Shown one piece after another: positions 1-64,000 of a DNA stretch of 64,000 bases. Within the stretch, counting starts at the first letter, position 1. Each line of letters begins with the position of its first letter. The notes beneath the pieces are model-generated. The model was not told where the DNA came from. It worked only from the letters and a program-made list of their open reading frames with translations, and did no database searches. The translations under genes were made by a program, and so were the position numbers. The stretch covers positions 124,001-188,000 of the forward strand of contig JAAXNY010000001.1 in the NCBI GenBank assembly GCA_013420905.1, given 5' to 3'. The stretch is from Collybia mongolica (taxonomy: Eukaryota; Basidiomycota; Agaricomycetes; Agaricales; Clitocybaceae).

Positions 1-780
1 ACGGGTTACGCGGATTTCGCCCATCCAAAACATCAAGACCCGGATGATGTTGCGTATACCTTGATAGGGTGTCATATAATACGTCGGGCGATCGCTATCT
101 ATGATTCTGAGGGTGACCAAGATGTGGTGGGTCATTTAGGTTATCTTTTGTAGAAGAAACGTGAACTTATTCTGTTTCCTTTACAATCAGTATAACTCTG
201 CCGTGACCACATTCGATATCCTCCGAAATTACGCTAGTCTGTCACCTGAAGTCATCCAAGAACTGGAGGATAATATTGACGACGCCTCTAATGGTATTTT
301 GCTTGAGTTGAACGCTCATAATGGATTTGACCGGTTTCAATGGTGCCTGCAAGAGACAGAGGTCAGTGCCCTAACTAGCTAGCTCTGCTACATAGCGTTA
401 ACATAGACAATCCTTTGTAGACCTGGGACAGGTACAAAATCAAAATCTATGGAAGGTTGCATGGGATTCTTGGCATGGCTCGGACGGATACCAAATTCGT
501 GGAATTCAAGGACCACAGTGAAGAATTCCAGATTGACAAGGGAAAATCCCTCCGCAAGAGGAGGCGCGAAGTTCCTCCACCCAACCCGTGCTACCTTAGG
601 ATCCATGCTGCCGTTGCCGGAATCTTGCACATGAGTGGTGCAGGCAAGTTTTTCGATGAACTTTTGGATAAGTTCGGTGACCAAGATGGTTCTTCCGCTG
701 TACGAACTTGGGAGGAGTTCAACAGAGTGGTCGAAATCGCCAACCTCAGAAAGGGGTTGTCTGTTCTCGCTGTGCACTGA
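1..780 (+). CDS. HNH nuclease domain protein, 3' part (5' end outside window)
   Basis: Reads into the window from the left. Exons: <1-~126, 191-361 and 421-780; introns about 127-190 (gtgggt..cag, donor tentative) and 362-420 (gtcagt..ttgtag). The protein carries the H of a CHIIRRA stretch in the first exon, then NIDDASNGILLE and AHNGFDRFQWCL in the second, which is the HNH arrangement of the HNH_2-like nucleases that are multicopy in Agaricomycetes. The C-terminus (PNPCYLRIHAAVAGILHMSG) is also typical of that family. The expected activity is a metal-dependent DNA endonuclease fold; the cellular role is not known and this is inferred from family only. All frames are open, so the visible part looks intact. 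The stop is at 778-780. Confidence 0.8.
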
Positions 781-869
781 CTGTGTTCTAACAAGTTGAC
801 ACGCCTCAGCATTTGTCATGACCTCAATTTGTTCTGTTTATTTGTATAACCGTGTCCTCCAATATCCTG

Positions 870-1010
870 GTCATGTACATAGAATATATTCCTTCATACC
901 ACGCGTGTAGCTTTCCGCAGAATACGTTGCCAGAGACGCGATCGGTGCGGCTGCACAACGCTTCGTGGTATCCGACTTTCGTCGTCCTCATCAAACATCT
1001 CTCACCACGA
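870..1010 (+). pseudogene. relic of CHS7-like gene, exon 2 region
   Basis: The stretch around 905-1005 is closely similar to the exon 2 relic read on the minus strand near 16270-16370, and through it to exon 2 of the intact chaperone gene (5296-5453). Shared words include gacgcgatcggtgc and tccgactttcgtc. No exon 1, 3 or 4 was found beside it and the frame is interrupted, so it is a decayed fragment. It shows that the CHS7 duplication field reaches to within 1 kb of the left edge. Confidence 0.55.
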
Positions 1011-1757
1011 CTGAAATCAACTCGTCACCCCTCACCCTGATTATTTCCCCTGCTTATTCTTGATACTCGCCGCCTTTTTTAAGTACCCGGTATCCAACCC
1101 TAACTCCCCCGCCGTCCGACGATCCTCGCGTCCCTACCGATACGCTTCCTGACGCTCTCATCTCAGAGGCCTTGACACCCTCCCGAGGTTCCTCCAGGCA
1201 ACATTTGGGGGGCGATGGGGAGTCTGGTGATGATAACGCGCTGTGGGAAAACGATAAATGTGGGACCCGAACGCTTTTGGGTATGTGCACATATCATAGG
1301 AAGCACAGTAGCAGAGCAGTGACGAGAAAATTTGAGATGTACAGGCTTTGCCCGTTGGCTGCTGGGTAATCACCTTTACCGATATGCATAGAACACTAAC
1401 ACCCACCTCGCGTTCCACCTGGCACCTGCTGGATGAAGTTGCGAGAAAGATTTAGTAAAGGTAGAAAACGAGTTTCATATCGTCTCTGGGTTATATCTTC
1501 CACGTTCGATGAGAACGATGGGATACGTCTTGTGCTTGCTCCTTGTGCCACTAAGATAAACATAGTCCATGAGCAATCTTGTTGCTAGTACCAACTCCTT
1601 ATTCATGATCGGCGTCTGTCGTGGGTTGGGTTGAATAACTTGAGGTTTCCAGGTAAAGGGGTGGGGATAGATACGGAAATCCCAGCTCGGGCCGAACGAT
1701 AGCACTACCTGAGAGAACGCAGACGTGTGACTGGGGGGTGTTTTTGCAATATCGTTT
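1011..1757. other. no gene recognised
   Basis: Contains only short overlapping frames on both strands with no recognisable domain or consistent splice sites. It may hold further unreadable remains of the CHS7-like relic to its left. Confidence 0.4.
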
Positions 1758-3850
1758 CATCGCACACGTATAGATATCTGTTTGACCATCCAAGTCGATG
1801 CGACATCGTATCGTGTAATGATTAAGACGGTACAGAGGGGTATACACAGGCCAAGAGCTCAAGGGACACGTTACTTTGCAGGGAAATGATCATGCCCCTC
1901 CGCCTCCACCACATATCCCGAATGGGGAATCCTTTGGAACACAAAATCAAGCCCAAACAGTCGCAAGCGGCCATGTCGTCCCAAGGAGTCAACGTTGACA
2001 ACAATGTGATAGAATGTAGACGTCCACGTAACAACTTAGAGATCCGATCCGTGTACCGCAACTGCGTTGTGAACTTGCTCCGTGCCTCAGGCCTCGCCGG
2101 CTGTGTGTGTACGGAATATTAGCTGACAGAATCAAAGAGGTTTCGAATGTCGTAGATGGCTGGACGTCTCGCAGCACATGGATGATTTACGATACGCAAA
2201 TCGCTCCGTCAAGCTGGCCTTTTCCAAGCCGAGTACTGAGCGCGGAGTCGTTGCAAATGATTTGACCGTCGACCGAAAGCCGCTTGGAGAAAACGAAGAT
2301 TATCGCGATGGAGTGTATAGGAGTGATTGCGTATATGTCCATACGCCCATCTCACCTCTGCACGACGCAACTACCTCGGTTCTCGCATGTAGGTTGGTGT
2401 GAACAAACAACCATCCGCCGCCCACATGAGATAGCGCAAGCTCCCCTGCGCAGGTAAGTCGCCGAGGAGAGTGGGTTGTAATGAGAGGATTGGTGCCGTT
2501 ATTCGAAGACTTTGAGATGAAGATGAATGAAGAAACCTAAACTTGCGGCGTCTGCAACCGGCGCTAGTCTCGGGCGATAGTCGAACCATGGTACGACCTG
2601 GGGGCACGGGGACTGCGACCAGACCGAGTAAATGTACCGTCGACAACTTAGAGATCCGATCCGTGTACCGCAACTGCGTTGTGAACTTGCTCCGTGCCTC
2701 AGGAATACGTATGAGCCTCGCCGGCTGTGTGTGTACGGAATACTAGCTGACAGAATCAAAGAGGTTTCGAATGTCGTAGACAGCTGGACGTCCCGCGGCA
2801 CATGGATGATTTACGATACGCAAATCGCTCCGTCAAGCTGGCCTTTTCCAAGCCGAGTACTGAGCGCGGAGTCGTTGCAAATGATTTGACCGTCGACCGA
2901 AAGCCGCTTGGAGAAAACGAAGATTATCGCGATGGAGTGTATAGGAGTGATTGCGTATATGTCCATACGCCCATCTCACCTCTGCACGACGCAACTACCT
3001 CGGTTCTCGCATGTAGGTTGGTGTGAACAAACAACCATCCGCCGCCCACATGAGATAGCGCAAGCTCCCCTGCGCAGGTAAGTCGCCGAGGAGAGTGGGT
3101 TGTAATGAGAGGATTGGTGCCGTTATTCGAAGACTTTGAGATGAAGATGAATGAAGAAACCTAAACTTGCGGCGTCTGCAACCGGCGCTAGTCTCGGGCG
3201 ATAGTCGAACCATGGTACGACCTGGGGGCACGGGGACTGCGACCAGACCGAGTAAATGTACCGTCGTCACATCGTACACGTCTATATATCCACTTGGGCC
3301 CTTCAAGTCGATGGAAAGTCGTATTGCTTATAGTCGCGCAATGCGATTTCAAGTCGAATGAAGGTGTTGTGGGTGTTTGGGGCGCGCGCTATTGTGCGGG
3401 GAAATGATCACCTCGCCACACATCCTGGAACACGCGATCAAATTTGGTGGGTCGCAAGGCGCCATGTGGTCCTAAGAAGATAATATCAACAACAATGTGA
3501 TGGAACATAGATGACCCACCCGTGCCTGAGAAAGGGAGTTACCAGTCAGGGAATCCGATCCGCACTGTTGTAAAAATTATTGTGCCTTTGGACTACATAG
3601 GTTTGAGCTTGGTGAGACTAGGAGCGATCAACTGACGGCGTTCACGATACACTAACTAGTCTGTTGGGCCGGCTTTTCCGGCCTGAGTGTGGAACCCTGG
3701 AGTCGTTGCAGCTGAAACCACCGCCGACGGAAAAATCACTGGGAGAAAATTGATATTGCTGTGGTGGAGTACTTGCGCGCACACGTCTACCGCCTGCACA
3801 AGCCGTAGTGCAAGCCCACAATGTAGGTAAGTCATGCTAATGCCAGAGAG
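1758..3850. repeat. older duplicated module flanking the tandem repeat
   Basis: A segment left of the tandem unit (about 1758-2030) has a diverged counterpart at about 3267-3540; shared words are gggaaatgatca, caacaatgtgat and ccaagtcgatg/tcaagtcgatgg. It is followed at about 3540-3845 by a strongly diverged third copy of the repeat unit (shared words gaatccgatccg, gagtcgttgca, gtaggtaagtc). The order is A-B-B'-A'-B'', so an old A-B duplication was followed by a recent duplication of B. A gtaagtc donor-like site is kept in all B copies, which hints at former coding sequence, but no family is recognisable. Confidence 0.55.
2031..3266. repeat. tandem duplication, 612-bp and 624-bp units
   Basis: Two adjacent direct copies: 2031-2642 and 2643-3266. 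They differ by a 12-nt insertion in the second copy (near 2702-2714) and a few substitutions (for example tattag/tactag, and gatggctggacgtctcg against gacagctggacgtcccg). Each copy encodes the same 74-codon plus-strand frame (2178-2402 and 2802-3026), simply because the DNA is duplicated. The near-identity points to a recent event. I do not recognise a protein in either strand. Confidence 0.85.
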
Positions 3851-4620
3851 CGCGTCATATATATTCGTACGAGACGATTCGTGTGGTGAATCGAAGGCTT
3901 TCGGACCCATTTTGTGTGTACGTGAGCGTTGATTAATGGAATGGGCGCCAGGTTTGTTAGTATTCAGGATTGGGCGTCACTGGAAGCGGATGGCGGGGGC
4001 TGAGGGTCTCGGACTCGGCGTTTAAAGGTGGATGATGGGAACGGCAGGCTAGATGCAGACTTGGAGACTTGGAGTGTCTGCCTGCGCTTCGCAGCATGAT
4101 GATGGCAGTTTACGTGTGCACACATACGACGCTAGTAGCCGAGTTGGAGCTGCGTACGTGCAGAGCAGCTATATGCGTAGTTTGGCGTCGAGGCATAAAA
4201 GTCGTTTGTTTCGTCGATGGTCGGTGGATGAGAGCAAAAGGCCTCGGCTTGGCAATGTCACACGTGCGGGGTCAGCGATCGGCGGCGCTCTTCACATGCC
4301 CACGTGGTGGATTTAAGCCGATGTCACAGCCTGGCATCGATACGGTAACCATCCACAGCGCCCGTCCCCCACTCTCCTTTTATTCTTACTCTTCACTGCC
4401 CGCCGTCAAGCCCACATAGCACATCTCGCAGTTACAGCAATTTCATTCCAGACCCCTCCGCCAGTTGGACAATCGAGGGTGGCCACGTTCTCTCCGCATT
4501 GTCTCCCTTAGCTTCACCGAATTCCCGCCGGTGCCGTGGATCCACGCACACGAGGCACCCACGATCCAATATCTGATCGTTGTTTTCCTTGTTTGGCTTT
4601 ATTATCTTCTTCGCTCGCTG
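3851..4620. other. intergenic, upstream of the chaperone gene
   Basis: Short frames only; the longest (4069-4419, 116 codons) has no recognisable feature. Probably the 5' flank of the gene starting at 4712. Confidence 0.4.
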
Positions 4621-4700
4621 TTCCATTCTTCCCCTTTGACCTCCCCCCTTCCTCCCTCCTCCATCCCTCCCTCCGTCGCTCAATCGACATCTCCAGTTTT
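4621..4700 (+). promoter_or_regulatory. pyrimidine-rich tract upstream of start codon
   Basis: About 60 nt made almost only of C and T, ending near 4680, just before the ATG at 4712. CT-rich tracts just upstream of the transcription start are common in highly expressed filamentous-fungal genes. The position fits that role; the function is inferred. Confidence 0.35.
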
Positions 4701-4711
4701 GGTTCGCCGCA

Positions 4712-6735
4712 ATGACCGCCTTTGGCGACTTTGCTCCCCTCTGCACCAACACGCCCTCCTACACATGGTGCAATCTCTTCTACAGCCAACTCAAGCGCAC
4801 CAACGCCTCCCTCCTCCTCGACTCTTCCGCCTCGCCCGACACTGCGTCCGTCGGCGTCAACCCCATATGCGGCATCTCCCCCGTATTCTCCCCGACTGGC
4901 CCCACCCCCGCCTTGGGCAACATCGCCAACATCATCGCGTGCGGCCTGTCCTTCTTCTTCATCCTCGCACTCATCGCACTCGCCCATCGACGTAAGGCCG
5001 CCGTGGGTCGTATCGAGCTCCGTGCCCTCCTCGTTCTCTATGCCCTCAGTCTCCCCCTCCAGCTCCTCACCACCGGCGCAGTACTAAAACAGGGCGAACT
5101 CCCCATCGTCGTCCTCACAGCGATACACGCAGGCGTCGTAGCAGCGATCTTCTGGGCTTTATTAGCGAATGGCGTGGTGGCGACGCAGATAGTGGAAGAC
5201 GGCACTTTGAGCAGTTTGATCGTACGTCGTCTTTCGCTTCCCGTGTTTTTCGGGTCCGCTCGTGCTCGTACTAATCAGTGTTGGTGTACGTACAGCCGTA
5301 CTACACCTTCTGTCTCCTCATATTCGGTCTCGGCGTGTACCTTTCCCTCGACGTTGCGCTAGGTGTGACAGACGTCATCGGTGCACCTGCGGACCCGCCA
5401 GAAGCGCTCCGCAGCATCAGTCTATTCGTCGTTCTCAACATATGGCCCCCAGTGTCAGTCTCCCCCGCCTTCATCCCAAACTCATACTAACGCTTTCACA
5501 CAGCGCCACCGTCGCATACTTTGGCCTGATGTCCTGGATCGTGCTTCGCGTCCTCAACGAGACGCGCCCAATGTACTACTATGCCCTCTCCGCCTTTCTC
5601 TTCACCCTGTCCCAGCTAGCGTGGTTTTTGCTTGGGAAGGTCGTGTGTAAGGTACGTACTTCTTCTCTTACATCCCTTTCCCTTACCACACTGCCCCGGT
5701 CCTCCACTCTCCCACTCTCTCCTCACCCTCATACTTTTGCCCCACCACCCCTTCACCTCTACCCCCGCTCGTAACGAACCACGTCCTTCCCTTCCTCCCG
5801 CCTCCCATCCCTCGAATTCGAACTGACCCACCCCATCTCCAGGCATCCAACGCCCGTGTTGACGGGTCCTTCATCGCAACTGTCCTCGAGACCGCCGCTG
5901 TCGGCGTGCTATATTTGGCGTGGAGGAGTATTACAGAAGGTGGGTGTTGGTTTTTTCGTTTGTTTCTTGGCGTGTTTTTGGTTCCATCTTTTCGTCTTTT
6001 TTGTCGTCCGCCGCATCTGGGGTAAACTGTTGGGATGTGGGGTAGGCGTTGGATGGATGGGCCTCGGGGTCTTAGGATATCGGCCGCTGACGCTGTTTAA
6101 CACCGAGCCTTGGTGTGTTCAGAGGGTTGGACGGGTTGCGTCGGTCAGGCGTCGGGAACTGGGTGGGCTGTTGTTGCCGCGTTCGTGTACCGCCTGGCTC
6201 TTGGTGCTGAAACATCGAACCGTGTGGCAGACTGGTTTCGCCCGTCCTGCGTCCCACGGTTCTGCTCTGGTTTCTTTACTCTCTTTTTCTTTTTTTCGTG
6301 GGGATCGTTAGGGCCTGTTTCAGGGGGCGGGTTCGGTGTCTTGGTTTGCGAGAGCTTGGAAGTTGGATGGGGTTATAGGTTATATGTGCGGATGGTCGAT
6401 GGTTCCTTGTGCGTTGTCACAGCTTAGATGGTGCGGATCGACAGATGGGCCGTGTGACGTGGCTATGTCACAGGTCAGATGTCGGGGATTGATAAGGAAG
6501 GGCTCGTATTTGGTATTGAACAACAAGTCGGTGCCCGGGTTGTTTATTAGAATTGATGTCGACATCGACATCGATCCCGCGTAACATTGCGTGTTCCGTT
6601 TTCCTCTATTTTTATCTCGTGTTTCATTCACTTTATTTGCTACCCTTTCGCTCACCGTGGATCTCCGTGCCCGTTACTGACCAACCTGCCCCGTCTACAG
6701 AATCGTGGGACGACGACATATACTACCCATCGTGA
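4712..6735 (+). CDS. CHS7: chitin synthase export chaperone (Chs7 family)
   Basis: Exons 4712-5221, 5296-5453, 5504-5651, 5843-5939 and 6701-6735; all junction phases agree and give 315 aa, the usual size of the family. In yeast Chs7 is an ER membrane protein needed for folding and ER exit of chitin synthase Chs3. Seen here: N-terminus MTAFGDFAPLC, then ANIIACGLSFFFILALIALA (first helix), HRRKAAVGRIELRALLVLYA, LLTTGAVLKQGELP, AIFWALLANGVVATQIVEDG, LRVLNETRPMYYYALSAF, SQLAWFLLGKVVCK, AAVGVLYLAWRSI and the C-terminus ESWDDDIYYPS, all family hallmarks with about seven membrane helices. Intron 3 (191 nt) is strongly pyrimidine-rich and intron 4 is 761 nt, far longer than the others. Several broken copies surround it; this is the only intact one in the window. 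Confidence 0.9.
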
Positions 6736-8035
6736 TCCTTGCTCCCTGCGCCTTTCCCCTCTTACACCCTCCGTTCCTCTTTCGCCTCTCTTCAACGCTA
6801 TCTTTATCCTACATACCCCCCTTGCAAAGCAAAACACGCCCGGCCCTTCCTGCACACGGCCGCCACACCCACCACATCATACCAAACCCCAAGCAGAAAC
6901 ATGCGCGCTCGCACGCGCCGTGTACGACCCTTCACGACCGCCCTTTGTGTTACGATTCGAGTCGGGTACTTGCAGGTCCTTTTGCCTTGTTTGTGCACCG
7001 CTTTTTCTTTTCTTTTCTTTTCTTGTATGCGGTGCCGCTCGCGCTTGCGCTTCTTCCATCTGTTGGGGCTGGTCTCGGGGCGGGGGTGGGTGCGGTAGGT
7101 GTGATTGTATATATGGATGTACGTTTCTGGGGAGGTCTGTTTCGAGAGGTCGGTCCTCGCCCTCGCTCCTATCCCCTTTTCCACTTTGTTCATTGTTCGT
7201 TACTCATTCTTGTTACCCGCCACCACAACTATACTGTTCCACCCCCACGCCGCCCCATTTATTGGGCCCATCTTGCTGTGGTTGTTGTGCTTTTATTAAA
7301 TATATAGTACCTAGTACCGACACTAGTTATAAAAAATGCGAAATTGCAAAACCCGAAGCCCAAGTGGTTCCTCGACATTCACAAATCCCCGCCGCTCTTG
7401 GAAATTGCTTATGGCTTTAGCGTACAAGGAGCTTATAATATAGTATCCTTGTGGGTTCATCATCAAGATATTTTGCAGTACGTCGAGTTTCATGAAGTAA
7501 TAGTGCTATCCGGCGGATTTCAATGGTATGAGCGTTGGCAAGGTTTGCGGCCGGTCTTATTTTGTGAGTCCTTTGCCTTTGTAATGTGGTTTACGGTGTC
7601 ACCTATCTTATTGACATTCCATCGTCCCAGATCCTTCCTGTTGATGTAGGTGCCACATACAAGACGATGTTCCCAAAAGTCATTGACGGTTTGTCAATGT
7701 CCTTGAATACAGACGTACGCGACGTGCATGGACAGCCTACGTTGACGCACGTATCAAGTCCTGACCAGTGACGATCATATCCCAAACCGCTACGTTTCCA
7801 CTATGCCGCCCGGGTCGTTCGATATTGCCGTTTTTCCCCCACCGTTGCCCCCAATCATCCCGTTTTCCAATATGCTCCAAACCGCCCTCGGGGATGAGAC
7901 AGAAACTCGGCGGTGGTGTATGCTTAAGTGCGGCCCAGGCCGATTGGTTCGTGGTGTTGGGTTCTGGGGGCTGTGAGCGGGAGTTAATATGCAATCGACA
8001 CTAGCCCTGCTTGGTGTCGGTCACATGGATGCGGC
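6736..8035. other. 3' flank of the chaperone gene, no gene recognised
   Basis: The first ~600 nt are the 3' flank; a word near 7337 (aatgcgaaattgc) recurs in the 3' flanks of relics at about 14850 and 17900. The longer frames here overlap on both strands and have skewed composition, so I treat them as non-coding. Confidence 0.45.
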
Positions 8036-8245
8036 GTACTGTACGTTCTTGCTCTTGGTGATATTCGGTGTGGCCCGTGGGTGTGCAATTCTCCTCCGAC
8101 GTCGCACTGGGCGTCACAGACGTGATGTGTGAACTCGGAGATCACCAGGCATTCAATCCCCGGTTCTTCATCACCACCGTACTCGGAATCGTCGCGGTGG
8201 GCGCGTTGTATCTGGCATGGAGAAGCATAGCAAAAGGTGGGAAAC
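8036..8245 (+). pseudogene. CHS7-like fragment, exon 2 end joined to exon 4
   Basis: A reading frame gives SSDVALGVTDVM (exon 2 of the chaperone) and then, after about 15 unrelated residues, FFITTVLGIVAVGALYLAWR (exon 4), followed by a gtggg donor-like site as in the intact gene. The end of exon 2, all of exon 3 and two introns are missing and the 5' half of the gene is absent. A deleted, non-functional copy. Confidence 0.75.
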
Positions 8246-11200
8246 CATATAGTCATCGTGTTTTGTGTTTTTCGTTCGTATTTGTCTCATTCTTTTCTGT
8301 TCTTTTCTTTCCCTTTTTATCTCTTCTTTCCTTCGACCCTTCATAATTTCTTCTGGTCTGCTTTTAACTTCACATTTGGAGCGTTTCGAGTCAGGCGTTG
8401 GATTCGAAGATCGGATCTTGTGACGGGTGCGCATCGACCGCTTGCTCCTCGCATCTGTTGACCGAATGAGTATATGTTTTTCCAGCCATATAATGATTCT
8501 GGAGTTGGCTCGGCTAAGCTCAAAAATATACCAACGTTTAGACCTGGGTTGAAAAAGGAGAATGGATATAGAGAGAACATACCTGCTTCATATCTCAGGA
8601 CGCCTGCTTCTTGGTGAATTCGGACTCGTATTTAGGATACAAATGACACAAAAACGGCGCCTAAACAGATGAAGAATCATTTTTCAAAGGCACTGCTGCG
8701 CCAGCCAGAAATCGGCGTGCGTGTCCTGTATTGTCTTTTCAAAGCGATACAGAACAACCATAGGGCTTACAGATTATCTTCCACCATGATGATAGCGCAG
8801 TTGCATTTGGATTCAGTTCTGGGAACCGAACATGTAGTTCACGTGTCTCTATCAACAAACGCGTTGCGACGATAGATGGTTTCATGCATTCACCATCACC
8901 TCCCGTCATACAAGGAGCCGCTGCTGTTATGGCCGCCAGCTACAACTTTAAACCAAGATCATGAATTGTGAGGCTCAGCGCCCAGGCTCTAATACCTATC
9001 CAGGAAGGCGGCGTTCTTGAGACACGAGAGTGATATTCACTAGTCTTATCGTCGTGACTCCGCAAAGGTGAGGAGGACCTTTGAATGCTGTGTTACTTGC
9101 CGCTTATTTTCATATGCTTTCTCTTAGCCTGCGCTGCACACATACGCTAACCAGGCACGCGTGTTTTTGTGCTAGAGAGGAATCTAGAAAATGTCAGCTA
9201 GCATCAAGAGGACCTTATTTGGAGGTGGAGAGATTCTCGAAGAGCTCACATTGGTTTCCTTGCTCGTATGTGGCTCACTCTTTATATTCTAAGTTATAGT
9301 ATGTGATTTCTACCGGGGTTATCACCTGAACCTATAATACATAGCCAACAAAGTAGCCCCCTCTACCAGACTTTTAGTGATCAGTCCAATCGAGACCCTC
9401 CTAAAGGCGAGATCTGAGAACACACATCACATGTCGTACACAATGTATTTACTCCTTGCTGTTCGTTACAGCGACTGAACATACAACTACTGAGAGTGAG
9501 ATATAACTCGACCACGTACGTTCGCACCAACAAGCGCAGCACCCGATCTCGAGCAATCACCAGTGCGCTCACCTATCCCACCGAACTCTATGAGCAGGCT
9601 TTTCATGTGTATTTTCTCCATAACTACCTCATATGTCCCAGCAGAAATACAGTATTCTCATCTAAACTAACCCAGATCACACTCCAAGTTATCGAGAACA
9701 CCCACGGCGCGTGGATGATACACAGCCTTAAGGTAACCATTTTGAATACTCAAAACTGTTTCCCAACGCGTAGTTCTAATAGCAACCTTGCATAGGAGGA
9801 CCCCACAAAGATCAAGGATCGTGCTAGGGCAGTCGACCAGGAGCGGGAACGGGGGGAGAGGGGTCGTTCATACTCGAATATAGAAAGTTTGCGGAGGAGG
9901 CGTTTGACAGTTGTGTGGTGGGTTTGTTTGGCACTGAGTTCTTCCCGTTCGTGTAAATCCTATGGCCATGCATCACTCACGGACCGTATTCTAGGTTAGC
10001 GCTCTCGACTATTTAGGATATTGGTATAACTGACACTGACCAGTGGTCCTGCGACACCAAACATTTCACAATGGTCGTCCTTGAATGCTTGCCGTGATTG
10101 AATTATATTATTTTGTGCGTAGAACTAAAGGAATAAACTGCTAATCCGACTCGGTATTGTATGGTGTGCCGATATGATTCACATATGTGCGTCGAGGTTG
10201 TTAGTGTGCTGACAAGGAACAAGTGAAAAAGAATCAACACGTTAAAACCGGCGATAAAGATGATGTGACAGTGGGTATCAGACGTTGGAGGAGGTTCCCA
10301 GGAATCAATGAGACAAGCGACGCCAACGGCAAGAGAAAGGAATTCCACGATGCAAGGCGAGTGACGGACGGCCTATTCCTCCTTCACCCTCATATACTGG
10401 AGCCAGGGATATTATTACCGGTGGCACCTGTAGAGCCCTCACCTTTCTCATCCACATACATCCCCTGACCCACTATCGCACCGCCCTAATATGCTTCCTC
10501 CCAGCAGCTCTACGACCATCACCCGCACCCCGCACGAAACTTCCAACTCCAACTCGGCATCGCGCCAGCACGCACATCCATCCTCACCCGTTTAGCATCC
10601 CCAGAGGGCCCTTCACCTGCGTCGTCAAGCCCGCAACACTTAACACCGTTTGGTGACGCCTACACCCACCCCTTTGTCCATACCGTTGCCCGGCCTCCTC
10701 CCCAAGGGCTCCCCTGTCCGATGCAGTGGTTGAAGCGCAGCGTGAGTGAGTTGTTAAGCCTCGAGCTTGCCCGAACGTTCCGATTCCCACATCTAATATA
10801 GGATGGCGCGAGCTTTGATGTAGTTTGGCAGGCAGATAATAGTTAGACTTACTGGTTACAATTGGCGCAAGGATCCATCGGCCCTAGTAACCTTGTGACG
10901 CCCACTGAGAGCGACAGCGGATTTTGCGAGTCGATCAGCACTGAGCCACATGAACTACTGAACCTGATTTTAAAAGCAGCCGCCCCAGGAGAAGCTTAGG
11001 GAGAATAGACCTGACGGGTAATACACCTCGCCATGATTCTGTAGCAATTCATGTAATCAGTATCAAGGAACAAATACGGAAACTGCAAGAGGTAAGACAA
11101 AGAGAGCAAAAGCGATCAAAAATGAGGGGAAGTGAACTAATACAGGCCACAATACAACGTCAGTACCAATACCAACATCGATTTCCACACCGGCAACGGC

Positions 11201-11369
11201 GCCAGTACTCACTGATCAAGTTATCGAAAAGAAAAGAAAAACACCACAAAGTCGGAAATGGACCGGGATTCCAAGTGCCAACGCACCCAGTACACTCGCG
11301 AAACGCGAATACTAAACGTCCATTACTTTAAGGCAGCGGTCAGCGGCCAACATATATAACTCGGAAAAA
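8246..11369. other. about 3.1 kb without recognisable genes
   Basis: Only short frames with no domain. The last ~250 nt (from about 11120) resemble a stretch near 19560-19700 that flanks another CHS7 relic, with the shared word ccaagtgccaacgcaccc, so it belongs to the duplicated block that starts here. Confidence 0.4.
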
Positions 11370-13010
11370 AATACTTACCGCATCCCGCTCAGACCCGTCT
11401 CCAGCCTATCTGACAGTACAACACCCTACGTCAAAAATGTCCGTCCAAGAAATTCAGCCCGACGACACCAATGCCTGGCACGGAGAGCGAAATCCCACCC
11501 AACGTTTCGACACACCCAACATACGACAGTTCAGCCCCAATCAACAACGCGTCCAGAGTCCGAAACCAACGCCTATCTGGTCTGATAGTACCAAAAGCCA
11601 GCAGCCAGCGTCGCACCCATCCACACCCCCATCAAAATCAGTACCCCGAACCCAACCCAAAATGCCCCAAACAGAAATGAACCGACACTGGGGAAGCGGT
11701 GATAAAAAAGAAAGAGAAGGGGTAGGGACAAAAGAAAAAGAGGCGAAAAAACCCAAAGCACGACAAACGAGCGAGTATACGGTTACACACCTTCTATAAT
11801 ATCCTCTACGCCAGATACAGCGTGCCTACTACCTCGGTATCGAGAATTTGTCGCGGTGAAGGATCCAAAAATCGTGCCTGGTGAGAAATGTGGCTATTTT
11901 TAGGGATATGAGGAACAGTTAAAGGGTGGGGAGGGAACCGTTATCGGGGACTCTCTTTTATGGGTGCAGGGGAACGCGCGAGATGGGCGGACAAGTCAGG
12001 ATAGAGAAGAATGAGGAAGAAGGGACAACAATAGGGACAGAGATAAGAGCGGGGACGCGGGGGAGGGATTACGAGGAAGAAAGAAGACGAGGGCGAGGAG
12101 AGAGAAGAATGAGGGAAGAAGAGAGTAGAACGTGTAAGCAACTTGTACACAACCTTCCCAAGTGAGAACTACCGAAGCTGAGCAAAGACAAAGCAGAGTG
12201 TGGAAAGGGCGTATGGATACGTCGGGCGCGTCTCGTTGAGCACGATTTACAACTTCAGACCGAGATCAACCGGGGTGATGTTGTGTGGGGGGAGGAAAGC
12301 GTTAATTTTGGTTGTGGTGAGGGATATGTATCAGGGTGATAGGTTCATACAGAGGGCTAGAGCTTATAAAAGCGACTACTCTGATGCTGTGGATGGTTCC
12401 TGGCGTGCTTGTGGGGGCAACAATGGCGCCTCTAACGCACAAGGCGAAGTCGGGGAAGAGATACATGCCGAGGACGAATATCAAGGATATATAGTATGGC
12501 TACTCGTACACAAATTCTAATCAGTACTCGCAACACTACACCTAAATAACATGGGCGGACGGACCTTCGGGCTACTCAACATCCCACCTTCCTTCACCTT
12601 CGTCACGACTACCCCATTCGCCAATTAACTAAAAACGCCTCAAGGGACATTGGCGAGCGAAATATCGTTCTGTTGTGATGCGACGCTGGTGATAAGGAGC
12701 TGGATGGGACGGCTGAGCATATACCGAACGAGCCGTGCAAGAATATCGATAGGTCTGCGTGCTCCAAGTACCTGGCAGGAACTTGAGCTAGATGGCCTGG
12801 GGTTGTGGGGGGGGGGGGGGCATTAGATCGAGGGAGGTCGCGACAGAGGGGATATCCGTGCAGAAGCTATGCGGTATCTCGTCACCCAAGCAGCGAACGA
12901 GGTGAATGAAAAGGTGATGGAGGATAAGAGGAAGGTGGCGTTTGACAGCAGCTTGGAGCCACGTGGGCTTGTGATCGATTGACCCTGCTGAGAGCCAAGC
13001 CAATGCTATT
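11370..13010 (-). pseudogene. CHS7-like pseudogene, minus strand copy 1
   Basis: Read on the minus strand: exon 1 remains at about 12760-12545 (RPIQLLITSV, LANGVVVTKVKEGGMLSS), exon 2 at about 12490-12360 (FVLGMYLFPDFALCVRGAIV), exon 3 at about 12245-12130 (VLNETRPTYPYALSTLCF and a stop codon in place of the following W) and exon 4 at about 11885-11790 (frameshifted). The purine-rich plus strand at 11900-12125 is the reverse of the pyrimidine-rich intron 3. Several stops and frameshifts make it non-functional. A 13-nt run of G lies near 12808-12820. Confidence 0.75.
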
Positions 13011-13289
13011 AGTCCCTTATCATCACAATGACAATCTCCGTGCCTCGACAGCGTCTACCTATGCATATAGCTATTCTGCGCGCACTCATCTCCAGCCCCT
13101 CCCCCGGCTTTTAATGCTGTACTTGTACGTATCGTCTGACACGTCATAATCAGAAACTCAAAGAAATACGGTCCGCACTTGAATCTGGGGGAGGGGACGA
13201 GGTTGCATCCGTTGACTTTGACTCAAAAACCGTGCCCATTACCGAAAGCGACTCATCCCCTACGACGAAGTATCTAATGCCTGTGCCGA

Positions 13290-14900
13290 CAGTCTTTCAC
13301 CACAGTCGTCCCCGGGGCCGCCGCCGTGGACGCGCTGTATCTTGCCTGGGGAAATACTGTGGAAGGTTGGCGGTCCTTCCTTCATTCGTTCTTATCGTTT
13401 CTTCTTTTTGCCCTTTTTATGTGCTATTCACGTTATCTCTTTCTTCTTCTCTTCTTCGCTTTTTCATGTCTCATCTTTTGTCATCTTCGTTGCTCGTTCA
13501 ATTCTATTTCGGATCCTTTTGTGCCAGTCGGGCGGAAGCGCAATGGGTTAAAACCTTGCGTTAGGAGTGAGGATGAGACGTTAGACTGTTGGGTGTGCCT
13601 TTGGCATATTGAGTTCATTTGACTGTTGGTCGTTAGGCATCGGTTATAGGCCGAGTGGGATGTTGAGTTTGGGGTTTGATGTGTTGGGTGCTGGGTTCTG
13701 AGTGTGACGGTAGGTGGGTGGACGGATGGACGGTGTATATAGATGGGTGAATGGCACGATGTGAGGGCACTAGCTATGTCACATCTAAGGCGTTGGGGAT
13801 TTGGCGTGAAAGAGTTCGTTCCTAGGATCAATAGCAGAACTTTGTTTGGGGAGTTAGGTGGTGCGTGGGTGGACAAGCGTCGGTGTCAATGGTAGTGTTT
13901 GTGTGGGTGTCGAAGTTTTATTGATGTCTGTGCGGGTGTCGAAGTGGGAGTCGACGTCGGTACCGATGACATGTCGTGCTGCACTCGCCCTGTTTTCCCC
14001 CCTCCCTTCTCCCTTCGCATTCTCTTCTTTTATTTGATCTTTTCATTATTACCTTTATTACTCGTTGCCCAGTACTGATAAACATGCTGTCACAGGATTG
14101 TAGGAGGACGGGGTGTACTATCCATAATGACCACCTCCCCTCCACACCCCCTTCCACCATCCCTCTCCTCTCTCCTCTCTATTTATATCTTCCTCTCCCG
14201 CCTCCCACCTCTCCTAAATGCTACCTTTACCATGCATGACACCTCCGCTACAGAAAATACATCCTGCCCGTACATACACACGCCTCACCCGCGCATCTAA
14301 AACCAACCAGGGGAACGCCAACCACCAAATTCAAATGTATACAACCCCTCAAAACTTCATTCTATTTTAGGATTCGAGTCGGATACTTGCAAGCCTCTTT
14401 CACCAGCACCACTGCTGGACCTGGTTCTCCGTTTTCGACTTGTTAGCTTATGTCTCTTCCCCGCCCTTTTTATCATGTTCCTACAATATACAACCACACC
14501 TCCCTAATACCCCTCCGCTCCCTATATTTCTTTCCCTCCCCTTTGTGGCTTGTAATTCCGGCGGGGCCAGGATTCAGGAAACGGGGCTGGTTTTAGGGTT
14601 TTCAGAGGGTGATGGGATAGTTTCAGCTCGCGTTTGGTATCAGGGTAAGTATGCCCTGTACCTGGTGTGTTACTTGTATGCTGCGTTTCTTCCTAGGAGA
14701 TGCACACCTACGCCTGCCTCCGCTTACTTTATTTACTAGTGATCCGTCCGCACACTATACTTCACACTCCCCCCATCACCACCGTTTTCCAGCCGTCGCT
14801 ATTGTGATATCACGAGTATCCTGTACTGAGCTCTACGGAAATGTGAGATGCGAAATAAGGTACTCTACCACAATACACGGTGGACCAAACATTATAGGAC
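13290..14900 (+). pseudogene. CHS7-like pseudogene fragment, plus strand, exons 4-5 and 3' flank
   Basis: About 13300-13365 encodes TVVPGAAAVDALYLAWGNT, matching exon 4 of the chaperone (TVLETAAVGVLYLAWRSI). A long intron-like stretch follows, then a cag acceptor and a decayed exon 5 at about 14097-14130 (EDGVYYP after an in-frame stop). The 3' flank to about 14900 is shared with the fragment at 17.3-18.0 kb. Exons 1-3 are absent. Confidence 0.65.
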
Positions 14901-15174
14901 AGGCAGTGTATGTATTATTACTATTAGTGCGTGGCGACAACAGTTACGCCCAGCGAACTGACGCCAAGAAATGAGCCCAGTTACTTATCCGTATACATTC
15001 GAAACCTAGTCTTGCGCTTGAAATCTGAAGCTCACTCCGGTGCAGAAGCTCCCGACTTAGTTCAACCTTGAAACACACTTGAAAGCGGACATATCTACAG
15101 GTCCTGACGCCCATGTATCCCCATACCAGAGTGTACGCACATGTATTCGCAAGCCGTTTGTATAACCGCTTACC
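14901..15174. other. spacer between a CHS7 relic and a kinase fragment
   Basis: No gene recognised. Confidence 0.4.
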
Positions 15175-15540
15175 GCCCAATCTCGTTATGGTGCCAGAAA
15201 TTTGCTCTTGGACTCGGTCTTACTCCCATAATAGGTGGGTTAGCATTCCTCACAAATATTGTAGTGCATTAAAAATCTGTTGTTCACGGAGATCTTACCG
15301 GGGTGAGTACTTCACCAGTGTCCTTGGGATTATTTTATTTTGTTTGTACTTGTAGAACAATATTCTGGTCGCTAATGATTGCCGCATGCTCCTCTGTGAT
15401 TTCGGTCTCTCTTCCATGAAAGAAGATTACAGTAATACTATATACAACACTTCTTCGACGCCGAAATATAACCTGCCATGGACCGCTCCGCAGGTCGTTC
15501 TCTCTGAAACACCAACCCGCCCTAACCAAAAGACCGCGGC
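15175..15540 (+). pseudogene. truncated duplicate of the kinase gene at 22.1-23.7 kb
   Basis: 15175-15236 matches the second intron of that gene (around 22590-22650). After a jump of about 430 bp the match resumes near 15245 and runs through the HGDLTG exon and the exon with DNILL-like CDFGLSSMKEDY, almost base for base, to about 15537. It then ends inside the activation segment and abuts the minus-strand CHS7 copy 2. It has HGDLT and CDFG but no ATP-binding lobe and no C-lobe, so it cannot encode a kinase. Confidence 0.85.
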
Positions 15541-16900
15541 TAATAGCACCTACATTCCAACCCTCTACCCCGATCCCCACCCCAAACGTTAAATGATTGC
15601 GAAGATGGCAAAGAAGGAGAAAGAGGGAGAAAATGGCAGGGTAAAAGGAAAGAAAGAAAACAACGCACAAAAACTTTAAAGAAGCGCGAACGGACGAATG
15701 AAGGACACACCCTCCATGATATTTCTCCACACCAGGTACAGCACTCCCAGCATGGCGACCTCGAGTACGGTAGTGAAGCACCCATTGACGCGGACTCGAG
15801 GCGCCTGGTAATAAAGGTGGGTAGTTTGAGTTTGGGGGACGTAGAGTGGGGAGAGGGCGGGGAGGGAAGGGTTTGAGGGAGGACTTCTTTTGTGGGTGGG
15901 TAAGAAAGGATGGGGAAGAATGAGGGAAAGGGAAACGGCAGTGGCGGAGACAAGGGTGGGGACGGGGGAATCGGGGGTGGGGAAAAGGTAGAAGAGAGCA
16001 GGAGGAAAAATGATGAGGGAAGAAGAGAGGAGAACAAATACGTACCTTACACATGACTTTTCCAAGTAAGACTCACCCAGGCTAAGCGAGAACAAAGAGG
16101 AATGCGGAGAGGACGTAATAGCACATCGGGCATGTCTCGTTGAACAGCATGATTTATAAACTAGAGAAACGCGGCGCGGAGGGGTGACAAGTTAATTTCA
16201 GGCGTGGTGAGAAATATAATTCAGGTAGGGCGACTTGTACAGGAGGTCAGACGATGAGGATGACGAAAGTCGGACACCACGGAGCGTTCTGCAGGCGCAC
16301 CGATCGCGTCTCTGGCAGCGTCGGGATAACAGTTACAAGTCTAGGACGAATATCGAGAACGTATAGCATGGCTACTCACACACCAATGACAATCAGTACT
16401 AGAACAACAACACCCAAAGTATACAGCGGACGTACATTTAGATTGCTCAAAATCCCGCCTTCCAATATGTGCGTCCCTACCACCCCATTTGCTAGTAAAT
16501 TTATAATGCCTTGTACGACGCCAGTGGTGAGGAGCTTGAGGAGGTGGCTGAGCACATACAGTAATAACCTAGCAGGGGTTTGAGGAACGGGGACATCAAA
16601 TCGGGTGGAGGTGCAGAAGATATGAAGTACCTTGACAGTGACCCAGGCAGTGAATGAGGCGAATAGAAAGGTGGTGGAGGATGAAGGGAAGGTTCTAACC
16701 AAGTGGCGTTTGACTGAGAGCCACGTGGGAATGTGATCGATCGTTGATCCTGCTGAGACCCGAGAGCCGAGCCGAGGCTTTGTGCCGTGAACCACGACCA
16801 CGGCTTGTCTTGCCTCAACGCCATCCACCTACGCATATCGCTTTTCTGCGCATACTCATCTCCAACCCCTCCCTCGGCTATGCTGTACTCGTACTTATCG
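15541..16900 (-). pseudogene. CHS7-like pseudogene, minus strand copy 2
   Basis: Minus strand: exon 1 remains at about 16560-16450 (LLTTGV then LANGVVGTHILEGG, lacking the two membrane helices between), exon 2 at about 16370-16270 (frameshifted), exon 3 at about 16150-16042, a purine/pyrimidine-skewed intron 3, and an open exon 4 at about 15811-15718 (FTTVLEVAMLGVLYLVWRNI). The 5' flank (16700-16990) is shared with the flank of copy 1 near 12850-13200. Deletions and frameshifts mark it as a pseudogene. Confidence 0.75.
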
Positions 16901-17239
16901 TCTGACACGCCTTAATCAGAAACCCAAAGAAACAAGGCCTGCATTCGAATCTGGGGGAGGGGACGAGAGGAATAGGTGCGGGTGTAAAACGGTATCGTAT
17001 CCCACATCAGACACGCATTCCGGGCCTCCACAACCCCTCTCTGAGCTGGGCGTCTAGTACATGTATGTACATATATATGCGTCGAACCCCAAGATGGATC
17101 TGGTACAAGGCACTGTAAGTGGTCGTAACGTCTTTCAGAATTTCCTGCCTCCTTCTCTGACATGCGTATCATGATCCACCGCGTGGCCCAATGCAATCAC
17201 ACACACCACGGGCCGCATCTATAAACCTCGGGATGGTAG

Positions 17240-17960
17240 GCAAAGAAACCAGCACTGTTACTTATTCCTTCCCCCCTCCGGTCTCATTCACGCCAAAACA
17301 TCCTCGCCCTCCTCCGTTCGCTTCCCTTCCGCCATAGCTATCCCCGGGGCCGCCGCTGCGGACGCGCTGTGTCTTGACTGCGGAAGGTTGGTGGGTCCTT
17401 CCTTCGTCTGTTGTTATTGTTCCTTCTTTCTGTTCTTTTTCTCGGATTTTCGTCCTTCCCCTCCGTCTCTCTCCCCTCCATCCCCACTTTCTTCCTTTAC
17501 TTCCACCTCAATGAAGCGCTATGTTTTTCTGTTGCTTCAATTCATTGTTTTTAGATCTCCCCTCTCTAGTTCTTCCTTTTCATTACGATATAAACTGTCG
17601 TCTCCCTAGTATCCCACCTGCTTTTCTCCCGTTTGTAGCTCATGTTTTCCGGCGGGGCCAGGATTCGCGGCAAGGGGCTGGTTTGGGCTTTTTGGAGGTG
17701 GTATGATCGTTCTGGCTTGTGTTAGTATCACCCGCCTTTGGCGTCACTTTTGTGCTCTGTCGCTTCAGGAGACGCACACCTACACCCGCCCCCGCACATT
17801 ATAAGTCTACACCCCCCACCACCACCGCCGCTGTTCCAGTTGTGTCGTCTGCCGTTGTTGTGCTATCACATGTTCCCAGTACAGAGTAAATGCAAAATGC
17901 GAAATGCGGTACTCTAAATACGATACACAATGAAGTTCACTCCACTGCTTCACTGCAGAA
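17240..17960 (+). pseudogene. CHS7-like relic, plus strand, exon 4 fragment and 3' flank
   Basis: 17340-17396 repeats the exon 4 relic of 13310-13375 (words ccccggggccgccgc and gacgcgctgt), and 17640-17960 repeats its 3' flank (words ggcggggccaggattc and acgcacacctac). It is more decayed than that copy and has no usable frame. Confidence 0.6.
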
Positions 17961-19555
17961 TTTCCGGACTTATTTCAACCCACTCAAATAAATCAGACAT
18001 CTACAGGTCCATAGCACCACAGCACTCAATACCAGAATTTTACCCAGCTTTATTTGTACGCCATGCCGATAATCGACCCCTGGCCACTCCTCCCTTTGAC
18101 TCTCAATGACCCTCCATTCTCGCCGACGCAGCACGCCCTCTCACCCATCCAGCTTCCGCCATTCAGGTATCCCCCAATTTCACAGTCTCCGGCGTGACCT
18201 ACTCACCGTGTAAGCCTGGTTCCCGTACTGGTTTCCGTACTTCGTGCAGGTGGTAAAAATGCTAGCGCTGTATGCTGTGCGTCGCTTTCCCGGAGACATA
18301 CCGGCTCATCTAGACACGCGTTGCCATTAGACCACCCAGGTTCTGCACGTGTAGGGCAGAGGAGAACGACACGTTACGATTATCAAGCCACAGCGTTGTT
18401 ATCAGCCCAGAGTCCTAGGGTTGCATAAGGTTAGTCTTGGGCTCGCAGACGCGGGAAGGAAGCGAATCTACCGGCGGCAAGTGGCTACATCTTCTCGAAC
18501 GCGTTCTGCGGGCCAACCACAACACCTTTTCCCCGGTCCAAACCCACCCAGTCCACATCTACGTACTACGCGCACGCCATACCCTTAATCCATACATGAG
18601 TCTAAACCTGTTCGCACGATTATCAACTCCATCGGGTCCAAATCCCGCAAACCACATTATCTACATTCCTCCGATGCGCCCCCATCCACGCCAAATCAAA
18701 TCAAAACCACATCACCGCCACATTCATTCACAACAAGTGTATCTCCACCAAAACACCCACCGCCCTCCCCGAACCCAAGTCCCACGTTGTGTATCGGTGG
18801 TGGAATCGTACGCCATCACCAGCGCTCCTTCCAGATCCCATGGACCAAACACAACACAACTTACATACAACGGCGGTGTGTGTGTAGATTCCTTCCGTTG
18901 TCGTATCATACCATCAAAAAAGGAAACTAGACACATTCACATCGACACTAACTCGGCGCAGAGAAGAGAGCAGAGAAGGAGAGTTTAGGCAAAGAAAAAA
19001 ACGAACAAACACCCCCCCCCCACAAATGTGAAGAAAAACGGAACGAACAGGGTATATAACCCAATACCTGCCCCTACGCCAACGTCGATATTCCACATCA
19101 GACACAAACGCTAGAGAATGCACCTCAGCCTACGCACTGAATGCGTTCGCGAAACGCAAGTGGTACCCAACGCCCGATACTTTTTAAAATACGCGATGTG
19201 GCCAGTGAACCCAGCCCGAAGCATGACACTCAGTATTCCAGCACATATCACCTCAAACCTGCGTCGCCCCCAGACCCGCCTTGCCATATCTCGATCCCGA
19301 CCTACCTCAAATCCATCCACATCCCAACGCTCAACGCTCAACCTTCAAGTTTGAGACCCAACACCCACGTCTAATACCGAGATCGACACCTACTAAAAAA
19401 ATATCCGAAAATTCAACGCACGTACCAAAAGCCCCGACTCTAGAAATCGGCGGCGCATCCACAGCCTGACACCAACATTCTCCCCCCGATCCCGACCCAA
19501 AACGCCCGGAGTGCGGTGGCGAAAAGGAAGGAGAAGGACCAGGAACAACAAGTCC
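17961..19555. other. CA-rich stretch without a recognisable gene
   Basis: The plus strand is unusually rich in C and A. A 183-codon frame at 18437-18988 is rich in P, H, T and S as expected from the base composition, has no domain, and I consider it fortuitous. A run of 10 C lies near 19012. Parts around 19100-19500 resemble flanks of minus-strand CHS7 relics. Confidence 0.4.
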
Positions 19556-19559
19556 ATAT

Positions 19560-20960
19560 CCACATCAACAAAAGATTGTAAATCCAAGTGCCAACGCACC
19601 CGGTACACTTGCGAAAATGCAAATACCCAACACCCCAACGCTTTTTGATATATGACATATCCACCACATCATCACATCCAGTGAGCATTCCGCACTTTCA
19701 AGCTCGAAGCAAGCTCTTTACCGCATCCCGGCCCAGGCCCATCTCACGCCCATCCGACAGTGCAACACCCGACATCAAATGCCCAACTAACAACCAGACA
19801 CCAACACCAGACACCGACATCCGACAGCTCAACGGATCGACATACGAAATCAGTAATGGATCGCCAGCACAACACCAAAACGCCCCGAATAGAGGCGGAC
19901 CAAGCGGCGAAGAAAAAGAAAAGAGAATAAAGAGACAACAGGAAAGGAAACGAAATACCCGACCCAATCTCCAAAACACAACGAACGGACGCACAAACGA
20001 CCATCTACTTTCCGGGCTATTCCTCTCCCACCAGACACAGTATACCCGCTACAGCAACTTGGGTAAGGTCGTGATATGCCTGGCAATGGAAAGCGGTTAC
20101 CTTGAGTTTGAGAGACGAGGGGTGGAGGGCAAAGGCGGAGAAGGAAAGGGAGGTCCTGTCTTGTAGGTGGGTAGGGAAATGCGGAGTAATTATAAGGGTA
20201 AGGGAAAATGACGGGAACGGAGGTACAAGCGGGGATGGAGAGAGATTGTATGAGGGCGAGGGAAGACGAGGGTGGGGGGGAGAAGAATAGGAGAGAGAGG
20301 AACAGGTATGCGCCTTGCACACGACCCTCTGAAGAGAGGACGCAAGCTGTGCTAGGATGAAGAGGAACGCGGAGAGGGAGTAATCACGCATCGGGCACGA
20401 TGTGTGACATCAAACTGAGATAAACCAGGGGCGAGAGAGGCGTCAATGTCGTCATGGGCGGGAGATATGGTTCGGCAACTCATCCAGGGGGCTGGATATT
20501 GAGAAAGACGGAGAAACTGACGTTGTGGACCACTTCTGGCAAAACTACAGGCGTGCCGGATCACATCCCTGATACAAGGCGATGTCGAGGGGAGAGGTAA
20601 CATGTTGACAATGGATATCGGGTGTAGGGACGTATAGCAGAGCTACACGTACACCAACGCCAATCAGTACTAACACCAACACGGGGGGACGTACGTTTGG
20701 AGTGCTAACCACCTAACAGGGCGCCTATAATCACCGCAGTCGAGAGTTCGCTCTGTTTCAGCGTAGCGCCAGTGATGACAAGCTGGGCGAGGGCAGCTGA
20801 GGACACACAGCGCAAGCAGCGCAAGTCTATGCGTGCTGAGGGATTAGGGTTAGGAGTCACGTGTGCATGTGATCGATCGTGATCGAGCTGAGAGCCGAGC
20901 CAATCCGCTGGCTGACCTAGATAGCTTCTTTGCGCATACAGCCGAAACGTCAAAGCCTAA
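19560..20960 (-). pseudogene. CHS7-like pseudogene, minus strand copy 3
   Basis: Minus strand: exon 1 part at about 20830-20700 (LVITGATLKQSELS against LLTTGAVLKQGELP), exon 2 at about 20630-20480 (out of frame), exon 3 at about 20400-20305 (YSLSAFLFILAQLASS), pyrimidine-rich intron 3, and exon 4 at about 20105-20025 (TQVAVAGILCLV). The N-terminal helix region is missing. The tail to 19560 is shared with copy 1. It is broken at several points. Confidence 0.75.
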
Positions 20961-20999
20961 CCCTGAAATGAACAAGCCAAGGGAAAGAGGGATATTTTT

Positions 21000-21860
21000 A
21001 ATCAGCTGGCGTGTGTTTATCTCGTTCCTCTGAGTCGGTCCGACCACACTAAGTGAAAATTAAACGTGCAGTGCCACTTACTCTATGATGTGTAAACCTA
21101 AAAATATCGGTGTGCATCGCCTTATCCTCGTGCTTGTGATACGGGTGTTTATCAAGGGTGACATGTCAATATATTATGAATGATGAGAATGTGGAAATAC
21201 CAACACCACTGGCAGTCTTCGACCGGGCCGGCAGTGGCTGAATGGGCAGTGCTACCAGACACTAAGAGTGCAACAATAAGAATCACCAACTGAGAGAGAC
21301 GACGAGGGGTAATTTAAGGTATCTCATGTGACAAGAACATTCAAGAAAATCATACAGTTACACTCATATATTGTTCCTAGTCCAATTAAAAATATAAAGA
21401 TGGAAAGAAATACGCTCTACCGGATGACTTTAGCCAAACTGTAGTGTTTTAGCAGGTAGGCATGTCCATGATCAACCAGGGACGCTCCCTGGTTATAATG
21501 TTTAGATCTGACCACCGGATCTCGCACCGCTCACCCGAAGTAAGATCGGACTTGGACAGAGAAGTCAAAATAATTATATATATGTATCTACCAAGCCTCG
21601 GTTTACTGCTTATTTGACACTTGTTCAACGCTTTACCACAACGGAGCCCTCCCATATAAGACATGGACACTGTAAACATTCAAATATATCAAAGACACTC
21701 GACCTTGACCTTTAATCACCCTGCCAGATTGCACATCAGAGTATCAGTCCTATAATGCGACGTGATGTGGTCATAAAGAGCGCCTCGGAGAGTCGGACCG
21801 AGTCAGGGTGCCCAATCAGTAAGTGCCTGTGAGCTATATCATGGCAACTACATTGAGTTC
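21000..21860. other. no gene recognised
   Basis: AT-richer spacer between the CHS7 relic field and the first kinase gene; only short frames. Confidence 0.4.
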
Positions 21861-22105
21861 GATATCCAGTGTCTCCCAATGTTTCGACACCCCATCAATA
21901 CAACAATCTTCCTCCATGCCATTCTTTCCTACGGCCCTTTATCTCATTTAAATTTCCATGGTATGGGATACTTAAGGACTTCTGGCAACTATCCGTTCAG
22001 ATGCATCTCCTGCGTATATTTGGTGGAATATATGAAACAGTACGCCTGAAATGCTTTGAACAACTATTAAGATCACTAATAATGCCTGGGGCTTTACATT
22101 TGTAG

Positions 22106-23658
22106 TTGTGGCGACCATGGCGCTTGACCCGTCATCCATCTCGTCATGATAGCTGTGATGTGAGCTCTGATAGCTTTCTTTTTGGCACATCAAGCGAATC
22201 ATCGATGCACACTCCCCAGTCAAGCGTTCTGTCCAAGAGTCCGAACTCCCCTCCTGCCAGTGTGGGGGGTATTGAGTTGTTTAAGGCCTTAAGGGATCGC
22301 GCGCTTTCGGTTAGCATCACGCTTCCACGGCGCTTGTGGCCCTCTCGTGCATGCACACAATACTCAGAGGTATGTATTTGCCTTTCTCCATTAATTCTCT
22401 GGGTTCCGATGTAACCTCCCTTTATAGTTGCTAGGATCAGCAATGGCATACCCTTCGAGGCGAGATACCCACCTGCAAGACCTCACTACGGAAATCGAGC
22501 GATTAGGTGAATGGCATGTGGCAGGAGGCGGATTTGCGGTCATACATGTCGCAAATTGGAGACATTGTGGACAGAATATTAAAGTGCGGCCTGATTTCGT
22601 TGTGGTGCAGAAAATTTGCTCTTGTACCGAGTCTTACTCCCATCATAGGTGGGCGTCAAGGTTATCAAAACGCCGCCCCCACATGGTGGAATCGGGAGTG
22701 AGATTGCGGACAAGGTGGTTCTAAATCTTGAACAAATTGTAGCGCCACCGATAATCTGTTCCATCAGCGTCTACGGAGAGAAATTATTGTCTGGTCACAA
22801 CTCAACCATACTAATATTCTCCCATTCCTGGGTGTCACTTATGGCTTCGGCGCACAAGGGGTCTACGGAATGGTCTGTCCTTGGATTGACAGCGGAGATC
22901 TTTCCCATTACCTTAAGGTTCACGGATCAATAAAACTATCGAAGCGGGTCACTATGGTATGGAAAGAGTGCCACGAACACTATTCATTGTACTGACAATA
23001 ATCTTTAGTTACGCGAAATCGCTGAAGCATTGTGTTATTGTATGCCATATTATTATTAGAATCATTGTCTACTATTTCTCACAAATATTGTAGTGCATTT
23101 AAACTCTGTTGTTCATGGAGATCTTACTGGGGTGAGTACTTTGCTAGCATCCTTGGGATTGTCCAACCTCCTTTGTACATTATAGAACAATATTCTGGTC
23201 GCTGATGACGGTCGCATGCTCCTCTGTGATTTTGGGCTCTCTTCCATCAAAGAAGATTACAGCAATACTATTTACAATACTTCTTCGACACTGAAAAATA
23301 ACCTGCCATGGACCGCTCCAGAGGTCGTTCTCTCTGAAACACCAACCCGCCCTAACCAAAAGACCGACGTCTACTCGTTTGGGAGCATAATATTTCAAGT
23401 ATTGATCTACTTCTTATCTGAATTGTATGTTGCTGATTTTCTTCCGCTCAGGTGTTGACTGGGGGCCGACCATACCATGGGATGGCTGAAGGCATGATTT
23501 TCCTGCTGTTGAAAGACCGTGGTTATCCACCTCGTCCCGAAGGTCATTTGATATCAGACAACTTCTGGAAGTTCATGTTGAGGTGTTGGGCCCAAAACCC
23601 TGAAGCGAGGCTTGCGGCGGCTGATATTTCTGAGTTCTTGACTTCCATTTCAATGTGA
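22106..23658 (+). CDS. TKL-type protein kinase (K1)
   Basis: Exons ~22106-22369, 22428-22583, 22649-22714, 22768-22956, 23009-23039, 23094-23131, 23186-23398 and 23452-23658, all phase-consistent. Motifs in order: glycine loop VAGGGFAVIH, ATP lysine in VGVKVIK, hinge GMVCPWIDSGDL, catalytic loop VVHGDLTGNNILV, Mg-binding CDFG, APE in WTAPEVV, DVYSFGS and a C-lobe ending CWAQNPEARLAAADI. The catalytic loop reads HGD rather than HRD (non-RD), a pattern of the TKL-like kinases expanded in mushrooms. The start is uncertain: upstream pieces near 21869-22040 (with STPHQYNNLPPC) resemble the N-terminus of the kinase at 26.2-28.4 kb and may be extra 5' exons. Substrate and pathway unknown. A truncated copy lies at 15175-15540. 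Confidence 0.8.
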
Positions 23659-25590
23659 CTTATAATAATGCTGGTGCCTTTACAGTATGGTAGTATCCGG
23701 ACATATGTTCCTTTCGTTGATATAGTTACAAGGGTCACTGTTCAGTTAACATATTTCCTTAACTTACATAGATATTGATTGTGATTGTCAAGAGATACCC
23801 GACTCATATACCATGTATCCCATATTATCCTGTGCGATTACCAACACAGTCCCATTCCCTGAGTCTCCTCCAACCCGTGAACGCGCTCTGGAAGTGCTCC
23901 TTCTCGTACGCCTGTGCTATGCATATTACGTCTCTTCCTGTGCCTGCGCCATGTCTTAAGTGGTGGTGTACCCTCAGTGCGTTTGTACTCCACTTGGCCT
24001 ATGCATTCGCGTGACCTTATCTTCACGAGTTTACTCAGGCTGCAACGCACTTTCTTGCCGCTCCGGTAGGAGCTCATAAGTCCATTACCCACACGCCTGG
24101 TTGGAAACATCACGTGGTCATGCATTAAGGTCCGAACGTTTCAGTTTGAAATAACCCCACCAGCGTGCTGACGCCGCAAAGCCCGCTACTTTTCAGATTT
24201 CACCGTTATACCGCATGGCTCTCGGGGTGCCCTAGAAGTTTATGTTTTGTATTTGCTTCAATAAAATACTACTGCAGTCAACAATCTCTCAAATTAATGG
24301 TCTTGAACAACCATTTTAAATTGTTTAGCCAGTGTGTTTGATGCAAGCAATTTCCCAATCTCACACAATTATTGTTAGGGATAGACATAATCATGCTCAA
24401 TGACCTGGTTCTGTGCCAGGTCTGGCACAAAAGAAGCCAGCACAGCTTGCATGTTATAGCAGGTTTCGAACAGATTGGCACTTGCATGAAAATTCTTTGA
24501 TGTCACGATTTCACAAATGTCGTGGCCTTTTTTGGGCAGTGTTGGGTATCTGGTTAGGGAGCCATATTCATTGATAATTGCCTGCTATTGGCATATACTC
24601 CTGTGAGGTTATGCATGTTTATGGGGGTCCCAAAAAAGGGTTTATGTCATTTTGTTAACTCATGATATCTTCACACAAGTGCCATTCCATTTGCAAACTG
24701 CTGTAACTAAAATCGTAGTGGTTGAAGCTGGTAGTTCATTTGCATGGGCGGAGAGAAAGGGGGGAACACGTGAAGATAAAGTTTAAGAGGGTATATGGCG
24801 GAGTTCCAAATTAGGTCACATGTAATTAGGTCACATGTGTCCGCACTCGTAGTGAAGGCCCAACCTAAAACCCACTACTAAAGTAGCGGGAATTTTACCA
24901 CTGCACTGCCACTTGAAGAGTACCCAGGCACAGACTTATCTCACGCGGACTCTGACGCTGGAGTGTAACTTTGCTTGCCACACGGCCCGATATACCAGTG
25001 GTTGAAATATGCGATTGTATCTTTTAGGGCTGATGCGGGTATCGTTTTTGCGTGCACTATGTGCCAATGATTTTCCGTCAAACCTGGAGAGGAACAAGAT
25101 AGTGCCTCTTACGAATTACATCTCCGGCGCCAGGTACAGCGGACCAGTCCAAACACGAGACCAAGGACCACCCGCTCCCAAGGCGCCCAACTATATAATC
25201 CCACCTGGACTGATCATTAATGATCACCGTCTCCCAGGGTTCAAGCCCATCAATATGCTCACCGTACTCCACATCCTACGAATCGTGGTTAACAATGCCT
25301 ATCTCTGATACATGACATATACCCACTAGGAATAGCTAGCTGCGTCTCGAATTTAAGGGGCTGTTTCCCTTGAAAAGTGGAACATCGGTTCGCATTGGAT
25401 CAACGTCTACTTAGATGCGATTAGCAGGTTTCGTGCGCATGGCTGTTGGCAACATTGAAATTTCTTGTTTTCTCGCCTTGTTGTGATATAGTCGTCTACC
25501 AATCGTTGACCTTGGAGGATCGAGCCAATAGCTGTGTAAGCCATTTGTCTGCAAACTGTGCATTAGCTTGCCGTTATTAGTCTGTTGGCC
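23659..25590. other. no gene recognised
   Basis: About 1.9 kb with short frames only. A perfect 16-bp palindrome lies at 25211-25226 (TGATCATTAATGATCA); its meaning is unknown. Confidence 0.4.
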
Positions 25591-25600
25591 ATTTCTATCC

Positions 25601-25875
25601 AAGATCGATATGGGAACTCATAGAGCAACCTTGGGTAAGCATTGATCCCTCCTCTCCACGCTGAGTTCTAACACGGGCTTCTCGCTCTAACTACAGGGCT
25701 CCTCTACTTCGCCATCCCAAGTTAAACCAGCTCTCCCGTCTCCGGATCTTACCGAGGATATTGATGGAGTAGAATATCGGACAGACGGGATTTGCAGATA
25801 CAAGACAGCGTTGTGGGAGGAAGATCAAGATAAGTTCTGTTTCGCAGCCGGGCAAGAGCTCAATCGTCTGCCTTA
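25601..25875 (+). CDS. possible small two-exon gene, unrecognised
   Basis: ATG GGA ACT near 25611 opens a short exon ending at a gtaagc donor, and after a ctacag acceptor (near 25696) a 59-codon frame runs to TAA at about 25875. The product would be near 69 aa, contains DLTEDIDGVEYRTDGICRYK, and is acidic. No family is recognised; it could equally be a remnant of a longer gene. Read from splice-site logic only. Confidence 0.25.
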
Positions 25876-26173
25876 ACAGATTGGGATTAGGTTATCGAGA
25901 CACTGGCACAGCGCTGCGGGGGTGGAAATGATATTGCTAGGAAGGGGGTCTGCGGTGCCACTGGCGAGTCTTGCAAACTGAGGTTACGGAGAGATATACA
26001 TGTTTTTTTATATTTTCCTAATCGGAAGCTCTTGCGAATCACCAGACGGTGCTACTATCCGAGTGGATTCCTATAGTATGTTCACCAGAGAACCCCGGAG
26101 ATCTTTCTACACCATAGAACGGTAGTAACTGTAACAAAAATATAGGTGTTCCATGCAAGAAGCATCAATGTGC

Positions 26174-28375
26174 CTACTCATATTTGCACAGAAACTTGTA
26201 GACATATTCTATACATAGCCTCTCCTGGGGGACTGACATCCAACATTGCTTCATAAATATCCAGAGCTCGTCCGAAACGAAACTAGGCCGCGCAGGACGT
26301 CGCGGATGCGCTTCATTGTGTGGGCGCTTACTAAGATATATAGCGATTTGATAGATGTTTTGGCCATCATATGGAACCTGACCTGTTAGAATCTTTCGAG
26401 AGGAATGTATTTTATGGATGTGCAGTGACGCTAATTATGCATGACTCACCTGCAGCATCACACTACCAAATGAATAGATATCCGAAAACTTCGTCGGTCG
26501 AACTTGGCTGACATTGTTGCCCGGAATAACTATTTCTGGAGCCGACCATGCGATGTTGAGTTTCTGCTTCGAAGATGTTTCGTAGAGTTGGTTGTCCTCC
26601 TCTCCCACAATGAGGGAAAGGCCAAAGTCGCAGAGAAGGATATTCCCCTCATTATCCACCAGAATATTGACCTATATCCGAAATGGTGAGATACATCAGG
26701 CTATTAGAGGCTGGGAAGGCGTACACCTGTGAGATCTCCATGAACAACGTTATTACCATGCACTACATCCTGAATGTAAGCGTTTATTCGTTAGAGAAAC
26801 GGTCGTGACTGACGATATTGTAGGGCATCTGATATTTGACGTAGCTATGGAAAATAATCAAACAAGTTTTTGGGTAGGCTATGTAAATAGACATACCAAA
26901 TTTAAACGATGGGATAGTGGAAGGTCGTCGTTGTGGGCGAGGTAATGACAAAGATCGCCATTCTCAGCCCACATACAGACCATTCCATACATCTCGTCGG
27001 GTATGAAATCAAGGCCAAAAGCAACGCCATATAGCTGGAGAATATGGTCATGTTTAAGCTTAGACCAAATGGTAAACTCTCGGCAGATCCTCTGTCAAAC
27101 ATGAATCAATCTTACAACAAAGGTTAGGGCACAAGACCTACCTTTTTCGCAAAAACAATCTCGTTCGGATCCTCGTGCGGCACTCGAAGCACCTTGATGG
27201 CCACCTAGGGTGGAAATTCCTAGTTCTGGTAACAACAGACGAAGGACCGAAAAATACCTTGATCTCCTCCCCATTCTGATGCCATATAGCCTGGTGAATA
27301 TCAGCAAAACCTCCTTTACTACGTTGTTGGCCCGTTAAGGTCAGTTGATTGCTGATATCAGTGAAGTATGCGTCGTTGTCGAATGTGTTTCGCACACTTC
27401 CGTGCGTGGCGCTACTATAGGAGACGTATGTAGCCTGTGGGCAAGCTTAAGCCGTCAAAAGCTGTTGAGGGGAGCCAACTCACATTCTTATCAATAAGCC
27501 TCTCGGATTCGCTAAGCCTCTCCCTCCTGGAGCGCGTGCGCCTACGCCTATATTGTTGTCAAGCATATGTGATGTCAATGCAGAACGTCCTCACCGGCCC
27601 CAATTGGCTACACCAACCATAACCGTCATCCATAAAATAAAACGAGCGGAAAAACAAAGAATGCAAAGGATCCCGATGATATCTAACGTTCCATAACCGT
27701 GGTTGTTTATGGAATGCTTTATGAAACAGTAAGTATTCTAGAAACAGGAAGGAGATTGAGAGCTCACTTCGAAATCAGAGGAAAGATCCAATGAGCCGAG
27801 AGCGGCCCCCAAAGGATTGAGAGCCCCAGTCGGGCCAAAGGAGATTGAGTATAGAACAGGTGGAATTTAAGCCTTCTGGGGCCGTACCCCTAGTAGTTGG
27901 TGAAATTACGTGTTTAGATAATGCAGGTGAGGAGGCCGCGTAATGAAGGAATCGGGACAACTGTTTTGAGAATAAAATTCCCACCTTAAGTCGGGCGGGC
28001 CGCTGACAAATCGCAATTCAGGGTAAGAGAAATGAGGCGTCAACAAATTCTGAGAATGGATCGTGGTTTTCTGAGAGGTAGTCTTTTGTACAAGAGGAGA
28101 ATAAGCTTATAGTTGAGGCGATGAACTTGGGAAATAGTATTAGCGGTCATGATTTCAGCCGGCGGCCCACCCACGATTTTCCCCGGTCCCCTGTCAATAG
28201 TATAATTCCAGCATTCCGTGGTTCGGAAAATGTTTGCCAAGTGTAGATACAGTTCAAGAGTTTTGATTAACTGTCTGTGATATACATGATTGCTCTTTGT
28301 CAACCTCCCTAAAGCCGGAACTTACATATAAGTCTTGATACAGCTCTGGGGCGGGTTGTATTGATGAGTGCTCAT
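26174..28375 (-). CDS. TKL-type protein kinase with predicted membrane span (K2)
   Basis: Confident exons, minus strand: 27737-27595, 27547-27484, 27434-27258, 27204-27142, 27091-26897, 26844-26814, 26762-26725, 26671-26450, 26392-26174; all phases agree. From the N-side: a hydrophobic stretch beginning LDIIGILCILCFSARFILWM, then a basic stop-transfer run RRRRRTRSRRER, then a kinase domain with KGGFADIH, VAIKVL, GMVCMWAENGDL, VVHGDLTGVNILV, CDFG, SAPEIV, DIYSFGS and CWMSVPQERL. This order (outside part, one helix, basic juxtamembrane, kinase) is that of a receptor-like kinase. The 5' part is tentative: an ATG at 28375 (MSTHQYNPPQSC) and small exons at about 28290-27990 give an extracellular-like segment, but I could not phase the exon around 27780-27870. 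Ligand and pathway unknown. Confidence 0.75.
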
Positions 28376-29746
28376 GCGGAGTTCAGGTAAGGGAGTCCAC
28401 TAAAAGGGATAGATAGGAATGGGAGTGGGATTAGAGGATGGTGCCCGACGTCTGAATTACGTCTTCGCCAACCTCCTTACGACCTGTTCGGGACGAAATG
28501 CAGAAAAAATTGAAAAACTGACGAAAAATGTGGTTCCTGGCCCCGGAACAATATGCAAGCTCCATGAACGAGGAGGTGGTTCTCGTCTAAGATTGGCGGG
28601 AGCTCTACGGCAGGATTTGAATTTTACTTTTTGCTTCCGACTTCGAATCCTTGTACTTTGGATGACTCGTGACTGGTGCGTGACTTCTCACCTTCCCATG
28701 ACTTCTGTAACTGCTGTGGCCCGGTCTATCAACGAGATCGAGCACTAGAATGACTCTCAATGCACGTAATGCAGTGTCTTTGGGTGATTTTGGAGCTGTT
28801 TGGGGAGGACCTAGGCCTTGTATTTCTCCAGTCTGGAATGCCAGCGCGCTTTTGCACGGAAAAGACCCGCTACTTATTGTAAAACGGCACCCATTTTAGG
28901 CAACTTGTTGGAAGGACCTACTAAATACCATAGGTCCTTGCCCTTGACTTAAGTAGCTTGACTGTATTTTATTTAGTTTGTATGTGTAATATCCTGTTTC
29001 CCATGATCGATTGCCAGTGCGAAAAGACAGAAATACAGCTTGCTGTGTCTTGAAGTCCTTATTTCTGAGAGGCTGTCTCGGAACGGTTTCTGTCGGCTGA
29101 GAGTAAAAGCCATATTACGTCTGCTCTAAAAAGAATCTTGGGGAAGTCCTCTTAATTTCTATTCCGTTTACAACACCAACATGGACTTCTGCTTCTGCTG
29201 GGTTTAAGGTTCTTTGAGAATGGTGTTCCCGGAATTGTAGACTTTCGAAGGAGACAGAATTCCTCTTATACGTCTTGAAACACGAAGTTGGTTGTTTTTT
29301 GGTCTGTTTTAAATTGATATTTTCAAATTTCAAGCACCCAAGTCCTAGTTACATTGATGGAGAGGATGGCCCAGAAACGCCAGCTGAAGGGGGAATTCCG
29401 TGGCTGATGTTAATTGGAACAACAAACATAATGGACCGGCCAGAACAAGGCGCAGTTAAGAGGTTCTGTGAATCGTTCAAGGCTCGAGGAATGCTCTTGC
29501 TTTCGAGAATCCAAATCCATCCTCACTTTCTCTGTCTATTGGAGATCCTCCAAGCCGCTGCCTACATTGCCCTCGAATTTCAGATGTCCCATAATTGTCT
29601 ACAAATTTCGAGACTTCAAATTCGAAAGATGCATCCAACTTCTTTGCGTGTTTGATTTCCAGACTTTGAATATGGGAAAAATCTGAATTGCTTAAAGGGT
29701 GTGGATGCGTGGATCATGGCATCTCAGGACGACTTAACTCTCTGCT
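28376..29746. other. intergenic, no gene recognised
   Basis: Short frames only (the longest is 29275-29655, 126 codons, no domain). A small inverted repeat AAGGACCTA / TAGGTCCTT with a 10-nt loop lies at 28912-28939. Confidence 0.4.
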
Positions 29747-29821
29747 TTGAACAACTGCTTATCTGGCATTGCGACTTCAACATCTCTGCCTTTTGTCTTG
29801 TGCCCGCCATTTTTATCATTT

Positions 29822-32196
29822 ATGGATATCTGTGACTCTGCGACTGGTGATGGCTGTGGTGTTTTTTTTTCGAGGAAGGTATCTCCAGGCCTCTGCGCGA
29901 AGTGCACCAAGCTTGCAACATTGGTTGAAGGCTCACCTGAGTATATGCAGTGGAAGGTACATATCCAAACTAGTCAATTTATTTTCCATTGCCTGATCTG
30001 CGATGCGTATTATTTTATTGTTGCAGAACTACAAGCAGTGCGAATCATGTGGGATCGCTTGGAAGAACCTTGCATCTGCAAAGTGTGGACGATGCATGAC
30101 CCTGAGCAGCGTCGTTGAGCAGCCTGGTCCCGCAGACCGTAAGCTGTTTCATGTGCCCTTTTCTTCTCAGAAAATAATTTCTTAATTGTCAGATACCCAG
30201 AGTCTCGCTCGTGCCGCAATCGAGACGTCTCGCGCTTCTCGGTTGCAGTCTATGGAGGCCCGTTTAACCAAGCAACCACTTCCAGCACCTGTGCTTCATA
30301 CGACCACAGGTTTGATGTCTGCAAAGAACAGCATGGCAACCGGCGAGAATAAGATATTCATCAAGGTCGAATGTCGTATCAAAAGCCAAGCTAGGAAGGA
30401 CCAGAAGACAACCGATTTTGACTGTGGCCAGTGGGGTAAACCATGGTCAAAAGATGTTTTCCTTTCAGGAAAGTCTTTACTTTGTTTCACATTCACTACT
30501 TTTTACCAATGCTAGTTTCTCCTACAGAAATTCTCGATGATTACCTGATTACCCTCAATGTGCATTGGTTGAAGCAAGAAGGAAGAGCGCTTATCCGGTC
30601 AGACATCCTTTCTATTTGTTTTGCCTCTTACGTTAATCTAACAAGCTGGTTATTCTAGAGATGAGGTCGAGTTCCGCTGGGCAGGGAATAAGATATTCCT
30701 TCCTGGGACTGCAAATAACACTGTTGGTGAGGTTTATAATCTGTATCAAACCGGCGAGATGGCGCTTTACTATCAACCTGAGGTTAAGAGCAAGAAAGCA
30801 GCTGGTGCATGACCGCAATTTGAGATGGCCCTTGAGATATACATTGACAAACCGGCAGTTAGTAATTTTCTATTTTCAAGTACTCATGATGGGTTTACAT
30901 TTGCCTCCATTAGTTTCTTCTTAGAAAGCGCAACCTTACTCAGGCTGTAGTGTTTAATGACTCTTCCATTCCTGGTAGGAAACGTAGCGCAACCACCTCT
31001 GAACATAGAGAAGATGTTCCTCTTCAAAAGCGTGCCGCTGTTTACGCTGGTAGGTTTGCATGATTGAGAATATTGTCTCCACTAATTTACTACCAGGTGG
31101 AATTCCCCCATCTACATTTGTCCGGACCAAGCATGCCAGTAATTCCGGGGTTGACACATCAACAGTCATCCAACTCAAGAAGGCGCACACGACCTGTGAT
31201 AGGGAAACTGGTGAGGTTGAGATTGGATGGCCAGAAAATGGGCAAGTCTATGAGGGTCTTCTTGGGAAGGACATTTTTGCGAGTGGCGCCACCAAAAATG
31301 TGTATAAGGTATTTTTGTGCTTTCCCGAACCCTCTTTGAACTTTTATAAACTAATTGAATGGAATAGTTGTCGATCGGCTCTGACCACTACGTGGCAAAG
31401 AGATTCTTCGAGATAGGGTCCGATGCGGAAGTGACAGCCTCTGAGAACAAGGACCATCTCGAGAAGGAGCTCATTCGGTTGAAAACGGCAGCGTGGTTCC
31501 TTACGAAATTCAAATTGCAGGCCAAAGCATGCAGCGTCGAGTTTTCATCTGGTATGTCCTTGTGTCGTAGATCTCTGATGTTGTCAACCTGACCACCTCC
31601 TATGTAGATGTATCTGTATCTGATGGTTTTCTTATTTGCGAAATTGGCAAACCATCTCCTGCATCCTCGCTTCCACCTTCTGAGCTGGATGGTGCATTTT
31701 GGCTTGTAGAACCTCGTCGCACAAAGTCCGTCCAGAAGTTTAGCAGGACTATGATTCATCCGCATCGCAATGACAAGCTAGGGAAGACCTTGTGCGCTTT
31801 CACTCACTTTGTTTACGAATTTAGTGGACAAGAACTTGTGCTTGCCGACATCCAAGGTAAGATTTCTAATATGTGAAGTGGAAGTTGCACGTGTAGATGA
31901 TAACTAAAACCCAGGCTCGCCCATGAGCATGAGCGGCTGTGACACACTTGTTATTTTCGATCCTATGTCCCATTCTGGCCAGGCGTACGTATTATTTCGC
32001 TTATTCTATTTACTTTCATTGATGAGCTCCTACTAGGGACTCTGGAATTGGCGATCATGGGCCTGAGGGTATCAAGATATTTATTGCTCAGCATTGCTGC
32101 AACTATATCTGCAAAGGTCTTAAACTTACTCCTCTCATCGATGATGAAAGCATTGAGAAAGAACACGAAGACAACCAAGAAGATTCTGAAGATTAA
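29822..32196 (+). CDS. alpha-type protein kinase (MHCK/eEF2K family), possibly interrupted by an in-frame TGA
   Basis: Exons 29822-29956, 30027-30138, 30193-30435, 30528-30597, 30659-30857, 30914-31049, 31097-31308, 31368-31551, 31608-31856, 31915-31984, 32037-32196; about 589 aa. The N-terminus has two CxxC-type pairs (CAKC, CESC, CGRC) that look zinc-binding. The C-terminal half has alpha-kinase hallmarks: GATKNVYKLS with the ATP lysine in YVAKRFF, LVLADIQGSP, FDPMSHSGQADSGIGDHG and the zinc-binding tail QHCCNYICKGL. Alpha-kinases phosphorylate serine/threonine and are strongly expanded in agarics; the substrate is unknown. A TGA at 30810-30812 lies in frame in exon 5. Either the gene carries a nonsense mutation, or a 42-nt intron (30783-30824, gttaag..gag, in phase) removes it. 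An in-frame ATG at 29747 is an alternative start. Confidence 0.8.
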
Positions 32197-32487
32197 TACC
32201 TCTATGCAAAGGAAGCTTACCCTCCTGTGGTCGTTGTCTAAAAAGTGCTTTCTTTACACGCACTTCTCTTTATCTTTACGGTATACTTCTTTCATCTCTC
32301 ATCCCTATGCTGTCAAACTCTGCGTGTAAACCATCGAATAGCTTATAAATGTTCACCAGAATTCAAATTTCTTGACCCATTCTACATTGTTGCCTCCCCA
32401 TATAAGAATAACCCTTGTTTGAGGGACTAGTCTCCAAGTCCAACCCAGAATCAAGACTCGATCCACTCCCATACCTACTCGCCACCT

Positions 32488-34246
32488 ATGAGCAACAATA
32501 ATCCCACTGGTATCAATGGATATGGGGTAAAAAATTGTTCGTGTTTCATTCCTTTTCCATTGTCATGTTATATGGTCACTCTCTCCTGATTTTATATTTC
32601 ACTGAATCAGACCCCAACGACGAAACACTCAAAGCAGCGCTTTACCAGTATTCAAAGGAAAAACTTTCCACTGACCAACGGCTCGCTCGACTTGAAGCAG
32701 AACATAACTTAAGTATTAAGTTCGTCATCCATTGCCACCACTGTTATCAACCGGTCACAGTTATAATCCATCTGCTCATCAGGTCAGCCATGTTGTACAA
32801 ACTCAACAAGAAATTTGGAGTTCCAAGTGTTCGAAAGCCTCCGCCTGCCGATATTGCTACACAGGCAGTACTAGAGAAAGTGGCCAATGATCCATCACAA
32901 AAGCGTGGTGTTGGGACGATTGGGACACTCCTCAGTAACCAAGGAATGCCCCTTCCCCGGTTCGTTTATTACATTTTTTGGTTTTCGGTATGGCAATAAT
33001 ATTGATTGTGAATTTAGTGATTTTATTCGTAACATCCTGACCATACATGCACCAGAGGGGCTGGCACGTCGCTTTCCGGGCGCAAATCGCATTCAGCGCT
33101 CAAAATTATTCTCTATTGGTCCAAACCATCAACATCATGCTGACGGTCATGAAAAATTGAACACACAAGCGCTCAGCATGGGTGGTGTCGGTTTGAACAT
33201 CTATGGTATCAAGGATCAGTGGTCTTCCTTTCTCCTGCATCTCGTCGTCGTCCCAAATAATCGGTTTGCCACTACCATTGGCCATGTCTATCTTGACTGC
33301 ATCGAGAAGCATAAATGTGAGCATCGTTTTTCCTGCTTAAAAGCTACCATTAATATTTTTCCAATTATTACTAGTGATACCGATAACCTTTGTCACAGAC
33401 AAAGGTAGTGAGACTGGGTACATCGTTGCCGACCAAACAGCTTTGCGGTAAGCCCACGTAACATAATATTCCTACTGCTCTCCTGTTTCGTCCAATCGCA
33501 ACAAATTTTGGAAATTTTGATGTTTGGAAAGTGAAGGGAGATCTTAAATCCTGTGATTGGACCTCCAAATGGAACGAAATGGGATAGTATGTAATCTTCC
33601 AAGGTCTCAACTGACATGTACTACCAGAGAGGCATACGCTCCAGAGCTGGATGCAGAGAAATTCCCACCAACTCTGCAGATTAAAAGTGTCCACAACACA
33701 CCAATCGAAGGGTTATGGCACTGGTTCCTCCAAACTTTCGGTGTGAACATCAAGGACACCATTCGCAGGGGCTATGAAACCGGAAACTACAACCCTAACA
33801 ACCCTGTTCATGTGTACGCTCTTCAGGTCACTGCTTTGCTTCTCTGTCCTGACAACTTGACTAGTAATTTGTTCTATTGGTTATGGCCCAAGATTCTCCA
33901 AAATCAGCTTGATCAATTTGTTGAATTTTGGAACAACCACAAAATTCGCTCACAGAAGGAAAAAATCAATATGTCTGGTGCGACACCCAGACATGGCTTC
34001 ACTGTTCCAGAACCCCCAGCTCAAGACTGCCGAATAGTTATTGACCAGCCAGCGGTCGACGCGCTCCGCTTGCAGATCCCAATCTCGCGGAGTGAGTCAA
34101 TGCGCTGGGTAGACGATACATTTGCGGCTGCTGCCCAGGACGCATACCAGATGGTTGGAAGCCCCTCCCTCGATGATCTTTTATCAGGATGGGTAGTTTT
34201 CTCGGCTATAGCGCCTTTAATTAATGTCGCATCGACATCGACTTAA
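32488..34246 (+). CDS. DDE integrase-core domain protein (retroelement-integrase-like)
   Basis: Exons 32488-32509, 32611-32719, 32783-32959, 33018-33316, 33375-33447, 33628-33813, 33865-34246; phases agree and give 415 aa. It resembles the integrase-core proteins that are multicopy in Agaricomycetes. Visible order: N-terminal helical region (KALxxYS.., RLARLEAEHNLSIK), YKLNKKFGVPSVRKPPPADI, first acidic residue in HADGHEKLN, second in FVTDKGSETG, glutamate in TPIEGLWHWFLQ, and the C-terminal WNNHKIRSQKEK / TPRHGF. The D-D-E set of a polynucleotidyl transferase is complete, so catalysis is possible. It has spliceosomal introns and no reverse transcriptase or gag beside it, so it is either a domesticated gene or the core of an unrecognised element. 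Exon 1 could instead end at 32526, but only the 32509 donor keeps frame. Confidence 0.75.
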
Positions 34247-35838
34247 TTACTTTGGTCCAAAACACTAGTGACTAGCAGCTCGAATCACATTGTTTTGATT
34301 ATCTGATTCCTCAGACTGGGTAGCTTTCCGCCGTTCATAGACCCACCCACTAAGCGAATCTTATGTGTGGGATAAATCAAAATTTGCCTAGTCTAACAGT
34401 GCGTCGCTTTGAGGGACAGTAAATGGGCAAGCAATGGTCACTCAGTGAGCGACCCGCAAACCGGTGAAATCAAATCATCAAAAATCAAAAATCAAAACCT
34501 GCCGTAGAGCTCCCGCCAACGCTACTCGTCTAACAGTTACATTTTCTGTATTTGCGACCTTGTACATGGTGATGCGTGCAACTGACAATGATAGGAAACG
34601 AAACCGGATGCGACAGTGTGACACACGTCGCGAGTTCAGAGAGCGATCACGTGCCTTGTGATTACAAGTTCAAACAAGTGCACGGACCTAGGGCTCGAAT
34701 TGTTGCCTTGTCGACCAATTGTCGACTGTAAGGTTATCTCTAATAAGCGTTGCATACTTTCAAAGTTGTTGTCCTCTTTTGAGAAGAGTATAAGCTGTCA
34801 ATTCCAGAATCCTACACAGTATGTTGCCCATAATCACCATCATAGAACATGTATGACATCCTTTCACTTCGCTCAGCTTCCTTCAGTTATGCATCCAATA
34901 CGGGAAGATTGGTATGTTCCACGCCTCATTGCGTGTTCAACTTGTCATTAAATGTGCTTCAGAGCGATTTTTATTACGATTATGTCTTGGCTTCTGCTTG
35001 AACTCCAGTGTATCTGGACGGATTGCAAGCCTCTGTGTTTGTATAATGCCGCTATGACCTGTAGCCAATGTGGTCGACTTATTAAACACTACGAATAGGC
35101 TCAATGGCATGGCAAGTTGCGCTGGTATCCACTCTACGGCTCCCAACGTATGACCCATCAAAGTGGAACGCGGGGGGATTGACCTCAACGGAAATTCTTA
35201 CAACGAATAATATCCAGAGTGCGTCACAACACCTTGTCAATAAAGTGACGAGGAATATCGGAACCTGTGCGTCCTTCCCAGAGATACTTGATGCTGTCCC
35301 CCTGGCGCAGTTGCAATCATGAAACTCGGCGCGTTCTTCAAGAACCACAGTGCATTCATGAGGAAGCTATCGAGGGTGGTCGGGGCAGCCGTTTTATGCA
35401 TTCTTGCCACATTCCTGGTAGTGTGGGCGTTATTGAGCTTCCAACATTCTTAAGTATATATTGGTACGCGCATAGAACCCAAACACCCACATGCGCCCAC
35501 ACACGGAAACCCAGCGACCTTTGGGTTCGGGTGTTATCATCTAGTATCATAATTGTTAGTTTCTCGCCTTCCTAGGCAACAGCGGGGGGGGATTTTGTTG
35601 AAATGTTGTAACCCTTTAACCTCGCGTAAGGCCACGGAGGCGCTAGATTGAGGGAGTAATAGATTTATATCCAAGCGCCTCGGGAGCCGCGCAGTCTCCC
35701 TAGGATATCTATAGACACTGTTGCACCGCCGTCGTGCTGCCATGTTCGGGCGCCTAAGCTGACTCAGCTTGCACAGCTTCTCACGTCGATTAGAGATCAC
35801 ACGCAAAAACGTTGCCCTGTGCCCAACCTACCAACCTG
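34247..35838. other. intergenic, no gene recognised
   Basis: About 1.6 kb of short frames without domains. No terminal inverted repeats pairing with the left side of the integrase-core gene were spotted. Confidence 0.4.
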
Positions 35839-36844
35839 ATGGCCCCAGCGTCCGAGGGTGTCAATGGCCGGCCTGTGAAGACCTCAGAGCGCTGTGAGCT
35901 TCTCTCTTTTCCGTCTCGTCTGGATAATGATAAGATTTGTCTCAGTTTGTCAACAGGATTCGGATGTAGCCTTTAGATCCTGTGACGATACCTTATTCCA
36001 CATCCATCGGAAGAACCTGGAGACAAATGCTGGCGGCTTTCCTCCTCAGGAGTTCGAAACCAGGGAAGAGGTCGTTCCGCTCACTGAAACCGCGTCCACG
36101 CTGGAGCTGTTGTTTCAGTTCATCTACCCGCAGCGCCACCCTGATCTTGAATCCACGGAATTCGAGATTCTTTGTCCTCTCGCGGAAGCCGCAGAGAAAT
36201 ACGAAGTATACTCGGCCATCAACATATGCAAAATACGGATGAGGTATTCTTCGTCGATAATATCGGGTTGATTCACCAAATGTCGCCTCCAGGTACTACG
36301 TGAGAGAACACAGCCTTGCAGTCATGCTGTATGCTGCCAAACACGACTACCATGATATTGTTGGCGAAACTGCGCCTCTCTTGCTGCATACTCCGATGGA
36401 AGAAATACTTGTTAAGCTTCCTCATCACCTCGTCATTCCATGGGTGAGTAGTATCAAATAAATGCCCGCTGGTACACACGTCAAGAATGATTTTAGGTGC
36501 TATATGTTGAGAGCTGGAATAGGGTTTTGCAAAAAGCTGTTGCCTACAGTACGGGAGTGGTTGGAGGGACCAGAAATTGGGCATCCACCACCTATTACGA
36601 TCCACAAGGGCACCATGTCAGCCAACTAGCGACATACTGCGTGAACTGTAATTTCAACGTCGATATCGCCTTTGGACAAGTCCTCCGTAGGCTCGAAAAC
36701 ATTCAATCTCTAGAAAGCCTCGGTGCCGTTTTTGGTGATGTGAATAGGGTATGCTGTCCTCATACACTCCCAGTCTTCGCTTCGTGGCGTTCGTCAATTG
36801 AGGACGAAATTGACACTATTAAACCTTTAGTTGCATACCTGTAG
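35839..36844 (+). CDS. BTB/POZ domain protein 1
   Basis: Exons 35839-35893, 35946-36243, 36293-36443, 36497-36844; 283 aa. BTB domain at about residues 20-115: DSDVAFRSCDDTLFHIHRK, then LELLFQFIYPQRHPDLES and LAEAAEKYEVYSAINICK. The third exon gives the BACK-like helical part MLYAAKHDYHDIVGETAPLL and LPHHLVIPW; the last exon has a CxxC motif (CVNC) and the ending ASWRSSIEDEIDTI. BTB domains dimerise and often act as Cullin-3 adaptors or chromatin factors; for this fungal family the partner is unknown. The 298-nt and 151-nt internal exons are identical in length to those of the BTB genes at 38.6 and 44.7 kb, showing common descent. Confidence 0.85.
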
Positions 36845-38626
36845 TGTTACGTCAATACCAAGTTCATAGCGCGGTTTTGAGGTTAGTATTCAATGATGAG
36901 GCTCGCATTCTGAGTCATTGTGAGCGCCTCCTTTCCGCATTTGTTCAGTTATTGTCCTGGACGTTGCCTTTGCCTTTCTGTCCATTTACTTTATACACCA
37001 CACATTCAATACATGTACATTCACTGCTGAGTTCACGAGGAAGGCCGAAATGCTTGTTCTCGAGTAGTCATAGGCGTCCTCTTGAAAAAGGGCGAACAAT
37101 TTGCGAATAAAATAGATAGATTTGAACGGGGCTGTCTATGACGATCCGGGTACGACGGATCAGAATAGCACGTGCCCGTCACATGCTCATTCCGCCCCAG
37201 AAAATTCATCTGGTGTTTTTCTCCAACACGCCAAGCGCTTCTCGTACGTGTGTGGGTGGGCTTGCCCTCTGTACTTCGTACGAGCAAGGCGTAAACCACA
37301 CCGTGTATTCTTTCAAGGCTAACGCCAACTTATTACTTCCTTATCTACCTTCAAGTTCCAAGGTCGAGGGCACACATACACGTTACCCTTACCTATGAAA
37401 GTACCGCAAGCAATGTTATGATGGAAGATACCAGAACGTAGACAATTTCGTCCGAGTCATGGTAGCGGGTTGGGAGGTTGAGCCTGTTATGGATATTGGG
37501 CGCGAAGCCTGGTACGAGAGAAGTTGGAGGAATGTGCAGGAGGTGCGTTGGAATTTGAAGGCTGCCTAAACTTTAGGGAGGAACTGAGTATTGGTTTGTG
37601 ATGGGTATTTATCAGCTCCGTCTTCGGCTTCGATACTGACGCATATTGAGAGCGTTCACTCGTAAGCATTTTGAGATGTATAACGGGACGCATGTACCTC
37701 ACTACTAACCGCTCTGCAAAATCCTATAAAGATCACGTTGAGAGGCACATGTAGGGATTTTACCAACCCCGACACCACATTTTGGGCTGATGTCGTCTTG
37801 AAGCACAGATGCTATGATCATCCTCCATGCGCCGGGTGGGGCAAAGTGGGCTAGACTAGCACTGATCGTTCCCTGCGGGACATTCAGCAACACGTCTTCA
37901 CACGCCAGCTACGAGCGAGTTATCAAATTCGACAAGATGATCATCATTCATACCCGCAAATCTACGAGGATACAAAGAAGTTTTTGATAGAGACTGTACT
38001 ACGCAACCATAAAGTCAGAAACCCTGACCTTATCCTGAAACATTGCGTAATATCTCCCTGTGGGTTAACCTACACCGCTACACGACTCTCGACTCTGCCG
38101 AGAGGCTCCTTGAGAATTTTTCTAATCTCTACGTTAAGATTACTGATGCGCCATTGAACGCTTCATCCCAAGCAGCCGTCTGAACGCCTTTTGTAGGAGT
38201 GATTACATACATCAGATCAAGTCAAAATTCGCCCATGGCTTAACCACTCCATCTTCAACTCAAAGATTTCGCACTAAACCTACCTGAGGCCTCCGGAAAG
38301 CAGCCGCTTTTTCATTTAATGAGGCTCCCATGATGGGTGATATTGTTACAGGACACGCCGTGGCTCACGGCTCATGGAATGCAACGGATGTAATGGAGCA
38401 TGCTAGACGATATACATATATCGTGTTTGGTATGTAGTATCTCCAACTATTTCTAAAGTACTGCCTACGACCACTATTCTACAAATATACTGCCCGGCCA
38501 TCGTATCCTAGGTGTCTTATGGACCGCGCCTATTTGAGCGCTCAATTATCACTTGAAACATGAGGCAGGAACGAGGCAGGTCTACTTTTCCAATATCCTG
38601 ATAGTCGTGACACTTGATCTTGAACG
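36845..38626. other. spacer between two BTB genes
   Basis: No clear gene. A frame of about 50 codons near 38040-38183 (with LHRYTTLDSAERLLENFS) looks protein-like but has no start or splice context, and I do not recognise it. Confidence 0.35.
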
Positions 38627-39614
38627 ATGTCTATCCTCGAATCTGGACCGCCAGTCGAAGACCAGCCACAAATCTCTGAGAGATGTGAGTGGTATCTGGT
38701 TCGCATATTCACAAACTAATGTTTGAAAGTCAACTTCACGGATGCGGATGTGACCTTCAAATCAAGCGACGGAATCCTCTTTAAATTGCACAAACTCAAT
38801 CTCGCCATCAACGCCAATGGATTTCCTCCGCCAGAACTCCCAACTACCGATGAAGTTGTCGAGTTATCGGAAACATCAGGTGTTCTTGAACTTCTCTTCC
38901 AATTCTGCTATCCCTATCGCCGTCCAGATCTGGAGCTGGTTGACTTCAAGGTTATCGCCTGCCTTGCCGAAGCGGCTGAGAAGTACGAAGTATTTCCGGC
39001 AATGAGTATGTGCAATATTCGGATGAGGTGTGTACCTTTTTGTTGATACGACTTTTGGGTGGTAAAGACATTATATTCAAGGGATAACATCTTCCAAAAT
39101 CCGGTTGATGTGATGTTCTATGCAGCAAAGCATGATTATACCGATATCCTAGATACGACCTATAGCCTAGTCCTCAAGGAGCCTCTAGGAGTAATAGTAA
39201 GCAAATTGCCCCCTCATTTCGTTATTCCATGGGTACGAGATTGCTGAGAACTCAATGGAAGCTGCTGCTGACTGCCCTTTCTAGATGTTGCACTATGAAC
39301 GATATAACCAGGTTCTACAACGCGCAATCGCATACTATGACAGTTGGGAACCACAACATCGCGTTCCCCAGCATATTGTCAAGAAAGCGTTTAAGGAAAG
39401 GGTTCGTGCGGAATGTGTGCTTCAGACAAAAGAGTGCATTGCTTGCCGCATTCTGCGAAAGCTTGGTCGAGGAATCATTGCGTTGATGGATCTGGACGAT
39501 GTGTTTAATCCTCGGGGTAATTGTTGTGGGGAATTCACTTATGGGCTAACGCAATGGCGTCGCGCTATCGAGAAAGATATACAGGAGATCCCACCGTTTC
39601 ATACTTTATTATAG
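38627..39614 (+). CDS. BTB/POZ domain protein 2
   Basis: Exons 38627-38684, 38730-39027, 39082-39232, 39285-39614; 278 aa. BTB core: DADVTFKSSDGILFKLHK, LELLFQFCYPYRRPDLEL, LAEAAEKYEVFPAMSMCN. It continues with VMFYAAKHDYTDIL and LPPHFVIPW, then a C-terminal exon with CVLQTKECIACRIL and TQWRRAIEKDIQEI. Same intron positions and phases as BTB 1. Its stop at 39612-39614 is only 33 nt from the original stop of BTB 3 on the other strand, so the two were tail-to-tail neighbours before the hAT element inserted. Confidence 0.85.
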
Positions 39615-39647
39615 CCTTCGTATGTATAACATTGTCGTGCCCCTGTC

Positions 39648-39702
39648 CTACAACGCCAAAACGGGGACATTCTGAAAGTCCATCTGGACCGATGCACGCC
39701 AT
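39648..39702 (-). pseudogene. detached last codons of BTB protein 3
   Basis: On the minus strand this 55-nt piece reads TGG CGT (WR) onward to a TAG at 39648-39650, encoding WRASVQMDFQNVPVLAL. The WR(A/S) start and acidic/hydrophobic end match the C-termini of BTB 1 (ASWRSSIEDE) and BTB 2 (TQWRRAIEKD). It continues the frame that is broken at 43818 by the hAT insertion: 254 nt of exon 4 upstream plus these 55 nt make 309 nt, exactly 103 codons. Confidence 0.85.
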
Positions 39703-39710
39703 TCTGCAAT
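39703..39710. repeat. target-site duplication of hAT element, left copy
   Basis: TCTGCAAT, identical to 43818-43825 on the far side of the element. An 8-bp duplication is the hallmark of hAT insertion. Confidence 0.9.
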
Positions 39711-39726
39711 TAGGGCTGAGCACCGT
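39711..39726 (+). repeat. left terminal inverted repeat of hAT element
   Basis: TAGGGCTGAGCACCGT; 15 of 16 positions match the right end in inverse orientation. Confidence 0.88.
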
Positions 39727-39885
39727 GTCCGTATATACGGCTATACGGGCACCCGTAAGACGGTTACCGTCACCGTGCCGTCTAGCCCCACAGGTGCGAC
39801 TTGACGGCACGGGTGACGGCACGGTTACCCCCCGTATCATACCGTCAACTGACGGCCGTATACGGCATGTGTACGGCTGTGTAGA
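39727..39885. repeat. left subterminal repeat region of hAT element
   Basis: Dense short motifs of the type ccgtatacgg, cacccgta and acggcacgg in both orientations. In hAT elements such clusters bind the transposase and are needed together with the terminal repeats. The role is inferred from that. Confidence 0.6.
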
Positions 39886-40143
39886 ATTGGAATTTATGAC
39901 GCGTTCATTGCGTCATTGAATTGCATAATGCCATCACACGTGCTTTGGTTTGTTTATCTGCAGAGCTCTCGGGTCACTCGGGTGTCGTTCAGCGAGCTGG
40001 CCAATCTGGAGCAGCATGTGTGCGCATCAAGATGAAATCTCCTAGTTAGGAAGGGATGCGCACAACCTATTTAATGGGCGCATTTTTGCCAACGAGAACG
40101 TCACCCTGCCCCCACTTCTTGCCTTTATCATTGGGCCATCAGT

Positions 40144-43100
40144 ATGCCTTCTCACTCCGATGCTGAGAATTGCGCGGTCGACGAGCATGGCCAACTCAAA
40201 GACGCCAACGATATCCAGTGGTTCAACTCCCCTGGCGATAACGATCCTATCCCTCTTCCCTCTGTGGAAGGAGATGCTGGCATCGACAACGATGAAGGTA
40301 TGTGTTGCCTTACTCTGCATCTTGCAAGTATTGACGGCACGCCCGCCAGTTGCCCAAGGTAGACCTAAGCGAAACAAGAATTCAGGACTACAGGATATCC
40401 TTGCCGCTGAGCGCCTCGATGAGTGGGGCGATCTCGAGAAGAAACACCGCCAACCCAAACGACGTTCAAAGAGGGTTACCAAGCATATCAAAGTTGCGGA
40501 TGATGGCTTGTCGGATCTCGAAGATGACGACGAATACGAAACCGACGAAGTTGATGGGTCTTTGCAGGCAAGCGATGCATCCGACAGTGAGGGTGGCATA
40601 TCTAATGAGGAGGTACGTGACTGACATGACTGACAATTAGTAATTCTTTCGTTTCCATCCTTCTAATGATGGTTGCAGCTCGCCGATATGCTTCCCTCAA
40701 AGACAGTGCCGAATAATATGAGGCGAGCCCATGCTGGGAAGCGGAAGCGATCTGATAAGAGCACTGTTGACGACTCTCAGCCCTCTCAAGCAACCACCCC
40801 CGCCATCACCCCTGCTAGCAGCTTCATGGACGAAAGCTCAAAGGAAACGAAACAGGTGGGTTTCGGTTGTCAAATATGTTTCTAGTACTAATGAAATTGA
40901 CTATAGACGTCGAATCCGATCTACTACTTTTATAATACCCTCCAGGCTGCTCCTCATGGCGTTAAAGCCGACGAAGGTGACAAGTTTTACCAGTGCCTTC
41001 ATGGTGGTAGGAAGGTTTTGAGGGTTACGAAGAGGATGAGGAACAATCTCAATGGTAAGGTCAATTCTTCATCAGTCACTATTTTCGACTTACACACAGT
41101 TGGGTTTTCCTTTCAGGTCTTATTGGGAATCTCAGAAGTTGCTCGCCTGACATGTTCAAATTTTATTCTTATCTCAAGGATCGCCGTCCGCATGCACCAC
41201 TCTCACCCGAGGAGAAAGGAATTGCAACCGGCGAGATTGAGCTCTCGTCTGCGAAACTCGCCGAGTTCACGCAACGTCACGACGCTCATCAGCAGTCACT
41301 CAAGAATGCATTTGTACGGCAACAGGAGAAAGCAGCAGTAAGTGTTTATTTATTTTCCATTGATCGCGCTCTCTTATCACTGATATTTAGGAACCCTGGA
41401 GCCAGGAAAAATTTGAAGAGTTGTTGACAAAGTGGATTGTCGCCTCCGACCAACCGTTTGAAGAGGTGGAGAAACCAGAACTTGCTGACCTCCTCAACTA
41501 TGTAAATCGATCTGCGTCATCACTCAAGATCCCCAGCCGTTTCACAGTCAAGCGGCGCGTGATGAAAATGAATGCCGAAGGTATCCAAGAAATGAAGGAT
41601 TTGTTTGCAGTACGTCGTAATGTCAACCACACATCGTGATTCAACGTTCTGACTTGTAAGTAGAAAATTGATGGCAAGGTGGCTGTTTCGCTCGATGGCT
41701 GGACATCAGGCAACAACTATGGTTTCCTCGGCATCATTACACACTACGTAAATCCAGATACTGGTGAACTTGGTCTGTCGCAAGTTCTTGTTATTATTAT
41801 TTTCACTCAACTGTCAACAGAGGAATGTCTGATTGATTTTCGTGAACTGCTTGGCCAGCACACAGGCGAAAACATCGCAGAGGCAGTCTGGGACACACTT
41901 TGTATGTTCGGTATCCAAGGAAAGGTGAATTGTATTTGTTCTCAATGCCGATAATATGCTCAACTTGCAGTAGACAATTGCCTTTGTAACGGACAATGCG
42001 TCGAACATGGACACATTTGTCGATGCAATTGTTTCATTGGCCAAGAAGATGCAGATCGTTATCAACGCAGTCTGGGCACGGCTTCGTTGCATGCCGCATA
42101 CCATTCACCTTGCAGCGCTCAAGGTATGAACCAAATTATGTTGTCCTTAACCCTTCACTGATGGTTTCCAAGCTACTCAAAGCTATCGGTGCAAAACGTT
42201 CTCGTAACGATAAGAAAACCAACTCGCCTGGTGACAATTACCAGGACTCTGTCAGTGCACCACTTAGTGAGGAAGCAGACAACGATGCAGCAACCCAGGA
42301 AGGTGACGACGAAGATGAATTCTCTCCTGATGGCCCACAGGCCCCTACCGATTTTATTTTTCCAGCAGTAGATAAGGAAAGTGGTTCTTTTTAGTGGTGT
42401 TAGCCCTTTAAGCCTTGCCTAATAGTCCTCTTAGCTTCGAAAAATTGTCCGCGCTGTTCGTTCGAGTCCACAGCGGAAGGCTCGCTGGTTAGACCTAGTG
42501 TCTGATGAGCTTCGCAAGAGGAATCCTGATGCCCCATGCTACCCTCCTGCACTTATGCTCATCCTTGATGTTTCGACGCGTTGGTCTTCCACCCATCAAA
42601 TGATGCGTAAGGTTTCTTTGATTGTTTTGTGGAACTGGAACTTATCAAATTCATTACCCATAGGTCGAGCATTGCAATACGAGGCTGAGATCAATACCTT
42701 TGTGGCCCTCCGCGCAAATCGTGACCTCCGTGATCTCGAACTCACAGAAGATGAGTGGTCGTCGATTAGGCTTGTAGCTACATGGCTCGAGAGGTTCCGA
42801 GATGCCACGACCCAGATGTCTGCTACGCAACAGCCCATGCTATCACATACACATGCCATCTTTCGCGGTCTACAGGAACATCTTCGTGAATCCATTCGCG
42901 ACTTACCCACTAACATTGATCCTTGCATCCGAGAGGGACTTCTAGCTGCTCACCAAAAGCTGAGCGAGTACTATTACAGGTTCGACCAGTCCCCGTTTTA
43001 CATCTGGGCTGCACGTATGTTCATCTTGTTTCCATTATGCCTTAACTGATTGATACATTGGTAGTCCTTGACCCGAGGATCACCTATGAAGGCTTGAAGC

Positions 43101-43626
43101 TCGACTTTGCTGATGATCCTACTCTTCTCGCCGATCTGGAGAAGTCCAAGGCACTGCTTCGAAAATACTACGACGAAAACTATGCAGTTTCACATGTGCC
43201 CTCTGATGACATCAATAGCAGTCGCTCGAAGTCTTCTGGCCCAGCAGACTTTATGTCACGCTACGAATCCATTGTACCCGACAATATTGACGAACTGGAG
43301 GAATATTTCAAGATCAAGCGCAAGGATTTCAGGAAATGTGATCCGCTTCGGTGGTGGAGGAGCCAACGGGAGGATTGGCCTAATCTCTACCGTCTTGCTT
43401 GTGATGTGCTTTGTATTCCAGGTTTGTGGTGTTCCTCTCCATTATTGTTTATCTATTTATGGTGCTTTTAGGGTCTGCTGTCGCAGTCGAACGTCTTTTT
43501 TCAAGCGGCAGGGACACCATCTCACTTCGCCGTGCCAGCCTTCGGCCAGACACTATTCGAGCCCTTATGGTCCTCAAGCACCGCCTTCGTCGCATGCGCC
43601 AGCGTAGTGTAATCGCTCTAGAGTAG
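40144..43626 (+). CDS. hAT transposase (BED finger, RNase H-like core, hATC dimerisation domain)
   Basis: About 14 exons, starting 40144-40297, 40359-40612, 40679-40855, 40907-41054, 41117-41337, 41391-41609, 41664-41772, 41821-41924, 41974-42123, 42173-42367, 42435-42606 and ending with 43471-43626; every junction I phased is consistent and no stop interrupts it. Order: basic/acidic N-tail, a BED-like DNA-binding region (GDKFYQCLHGGRKVLRVTKR), first catalytic aspartate in AVSLDGWTSG, second in AFVTDNASNMD, HTIHLAAL, STRWSSTHQMM, a helical insertion, and the C-terminal hATC motif AVAVERLFSSGRDTISLRR. A very acidic segment (about 42225-42365) interrupts the core. It would cut and paste this element through the paired ends at 39711 and 43817. 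Complete, so potentially active. Confidence 0.92.
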
Positions 43627-43659
43627 AATTTCTTATAAACTATGAAAATGGTTGTTTTC

Positions 43660-43801
43660 ATCCCGTAACGATCCCGTTTACGGCCGTATCTGCACCCGTA
43701 CCGTGCCGTTCAGCTCTTGTGAAAGGACTATACGGGTACGGGAACGGGCATACCCGTAACCGTCTGCCACCGTGAGTATACGGCCGTACACCGTATACGG
43801 G
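43660..43801. repeat. right subterminal repeat region of hAT element
   Basis: The same short motifs as at the left end (acggccgtat, cccgtacc, cgtatacgg) in both orientations, just inside the right terminal repeat. Confidence 0.6.
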
Positions 43802-43817
43802 ACGGTGCTCACCCCTA
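43802..43817 (-). repeat. right terminal inverted repeat of hAT element
   Basis: Complement reads TAGGGGTGAGCACCGT, pairing with the left end at 15 of 16 positions. Confidence 0.88.
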
Positions 43818-43825
43818 TCTGCAAT
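43818..43825. repeat. target-site duplication of hAT element, right copy
   Basis: TCTGCAAT, identical to the left copy. It lies within the last exon of BTB gene 3. Confidence 0.9.
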
Positions 43826-44765
43826 CCCTCCCGGTTCCGGTCCACAACCGGAGCGCTTGACATCAAATACAGCGTCCAAGTTGAGCAACGCCGATAGTAG
43901 GCCCTTCCCTGCCTGCAGGTTAAGAAGAACTTGTTTCCCTAAGTGGGTTTCATGACGTTGCCCACAGAGTTCACAATACGATCCACACTTGGGGTTGTTT
44001 AGCCCTGGTGTCGTATGATAGTACGCTATTGCTCTATTTAGAACATCGGCATATCGTTCGCGTTGCAATACCTAGAAGATATGCGCATGGTAATGAGGCA
44101 GATAGGAATATGAATCGAAACTTCTTACCCATGGTATAACCAGATGAGAAGGTAATAATGGTAAAATTTTCGACAGGGGTTCATCCAGCAGTAAAGGCGC
44201 TGTTTTGGCAAGAAGTTCGGGGTGGTTCGCCCTTGCAGAGTATTCCATAACTTCAACGGCATGTTGAGGTAGAGTTCTCCTAATCACAAAGTAGGCAATA
44301 CCCATTGACGCAAAACGATTATATGGTAATAATGGAACGTACTTCATCCGAACGTTGCAAATGTTGGTTGCAGCAAAAACTTGATATTTCTCTGCAGCTT
44401 CCGCAACAGGCGCGAAGACGTTGAACTCCAGTGACATCAAATCCGGGTGACGGTCAGGGTAGCAAAATCGAAAAAGCATGTCAAGGATTGTCGATGCTTC
44501 TGGGAGGTGGATGGTCGTATCTGTTGAATCTTCCGATGGTGAGGGAAATCCTGTTGCATTAACTATGAGATTCTTCTTGTGGACAAGGAAACGAACGTTG
44601 TCGCTAGATTGATATGATATATCAGAGTCAGGTGAACTAACTGGAAGGAAAGCGACTTTTAGATTTAAATGTTGGGGTTCACAAAGACAGCGACATACAT
44701 TTGTCAGAGAATCTGACCTCGTGAGACCCAGAATGCTTATTGTCAGTAGGTTGATGAGCGGACAT
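43818..44765 (-). pseudogene. BTB/POZ domain protein 3, split by the hAT element
   Basis: Minus-strand exons 44765-44699, 44640-44343, 44279-44129 and 44071-43818 (exon 4 then broken). Internal exon lengths (298 and 151 nt) equal those of BTB 1 and 2. BTB core: DSDISYQSSDNVRFLVHK, LDMLFRFCYPDRHPDLMS, VAEAAEKYQVFAATNICN; then LLPSHLVIPW and a C-terminal exon with YCELCGQRHETHLGK. The native last 18 codons lie beyond the transposon at 39648-39702. As the DNA stands, translation would run into the hAT end and stop at 43658, replacing 18 residues by roughly 55 foreign ones (DRGEHRPVYG...). The BTB domain is complete, so a partly working fusion cannot be excluded. Confidence 0.85.
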
Positions 44766-45367
44766 GATCAACAACGATCGATCGGGAGTGGAGAAAAACG
44801 TGTATAGCTCACATTCTCAACCGATGAAATGCCTCATGGCAACTGATGATAGGCGCCCATAGATGAAATCTTCATACTTGACAGGAAACACATTCTTGAA
44901 GATTTGTGGTGCCTTTATCGTAAGGCCAGTAATCTCAGTTAAAGAATAGAGGCGAGGTCAAGGTGAGTTGTAGAGCAACTGGAAGCGGGTCTCGCGGTGG
45001 TGAACCCGGGTGAGCGTCACATGTTATCTACCATGTTTCGCCTGCAAACATCCTCAATTCTCAATTCTTGGCCTTGTCATAGTTGTAAATACTACATCGA
45101 TCAAGCTATCAAGCGTAAGATCTTCTCTTATGACCAACATAAGTCCAGGCCTCATTGGATAAAATACATTTGAAACTATGCCTTGGTCCATACATCATGA
45201 GTGTCCTGCAAAACTGCGGTTAAACTCCCACATTTTTCGCTGTAAGGGACTCCCATGGCGATTTCAAATATTTCCACAACTAAATATAAGGAAGAACTAT
45301 TCGCAAATTTGATGTACTGGGAGGCTAGGTAATGGCAATGATAATATCATATAGCGTTGTGGATAAA
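44766..45367. other. intergenic between BTB 3 and the membrane-protein gene
   Basis: No gene recognised. It must contain the BTB 3 promoter and the 3' flank of the membrane-protein gene. Confidence 0.4.
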
Positions 45368-46891
45368 TCAAAAGTGAGGGATAAATTTCGTCCATTCCAT
45401 GCCTTGAAGGGCCCCAGGAGAGAGTTTCCTGAGTGTCATGAACGCCTGTACAATTAGCACAAGTCGTGCGGTAATATAAATAAGTACGCATAAAACCAGG
45501 AGAATGTTTCGAAGTACTGCGATGATCAACAAAAAATACCAGCCCAATAAGTTGATGCTGAACGCGTCTGCGCACGCGATCCTGGGGTTGGTGAATTTGA
45601 AACTCGCCGACAACAGTGCTATAATATAAGGGCTGCATGCCATCACCATTGAAGAGCTGCGCCAGAGTACTTGCTCTTGACGAGATGGGAATTGGAAAGA
45701 CCATGCAATGCAGTGGATTCCACCAAATATGCTGCCGAGGATGACGCATGCAACGGCCATCCATAAAAATGTATATCTGTCTGAGGAGACTTTCGCCGCA
45801 TAGAATGTCGACACTCTGCCTGCTTCAGACGATTTACCCATAATTCCGTAAATTACATGTTTGAGCCCCCGCATTGCAGGGGAGACTGGATAAGCGAATC
45901 GGACTGCCCAGCGCGATGCCTTCACGACCCTGGGAAGGGAGTAGAATTCCGCTGGTTCATGGTTTGGCTGCATTGTCATGTGAATCGGCAGTGGCAATGG
46001 TGGAGGGGATGACTGTAAATGAGTGATAACAGATAATTCACTGCGCATTTCTTGTTCTTGTTCTCCAGCTGCAGGATGTGTGCCCATTTCTAGTGTATCG
46101 GTATGGGATTGGGTTGGAGAGCCCGTATTGAAATCGTGCACTATGTCATTGCTGACTTTGGAACCGACATTCACTGGATGGGGATATCGTACGTCTACAG
46201 GTTTGTTCCACCAGAAGAAATATGTCACAATATTCAGTGTAGCAAATGCCAGAGTTAGTAGCTCCAATTCCGTGATAACGAGGCCAGTCGAACCACGAAC
46301 AAGGCATTGGATAAGGAACCATGTCGTCTGAAGGGTCACAACCCCTTTTGTAAACCCATCCCCTTTACTTTTATCCTGGATTTCTGCTTCGGTGATTCTC
46401 GGCCACTCAATGTCTCCTCTACTATGTAGGGCTTCCAAGGTCTCGAGATCTAGTGGGCGTCCGGGTCGGCCCTCAACAAAGAGCATAAAACCTCCCATCT
46501 GCAGAAAGTGCCCATGGGTCGTAGTCCATCCTTGTGCTAGGTGTGGATATGAAATAATTAGAGCTGAGACTTATGCCAGGAGAATATATTATAATGCAGA
46601 GAACAACATACCCTTATGGCGCTGTCCAATTTTCCGAGCACTGTACCATTGCCTCATTGCCCATAAGATGATTACCTCTGGTGCAATCAATCCACACAAC
46701 ATCAAACCAACACGTCGGAAAGAAACCATGATCCCTGAATCAGAGGTGGCAGGAATATTTGGGTGGATGGCAATCCAGGTGCAGGCAAATATTGTCATGA
46801 GACAGCTCCAAGTCATATCCCAGACATTTCTTTGGTCTGGGGGATCTGTTATGGGGAGCATTGTAGCAGTGTTAATGAGGTCTGAGTGCAT
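45368..46891 (-). CDS. polytopic membrane protein, fungal family of unknown function
   Basis: Exons 46891-46612 and 46530-45368, 480 aa. It belongs to a family widespread in mushrooms and recognised by these motifs: an N-terminal CTWIAIHPNIP, RRVGLMLCGLIAPEVIILWA with a following RQWYSARKI, GWTTTHGHFLQMGGFM across the exon junction, ITEAEIQDKSKGD, VTLQTTWFLIQCLVRGSTGL, TELELLTLAFATLNIVTYFF and WWNKP. Then a polar loop, and further helices near the C-terminus (FLWMAVACVILGSIFGGIHC and LIIAVLRNILLVLCVLIYI). About seven to eight helices in all. No enzymatic motif is visible and the role is not known. The start is the first ATG after an upstream in-frame stop. Confidence 0.75.
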
Positions 46892-46950
46892 GATTAGCTA
46901 TTTAACAGCTTTTACGTTGAACGTTGACATGAAGTATCAGGAGATAATCT

Positions 46951-47143
46951 ACACGTGGGAGTGGTATCCATGACAGGTCTAAACTAAGACTGTACAGCCA
47001 ATTACTCAGCTGTTCATGACTATTGGTCTTTATTTTTGTGAGTATTGTATTTTTACATGTGGGAGAAATATCCATGACAGGTCTAAATTAACTGTACAGC
47101 CGATTAACCATTGACTGCTTCTTTATTTATGTGAGTATTTTGT
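46951..47143. repeat. degenerate tandem repeat, about 100-bp unit, two copies
   Basis: Copies at about 46951-47056 and 47057-47143 share tccatgacaggtctaaa, ctgtacagcc and atgtgagtatt-like words, with small indels between them. It lies upstream of the membrane-protein gene; a role is not evident. Confidence 0.6.
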
Positions 47144-47431
47144 TAATGATCCCATTAGATACACGTCTATCTATTTGGGAATCTGATTCTGATGAGGAAG
47201 ACTGGCAATGCAGTTTGTGGATTTTGGAGAGCTCGCGTTGCTTTCGGGTGAAGGTTTGTGCATCGCACAGGAGCAGAAATATATATATTCCTGAAGTGCC
47301 TGAGAGATTTTGAGAGTCGGCCAAAACCCAGTCTTGGAAACACGTTCCACATAGTAGCATCGCACAAGCAAGAGTTAGTCAGGGTAATAACATACTGCGG
47401 AATCTCAAGTGCCAATACTATAATTCAGACA

Positions 47432-47914
47432 TCATGTGAGCACAGCAGACGGCATCAGACATCGGTGGAAGTAGTTGAAACCGAGGTTGCGACCTTTGGG
47501 ATGAGCCAATTGCACGAAGACAACTAAATACCACCAATTGCAATGTAGGATTAAAAAATACACACACAGGCGCATGCCCGGGGAAGGTCTCGAATTTGGT
47601 GCAGTGATTTGAGAAGTCGAGAGAATCTTCTCAATTCTCTGATGCATCATTACACTGTGGCAGAATAAGGAACACTGCCTGGGAGGCTGTGGGACACGCA
47701 AATCCTCTCGGCTAATTGCTCCATCATCACCGGGATTACAATGCGCAAATGAGTATTGATGATTTGTGTATCCCGGCACTATATTTTTGTCCCTGGGACC
47801 TGACATAGGAATGAACGCGGGGTCTCGAGTAAGGCATATTGCAGAATTTGGTACAAAGTCGTAACAGAGAACATATTTTTTATGAGTGATGTCATGATCA
47901 GGATCAGGAATCAC
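47432..47914 (-). CDS. 160-codon open frame, unrecognised
   Basis: A continuous minus-strand frame from an ATG at 47914 without introns. It is cysteine- and histidine-containing (SLFCHSVMMHQR) with a hydrophobic stretch near the end (LCVYFLILHCNWWYLVVFV). No family is recognised. Its length is somewhat more than expected by chance here, but the composition gives no strong support. Confidence 0.25.
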   Translation of the reverse strand: MIPDPDHDITHKKYVLCYDFVPNSAICLTRDPAFIPMSGPRDKNIVPGYTNHQYSFAHCNPGDDGAISREDLRVPQPPRQCSLFCHSVMMHQRIEKILSTSQITAPNSRPSPGMRLCVYFLILHCNWWYLVVFVQLAHPKGRNLGFNYFHRCLMPSAVLT

Positions 47915-49480
47915 GTGTCATTTTATTTTGTTTGTTTTTGCCCTCATCCACACTCCACGAAGAACAGTCTATTTGTCTGATCCAGCTAGAGCTTTGAAAA
48001 CTTCCATGGCTATTATTTTACTCATGCCCTAATTGCTTAGGATAGTGCGTTGATGCAACAAGTCAGAAGAGCTGGGTTGTGGTGCGGAACAGGAAGAATT
48101 GTCTAAGGTGACGTTGATGCGCTTGACCAGTGGTTAAACATCTCTAAAGAGTTTCTACCATGCGTCATTAGCTCATCCAAGTCCCCGGACCTGCCCCATT
48201 CAGCATAAACGACTCTTGTCTTTCAAGCTCTTGTGACCATACTAGATGGGCCCTTATTCGGCTGTTGTGATTGGCTAGCACCTTGGACGTTGCGGAAGGA
48301 GGGCTAAGGAAAACATCGGAGATGACACAGCATGAATCTTCTAGTGTCAGTACTTGCTATATTTTCCAGCTTTGTGTCTACATCTATGCAATTAGGCCCA
48401 TGACATGTGCTTTCCACGCAGCACATAATTCTTGAGGTCTCAGACCCTCGATGACAACCAACGACTGTTTGGGAAGGTGAACGGATACAGATGGAACTAT
48501 AGCAGGTTTATCACAATCCACCATCAGTGTTATATAGTATATAAGGCACGTCTCAGTCTATCGCAATCCTGGTTCTTCGCTCGTCTGCACTTAACAATGC
48601 TAATCCTTAGCAGTCTTCCCTCAATTAGTTCGACCATACCGCATCCAGGCATCATTGGGATGCTGGTATATCAGGATTTGGAGTCGTATTGTTACACGAT
48701 ACGCCATATACAAGGATTGTATCCATTATAGCTCTTGGACATAAGCATTTGGATATTGCTCGGTAATTGGTACATGAAAAATGCGGATCTGAGCACACTA
48801 TATTCATTGTTGCTACGTGGCGTTTGGTATCTCTCCAGGCTACCCCCGTATCCGCGGTCTCCCCGTCGAAGTCGTGCACCTGGACAAAAGGAGACCACTT
48901 ATTCACGCTGGTGGTATATGAATTGTGGTTATAATACTTTTAAAAGGTACACCCGTAACAGCCGGCTGTCTTACTCGAGGTTCTTCACGTTGGCAACTGG
49001 GCCATGGAAGTTTTGAGATCCGCCATACGTGGGAATTGAATACTTAGTTTAGAACCTCGATATACTGCTTGCACCTTTCAGGAACGCGTTGGAGAAGTAT
49101 GCGTTGCTGAAGAAGATGCCACTTTTGAACCCTCCGAGAGCATAAATATCCTACCGATCTCCTTGCCAGAAATTCACTGGCCACGGTAAGTATTGGTCGT
49201 TCAGTTTGTCGTATGCCTAGCGTGCTATTTGAAGACTGCTTCGTCTCACCTCACTCCAATCACGTAAAACTTGAGACTTCCAAAACCCATATGGTGGCTT
49301 CGCAACAAGGAAGGGCTATACAAGGCAAACGGAGCTCCTAATCTAATCGCTTCTTCACAAGCTTCCAGGCCCTATTGTTGCTACCACGAGGACTACACGA
49401 GCCATCTATCAGAAGTAAAAAGTACAGCGCCAAACGTTCTTGCCTTGAAATCTCTCAGCTCTGCCCTGATGAGTACTCGC
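47915..49480. other. 1.6 kb with possible exon remnants, no gene assigned
   Basis: One stretch, 49081-49185, is bounded by ttcag and gtaagt and encodes ERVGEVCVAEEDATFEPSES, which looks like an exon. A frame near 48810-48930 (FGISPGYPRIRGLPVEVVHL) is also protein-like. I could not join them into a gene. Confidence 0.25.
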
Positions 49481-49486
49481 TCTATC

Positions 49487-50483
49487 ATGTCGGATCCAGA
49501 CCCAGTACCTCACTGGGACCAACCCAATGTCCATACCTCTGAGCGTTGTGAGTGCCTGTGTTTCCCAATCATACTAGCTGCTCAGATGAGTTTAGTTTGC
49601 GCGGCAGATGCAGATGTGTCATTCTCCTCAGATGACGGCGTGCTCTTCCACCTCCATAGAAAGTATCTAGAAGTAAACTCCGAAGACATTTTGCCATCCA
49701 GAGCTTATACTGAGCATGACTTCATTCTAATGTTCAGCTATACTTGAACTGCTTTTCCAGTTCATTTACCCAGGGCGCCATCCTTTCCTTCCTTCCGTGG
49801 GTTTCGAAACGCTCGCACCGCTCGCTGAAGCTGCTGAGAAGTACAAGGTATATGCTGCAATGAATGCTTGCAGGATGTGTATGATGTAAGCCCTCGAGTC
49901 TTGCTATTCCTTCCCATAGCTCTAAAACCTGGGCTCAGAAATATACTACCCGAGAACCCCAAAGAAATAATGGCATATGCTGTGAAAGATAACTACCCCG
50001 AGATCATGAGCCGTGCTGCTCCCCTTCTTCTGGATATATCCCTTACCGAGATTCTCGAGAAACTGCCACAAAACTTGGTTGTTCCCTGGATACGTCTTTC
50101 CATCCATATATGATATGGGTATTAAATTCAGTAATGGCGGCGATACAGAGGCACGTTTTCACAGCAAATGGATGGATTGTATACAATCTGCTTGCCGCTT
50201 CCGCACAACCGTTTATGAACAAGGACTGACTGGTACATTCCATTGCCGCTATGGCGACCACACCACTAGCCAGGTTTGCAGCTCATGCTCAAAAAGGCCG
50301 GAAACCGCCATTATTTGTGTTCTAAGCGAGCTCCACAAAGGACCAATATCCCTGAGATATCTGGACCGTACTTTCGACCTTAAGTTGGTATGCTGTGACC
50401 GCATTAAGCCAGCATTCTTGGCATGGCGCCACAAAGTGGAAGCTGAGATACTAAATATTCCAAACTTCATGTCGTTCCTATAA
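49487..50483 (+). pseudogene. BTB/POZ domain protein 4, apparently decaying
   Basis: Start near 49487 (MSDPDPVPHWDQP). The BTB core is recognisable: DADVSFSSDDGVLFHLHRK, LELLFQFIYPGRHPFLPS, LAEAAEKYKVYAAMNACR; then MAYAVKDNYPEIMSRAAPLL and LPQNLVVPW, and a C-terminal exon with CSSCSK and LAWRHKVEAEILNI. Two defects show: the frame shifts between about 49720 and 49745 inside the BTB domain, and the usual donor after VVPW (gtgag or gtacg in the siblings) reads atacgt at about 50090. A downstream gtcttt donor could rescue the second. It may be a pseudogene or a gene with altered splicing. Confidence 0.65.
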
Positions 50484-50985
50484 TTTTTCCACAAGCGTAG
50501 CATAGAGATTACATATCAGAGGTCAGTTTGGTGCCCGACGGAACAGGAAAATTAATGGTATCAAGTGCGGCCTGTTGTCTTCCAGTACGTACATGTGTTA
50601 TACGAACCCGATATATAATACGTGGATTAAAACAGAACACTAAGAGAGCCAGGAAACCAGAGGGAGGATGGCGCTCTGTGGTTTTGTTCAAACATTTGGA
50701 TACGTGTGTTCATCATTCCCAATTTTAATCTCCCCCTGATCTGCAGGGGCTTATGGTAGGTCATTGATATTGATGGCATGAGTAATTCATGGGGCCACAT
50801 ATACTATTAACGCCCAATTCGGCATCCGCGTTTTCTCAGCTCCACGACAATAAGTACGTATACTCTCATACTGGGACGTATCGCCCAACCTGCGGGAACA
50901 ATCCACGTGTATCCGAGAAGTGTCAGCCCACATCCACTATATTAAATTTCCTGGCGACTCAGATGCCAACTTAATTCATGGCTGA
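50484..50985. other. spacer, no gene recognised
   Basis: Short frames only. Confidence 0.4.
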
Positions 50986-50989
50986 GCAG

Positions 50990-51245
50990 ATGTTATTTTC
51001 CGGTCATGCAATGGCGTCCTGTTTCATATCCATAGGAGGGGAAGGACCGAGGAACGTGAAATTTGCCTCGGCCTCACGGTTATATCTCTAGTCAGGTTTA
51101 GATCCATTATTCAGAGGTGCTGGAAATCGCTAACGTTCATTTTCTAAGTGAGCTCCACAAAAGGTCACTGTCACCGAGGTATCTGGCCATACTCATTATC
51201 TCAAATTTGTATGTTGTGACTGCATGGCGCTCAAAATTGGGGCAT
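50990..51245 (+). pseudogene. BTB gene relic
   Basis: Encodes SCNGVLFHIHR near 51000-51035, matching the start of the BTB core in the neighbouring genes. After a large internal deletion there is a stretch at about 51145-51240 (SELHKRSLSPRYL) that is close at DNA level to 50325-50440 of BTB 4. A short, internally deleted remnant. Confidence 0.65.
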
Positions 51246-53360
51246 GTTCTTGCGTGATGAACAATCTGCGGATAGTAAGCGCATCCCTACTCTCAATCAC
51301 TCACATATCTGCTTCCGCCTAAGATCTCAGATACATCTTGCCATCTATGAATTAACTTTACAATGTTCCTTTGAGCGTCAAATCAATTCGAGTTTAGGGC
51401 ACAAAATCGAATTCGAGCGTAATTTATCTGAGTAATTACGCACATGGAATTGCAGTGCCCCACAGAATTTAGGTACGCAAATCTATTTCGGAGAGATGAA
51501 TCCACAGGTAGAAAACCATGTCCGGGTACTTTTTGTCTCCACTAATACTGCACCTTCCCGCCACAGTTGCCGTCTTGGGGACTCGTCTCATAAGAGATAC
51601 TACAAAAATGGACGTTACAAACGACAAAATACTCAGAGCTTGAGTATCCGGTGGCTATATCAGCTTATTTGGGGAATCGATGGCTGAGGGGCTTGTTGCG
51701 TGGCTACTCGAGACTCTACTATCAGGCTTAACCTGTTCACAAGGGGCGTCGTCTGAATAGGAATCCATGGGGTGGAGGCTGAACTTACTCATGGACCTCA
51801 CAACGGCAATCTTTCCAAGCAATTTGATGGTCTGTAGAACATCAGGCTTTGTGGGTGCAAAACTCCAATCCGACTGATTTAAGTGTGGTGTATGGTCATT
51901 TTACAGCAAAACATAATCAATCACAACTGACCTTTTCTGACACGGATATCAACTTACTTGTCCAACGAGGCTTAAATGTGGTTGTGAGTAAGACGCAAAA
52001 AGAAGTGGCCCTAGTGGACCTACCTGTAGTACTTTAGACCGACCCGTCCGCATCCGTATACGCACACTTGCACCCTCCAAGCCCAAGGTCGATTTTAATT
52101 ACAATGGGCCACTTTAGTACGGAGTTGCGGAGGTCCAAACTCCATGCTTAAGCGTTGTGATTTTGCATTGTGGTATGACACCTGCCAATCCGCCCAATCC
52201 ACATGTGCACTGTGTCCACCCTTACCCCGACCAAAACCCAACTACGTGTACGGTCCCGCCCGAAATGCTCAACCCCCCCATTTTCCAGTGTTTTCCAGTG
52301 GGCCCGAAGCACTCTACAAAGAGCTCCTCATCCAAGCTAAAAACTCACCGGAGCGTCTAAAGCATTTTTTTAGGGGTGAACCGAGGGTTCCGCGTGCATA
52401 TTGAAGAGGGAATAATGGAGTATTTTGCGATTCTTGAGCCACCGAGCTGAATATAAGGTGGGTCTCATAATAGGTCATGAATGAGAATCCGATGCGGAGA
52501 CCATTCGAATGAAAAGAGTTTATGGGAAGTCATGTGATGAAGTGGCGGGACACCACGTGGATTTTTGATCGGCGCCAAACTCAATACAGCCTTCCATCCC
52601 GCCTAATGGATCCTTGGCCTTATAGACCAAGCGCGCGGACTTCAAATTTGCAATGGACATCTCGAGAGACCTTTCGTATCACATAGATTCAAAGGCCATA
52701 GCCAATGTGCGCTTCTTCGGGTTTTGGAATGAAGTCAGATTTAGTGGCTTGGTGCTACTAGCATCACATCTACTCTTTCATGTACCCCTGCGGCCTTGTC
52801 TATGTTGTGAGATTGCGAGCCAAAGCCCGGAAGCGAAAGTAATGACCCCAAAGAGACGTCATTACTGACGCGAACACATTTTTCGATGGACAGGACTCGG
52901 GTTGATGTTCCCAAACCCACAACCCACAAAGTCCACGGGCATATTCTCGCTCTCCAGAACAACTGCAATCTCGAAACCAATCACCAACTCTAATTTCAAC
53001 CCCATTGAAATGACAGTATTTCGCATAGCAACCTGCTAGCCTTCGTACATCAGAGCATGACCAGGACGTGAAAAAACTTGGAGGATACGAAAAGAACGCA
53101 TCAAAACTACTGCTTCGGCTCTGCGATTGCGACGGCTCACGAGAGACTCCATTGTAATTGCTAGCCAATATGAATCGTGGCCATGAATTTCAAATGAGTT
53201 TTGGGCTGGGTGCTGAACAATGACTTGTATGTTGTGGCCGACTCATCGTCATGTGATACCCGTGCAATCTACCCATTGGCCATGGACAATGAAACAATGA
53301 TGAGTAGCGGCCATGATCTCCCATTCCGTGCACAATCATACAATTTAGATCCTTCGTTTC
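51246..53360. other. 2.1 kb without recognised genes
   Basis: Contains a minus-strand frame at 52800-53168 (122 codons, starting MASNYNGVSREPSQ, Cys- and Trp-rich) that might be a small gene but matches nothing I know. Confidence 0.35.
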
Positions 53361-53363
53361 CCT

Positions 53364-53375
53364 TATATATATATA
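53364..53375 (+). promoter_or_regulatory. TATA-like element of the F-box gene
   Basis: TATATATATATA about 70-80 nt upstream of the ATG at 53445, a plausible core-promoter position. Confidence 0.4.
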
Positions 53376-53444
53376 CCCTAGTCATATATCGTGCATAGCA
53401 TACATACTAAAGTGTCGTCGTCAGAGCTCAGCAACCCTGCCAGA

Positions 53445-55074
53445 ATGTCGCTTTCAGGACTCTTTTCGGTATGTTGTCGCTCGAATCTTGTGTGTTTGGA
53501 CTAACCCTCGGCCTTCCCTATAGAAATGCCAAACTCGGAAGCGTGACCCCTTCGCGATTTTTCAGTTTTCCCGTCGGCCAAGCTCCACAGAACGGACAAC
53601 TATCAACGCAATTCCTCCAGAAATCCTGTTGGAGATTTTTCACCAATGTCTCCCACCAGACTCCTCCAACATGAATATATCACGTTGTACTTCCCCCCTA
53701 CAACTTACACAAGTATGTTCGCTATGGCGCCAACTTGCTTTCGAAACGTCGAACATGTGGGCTCGTCTGCACATAAACAATGGTTCGCAGTCTTCCAATC
53801 AACACGCTGCCATGATTGTGCCAGAGTGGATTTCTCGGGCGAAACATCAGCCCTTTTCTATCACCTACACTTTTACTGCAGATGCGCTTCTACCAGCGGT
53901 GGCAACTCTCGCAACTGCCCTGCTCCCGCGTGTTTCCCAACTACGAGTTCTTCGGTTATCTATGTCAATCTCACTCCTCGATCACCTCGCTGGAACACTT
54001 CGCGGTGACTTACCACTCCTTGAAGTCCTCCAGTTGGAGATGATTACAGAGCGAGGAGAATATCCACTACTGCCTCGTGGTAACACGATCAATGTCACAG
54101 GTTCGGCAAATCTTCGCGAGGTGTCCTTCAAAACGGAAAGTTGTTCCACTGGCATACTAAAAAGCAATATTATATCAAATGTGTCCTGGGGACAGTTGAC
54201 GAAACTGAGCTTAGAAGAAACCGCCCTACCCCTTGTACTTTTTCGCGCAGTCCTAGTCCAGTGCACGAATCTGGTGTCATGCGATTTATTGGTATTTCAG
54301 ATCGAACGTTGGGAGGTGGACCCGCCGCCTCTGGAGGATTTACACATACTACCTTACCTCAAGGCATTGTCGATTTCATATGCAGGATCCACTCGCGGAA
54401 GGGTCTATCCGCTTTTCGAAGCGTTAATCCTCCCGAAGCTGGAAATACTGAATATAACTGCCATCAAATCCCGAGGCGCGAGCCGTGTGACGCTCCTGTC
54501 CTCTCTTATCCGACTCCAGGAACGCTCTCGTTTTCCACTGCGGGAATTCTCGATTTCTGGAATCTCTGTCGAACTAGGACCGTTACTATGTTTCCTCGAT
54601 CTAGTTCCTCAGCTTTCGAATCTTTACCTTGAGTCTGCACGCGATCATTATTGCGGCTATACAACCTTGCCACAGCTTCTTTCCTACGACCCGGCGGCAC
54701 AACACAATATTCTACCTAACCTTGTACACCTGTACCTGGGGGAATCATTTTCGGATGAGCTCTTTGACTTCGATGTCGATGAGGAGGTCCCAGATAGCGT
54801 CTCGTCCCTCCTTTGCGATGAAGCCATCATTGCCGGGATTTCTACTCGGTGGTGGAGGCGCAAGCATTACCCACATGTGCAACCCTCCCTCACACGCCTA
54901 CGGACGGCAACGATAAAGCTCCAAAACGTGCCAAGGGCTTGGTGTTCTGCTTTCCGGTCATCAGAGAAACGAGTTCGGGAGCTCAGAAGGGAAGGGTTGA
55001 TGCTAAACATGCTTCTCGGAAAGCGTGCACACGCGGTGCGCCCACCGTTGATGCAGTATACGGATGTTATATAA
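53445..55074 (+). CDS. F-box domain protein
   Basis: Exon 1 53445-53468 (MSLSGLFS), intron 53469-53523, exon 2 53524-55074; 524 aa. The F-box lies at about residues 37-90: INAIPPEILLEIFHQCLP, then QLTQVCSLWRQLAFETSNMW, the form typical of mushroom F-box proteins. The rest is leucine-rich with an irregular repeat-like pattern (LPLLEVLQLEM, LPYLKALSI, LPKLEILNI, VPQLSNLYLES), which in this class usually binds the substrate of an SCF ubiquitin ligase. The target is unknown. The frame is intact. It lies tail to tail with the gene at 55384-56534. Confidence 0.85.
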
Positions 55075-55383
55075 ATAAGAAAAGTGGGGCTGTTGTATTG
55101 GTAAGAGCGTACTACCTGTTATCTGGTCGATCGCACCAAATCAGTGATCTTGAACATCCTCATGGTGTACACTTCCGAACAAAATAGTTGCCAAATCGTG
55201 TTAGGAGTTCGTCATGTCGTATCTCATGTATGGGCAGCGTAGGGGGTAAAGGAAAAGGTTAAAGGAGTGGATGTCGCAGGTGGAGCGATATGCGAAGGTG
55301 AGAACGAAAAGAATATATCTGCCTTGAAGTATCTAAAATCAAGTGGAGGGCTGCGAAAGTAAAAGTAAAAGTGAAAAAAGTTA
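55075..55383. other. short convergent intergenic region
   Basis: 309 nt between two stop codons on opposite strands; presumably holds both polyadenylation regions. Confidence 0.4.
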
Positions 55384-56534
55384 TCAAGAGGAATGGCGCG
55401 ACATTTGGCGAGTGTGGTTGGGGCAGATCCAATGTTCTTTCGTCAAGTTAGATCTCCACCTCTTTAGACTCAGGCTTCGAACGAACCGCGGCAGCGATGG
55501 CGGCTTGCAAGGCGTAGCGGATTCAGTTTCAGAGGTTGATGTCACGTGATTATAGGTTGGGCGCTTCAAGACCTCTGAAGGAGGGGCAGGGGTATCCCTG
55601 CGCCGGCTCTTCCGAAGGCGTCGACTGAGGCGATGCGGGCCCGGATCCGTAAACAAAAGCCGCGAATAACTTGGGGTATTGGGCGCCTCTAAATCCGACC
55701 ACGACGAAGATCCTTCATCGTCGAGTTCGGCCATGTCGACGGAAACATAATTCGAAGTTGAAGTGGTAGTGGTTGAAAATGCTGAGCACTGCGGGCAGAT
55801 TCAGTGGGGAAGATACATTCACAACTTTCACGACATACAAGATTGTATTCTGCCTGCAGAGTCCTGTCGGATCCCGCCGACATGGGTCCTTCCTCGTAAC
55901 CCTCGTCTGTTATCGTCCGCTCATCATTCTTTTTCATCTTTTTATACCACATATTCGCAAATGAAGTTCGTGGATCGAACTTAATATCCGCCTCCAATTC
56001 GTCTAGAAAGGAGAATCGTCGATGATTGGGATGTGCCTTTCCAAGCATGGAACCTCTGAGATAGACGTCCAAGCCCTCTAGCGTGGATGAAGTCTGGGTA
56101 CGGCGAAATCGATCGAAGGTGAGCGGCGTGCGCGTTGAGAAAAGGAATTCATAGTTGTCTCGGAAAAATGCTACCGTCCCAGTGTTTTCGGAAAAGGGAA
56201 TTGTGGAGTTTCCGATAGTGAGGACCTGCGACCTATTGTCGAAGGCATCTGTAGGAGATATCGGTGATTGAGTGTCATCACAAAGAGAGTCTAATAGATT
56301 TGCTCCAGAGAACGCAACAATCTCTTCCTCGGGATCCCAAAGAACGGCGAACGTCAGTGCAGCGTTGGGAGGAACAACGTCGGACCAACGATGTTCTCTA
56401 GTTGAAATGGCAAGTGATAATATTCGGCTGCGCCTTCTTGCCTAAATTTGCAAATTTGTGAAAGAAAGACGGGAGACACAAAGAGACCTACTAACCTTGT
56501 TGATATGGCGAGATTGACCTTGTTGCCTTTCCAT
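55384..56534 (-). CDS. unrecognised 348-aa protein
   Basis: Exons 56534-56496, 56441-55839 and 55788-55384, all in phase (intron 1 gttagt..ttag, intron 2 gtatgt..cgcag, 50 nt). N-terminus MERQQGQSRHINKARRRSR, basic; the centre has WSDVVPPNAALTFAVLWDPE and FLFSTRTPLTFDRFRR; the end is rich in serine and arginine with an acidic patch MAELDDEGSSSWSDLEAP and basic LSRRLRKSRRRDTP. No known domain, signal peptide or membrane helix. Without the second intron the frame would hit an early stop at 55689, so the intron decides the C-terminus. Confidence 0.65.
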
Positions 56535-58782
56535 CTGATTAACTAGCAGGCCGCTAAACCTAGGATCTCAAGTGGACAAAGAGATCGCAAAGAAAACTGG
56601 ATTCTGGAAACACGTGCGCGGTGTGAAAGGAACGCCAAAGAGTGATTGAGGAGGTGGGTAACGTACAACGAATAGCACGGGACTAAGAAGACTTGGTGTC
56701 GCAGAGAAAGTACAACTGTGTGTACCTGCACACGAAGGCGAGAGTCGAAACGAAGACTCTTGAAGGAGAAGTATTTGAAGTGAAAGAAGGCCCACGAGGT
56801 CGATCATCAAATCATTTAATTGGTGCCCTGATAAGATCCCCGTTCCAAGTCGGACGTTTTCTGTGGGAGAAAAAGCCTTGAGTCTTTTCATGTAATGCGC
56901 TCCTGCTATCAAAGGCATAATCAATACAATCTACCACGTGATGCGGCACGGGGATTCAGAGTGGACATGACACCATGAGGGGTGGTGCTGGCCCATCTAA
57001 ATGACATATTCACTGTATAAAACACACGAAAGCATGGAGAACACGACGTTCGGAAAGAGTCAAACGAAGGGGGGTGAGAGGCGGAGGATCCACGTTTCAG
57101 TGTTCGATATGCCCCAATATATTTCGTTGGCAACAGTCGCAAAGGTATCTCAGACTGACCCTCAAGATGAACGCACAATTCTCACAAGCGACTGTACGTT
57201 ATTGGGTTGGGATGGATAACCTCGTGGGTGTGCCAGAATTAGCTCGCCTATGAATCTGCTGGTTATCGCGTTGTCAATGATCGGCGACTTGTTTTTGATT
57301 GAATATGTCGGAAGGCGATAGAAAAGTAGCTACAAGCAGGATGACGAAGATCTTTCGGACTCAAATGATATAACGGCTCACTGGTTCATCCGGGAAGCCC
57401 GTCCTTGCTTCTTATGAGATAGGGTGTTGGCGCACACATTTGCAGATCAGCCGTGTGTATCTGGTCGTATTACCAGAAGAGTTTGCATCTTTTGCGACCT
57501 GCTACTGTGCTTCGAGAATTCTTGTGGAATAGTCGGATCGCTGTTGTCTCCTCGGAAGGGTGCGAGTGCTTGCAAGGCAGGTAGGACCCTTTTTGACGTT
57601 GGTCCACTCGTACTTCAGGTTTTATTGGAATCAGCGGTTCGAAGAGTTGAGAACTATGGACGGACGTGGAGAGTAATGAGCGATAGGGAACATAAAAGAG
57701 TTGGAAGAAAGCACCACGTGATTGTTACCCGGTAAACCGGTAAATGCCGATAAAAAAAAATCAACAAGTTTAACCCCACCCAGACGGTGATGGCAAGCCG
57801 AAAACTCATCAGCCTTCAAAATTTCAACGTCAACGCTCAGCGCTCAGCGCTCATGCATCTTACATAATGCTCAACGTTCAAAAGAAACACAATCAATCGG
57901 GACAGGGACTTGCCAAAAATTTGTCCAGGTTATTCTTGCCAATGATGTTACTGGTGCGACTTGTTCTGGCAGGGCCTACTAAACCCATTCGTCGGTCTCT
58001 GACTCTTGGCACCTGTACCTGTCTGATCTTTCGGCGTCAGTCGACAGCTATACCGAAGAGCTTGACTGGAAGCGTCAGGGCTTGGGAGGTAGGGTTGAGG
58101 CCTGGTTATACCCAATCCCTAAGGAGAAGAGAAAAACGAGACGAATGAATTAGAGGTGAAATGTTGCAGAGTGAAGGCTCCTATGCGGGATGTGTTGAGG
58201 GTTTCTCTCGGTGCCGACAGTGATGACATGGTCGTGGCAGTGCAGTGAATGTTAGCATCTGATCACTGGAATATCAGCCACCCTACGACGATCATCTGAT
58301 CTGAAAATTGGGTACCATCCTAATTGCCTTCGCCTTGTTCCTAAATTTACTGAACCTCCAGTGGTGACAAGGATGCTGAACTTGGTTTTTCATTCGTCGT
58401 ACGTCCATTCCCGCGGCTTTCGCGCACTGGGAAAATTGGACCCACATGGTTGATTGGATCGGCCTTAGTGGGCCTCAGAAGCTGATTCCACATGTACAGG
58501 TGGTGAAAAATGTCGCTTCTTGCTCGTAATGGGGGATCACTGATGATTATAGACAAGGGCCGGAGCCATCTCGCAAGCGTTGAACTGACAGAACTAAATC
58601 ATACTCTGGCAAGCTTTTCTCGACCATCTCCGCCCAACTGTCAATACGGATCATCTTGTTTGCTTGGACTTTCAAAATTGTCCCAGCGCTATGTATATAG
58701 CGAAGGCCGTTCAGCTATTCCCAGCTTCGAGGCCAGGGCTTCTTTCATCTTTTTCCCCCCTTCTACTACCTTATCCCGCAAA
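56535..58782. other. 2.2 kb intergenic, no gene recognised
   Basis: Several short frames (longest 103 codons at 57424-57735) with no domains or consistent splice structure. Confidence 0.35.
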
Positions 58783-60430
58783 ATGGTGAACTTGGGATCG
58801 ACACAGTAAGCGAACCTCTCGCTCATCAAAAGCGCGCGAGGATTCTAACATTTACCAGTTTCCTCCAGTTTAGCATACAGTACTCCAGCATCGGTCGGTC
58901 TATTTCCGATTATTAATCCATCCCTCGACCTGACTCCCAAAAAAAATCAGCCCTGCTCTACTACGACTATGTCCTAACTTTCGGCATGGAAGTCAAATAT
59001 ATGTGGAGCGAGAGGTTTCGCCTATCCACCATTCTATACATCTTCTGCCGTTATGGCCTCATCGCCAACGTAGTCTACCTATTCACTATAGCGGGTAAAA
59101 TAACATTAACGGTATGTCACGCCAAGATCGTGTAACCGAGGGATTACTGATCCCCGTGACACAGTATACATATGTCCTTTCAATCATTCAGAAAATTCTG
59201 ACGTTTCTCCCCAGATGCGATGCAGGCTATAAAATCAGTGGTGCACTAAGCGTATTAGGCCGACTAGCGATTATTGGTGAGTGTTATATGGAGACGCGAT
59301 CTGTTTCACGGACTTACAAGTACAGTTGTGTGGGGTGGACGAACGTGGGCCGTGTGCGGCAAGAACCGCTACGTCTTGGGATTTTTCGGTATTATCGGTC
59401 TGCTCATTATAGTCCTCGACGTAGTAAGCATTCTCCCCCTTGCCCCCTTCAATATAATACTGATGTCCTGAAATTTTAGGTTCACGTACCTTACACCATA
59501 TGCCGAGGAAATAACAGCATACCCATGTAAGTTCCTGTTTGTCTGTGACAGACGTCACTCACCTCGTCATTTTCCCCAGAGGTCTATCCCCTATCTCTCC
59601 TGTGTACATTTTCAACACCTGACATCGTGTCAATAGTTGGAGGCCTTTTATCTATTTTCATGGTTATCTTCGAAATTTCCTCAGCGACGATAACCACCAG
59701 CCGTGCCATCCAAGCCCTGAGGGTATCCGGCCCCTGGAAGGCTCAAAAGAAGGGGTTCATGTACCTCCTTCTCGAGCAAGGTATGCTTTGATTCCTCTTT
59801 TCTGGAAAGTACTTAATCTATATATGACAGGTCTCTTGTATTTTACGTACGTTTCAATCCGCCCTTGAAATTTAATGGTTAATTACTCCGCAACAGGGTT
59901 GTCACGATATTTACGATTGCATCACTCGTACTCAACATCGTAAGTTTTCCAGTTGCCCCTCCAGTTATTATTCGGAATGCTAACTTCATCTTAGCAAATA
60001 CCTGTAAGTAGCTATACCAATTCGTTACAGCCAGTACAGTAATATAACATCCGAAAATAGGGAGGATTCCTCCAGCGCCTCCTCAACGCTATAACCTTAC
60101 CGTCAGTCACAATGCGCTCCGCCCTTGACATGCGATGACACCCTTCTCATCTCTAGTCTCTCCGGCATGATGACAGCCCGTTTCCTTCTGCATCTGCGAA
60201 AGTGGGAAGCGAAACACAAAGCGTTCGCCACGACAAACGGCGGGTCAATTGAGGAGCACAGCACGGGCATGGATTTCGCGAGTATACCTAATCACAACGG
60301 CACCCGTTCAGCTTTGGATATGGAATTCGGGGACGATCCTGTCCGCCGAGCCCGCACTGGGGGCATCGACTTAGTTTCGATGAGCGAGATCGGGGAAACG
60401 CGGCACCGCGATAGCGACAGCGATTCCTAG
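58783..60430 (+). CDS. DUF6533 seven-helix membrane protein
   Basis: Exons 58783-58805, 58859-58893, 58951-59111, 59165-59276, 59326-59423, 59480-~59526, ~59582-59780, 59831-59846, 59897-59940, 59996-60004, 60061-60101 and 60157-60430. The N-terminal signature ALLYYDYVLTFGMEVKYMW identifies the DUF6533 family of mushroom integral membrane proteins. Further features: RTWAVCGKNRYVLGFFGIIG, GPWKAQKKGFMYLLLEQG, GFLQRLLNAITLPLSGM and a cytosolic tail with FLLHLRKWEAKH, ending DSDSDS. The seven helices suggest a receptor-like topology, but function is unknown. The junction between exons 6 and 7 could not be phased with certainty. Exon 10 is only 9 nt. The gene lies tail to tail with the fucosyltransferase-like gene. 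Confidence 0.8.
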
Positions 60431-60946
60431 TGAATCTAGAACGGAGGGACGGTGAAGACCTGAGAGGAATTATTTACTATTTCATTCTCTTTCTTTGTGG
60501 GGTTACACTACGTTTTCTATATTATACGAATTAATGTAAATCATGCGCCTCCTTGGGGATCTGGGCTGTGCATATAATGCTATCTGGTGCAATATCATCG
60601 TATTGGCAGAATTGCAGGTTTTGCGACAGGTATGACCAATTGTGACAGAACTGGTCCTGTCCGGCCTTGATAGACAGGCGTCACTGCTATCCCATGCTGC
60701 CAGGACAAATATAATACGCCAAGGAAAACCCAAACCCCCAAAGTGGACCGATCGCGAAGCAGAATGGTTGATTGAGGCGTTTAGCTGCATATAGTCCTTG
60801 TTTTCCGCTCAAAATGTCCTTAATAAACTGTCCAGCATACCTTATATCCAGGCTATAGAAGTCTATTAGTCGAAGTATCAACCCCTTTTGACATCCGAAG
60901 CATCATGATATTGGAGGTCAGGCTCGAAAACTGGCGTTGTATCTGA
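60431..60946. other. convergent intergenic region
   Basis: No gene recognised between the two 3' ends. Confidence 0.4.
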
Positions 60947-62433
60947 TTAGCTTGGCGTGATGCACAAGTGAGCTTGCCATTCACTCACTCCGTTTCCTAT
61001 AAATACTTCTGCTTTTTCGGCGATAGCCATATCGACAGCCATGGCCACATGTTTTTGTTCCGCATCAAACTCTAAGTCCAGGCTGCTCTTCATATCGTCC
61101 CATCCATCATTAAGAAGAGCCCTCTTGAGTCCGCTCAACCACCACCACCCCCCGTTTGTGAGGACATACACCTTCTTCAGCCCGGGGTTGGCAGTCCGTA
61201 CGACCTCCAACTTCTCCACGATTTGTTCGATTGTTGGAAGACAATGCTGTAAGTAATACTGTGTCCGAGCGTGCTGATCTCCATCAAATGAGGAATTAAA
61301 CGTGTCCAAGAACTGTGGAAAGCGGTTAAACCCCATGTAGTTCGCATTCCAGCCCACCATCCTATAGCAGTGCCGTTTAAAATCGCCGCGACGAATATGA
61401 ATGGCGACTAGACGGGGGAAGACGGAAGGTAATGTGCCGTCTTGGGTGCGTTCTGTTACCACCACGGGTTGGATGACGGGTAGATTGTGATTGAGTGCAG
61501 ATTTGACGAGCCAAGACCATGCGAAGTCAACGAGGATAGGAGACTTCGCGAAGCCTTCCCAGAGCGAGAGAACTTGCGGACCTCCAATTAGACTGGGATT
61601 GATGTGGGCTAAATGAAAAACTCATGGACGGATATACACAAAATCCGGCTTACTTGTGATCGAAAACAGGCTGTGCACGAGAGTCTATTTCTACACACCT
61701 TTCTTGCGTGGCGCCCAACTTGTTAATCCACCAGTCTAACAGCACATCGCCCTCGGCGTATTTTGGCTGATCGGCTGAACTGACTGTATGCCTTGATCCC
61801 ACGGGGCAGATAGATTCCCAGAACGCCGCGTTGACCGCTCGCCTGCTACCAGGAGGCACAATGCCACCTGCACTTGGTCCGGATATGAAAGCATTCAGAG
61901 GTAATCGTGATGGCCGAAGTGCAAAGTCGTAGATGACATATGGCGAGAATGAGTGCGACCAGATGTAGTCCTCAAAAACCAGGGCCCGCTGTGTTCTATA
62001 CGCTAGATAAGAAAGCAGAACACTAGAAAGAGTATTCGATGGGTCGATACAAGAATGAGTTTGGTTAGACGTACGATTCTTGGAGGACATTGTTCAGACC
62101 ATGTCCTGTAACTCTATTGGGAATTCGAAGGTATTTCCTGTTCTGAGCCAAAGCCTCCGTCAAGTTGTGCTGAGGAAGCAATTTCTCGTACTTCCAGATG
62201 TCCTTGTAAGCAGGAGGGATTCCTGAAGAGAGAATGATAAGGACAAGCAGTGTGAGGATGGCAGTGCTCATGTAAGTTGTTCGCTGTAGTGCGAGTTTTC
62301 GAGATCGGGTACATCGCCTTTTGTCGTAAGAAAGAGGAAGGCCAGAACTTCTGGGTGATGGACTTGTTGCAACGAGTGCATAGCTTGTGGAACTGCTCCA
62401 TATTCTAGACCAGAGTCGTCTGGGGAGTCGCAT
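60947..62433 (-). CDS. O-fucosyltransferase-like type II membrane protein
   Basis: Exons 62433-62075, 62022-61654 and 61592-60947, in phase, 457 aa. A short basic N-tail is followed by one hydrophobic anchor (about residues 55-72, STAILTLLVLIILSSGI), as in Golgi/ER glycosyltransferases. Then RIPNRVTGHGLNNVLQES and RTQRALVFEDYIW (nucleotide-sugar-binding N-part), VAIHIRRGDF (the HxRRGD motif of GDP-fucose protein O-fucosyltransferases) and near the end AEKAEVFIGNGVSEWQAH, the place of the family's (I/F)GN-S-F motif. The reaction would be fucose transfer from GDP-fucose to protein; the substrate is unknown and the assignment rests on these motifs. Confidence 0.7.
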
Positions 62434-62886
62434 GGTTGATTCAACGAAATTTTGTTGTACGGCAACGTTGCAGCGTTCAACCGAACACCAGGTCAGGGTT
62501 AGAAATTGTATTGATAATTAGCGTGGTAACTGAATTTGGTATGGGCCTTGTACTTGCTTGATGGGTGTATCGGTGATATGGGTTATAAGGGGCTACAATT
62601 CATGACGTCACAGCTCTGTTAACAGTATCAATCACAGGTAAATAATGCCCTCTGTAGTCTAAAAAATTAGTCTTGACCCAAAAAGCGCACTTTGAAAGAG
62701 GAAAGGTGAATAGGAATAGTAAACTTTAGAAAGCTGACTTGACTAGAAAAGAAATGCGAAAAATTGATGAAAATATCATGCGCATTGGTTCGCGGCACCA
62801 CGATCCGTGACTCCACAACCCAAGCCACAAGTCTATGCGGGTCAAATAGTCAAAACAAAATGGTATGCGAAATCAGGACAGAATTT
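62434..62886. other. intergenic, promoter side of the fucosyltransferase-like gene
   Basis: No gene recognised. Confidence 0.4.
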
Positions 62887-64000
62887 TCAACGATCAGTAA
62901 TAGAATCAAGAAACGAGCACACTTCTTCGATAGAAAGCCTTTCAGAAGGTAGTTTCGCCCAACACTGCGACATAAATTCCCACAACGCATCAGACACGAC
63001 TTCTGCGTCCGCAGGCCGCGGAGGGTGAGAGTGTCCGTCTATCCCAAGGTAGATGATAATTTGAGTCCACATCTTCCCATGATACGGAGGGTGGCCAGTC
63101 AAAACCTAGGACAATAAAGTGCATCAGTCAGCCGCGGAGCATTGGCTTATGAGGCGTGCTGACTTGTAACATGACGCTCCCAAAAGAATATATATCCGAC
63201 GATTTGGTAGCTCCGGGGGTGTTAGGATGTTCATATGAGAATATCACTTCTGGCGCTGCCCAAGGCGCGTTGAATTTGAGGGTCGACGCTGTGTGAAACT
63301 GAGGGGCTTCATCTCTTCGGACTTTAGAGAGGCCAAAGTCGCAAATCAGAACGTTTCCATCATTGTCTACAAGAACGTTGTGCTGGTTTTGACCGATTAG
63401 AAACCCGTATAAATATATAGAAGCGAAAACTTACTCCAGTTAGATCCCCATGAACTACTGAACGTGAGTGTACTGTTTATTGGAATCGAATCAGTATTGG
63501 GAGGAATGGTAAAATAGAAGGGTTTGATTACGGTATTTCAGAGCGGCAGCGATTTGCGTGAGCTACAATGGTGGTCATCAACTGGTATTGAATAAAGATC
63601 AGCGCCCAACGCACGATGGAAAGGCGATCCGAAAAGGAGATTTCCGGGTGGGCTCTAAGATAACGCGTGAGATCGCCCTTACCCACCCATGGGCAGACCA
63701 TTCCTAGCGTTCCTAGAGAGCCGACGTTGACAACTCCAAACAACGGCAAGATATTCTTGTGCCTCAGAGTTGTCCAGATACAAGCCTCTCGGAAAAATTT
63801 CTAGTATAGACGATTACTGTGGTTTTCACTACAATCTTGATATTTTCTTACTTTCTCCGGATCCTTCACTCTCGTGCCACCACGTAATATCTTTATCGCA
63901 ACCTATATCGGGAAATCTCAGTATACGGGACAACACGCACGAATCGCGTGACGAGGATATCGACGTACGAGAATTTCTTGTCCATTCCGTCGCAATACAC
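62887..64000 (-). CDS. TKL-type protein kinase, 3' part (K3; 5' end outside window)
   Basis: Minus-strand exons >64000-63969, 63902-63852, 63800-63615, 63562-63532, 63472-63435, 63382-63164, 63105-62887. Motifs: VAIKILRGG (ATP lysine), GMVCPWVGKGDLTRYL (hinge), VVHGDLTGHNVLV (catalytic loop, HGD), CDFGLSK, AAPEVI, DIYSFGSVML and CWAKLPSERLSIEEV. The exon lengths 31, 38 and 219 nt are shared exactly with the kinase at 26.2-28.4 kb, so they are close relatives. The glycine loop and any membrane span lie beyond the window. All visible motifs are intact. Confidence 0.85.

Follow-up and report, generated by a model that had tools for sequence, protein, structure and literature searches.

The nearest described counterparts of the element reported here are the maize Ac/Ds system, Hermes and the hAT transposases of Agaricales. 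Like Ac/Ds, whose features are taken here from excerpts of PMC3260210, the element has an 8-bp target duplication, ends starting C/TAGGG and short repeats in its terminal 200 bp. It differs from Ac/Ds in being fungal, in a terminal inverted repeat (TIR) that departs from that of Ac beyond TAGGG and is 16 bp long as against 11 bp, in a transposase of 924 aa in 14 modelled exons as against 807 aa, and in that no short derivative with its exact ends was found in this genome by an exact-match search of the ends, which would miss mutated ones. Among solved structures the best match is Hermes (6dww and others), which aligns with transposase residues 798-909 (E 6e-13), but this match, obtained in a single-sequence search, is confined to the C-terminal part of the protein. 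Fifteen homologues sharing its motifs were found among 7995 candidates scored, and these are hAT transposases of Agaricales (Tetrapyrgos, Agrocybe, Armillaria, Lyophyllum, Psilocybe); the best among the candidates scored is 49% identical over 98% of the query, and none of the 15 is near-identical, so that they include no annotated copy from this species. Maize Ds1 reportedly acts as an intron (Adh1-Fm335, a finding ascribed to Dennis and others, 1988). The present element resembles Ds1 in that role, and the introners treated in excerpts of PMC9860276, in having in-frame splice-like sites at both ends, whereas it is 4.1 kb long, its site scores are unremarkable and the case concerns one gene only, known here from sequence.

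Within the window, that is, the whole stretch of 64,000 nucleotides under analysis, positions 39648-44765 were inspected on both strands. We put a probability of about 0.93 on the reading that a full-length hAT element, from a small family with recent activity, inserted here into the last exon of a BTB array member of an agaric-type fungus. The models of the BTB gene and of the transposase gene are predictions based on reading frame and GT/AG sites, and the host gene is laid out as follows.

44699..44765, minus strand: BTB gene exon 1 (gene model)
44343..44640, minus strand: BTB gene exon 2, holding most of the BTB-like domain
44129..44279, minus strand: BTB gene exon 3 (gene model)
43818..44071, minus strand: portion of the BTB last exon upstream of the insertion, 254 nt
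39648..39702, minus strand: severed 55-nt end of the last exon, including the WR motif and the stop

In this model three GT/AG introns, of 58, 63 and 57 nt, separate the exons, whose frame is open; frame and splice sites are undamaged upstream of the insertion. The Pfam BTB profile matches the protein at E 0.11 and the exon of one paralogue at E 0.034, both under the curated cut-off, while PF00651 is present in three database homologues of the joined protein (P0001, P0006 and P0008). The interrupting sequence has the following parts.

39711..43817, plus strand: hAT element, 4107 bp
39711..39726, plus strand: left terminal inverted repeat TAGGGCTGAGCACCGT, 16 bp
43802..43817, minus strand: right terminal inverted repeat TAGGGGTGAGCACCGT, equal to the left repeat at 15 of 16 positions
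39703..39710, no strand: left copy of the target-site duplication TCTGCAAT, exact 8 bp
43818..43825, no strand: right copy of the target-site duplication TCTGCAAT, exact 8 bp

The first-pass annotation had proposed that a hAT insertion splits a minus-strand BTB gene, and the exact 8-bp TCTGCAAT duplication, the TIR ends and the transposase confirm this; its placement was correct to the base. The ends carry the short terminal inverted repeats of a hAT element (16 bp, 15 identical), seen at 10 ends across five copies, and the word ACGG is crowded at the element termini, with 19 and 18 occurrences in the outer 200 bp of each side against 12 in the inner 3707 bp. No Rfam family matched at the gathering threshold.

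We then asked how far the join of the two flanks stands above chance. A profile was built from 16 paralogous last exons, drawn from genome loci and the window with the split gene excluded; these were kept from 32 profile matches, the 16 dropped comprising repeats of places already represented, four rows from the split gene itself, a near-duplicate and a weak fragment. Position 43818 was joined to every position from 39102 to 43816, 4715 joins in all, and each was scored. The join of 39702 to 43818 ranked first: it scored 33.6 bits, where the mean over all joins was 16.2 and the sd 1.06. The 13 joins that followed were in-frame variants with the same tail, and the best unrelated join reached 23.7 bits. 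The part preceding the insertion scored 17.0 bits by itself and the occupied allele 14.9 bits. The missing C-terminal codons do lie exactly beyond the left end, as had been claimed: 39702-39648 continues the frame through WR to the stop in the best join of all. Removal of the element and one 8-bp duplication likewise gives, as predicted, an in-frame last exon of 309 nt with a terminal stop and a protein of 274 aa. The conservation ascribed to the WR motif is real: W-R stands near the C-terminus in 11 of the 16 paralogous last exons, and W followed by another residue in the other five. The empty-site join has the last exon typical of the family, with W(R), then about 17-20 residues and a stop. 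The statement that the gene ends abruptly at the right end of the element holds for the exon, which is severed there, but not for the frame, which itself reads on for 53 codons to a stop at 43658, as the check proposed in the first-pass annotation already implied.

43658..43817, minus strand: continuation of the BTB frame inside the element, 53 residues instead of the native 18, then stop

Unless it is repaired, the gene is expected, to judge from the sequence, to yield a 309-aa product in which 53 residues coded by the element stand in place of the last 18. While the element is present, the BTB gene would make, if anything, this 309-aa protein, which lacks the 18 family-typical C-terminal residues.

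That the severed end matches by chance, or that the flanks were brought together by a rearrangement and not by insertion, is extremely improbable: no supporting point was found, and against it stand the exact 8-bp duplication, the matching TIR ends, a join that is the best of 4715, and four other copies with the same anatomy in different flanks. Rather unlikely, too, is that the insertion is neutral debris, in a BTB gene that had died before or could already do without its end. Paralogues are many (43 exon-level matches in the genome, the split gene's own pieces counted in), so that the loss of one may be tolerated, and the insertion takes away only 18 of 274 residues; however, besides the insertion no stop, frameshift or lost splice site was seen in the gene, and its severed end still fits the family.

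A further possibility, which we regard as very improbable, is that the element is removed from the RNA as a 4.1-kb intron, the BTB end being kept with six or two extra residues. The donor would be AGGG/GTGAGC at 43812 (the slash marks the cut) and the acceptor GCTCAG/ before 39715 or TTGCAG/ before 39703. Either product, carrying 18 or 6 additional nt, would leave the native C-terminus in frame; by simple arithmetic the first always gains 18 nt, twice the 5 nt between a TIR cut point and the nearby element end plus the 8 nt of the duplication. Scored with splice matrices from 16 modelled introns, a small set built on our own gene models, the donor (2.2) falls within the native leave-one-out range of 1.6-10.7 and the acceptors (2.1 and 4.2) within that of 0.1-7.1, the second of them mid-range; branch-point-like words precede both, CTTAC 44 nt ahead of the exon of the first acceptor and CTAAT 10 nt ahead of that of the second. 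On the other hand, 273 GT sites occur in the region and the donor comes only 67th among them, and the acceptors come 79th and 37th among 281 AG sites. An intron of 4.1 kb would exceed the 16 modelled ones, of 48-67 nt, about 60-fold, and the GTGAG donor is absent from the TAGGGCTGCAC-type ends of related short families. If such splicing did occur, the ends, differing by one base, would make one donor (TAGGG/GTGAGC) and one acceptor (GCTCAG/CCCTA), each antisense exon insertion of the family would add 18 nt, that is, six codons, with the frame kept, the BTB gene would survive the insertion, and short derivatives could turn into introns. On these site scores and this length, a splicing rescue at the element ends appears improbable, and the case, read as a hAT insertion into the last exon, is an ordinary though very clean young transposon insertion.

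The genome searched comprises 45.97 Mb in 26 contigs, and copy counts from it are lower bounds. It holds at least five full copies of the element, that of the window included, and the four others are 99.93-99.98% identical to the window element. Each of the five lies 0-2 bases from their consensus, with five variable positions in all over 4107 bp, and exact 8-bp target duplications in differing flanks surround all five. These near-identical copies and intact duplications, together with a 924-aa transposase frame that is open in 5/5 copies, show that the insertion is young. Exact TIR end sequences occur 10 times in the genome, all within the five full copies, and weaker internal matches to the element are 66-77% identical (L009, L018, L020 and L021). 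A related short family of about 780-800 bp has a TIR different from that of the element. As regards the surroundings of the other copies, L003 lies inside a frame of 236 aa and L005 inside one of 115 aa, for neither of which Pfam gave a match at E 0.01, while L002 adjoins an HsbA-like frame and L004 lies some 400 nt from an epimerase-like frame. The insertion sites of L002 and L004 are also spanned by short open frames.

Within the window copy, the transposase gene and one codon of it require separate mention.

40144..43626, plus strand: transposase gene, 14 modelled exons, 924 aa, no internal stop (frame and GT/AG sites)
42179..42181, plus strand: transposase codon 518, AAA (Lys) here and GAA (Glu) in the other four copies

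The hAT dimerisation domain PF05699 was recognized at residues 832-910 (E 6.6e-19, 67.9 bits against a cut-off of 21.4), and the protein carries the motifs SLDGWTS, TDNAS, CMPH, STRW and AVERLFSS. SLDGWTS, TDNAS and AVERLFSS would hold the putative catalytic D, D and E; all 13 aligned homologues keep the first D, 12 keep the second (one gap) and nine keep the E (four gaps). At residue 518 nine of these 13 have Glu, one each Leu, Cys and Met, and one a gap, and Lys518 may weaken the window copy's own transposase.

The Glu to Lys change at codon 518 is one of five CpG transitions, as all 5/5 variable positions among the copies are C:G to T:A transitions at CpG. CpG makes up 470 of the 4107 bases of the element, and the chance of 5/5 at random sites is about 2 in 100,000 (arithmetic); the substitutions are few (5), and assembly errors at methylated CpG could mimic them. 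A TCG-specific, RIP-like mutation was considered and rejected, the contexts of the five C-to-T changes being ACG three times, TCG once and CCG once. In the related short family, aligned as eight copies out of 12 matching loci, transitions were found in 99 of 992 CpG cells versus 44 of 2192 other G/C cells. A/T cells of that family also change often (129 transitions in 3216), a figure which may include consensus positions themselves mutated, and the CpG excess is accordingly support and not proof. CpG signatures in the transposons of three basidiomycetes have been ascribed to methylation and deamination (excerpts of PMC4352252), and in most Basidiomycota CpG methylation is described as restricted to transposon-rich regions (excerpts of PMC13297926). 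The five CpG transitions suggest methylation, and the copies are probably CpG-methylated and beginning to mutate.

The first-pass annotation had further held that precise excision would restore the frame. The empty site is indeed in frame, but this is nothing special to the locus, because removal of the element and one duplication returns the pre-insertion sequence for any insertion, and it is silent on reversibility. When joins retaining 0 to 8 extra duplication bases were enumerated, only 0, 3 and 6 kept the native BTB end, and with all 8 bases retained the BTB frame shifts; the enumeration trimmed the two duplication copies and left out palindromic extra bases, which are known in Ac footprints. 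Excision could be driven by the element's own transposase or by that of a sister copy, and it would leave a frame-shifting footprint more often than a restored BTB gene. That excision would mostly leave footprints is an expectation carried over from Ac and not from a fungal hAT. According to excerpts of PMC4561436, Ac, a hAT element, leaves footprints at excision, and in yeast homologous recombination repaired about half of the sites of Ac excision when a template was available. By analogy, the empty partner allele of a dikaryon might act as a repair template.

In the assembly, the right flank (43818-44900) matched its own locus alone in the search for an empty allele, and a missing match does not prove rarity. 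No empty allele was seen either among the 10 protein-database homologues of the joined protein, all of which are at most 70% identical and therefore include no allele of the same species. Among the named homologues the best, at 70% and 60% identity, are from Collybia nuda; on visual inspection, neither model reaches as far as the last exon. Since no empty allele or footprint was seen, polymorphism and mobility are argued from the youth of the sequence alone, which makes it probable that the species is polymorphic for the insertion. A literature search for hAT excision in basidiomycetes or mushrooms found no paper, and among the matches listed from a looser search no title dealt with hAT excision in agarics.

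These findings leave the existing knowledge of hAT elements unaltered. What they offer is a clean and young case in an agaric-type genome, in which a full-length member of a hAT family whose transposase frame is open sits in a coding exon and five copies can be compared. The locus could serve as an excision reporter, in which the footprint spectrum at TCTGCAAT would tell how the breaks made by a fungal hAT get repaired. Furthermore, the CpG transitions, all five of five and one of them altering a conserved residue of the transposase, suggest a way in which a young element may be disarmed by methylation.

Comparison of the hAT element of the window (39711-43817) with the four other full copies found in the genome, L002-L005, revealed that all five differences among these five copies were CpG transitions. 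One of them lies in the copy of the window, where it replaces a conserved residue of the transposase. The ends of this element carry splice-like sites on the minus strand, and, as read from the sequence, their use would keep the BTB frame:

43812, minus strand, splice-like donor in one end of the element
39703-39715, minus strand, splice-like acceptors at the other end

At least four BTB-type genes were observed in the window, and a genome search showed clusters of additional BTB-type matches on contigs C10 and C15:

35879-36844, BTB-type gene
38720-39614, BTB-type gene
39648-44765, BTB-type gene split by the hAT element
49268-50483, BTB-type gene

A hydrophobic protein of 400 aa (45368-46570, minus strand) has 884 database homologues, and among the 120 matches listed all named ones came from mushroom-forming fungi.

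A related short family (loci L006, L008, L011, L013, L014, L015, L016 and L017), about 780-800 bp long with TAGGGCTGCACACCGT-type ends, is akin to the full element; sequence comparison gave no match to its transposase part in the short copies, and exact 8-bp duplications were noticed in six of the eight examined. Two copies share their target duplication and 30 bases of left flank:

C4:804003, L015
C4:744259, L016

This identity suggests that the insertion-bearing segment was probably duplicated.
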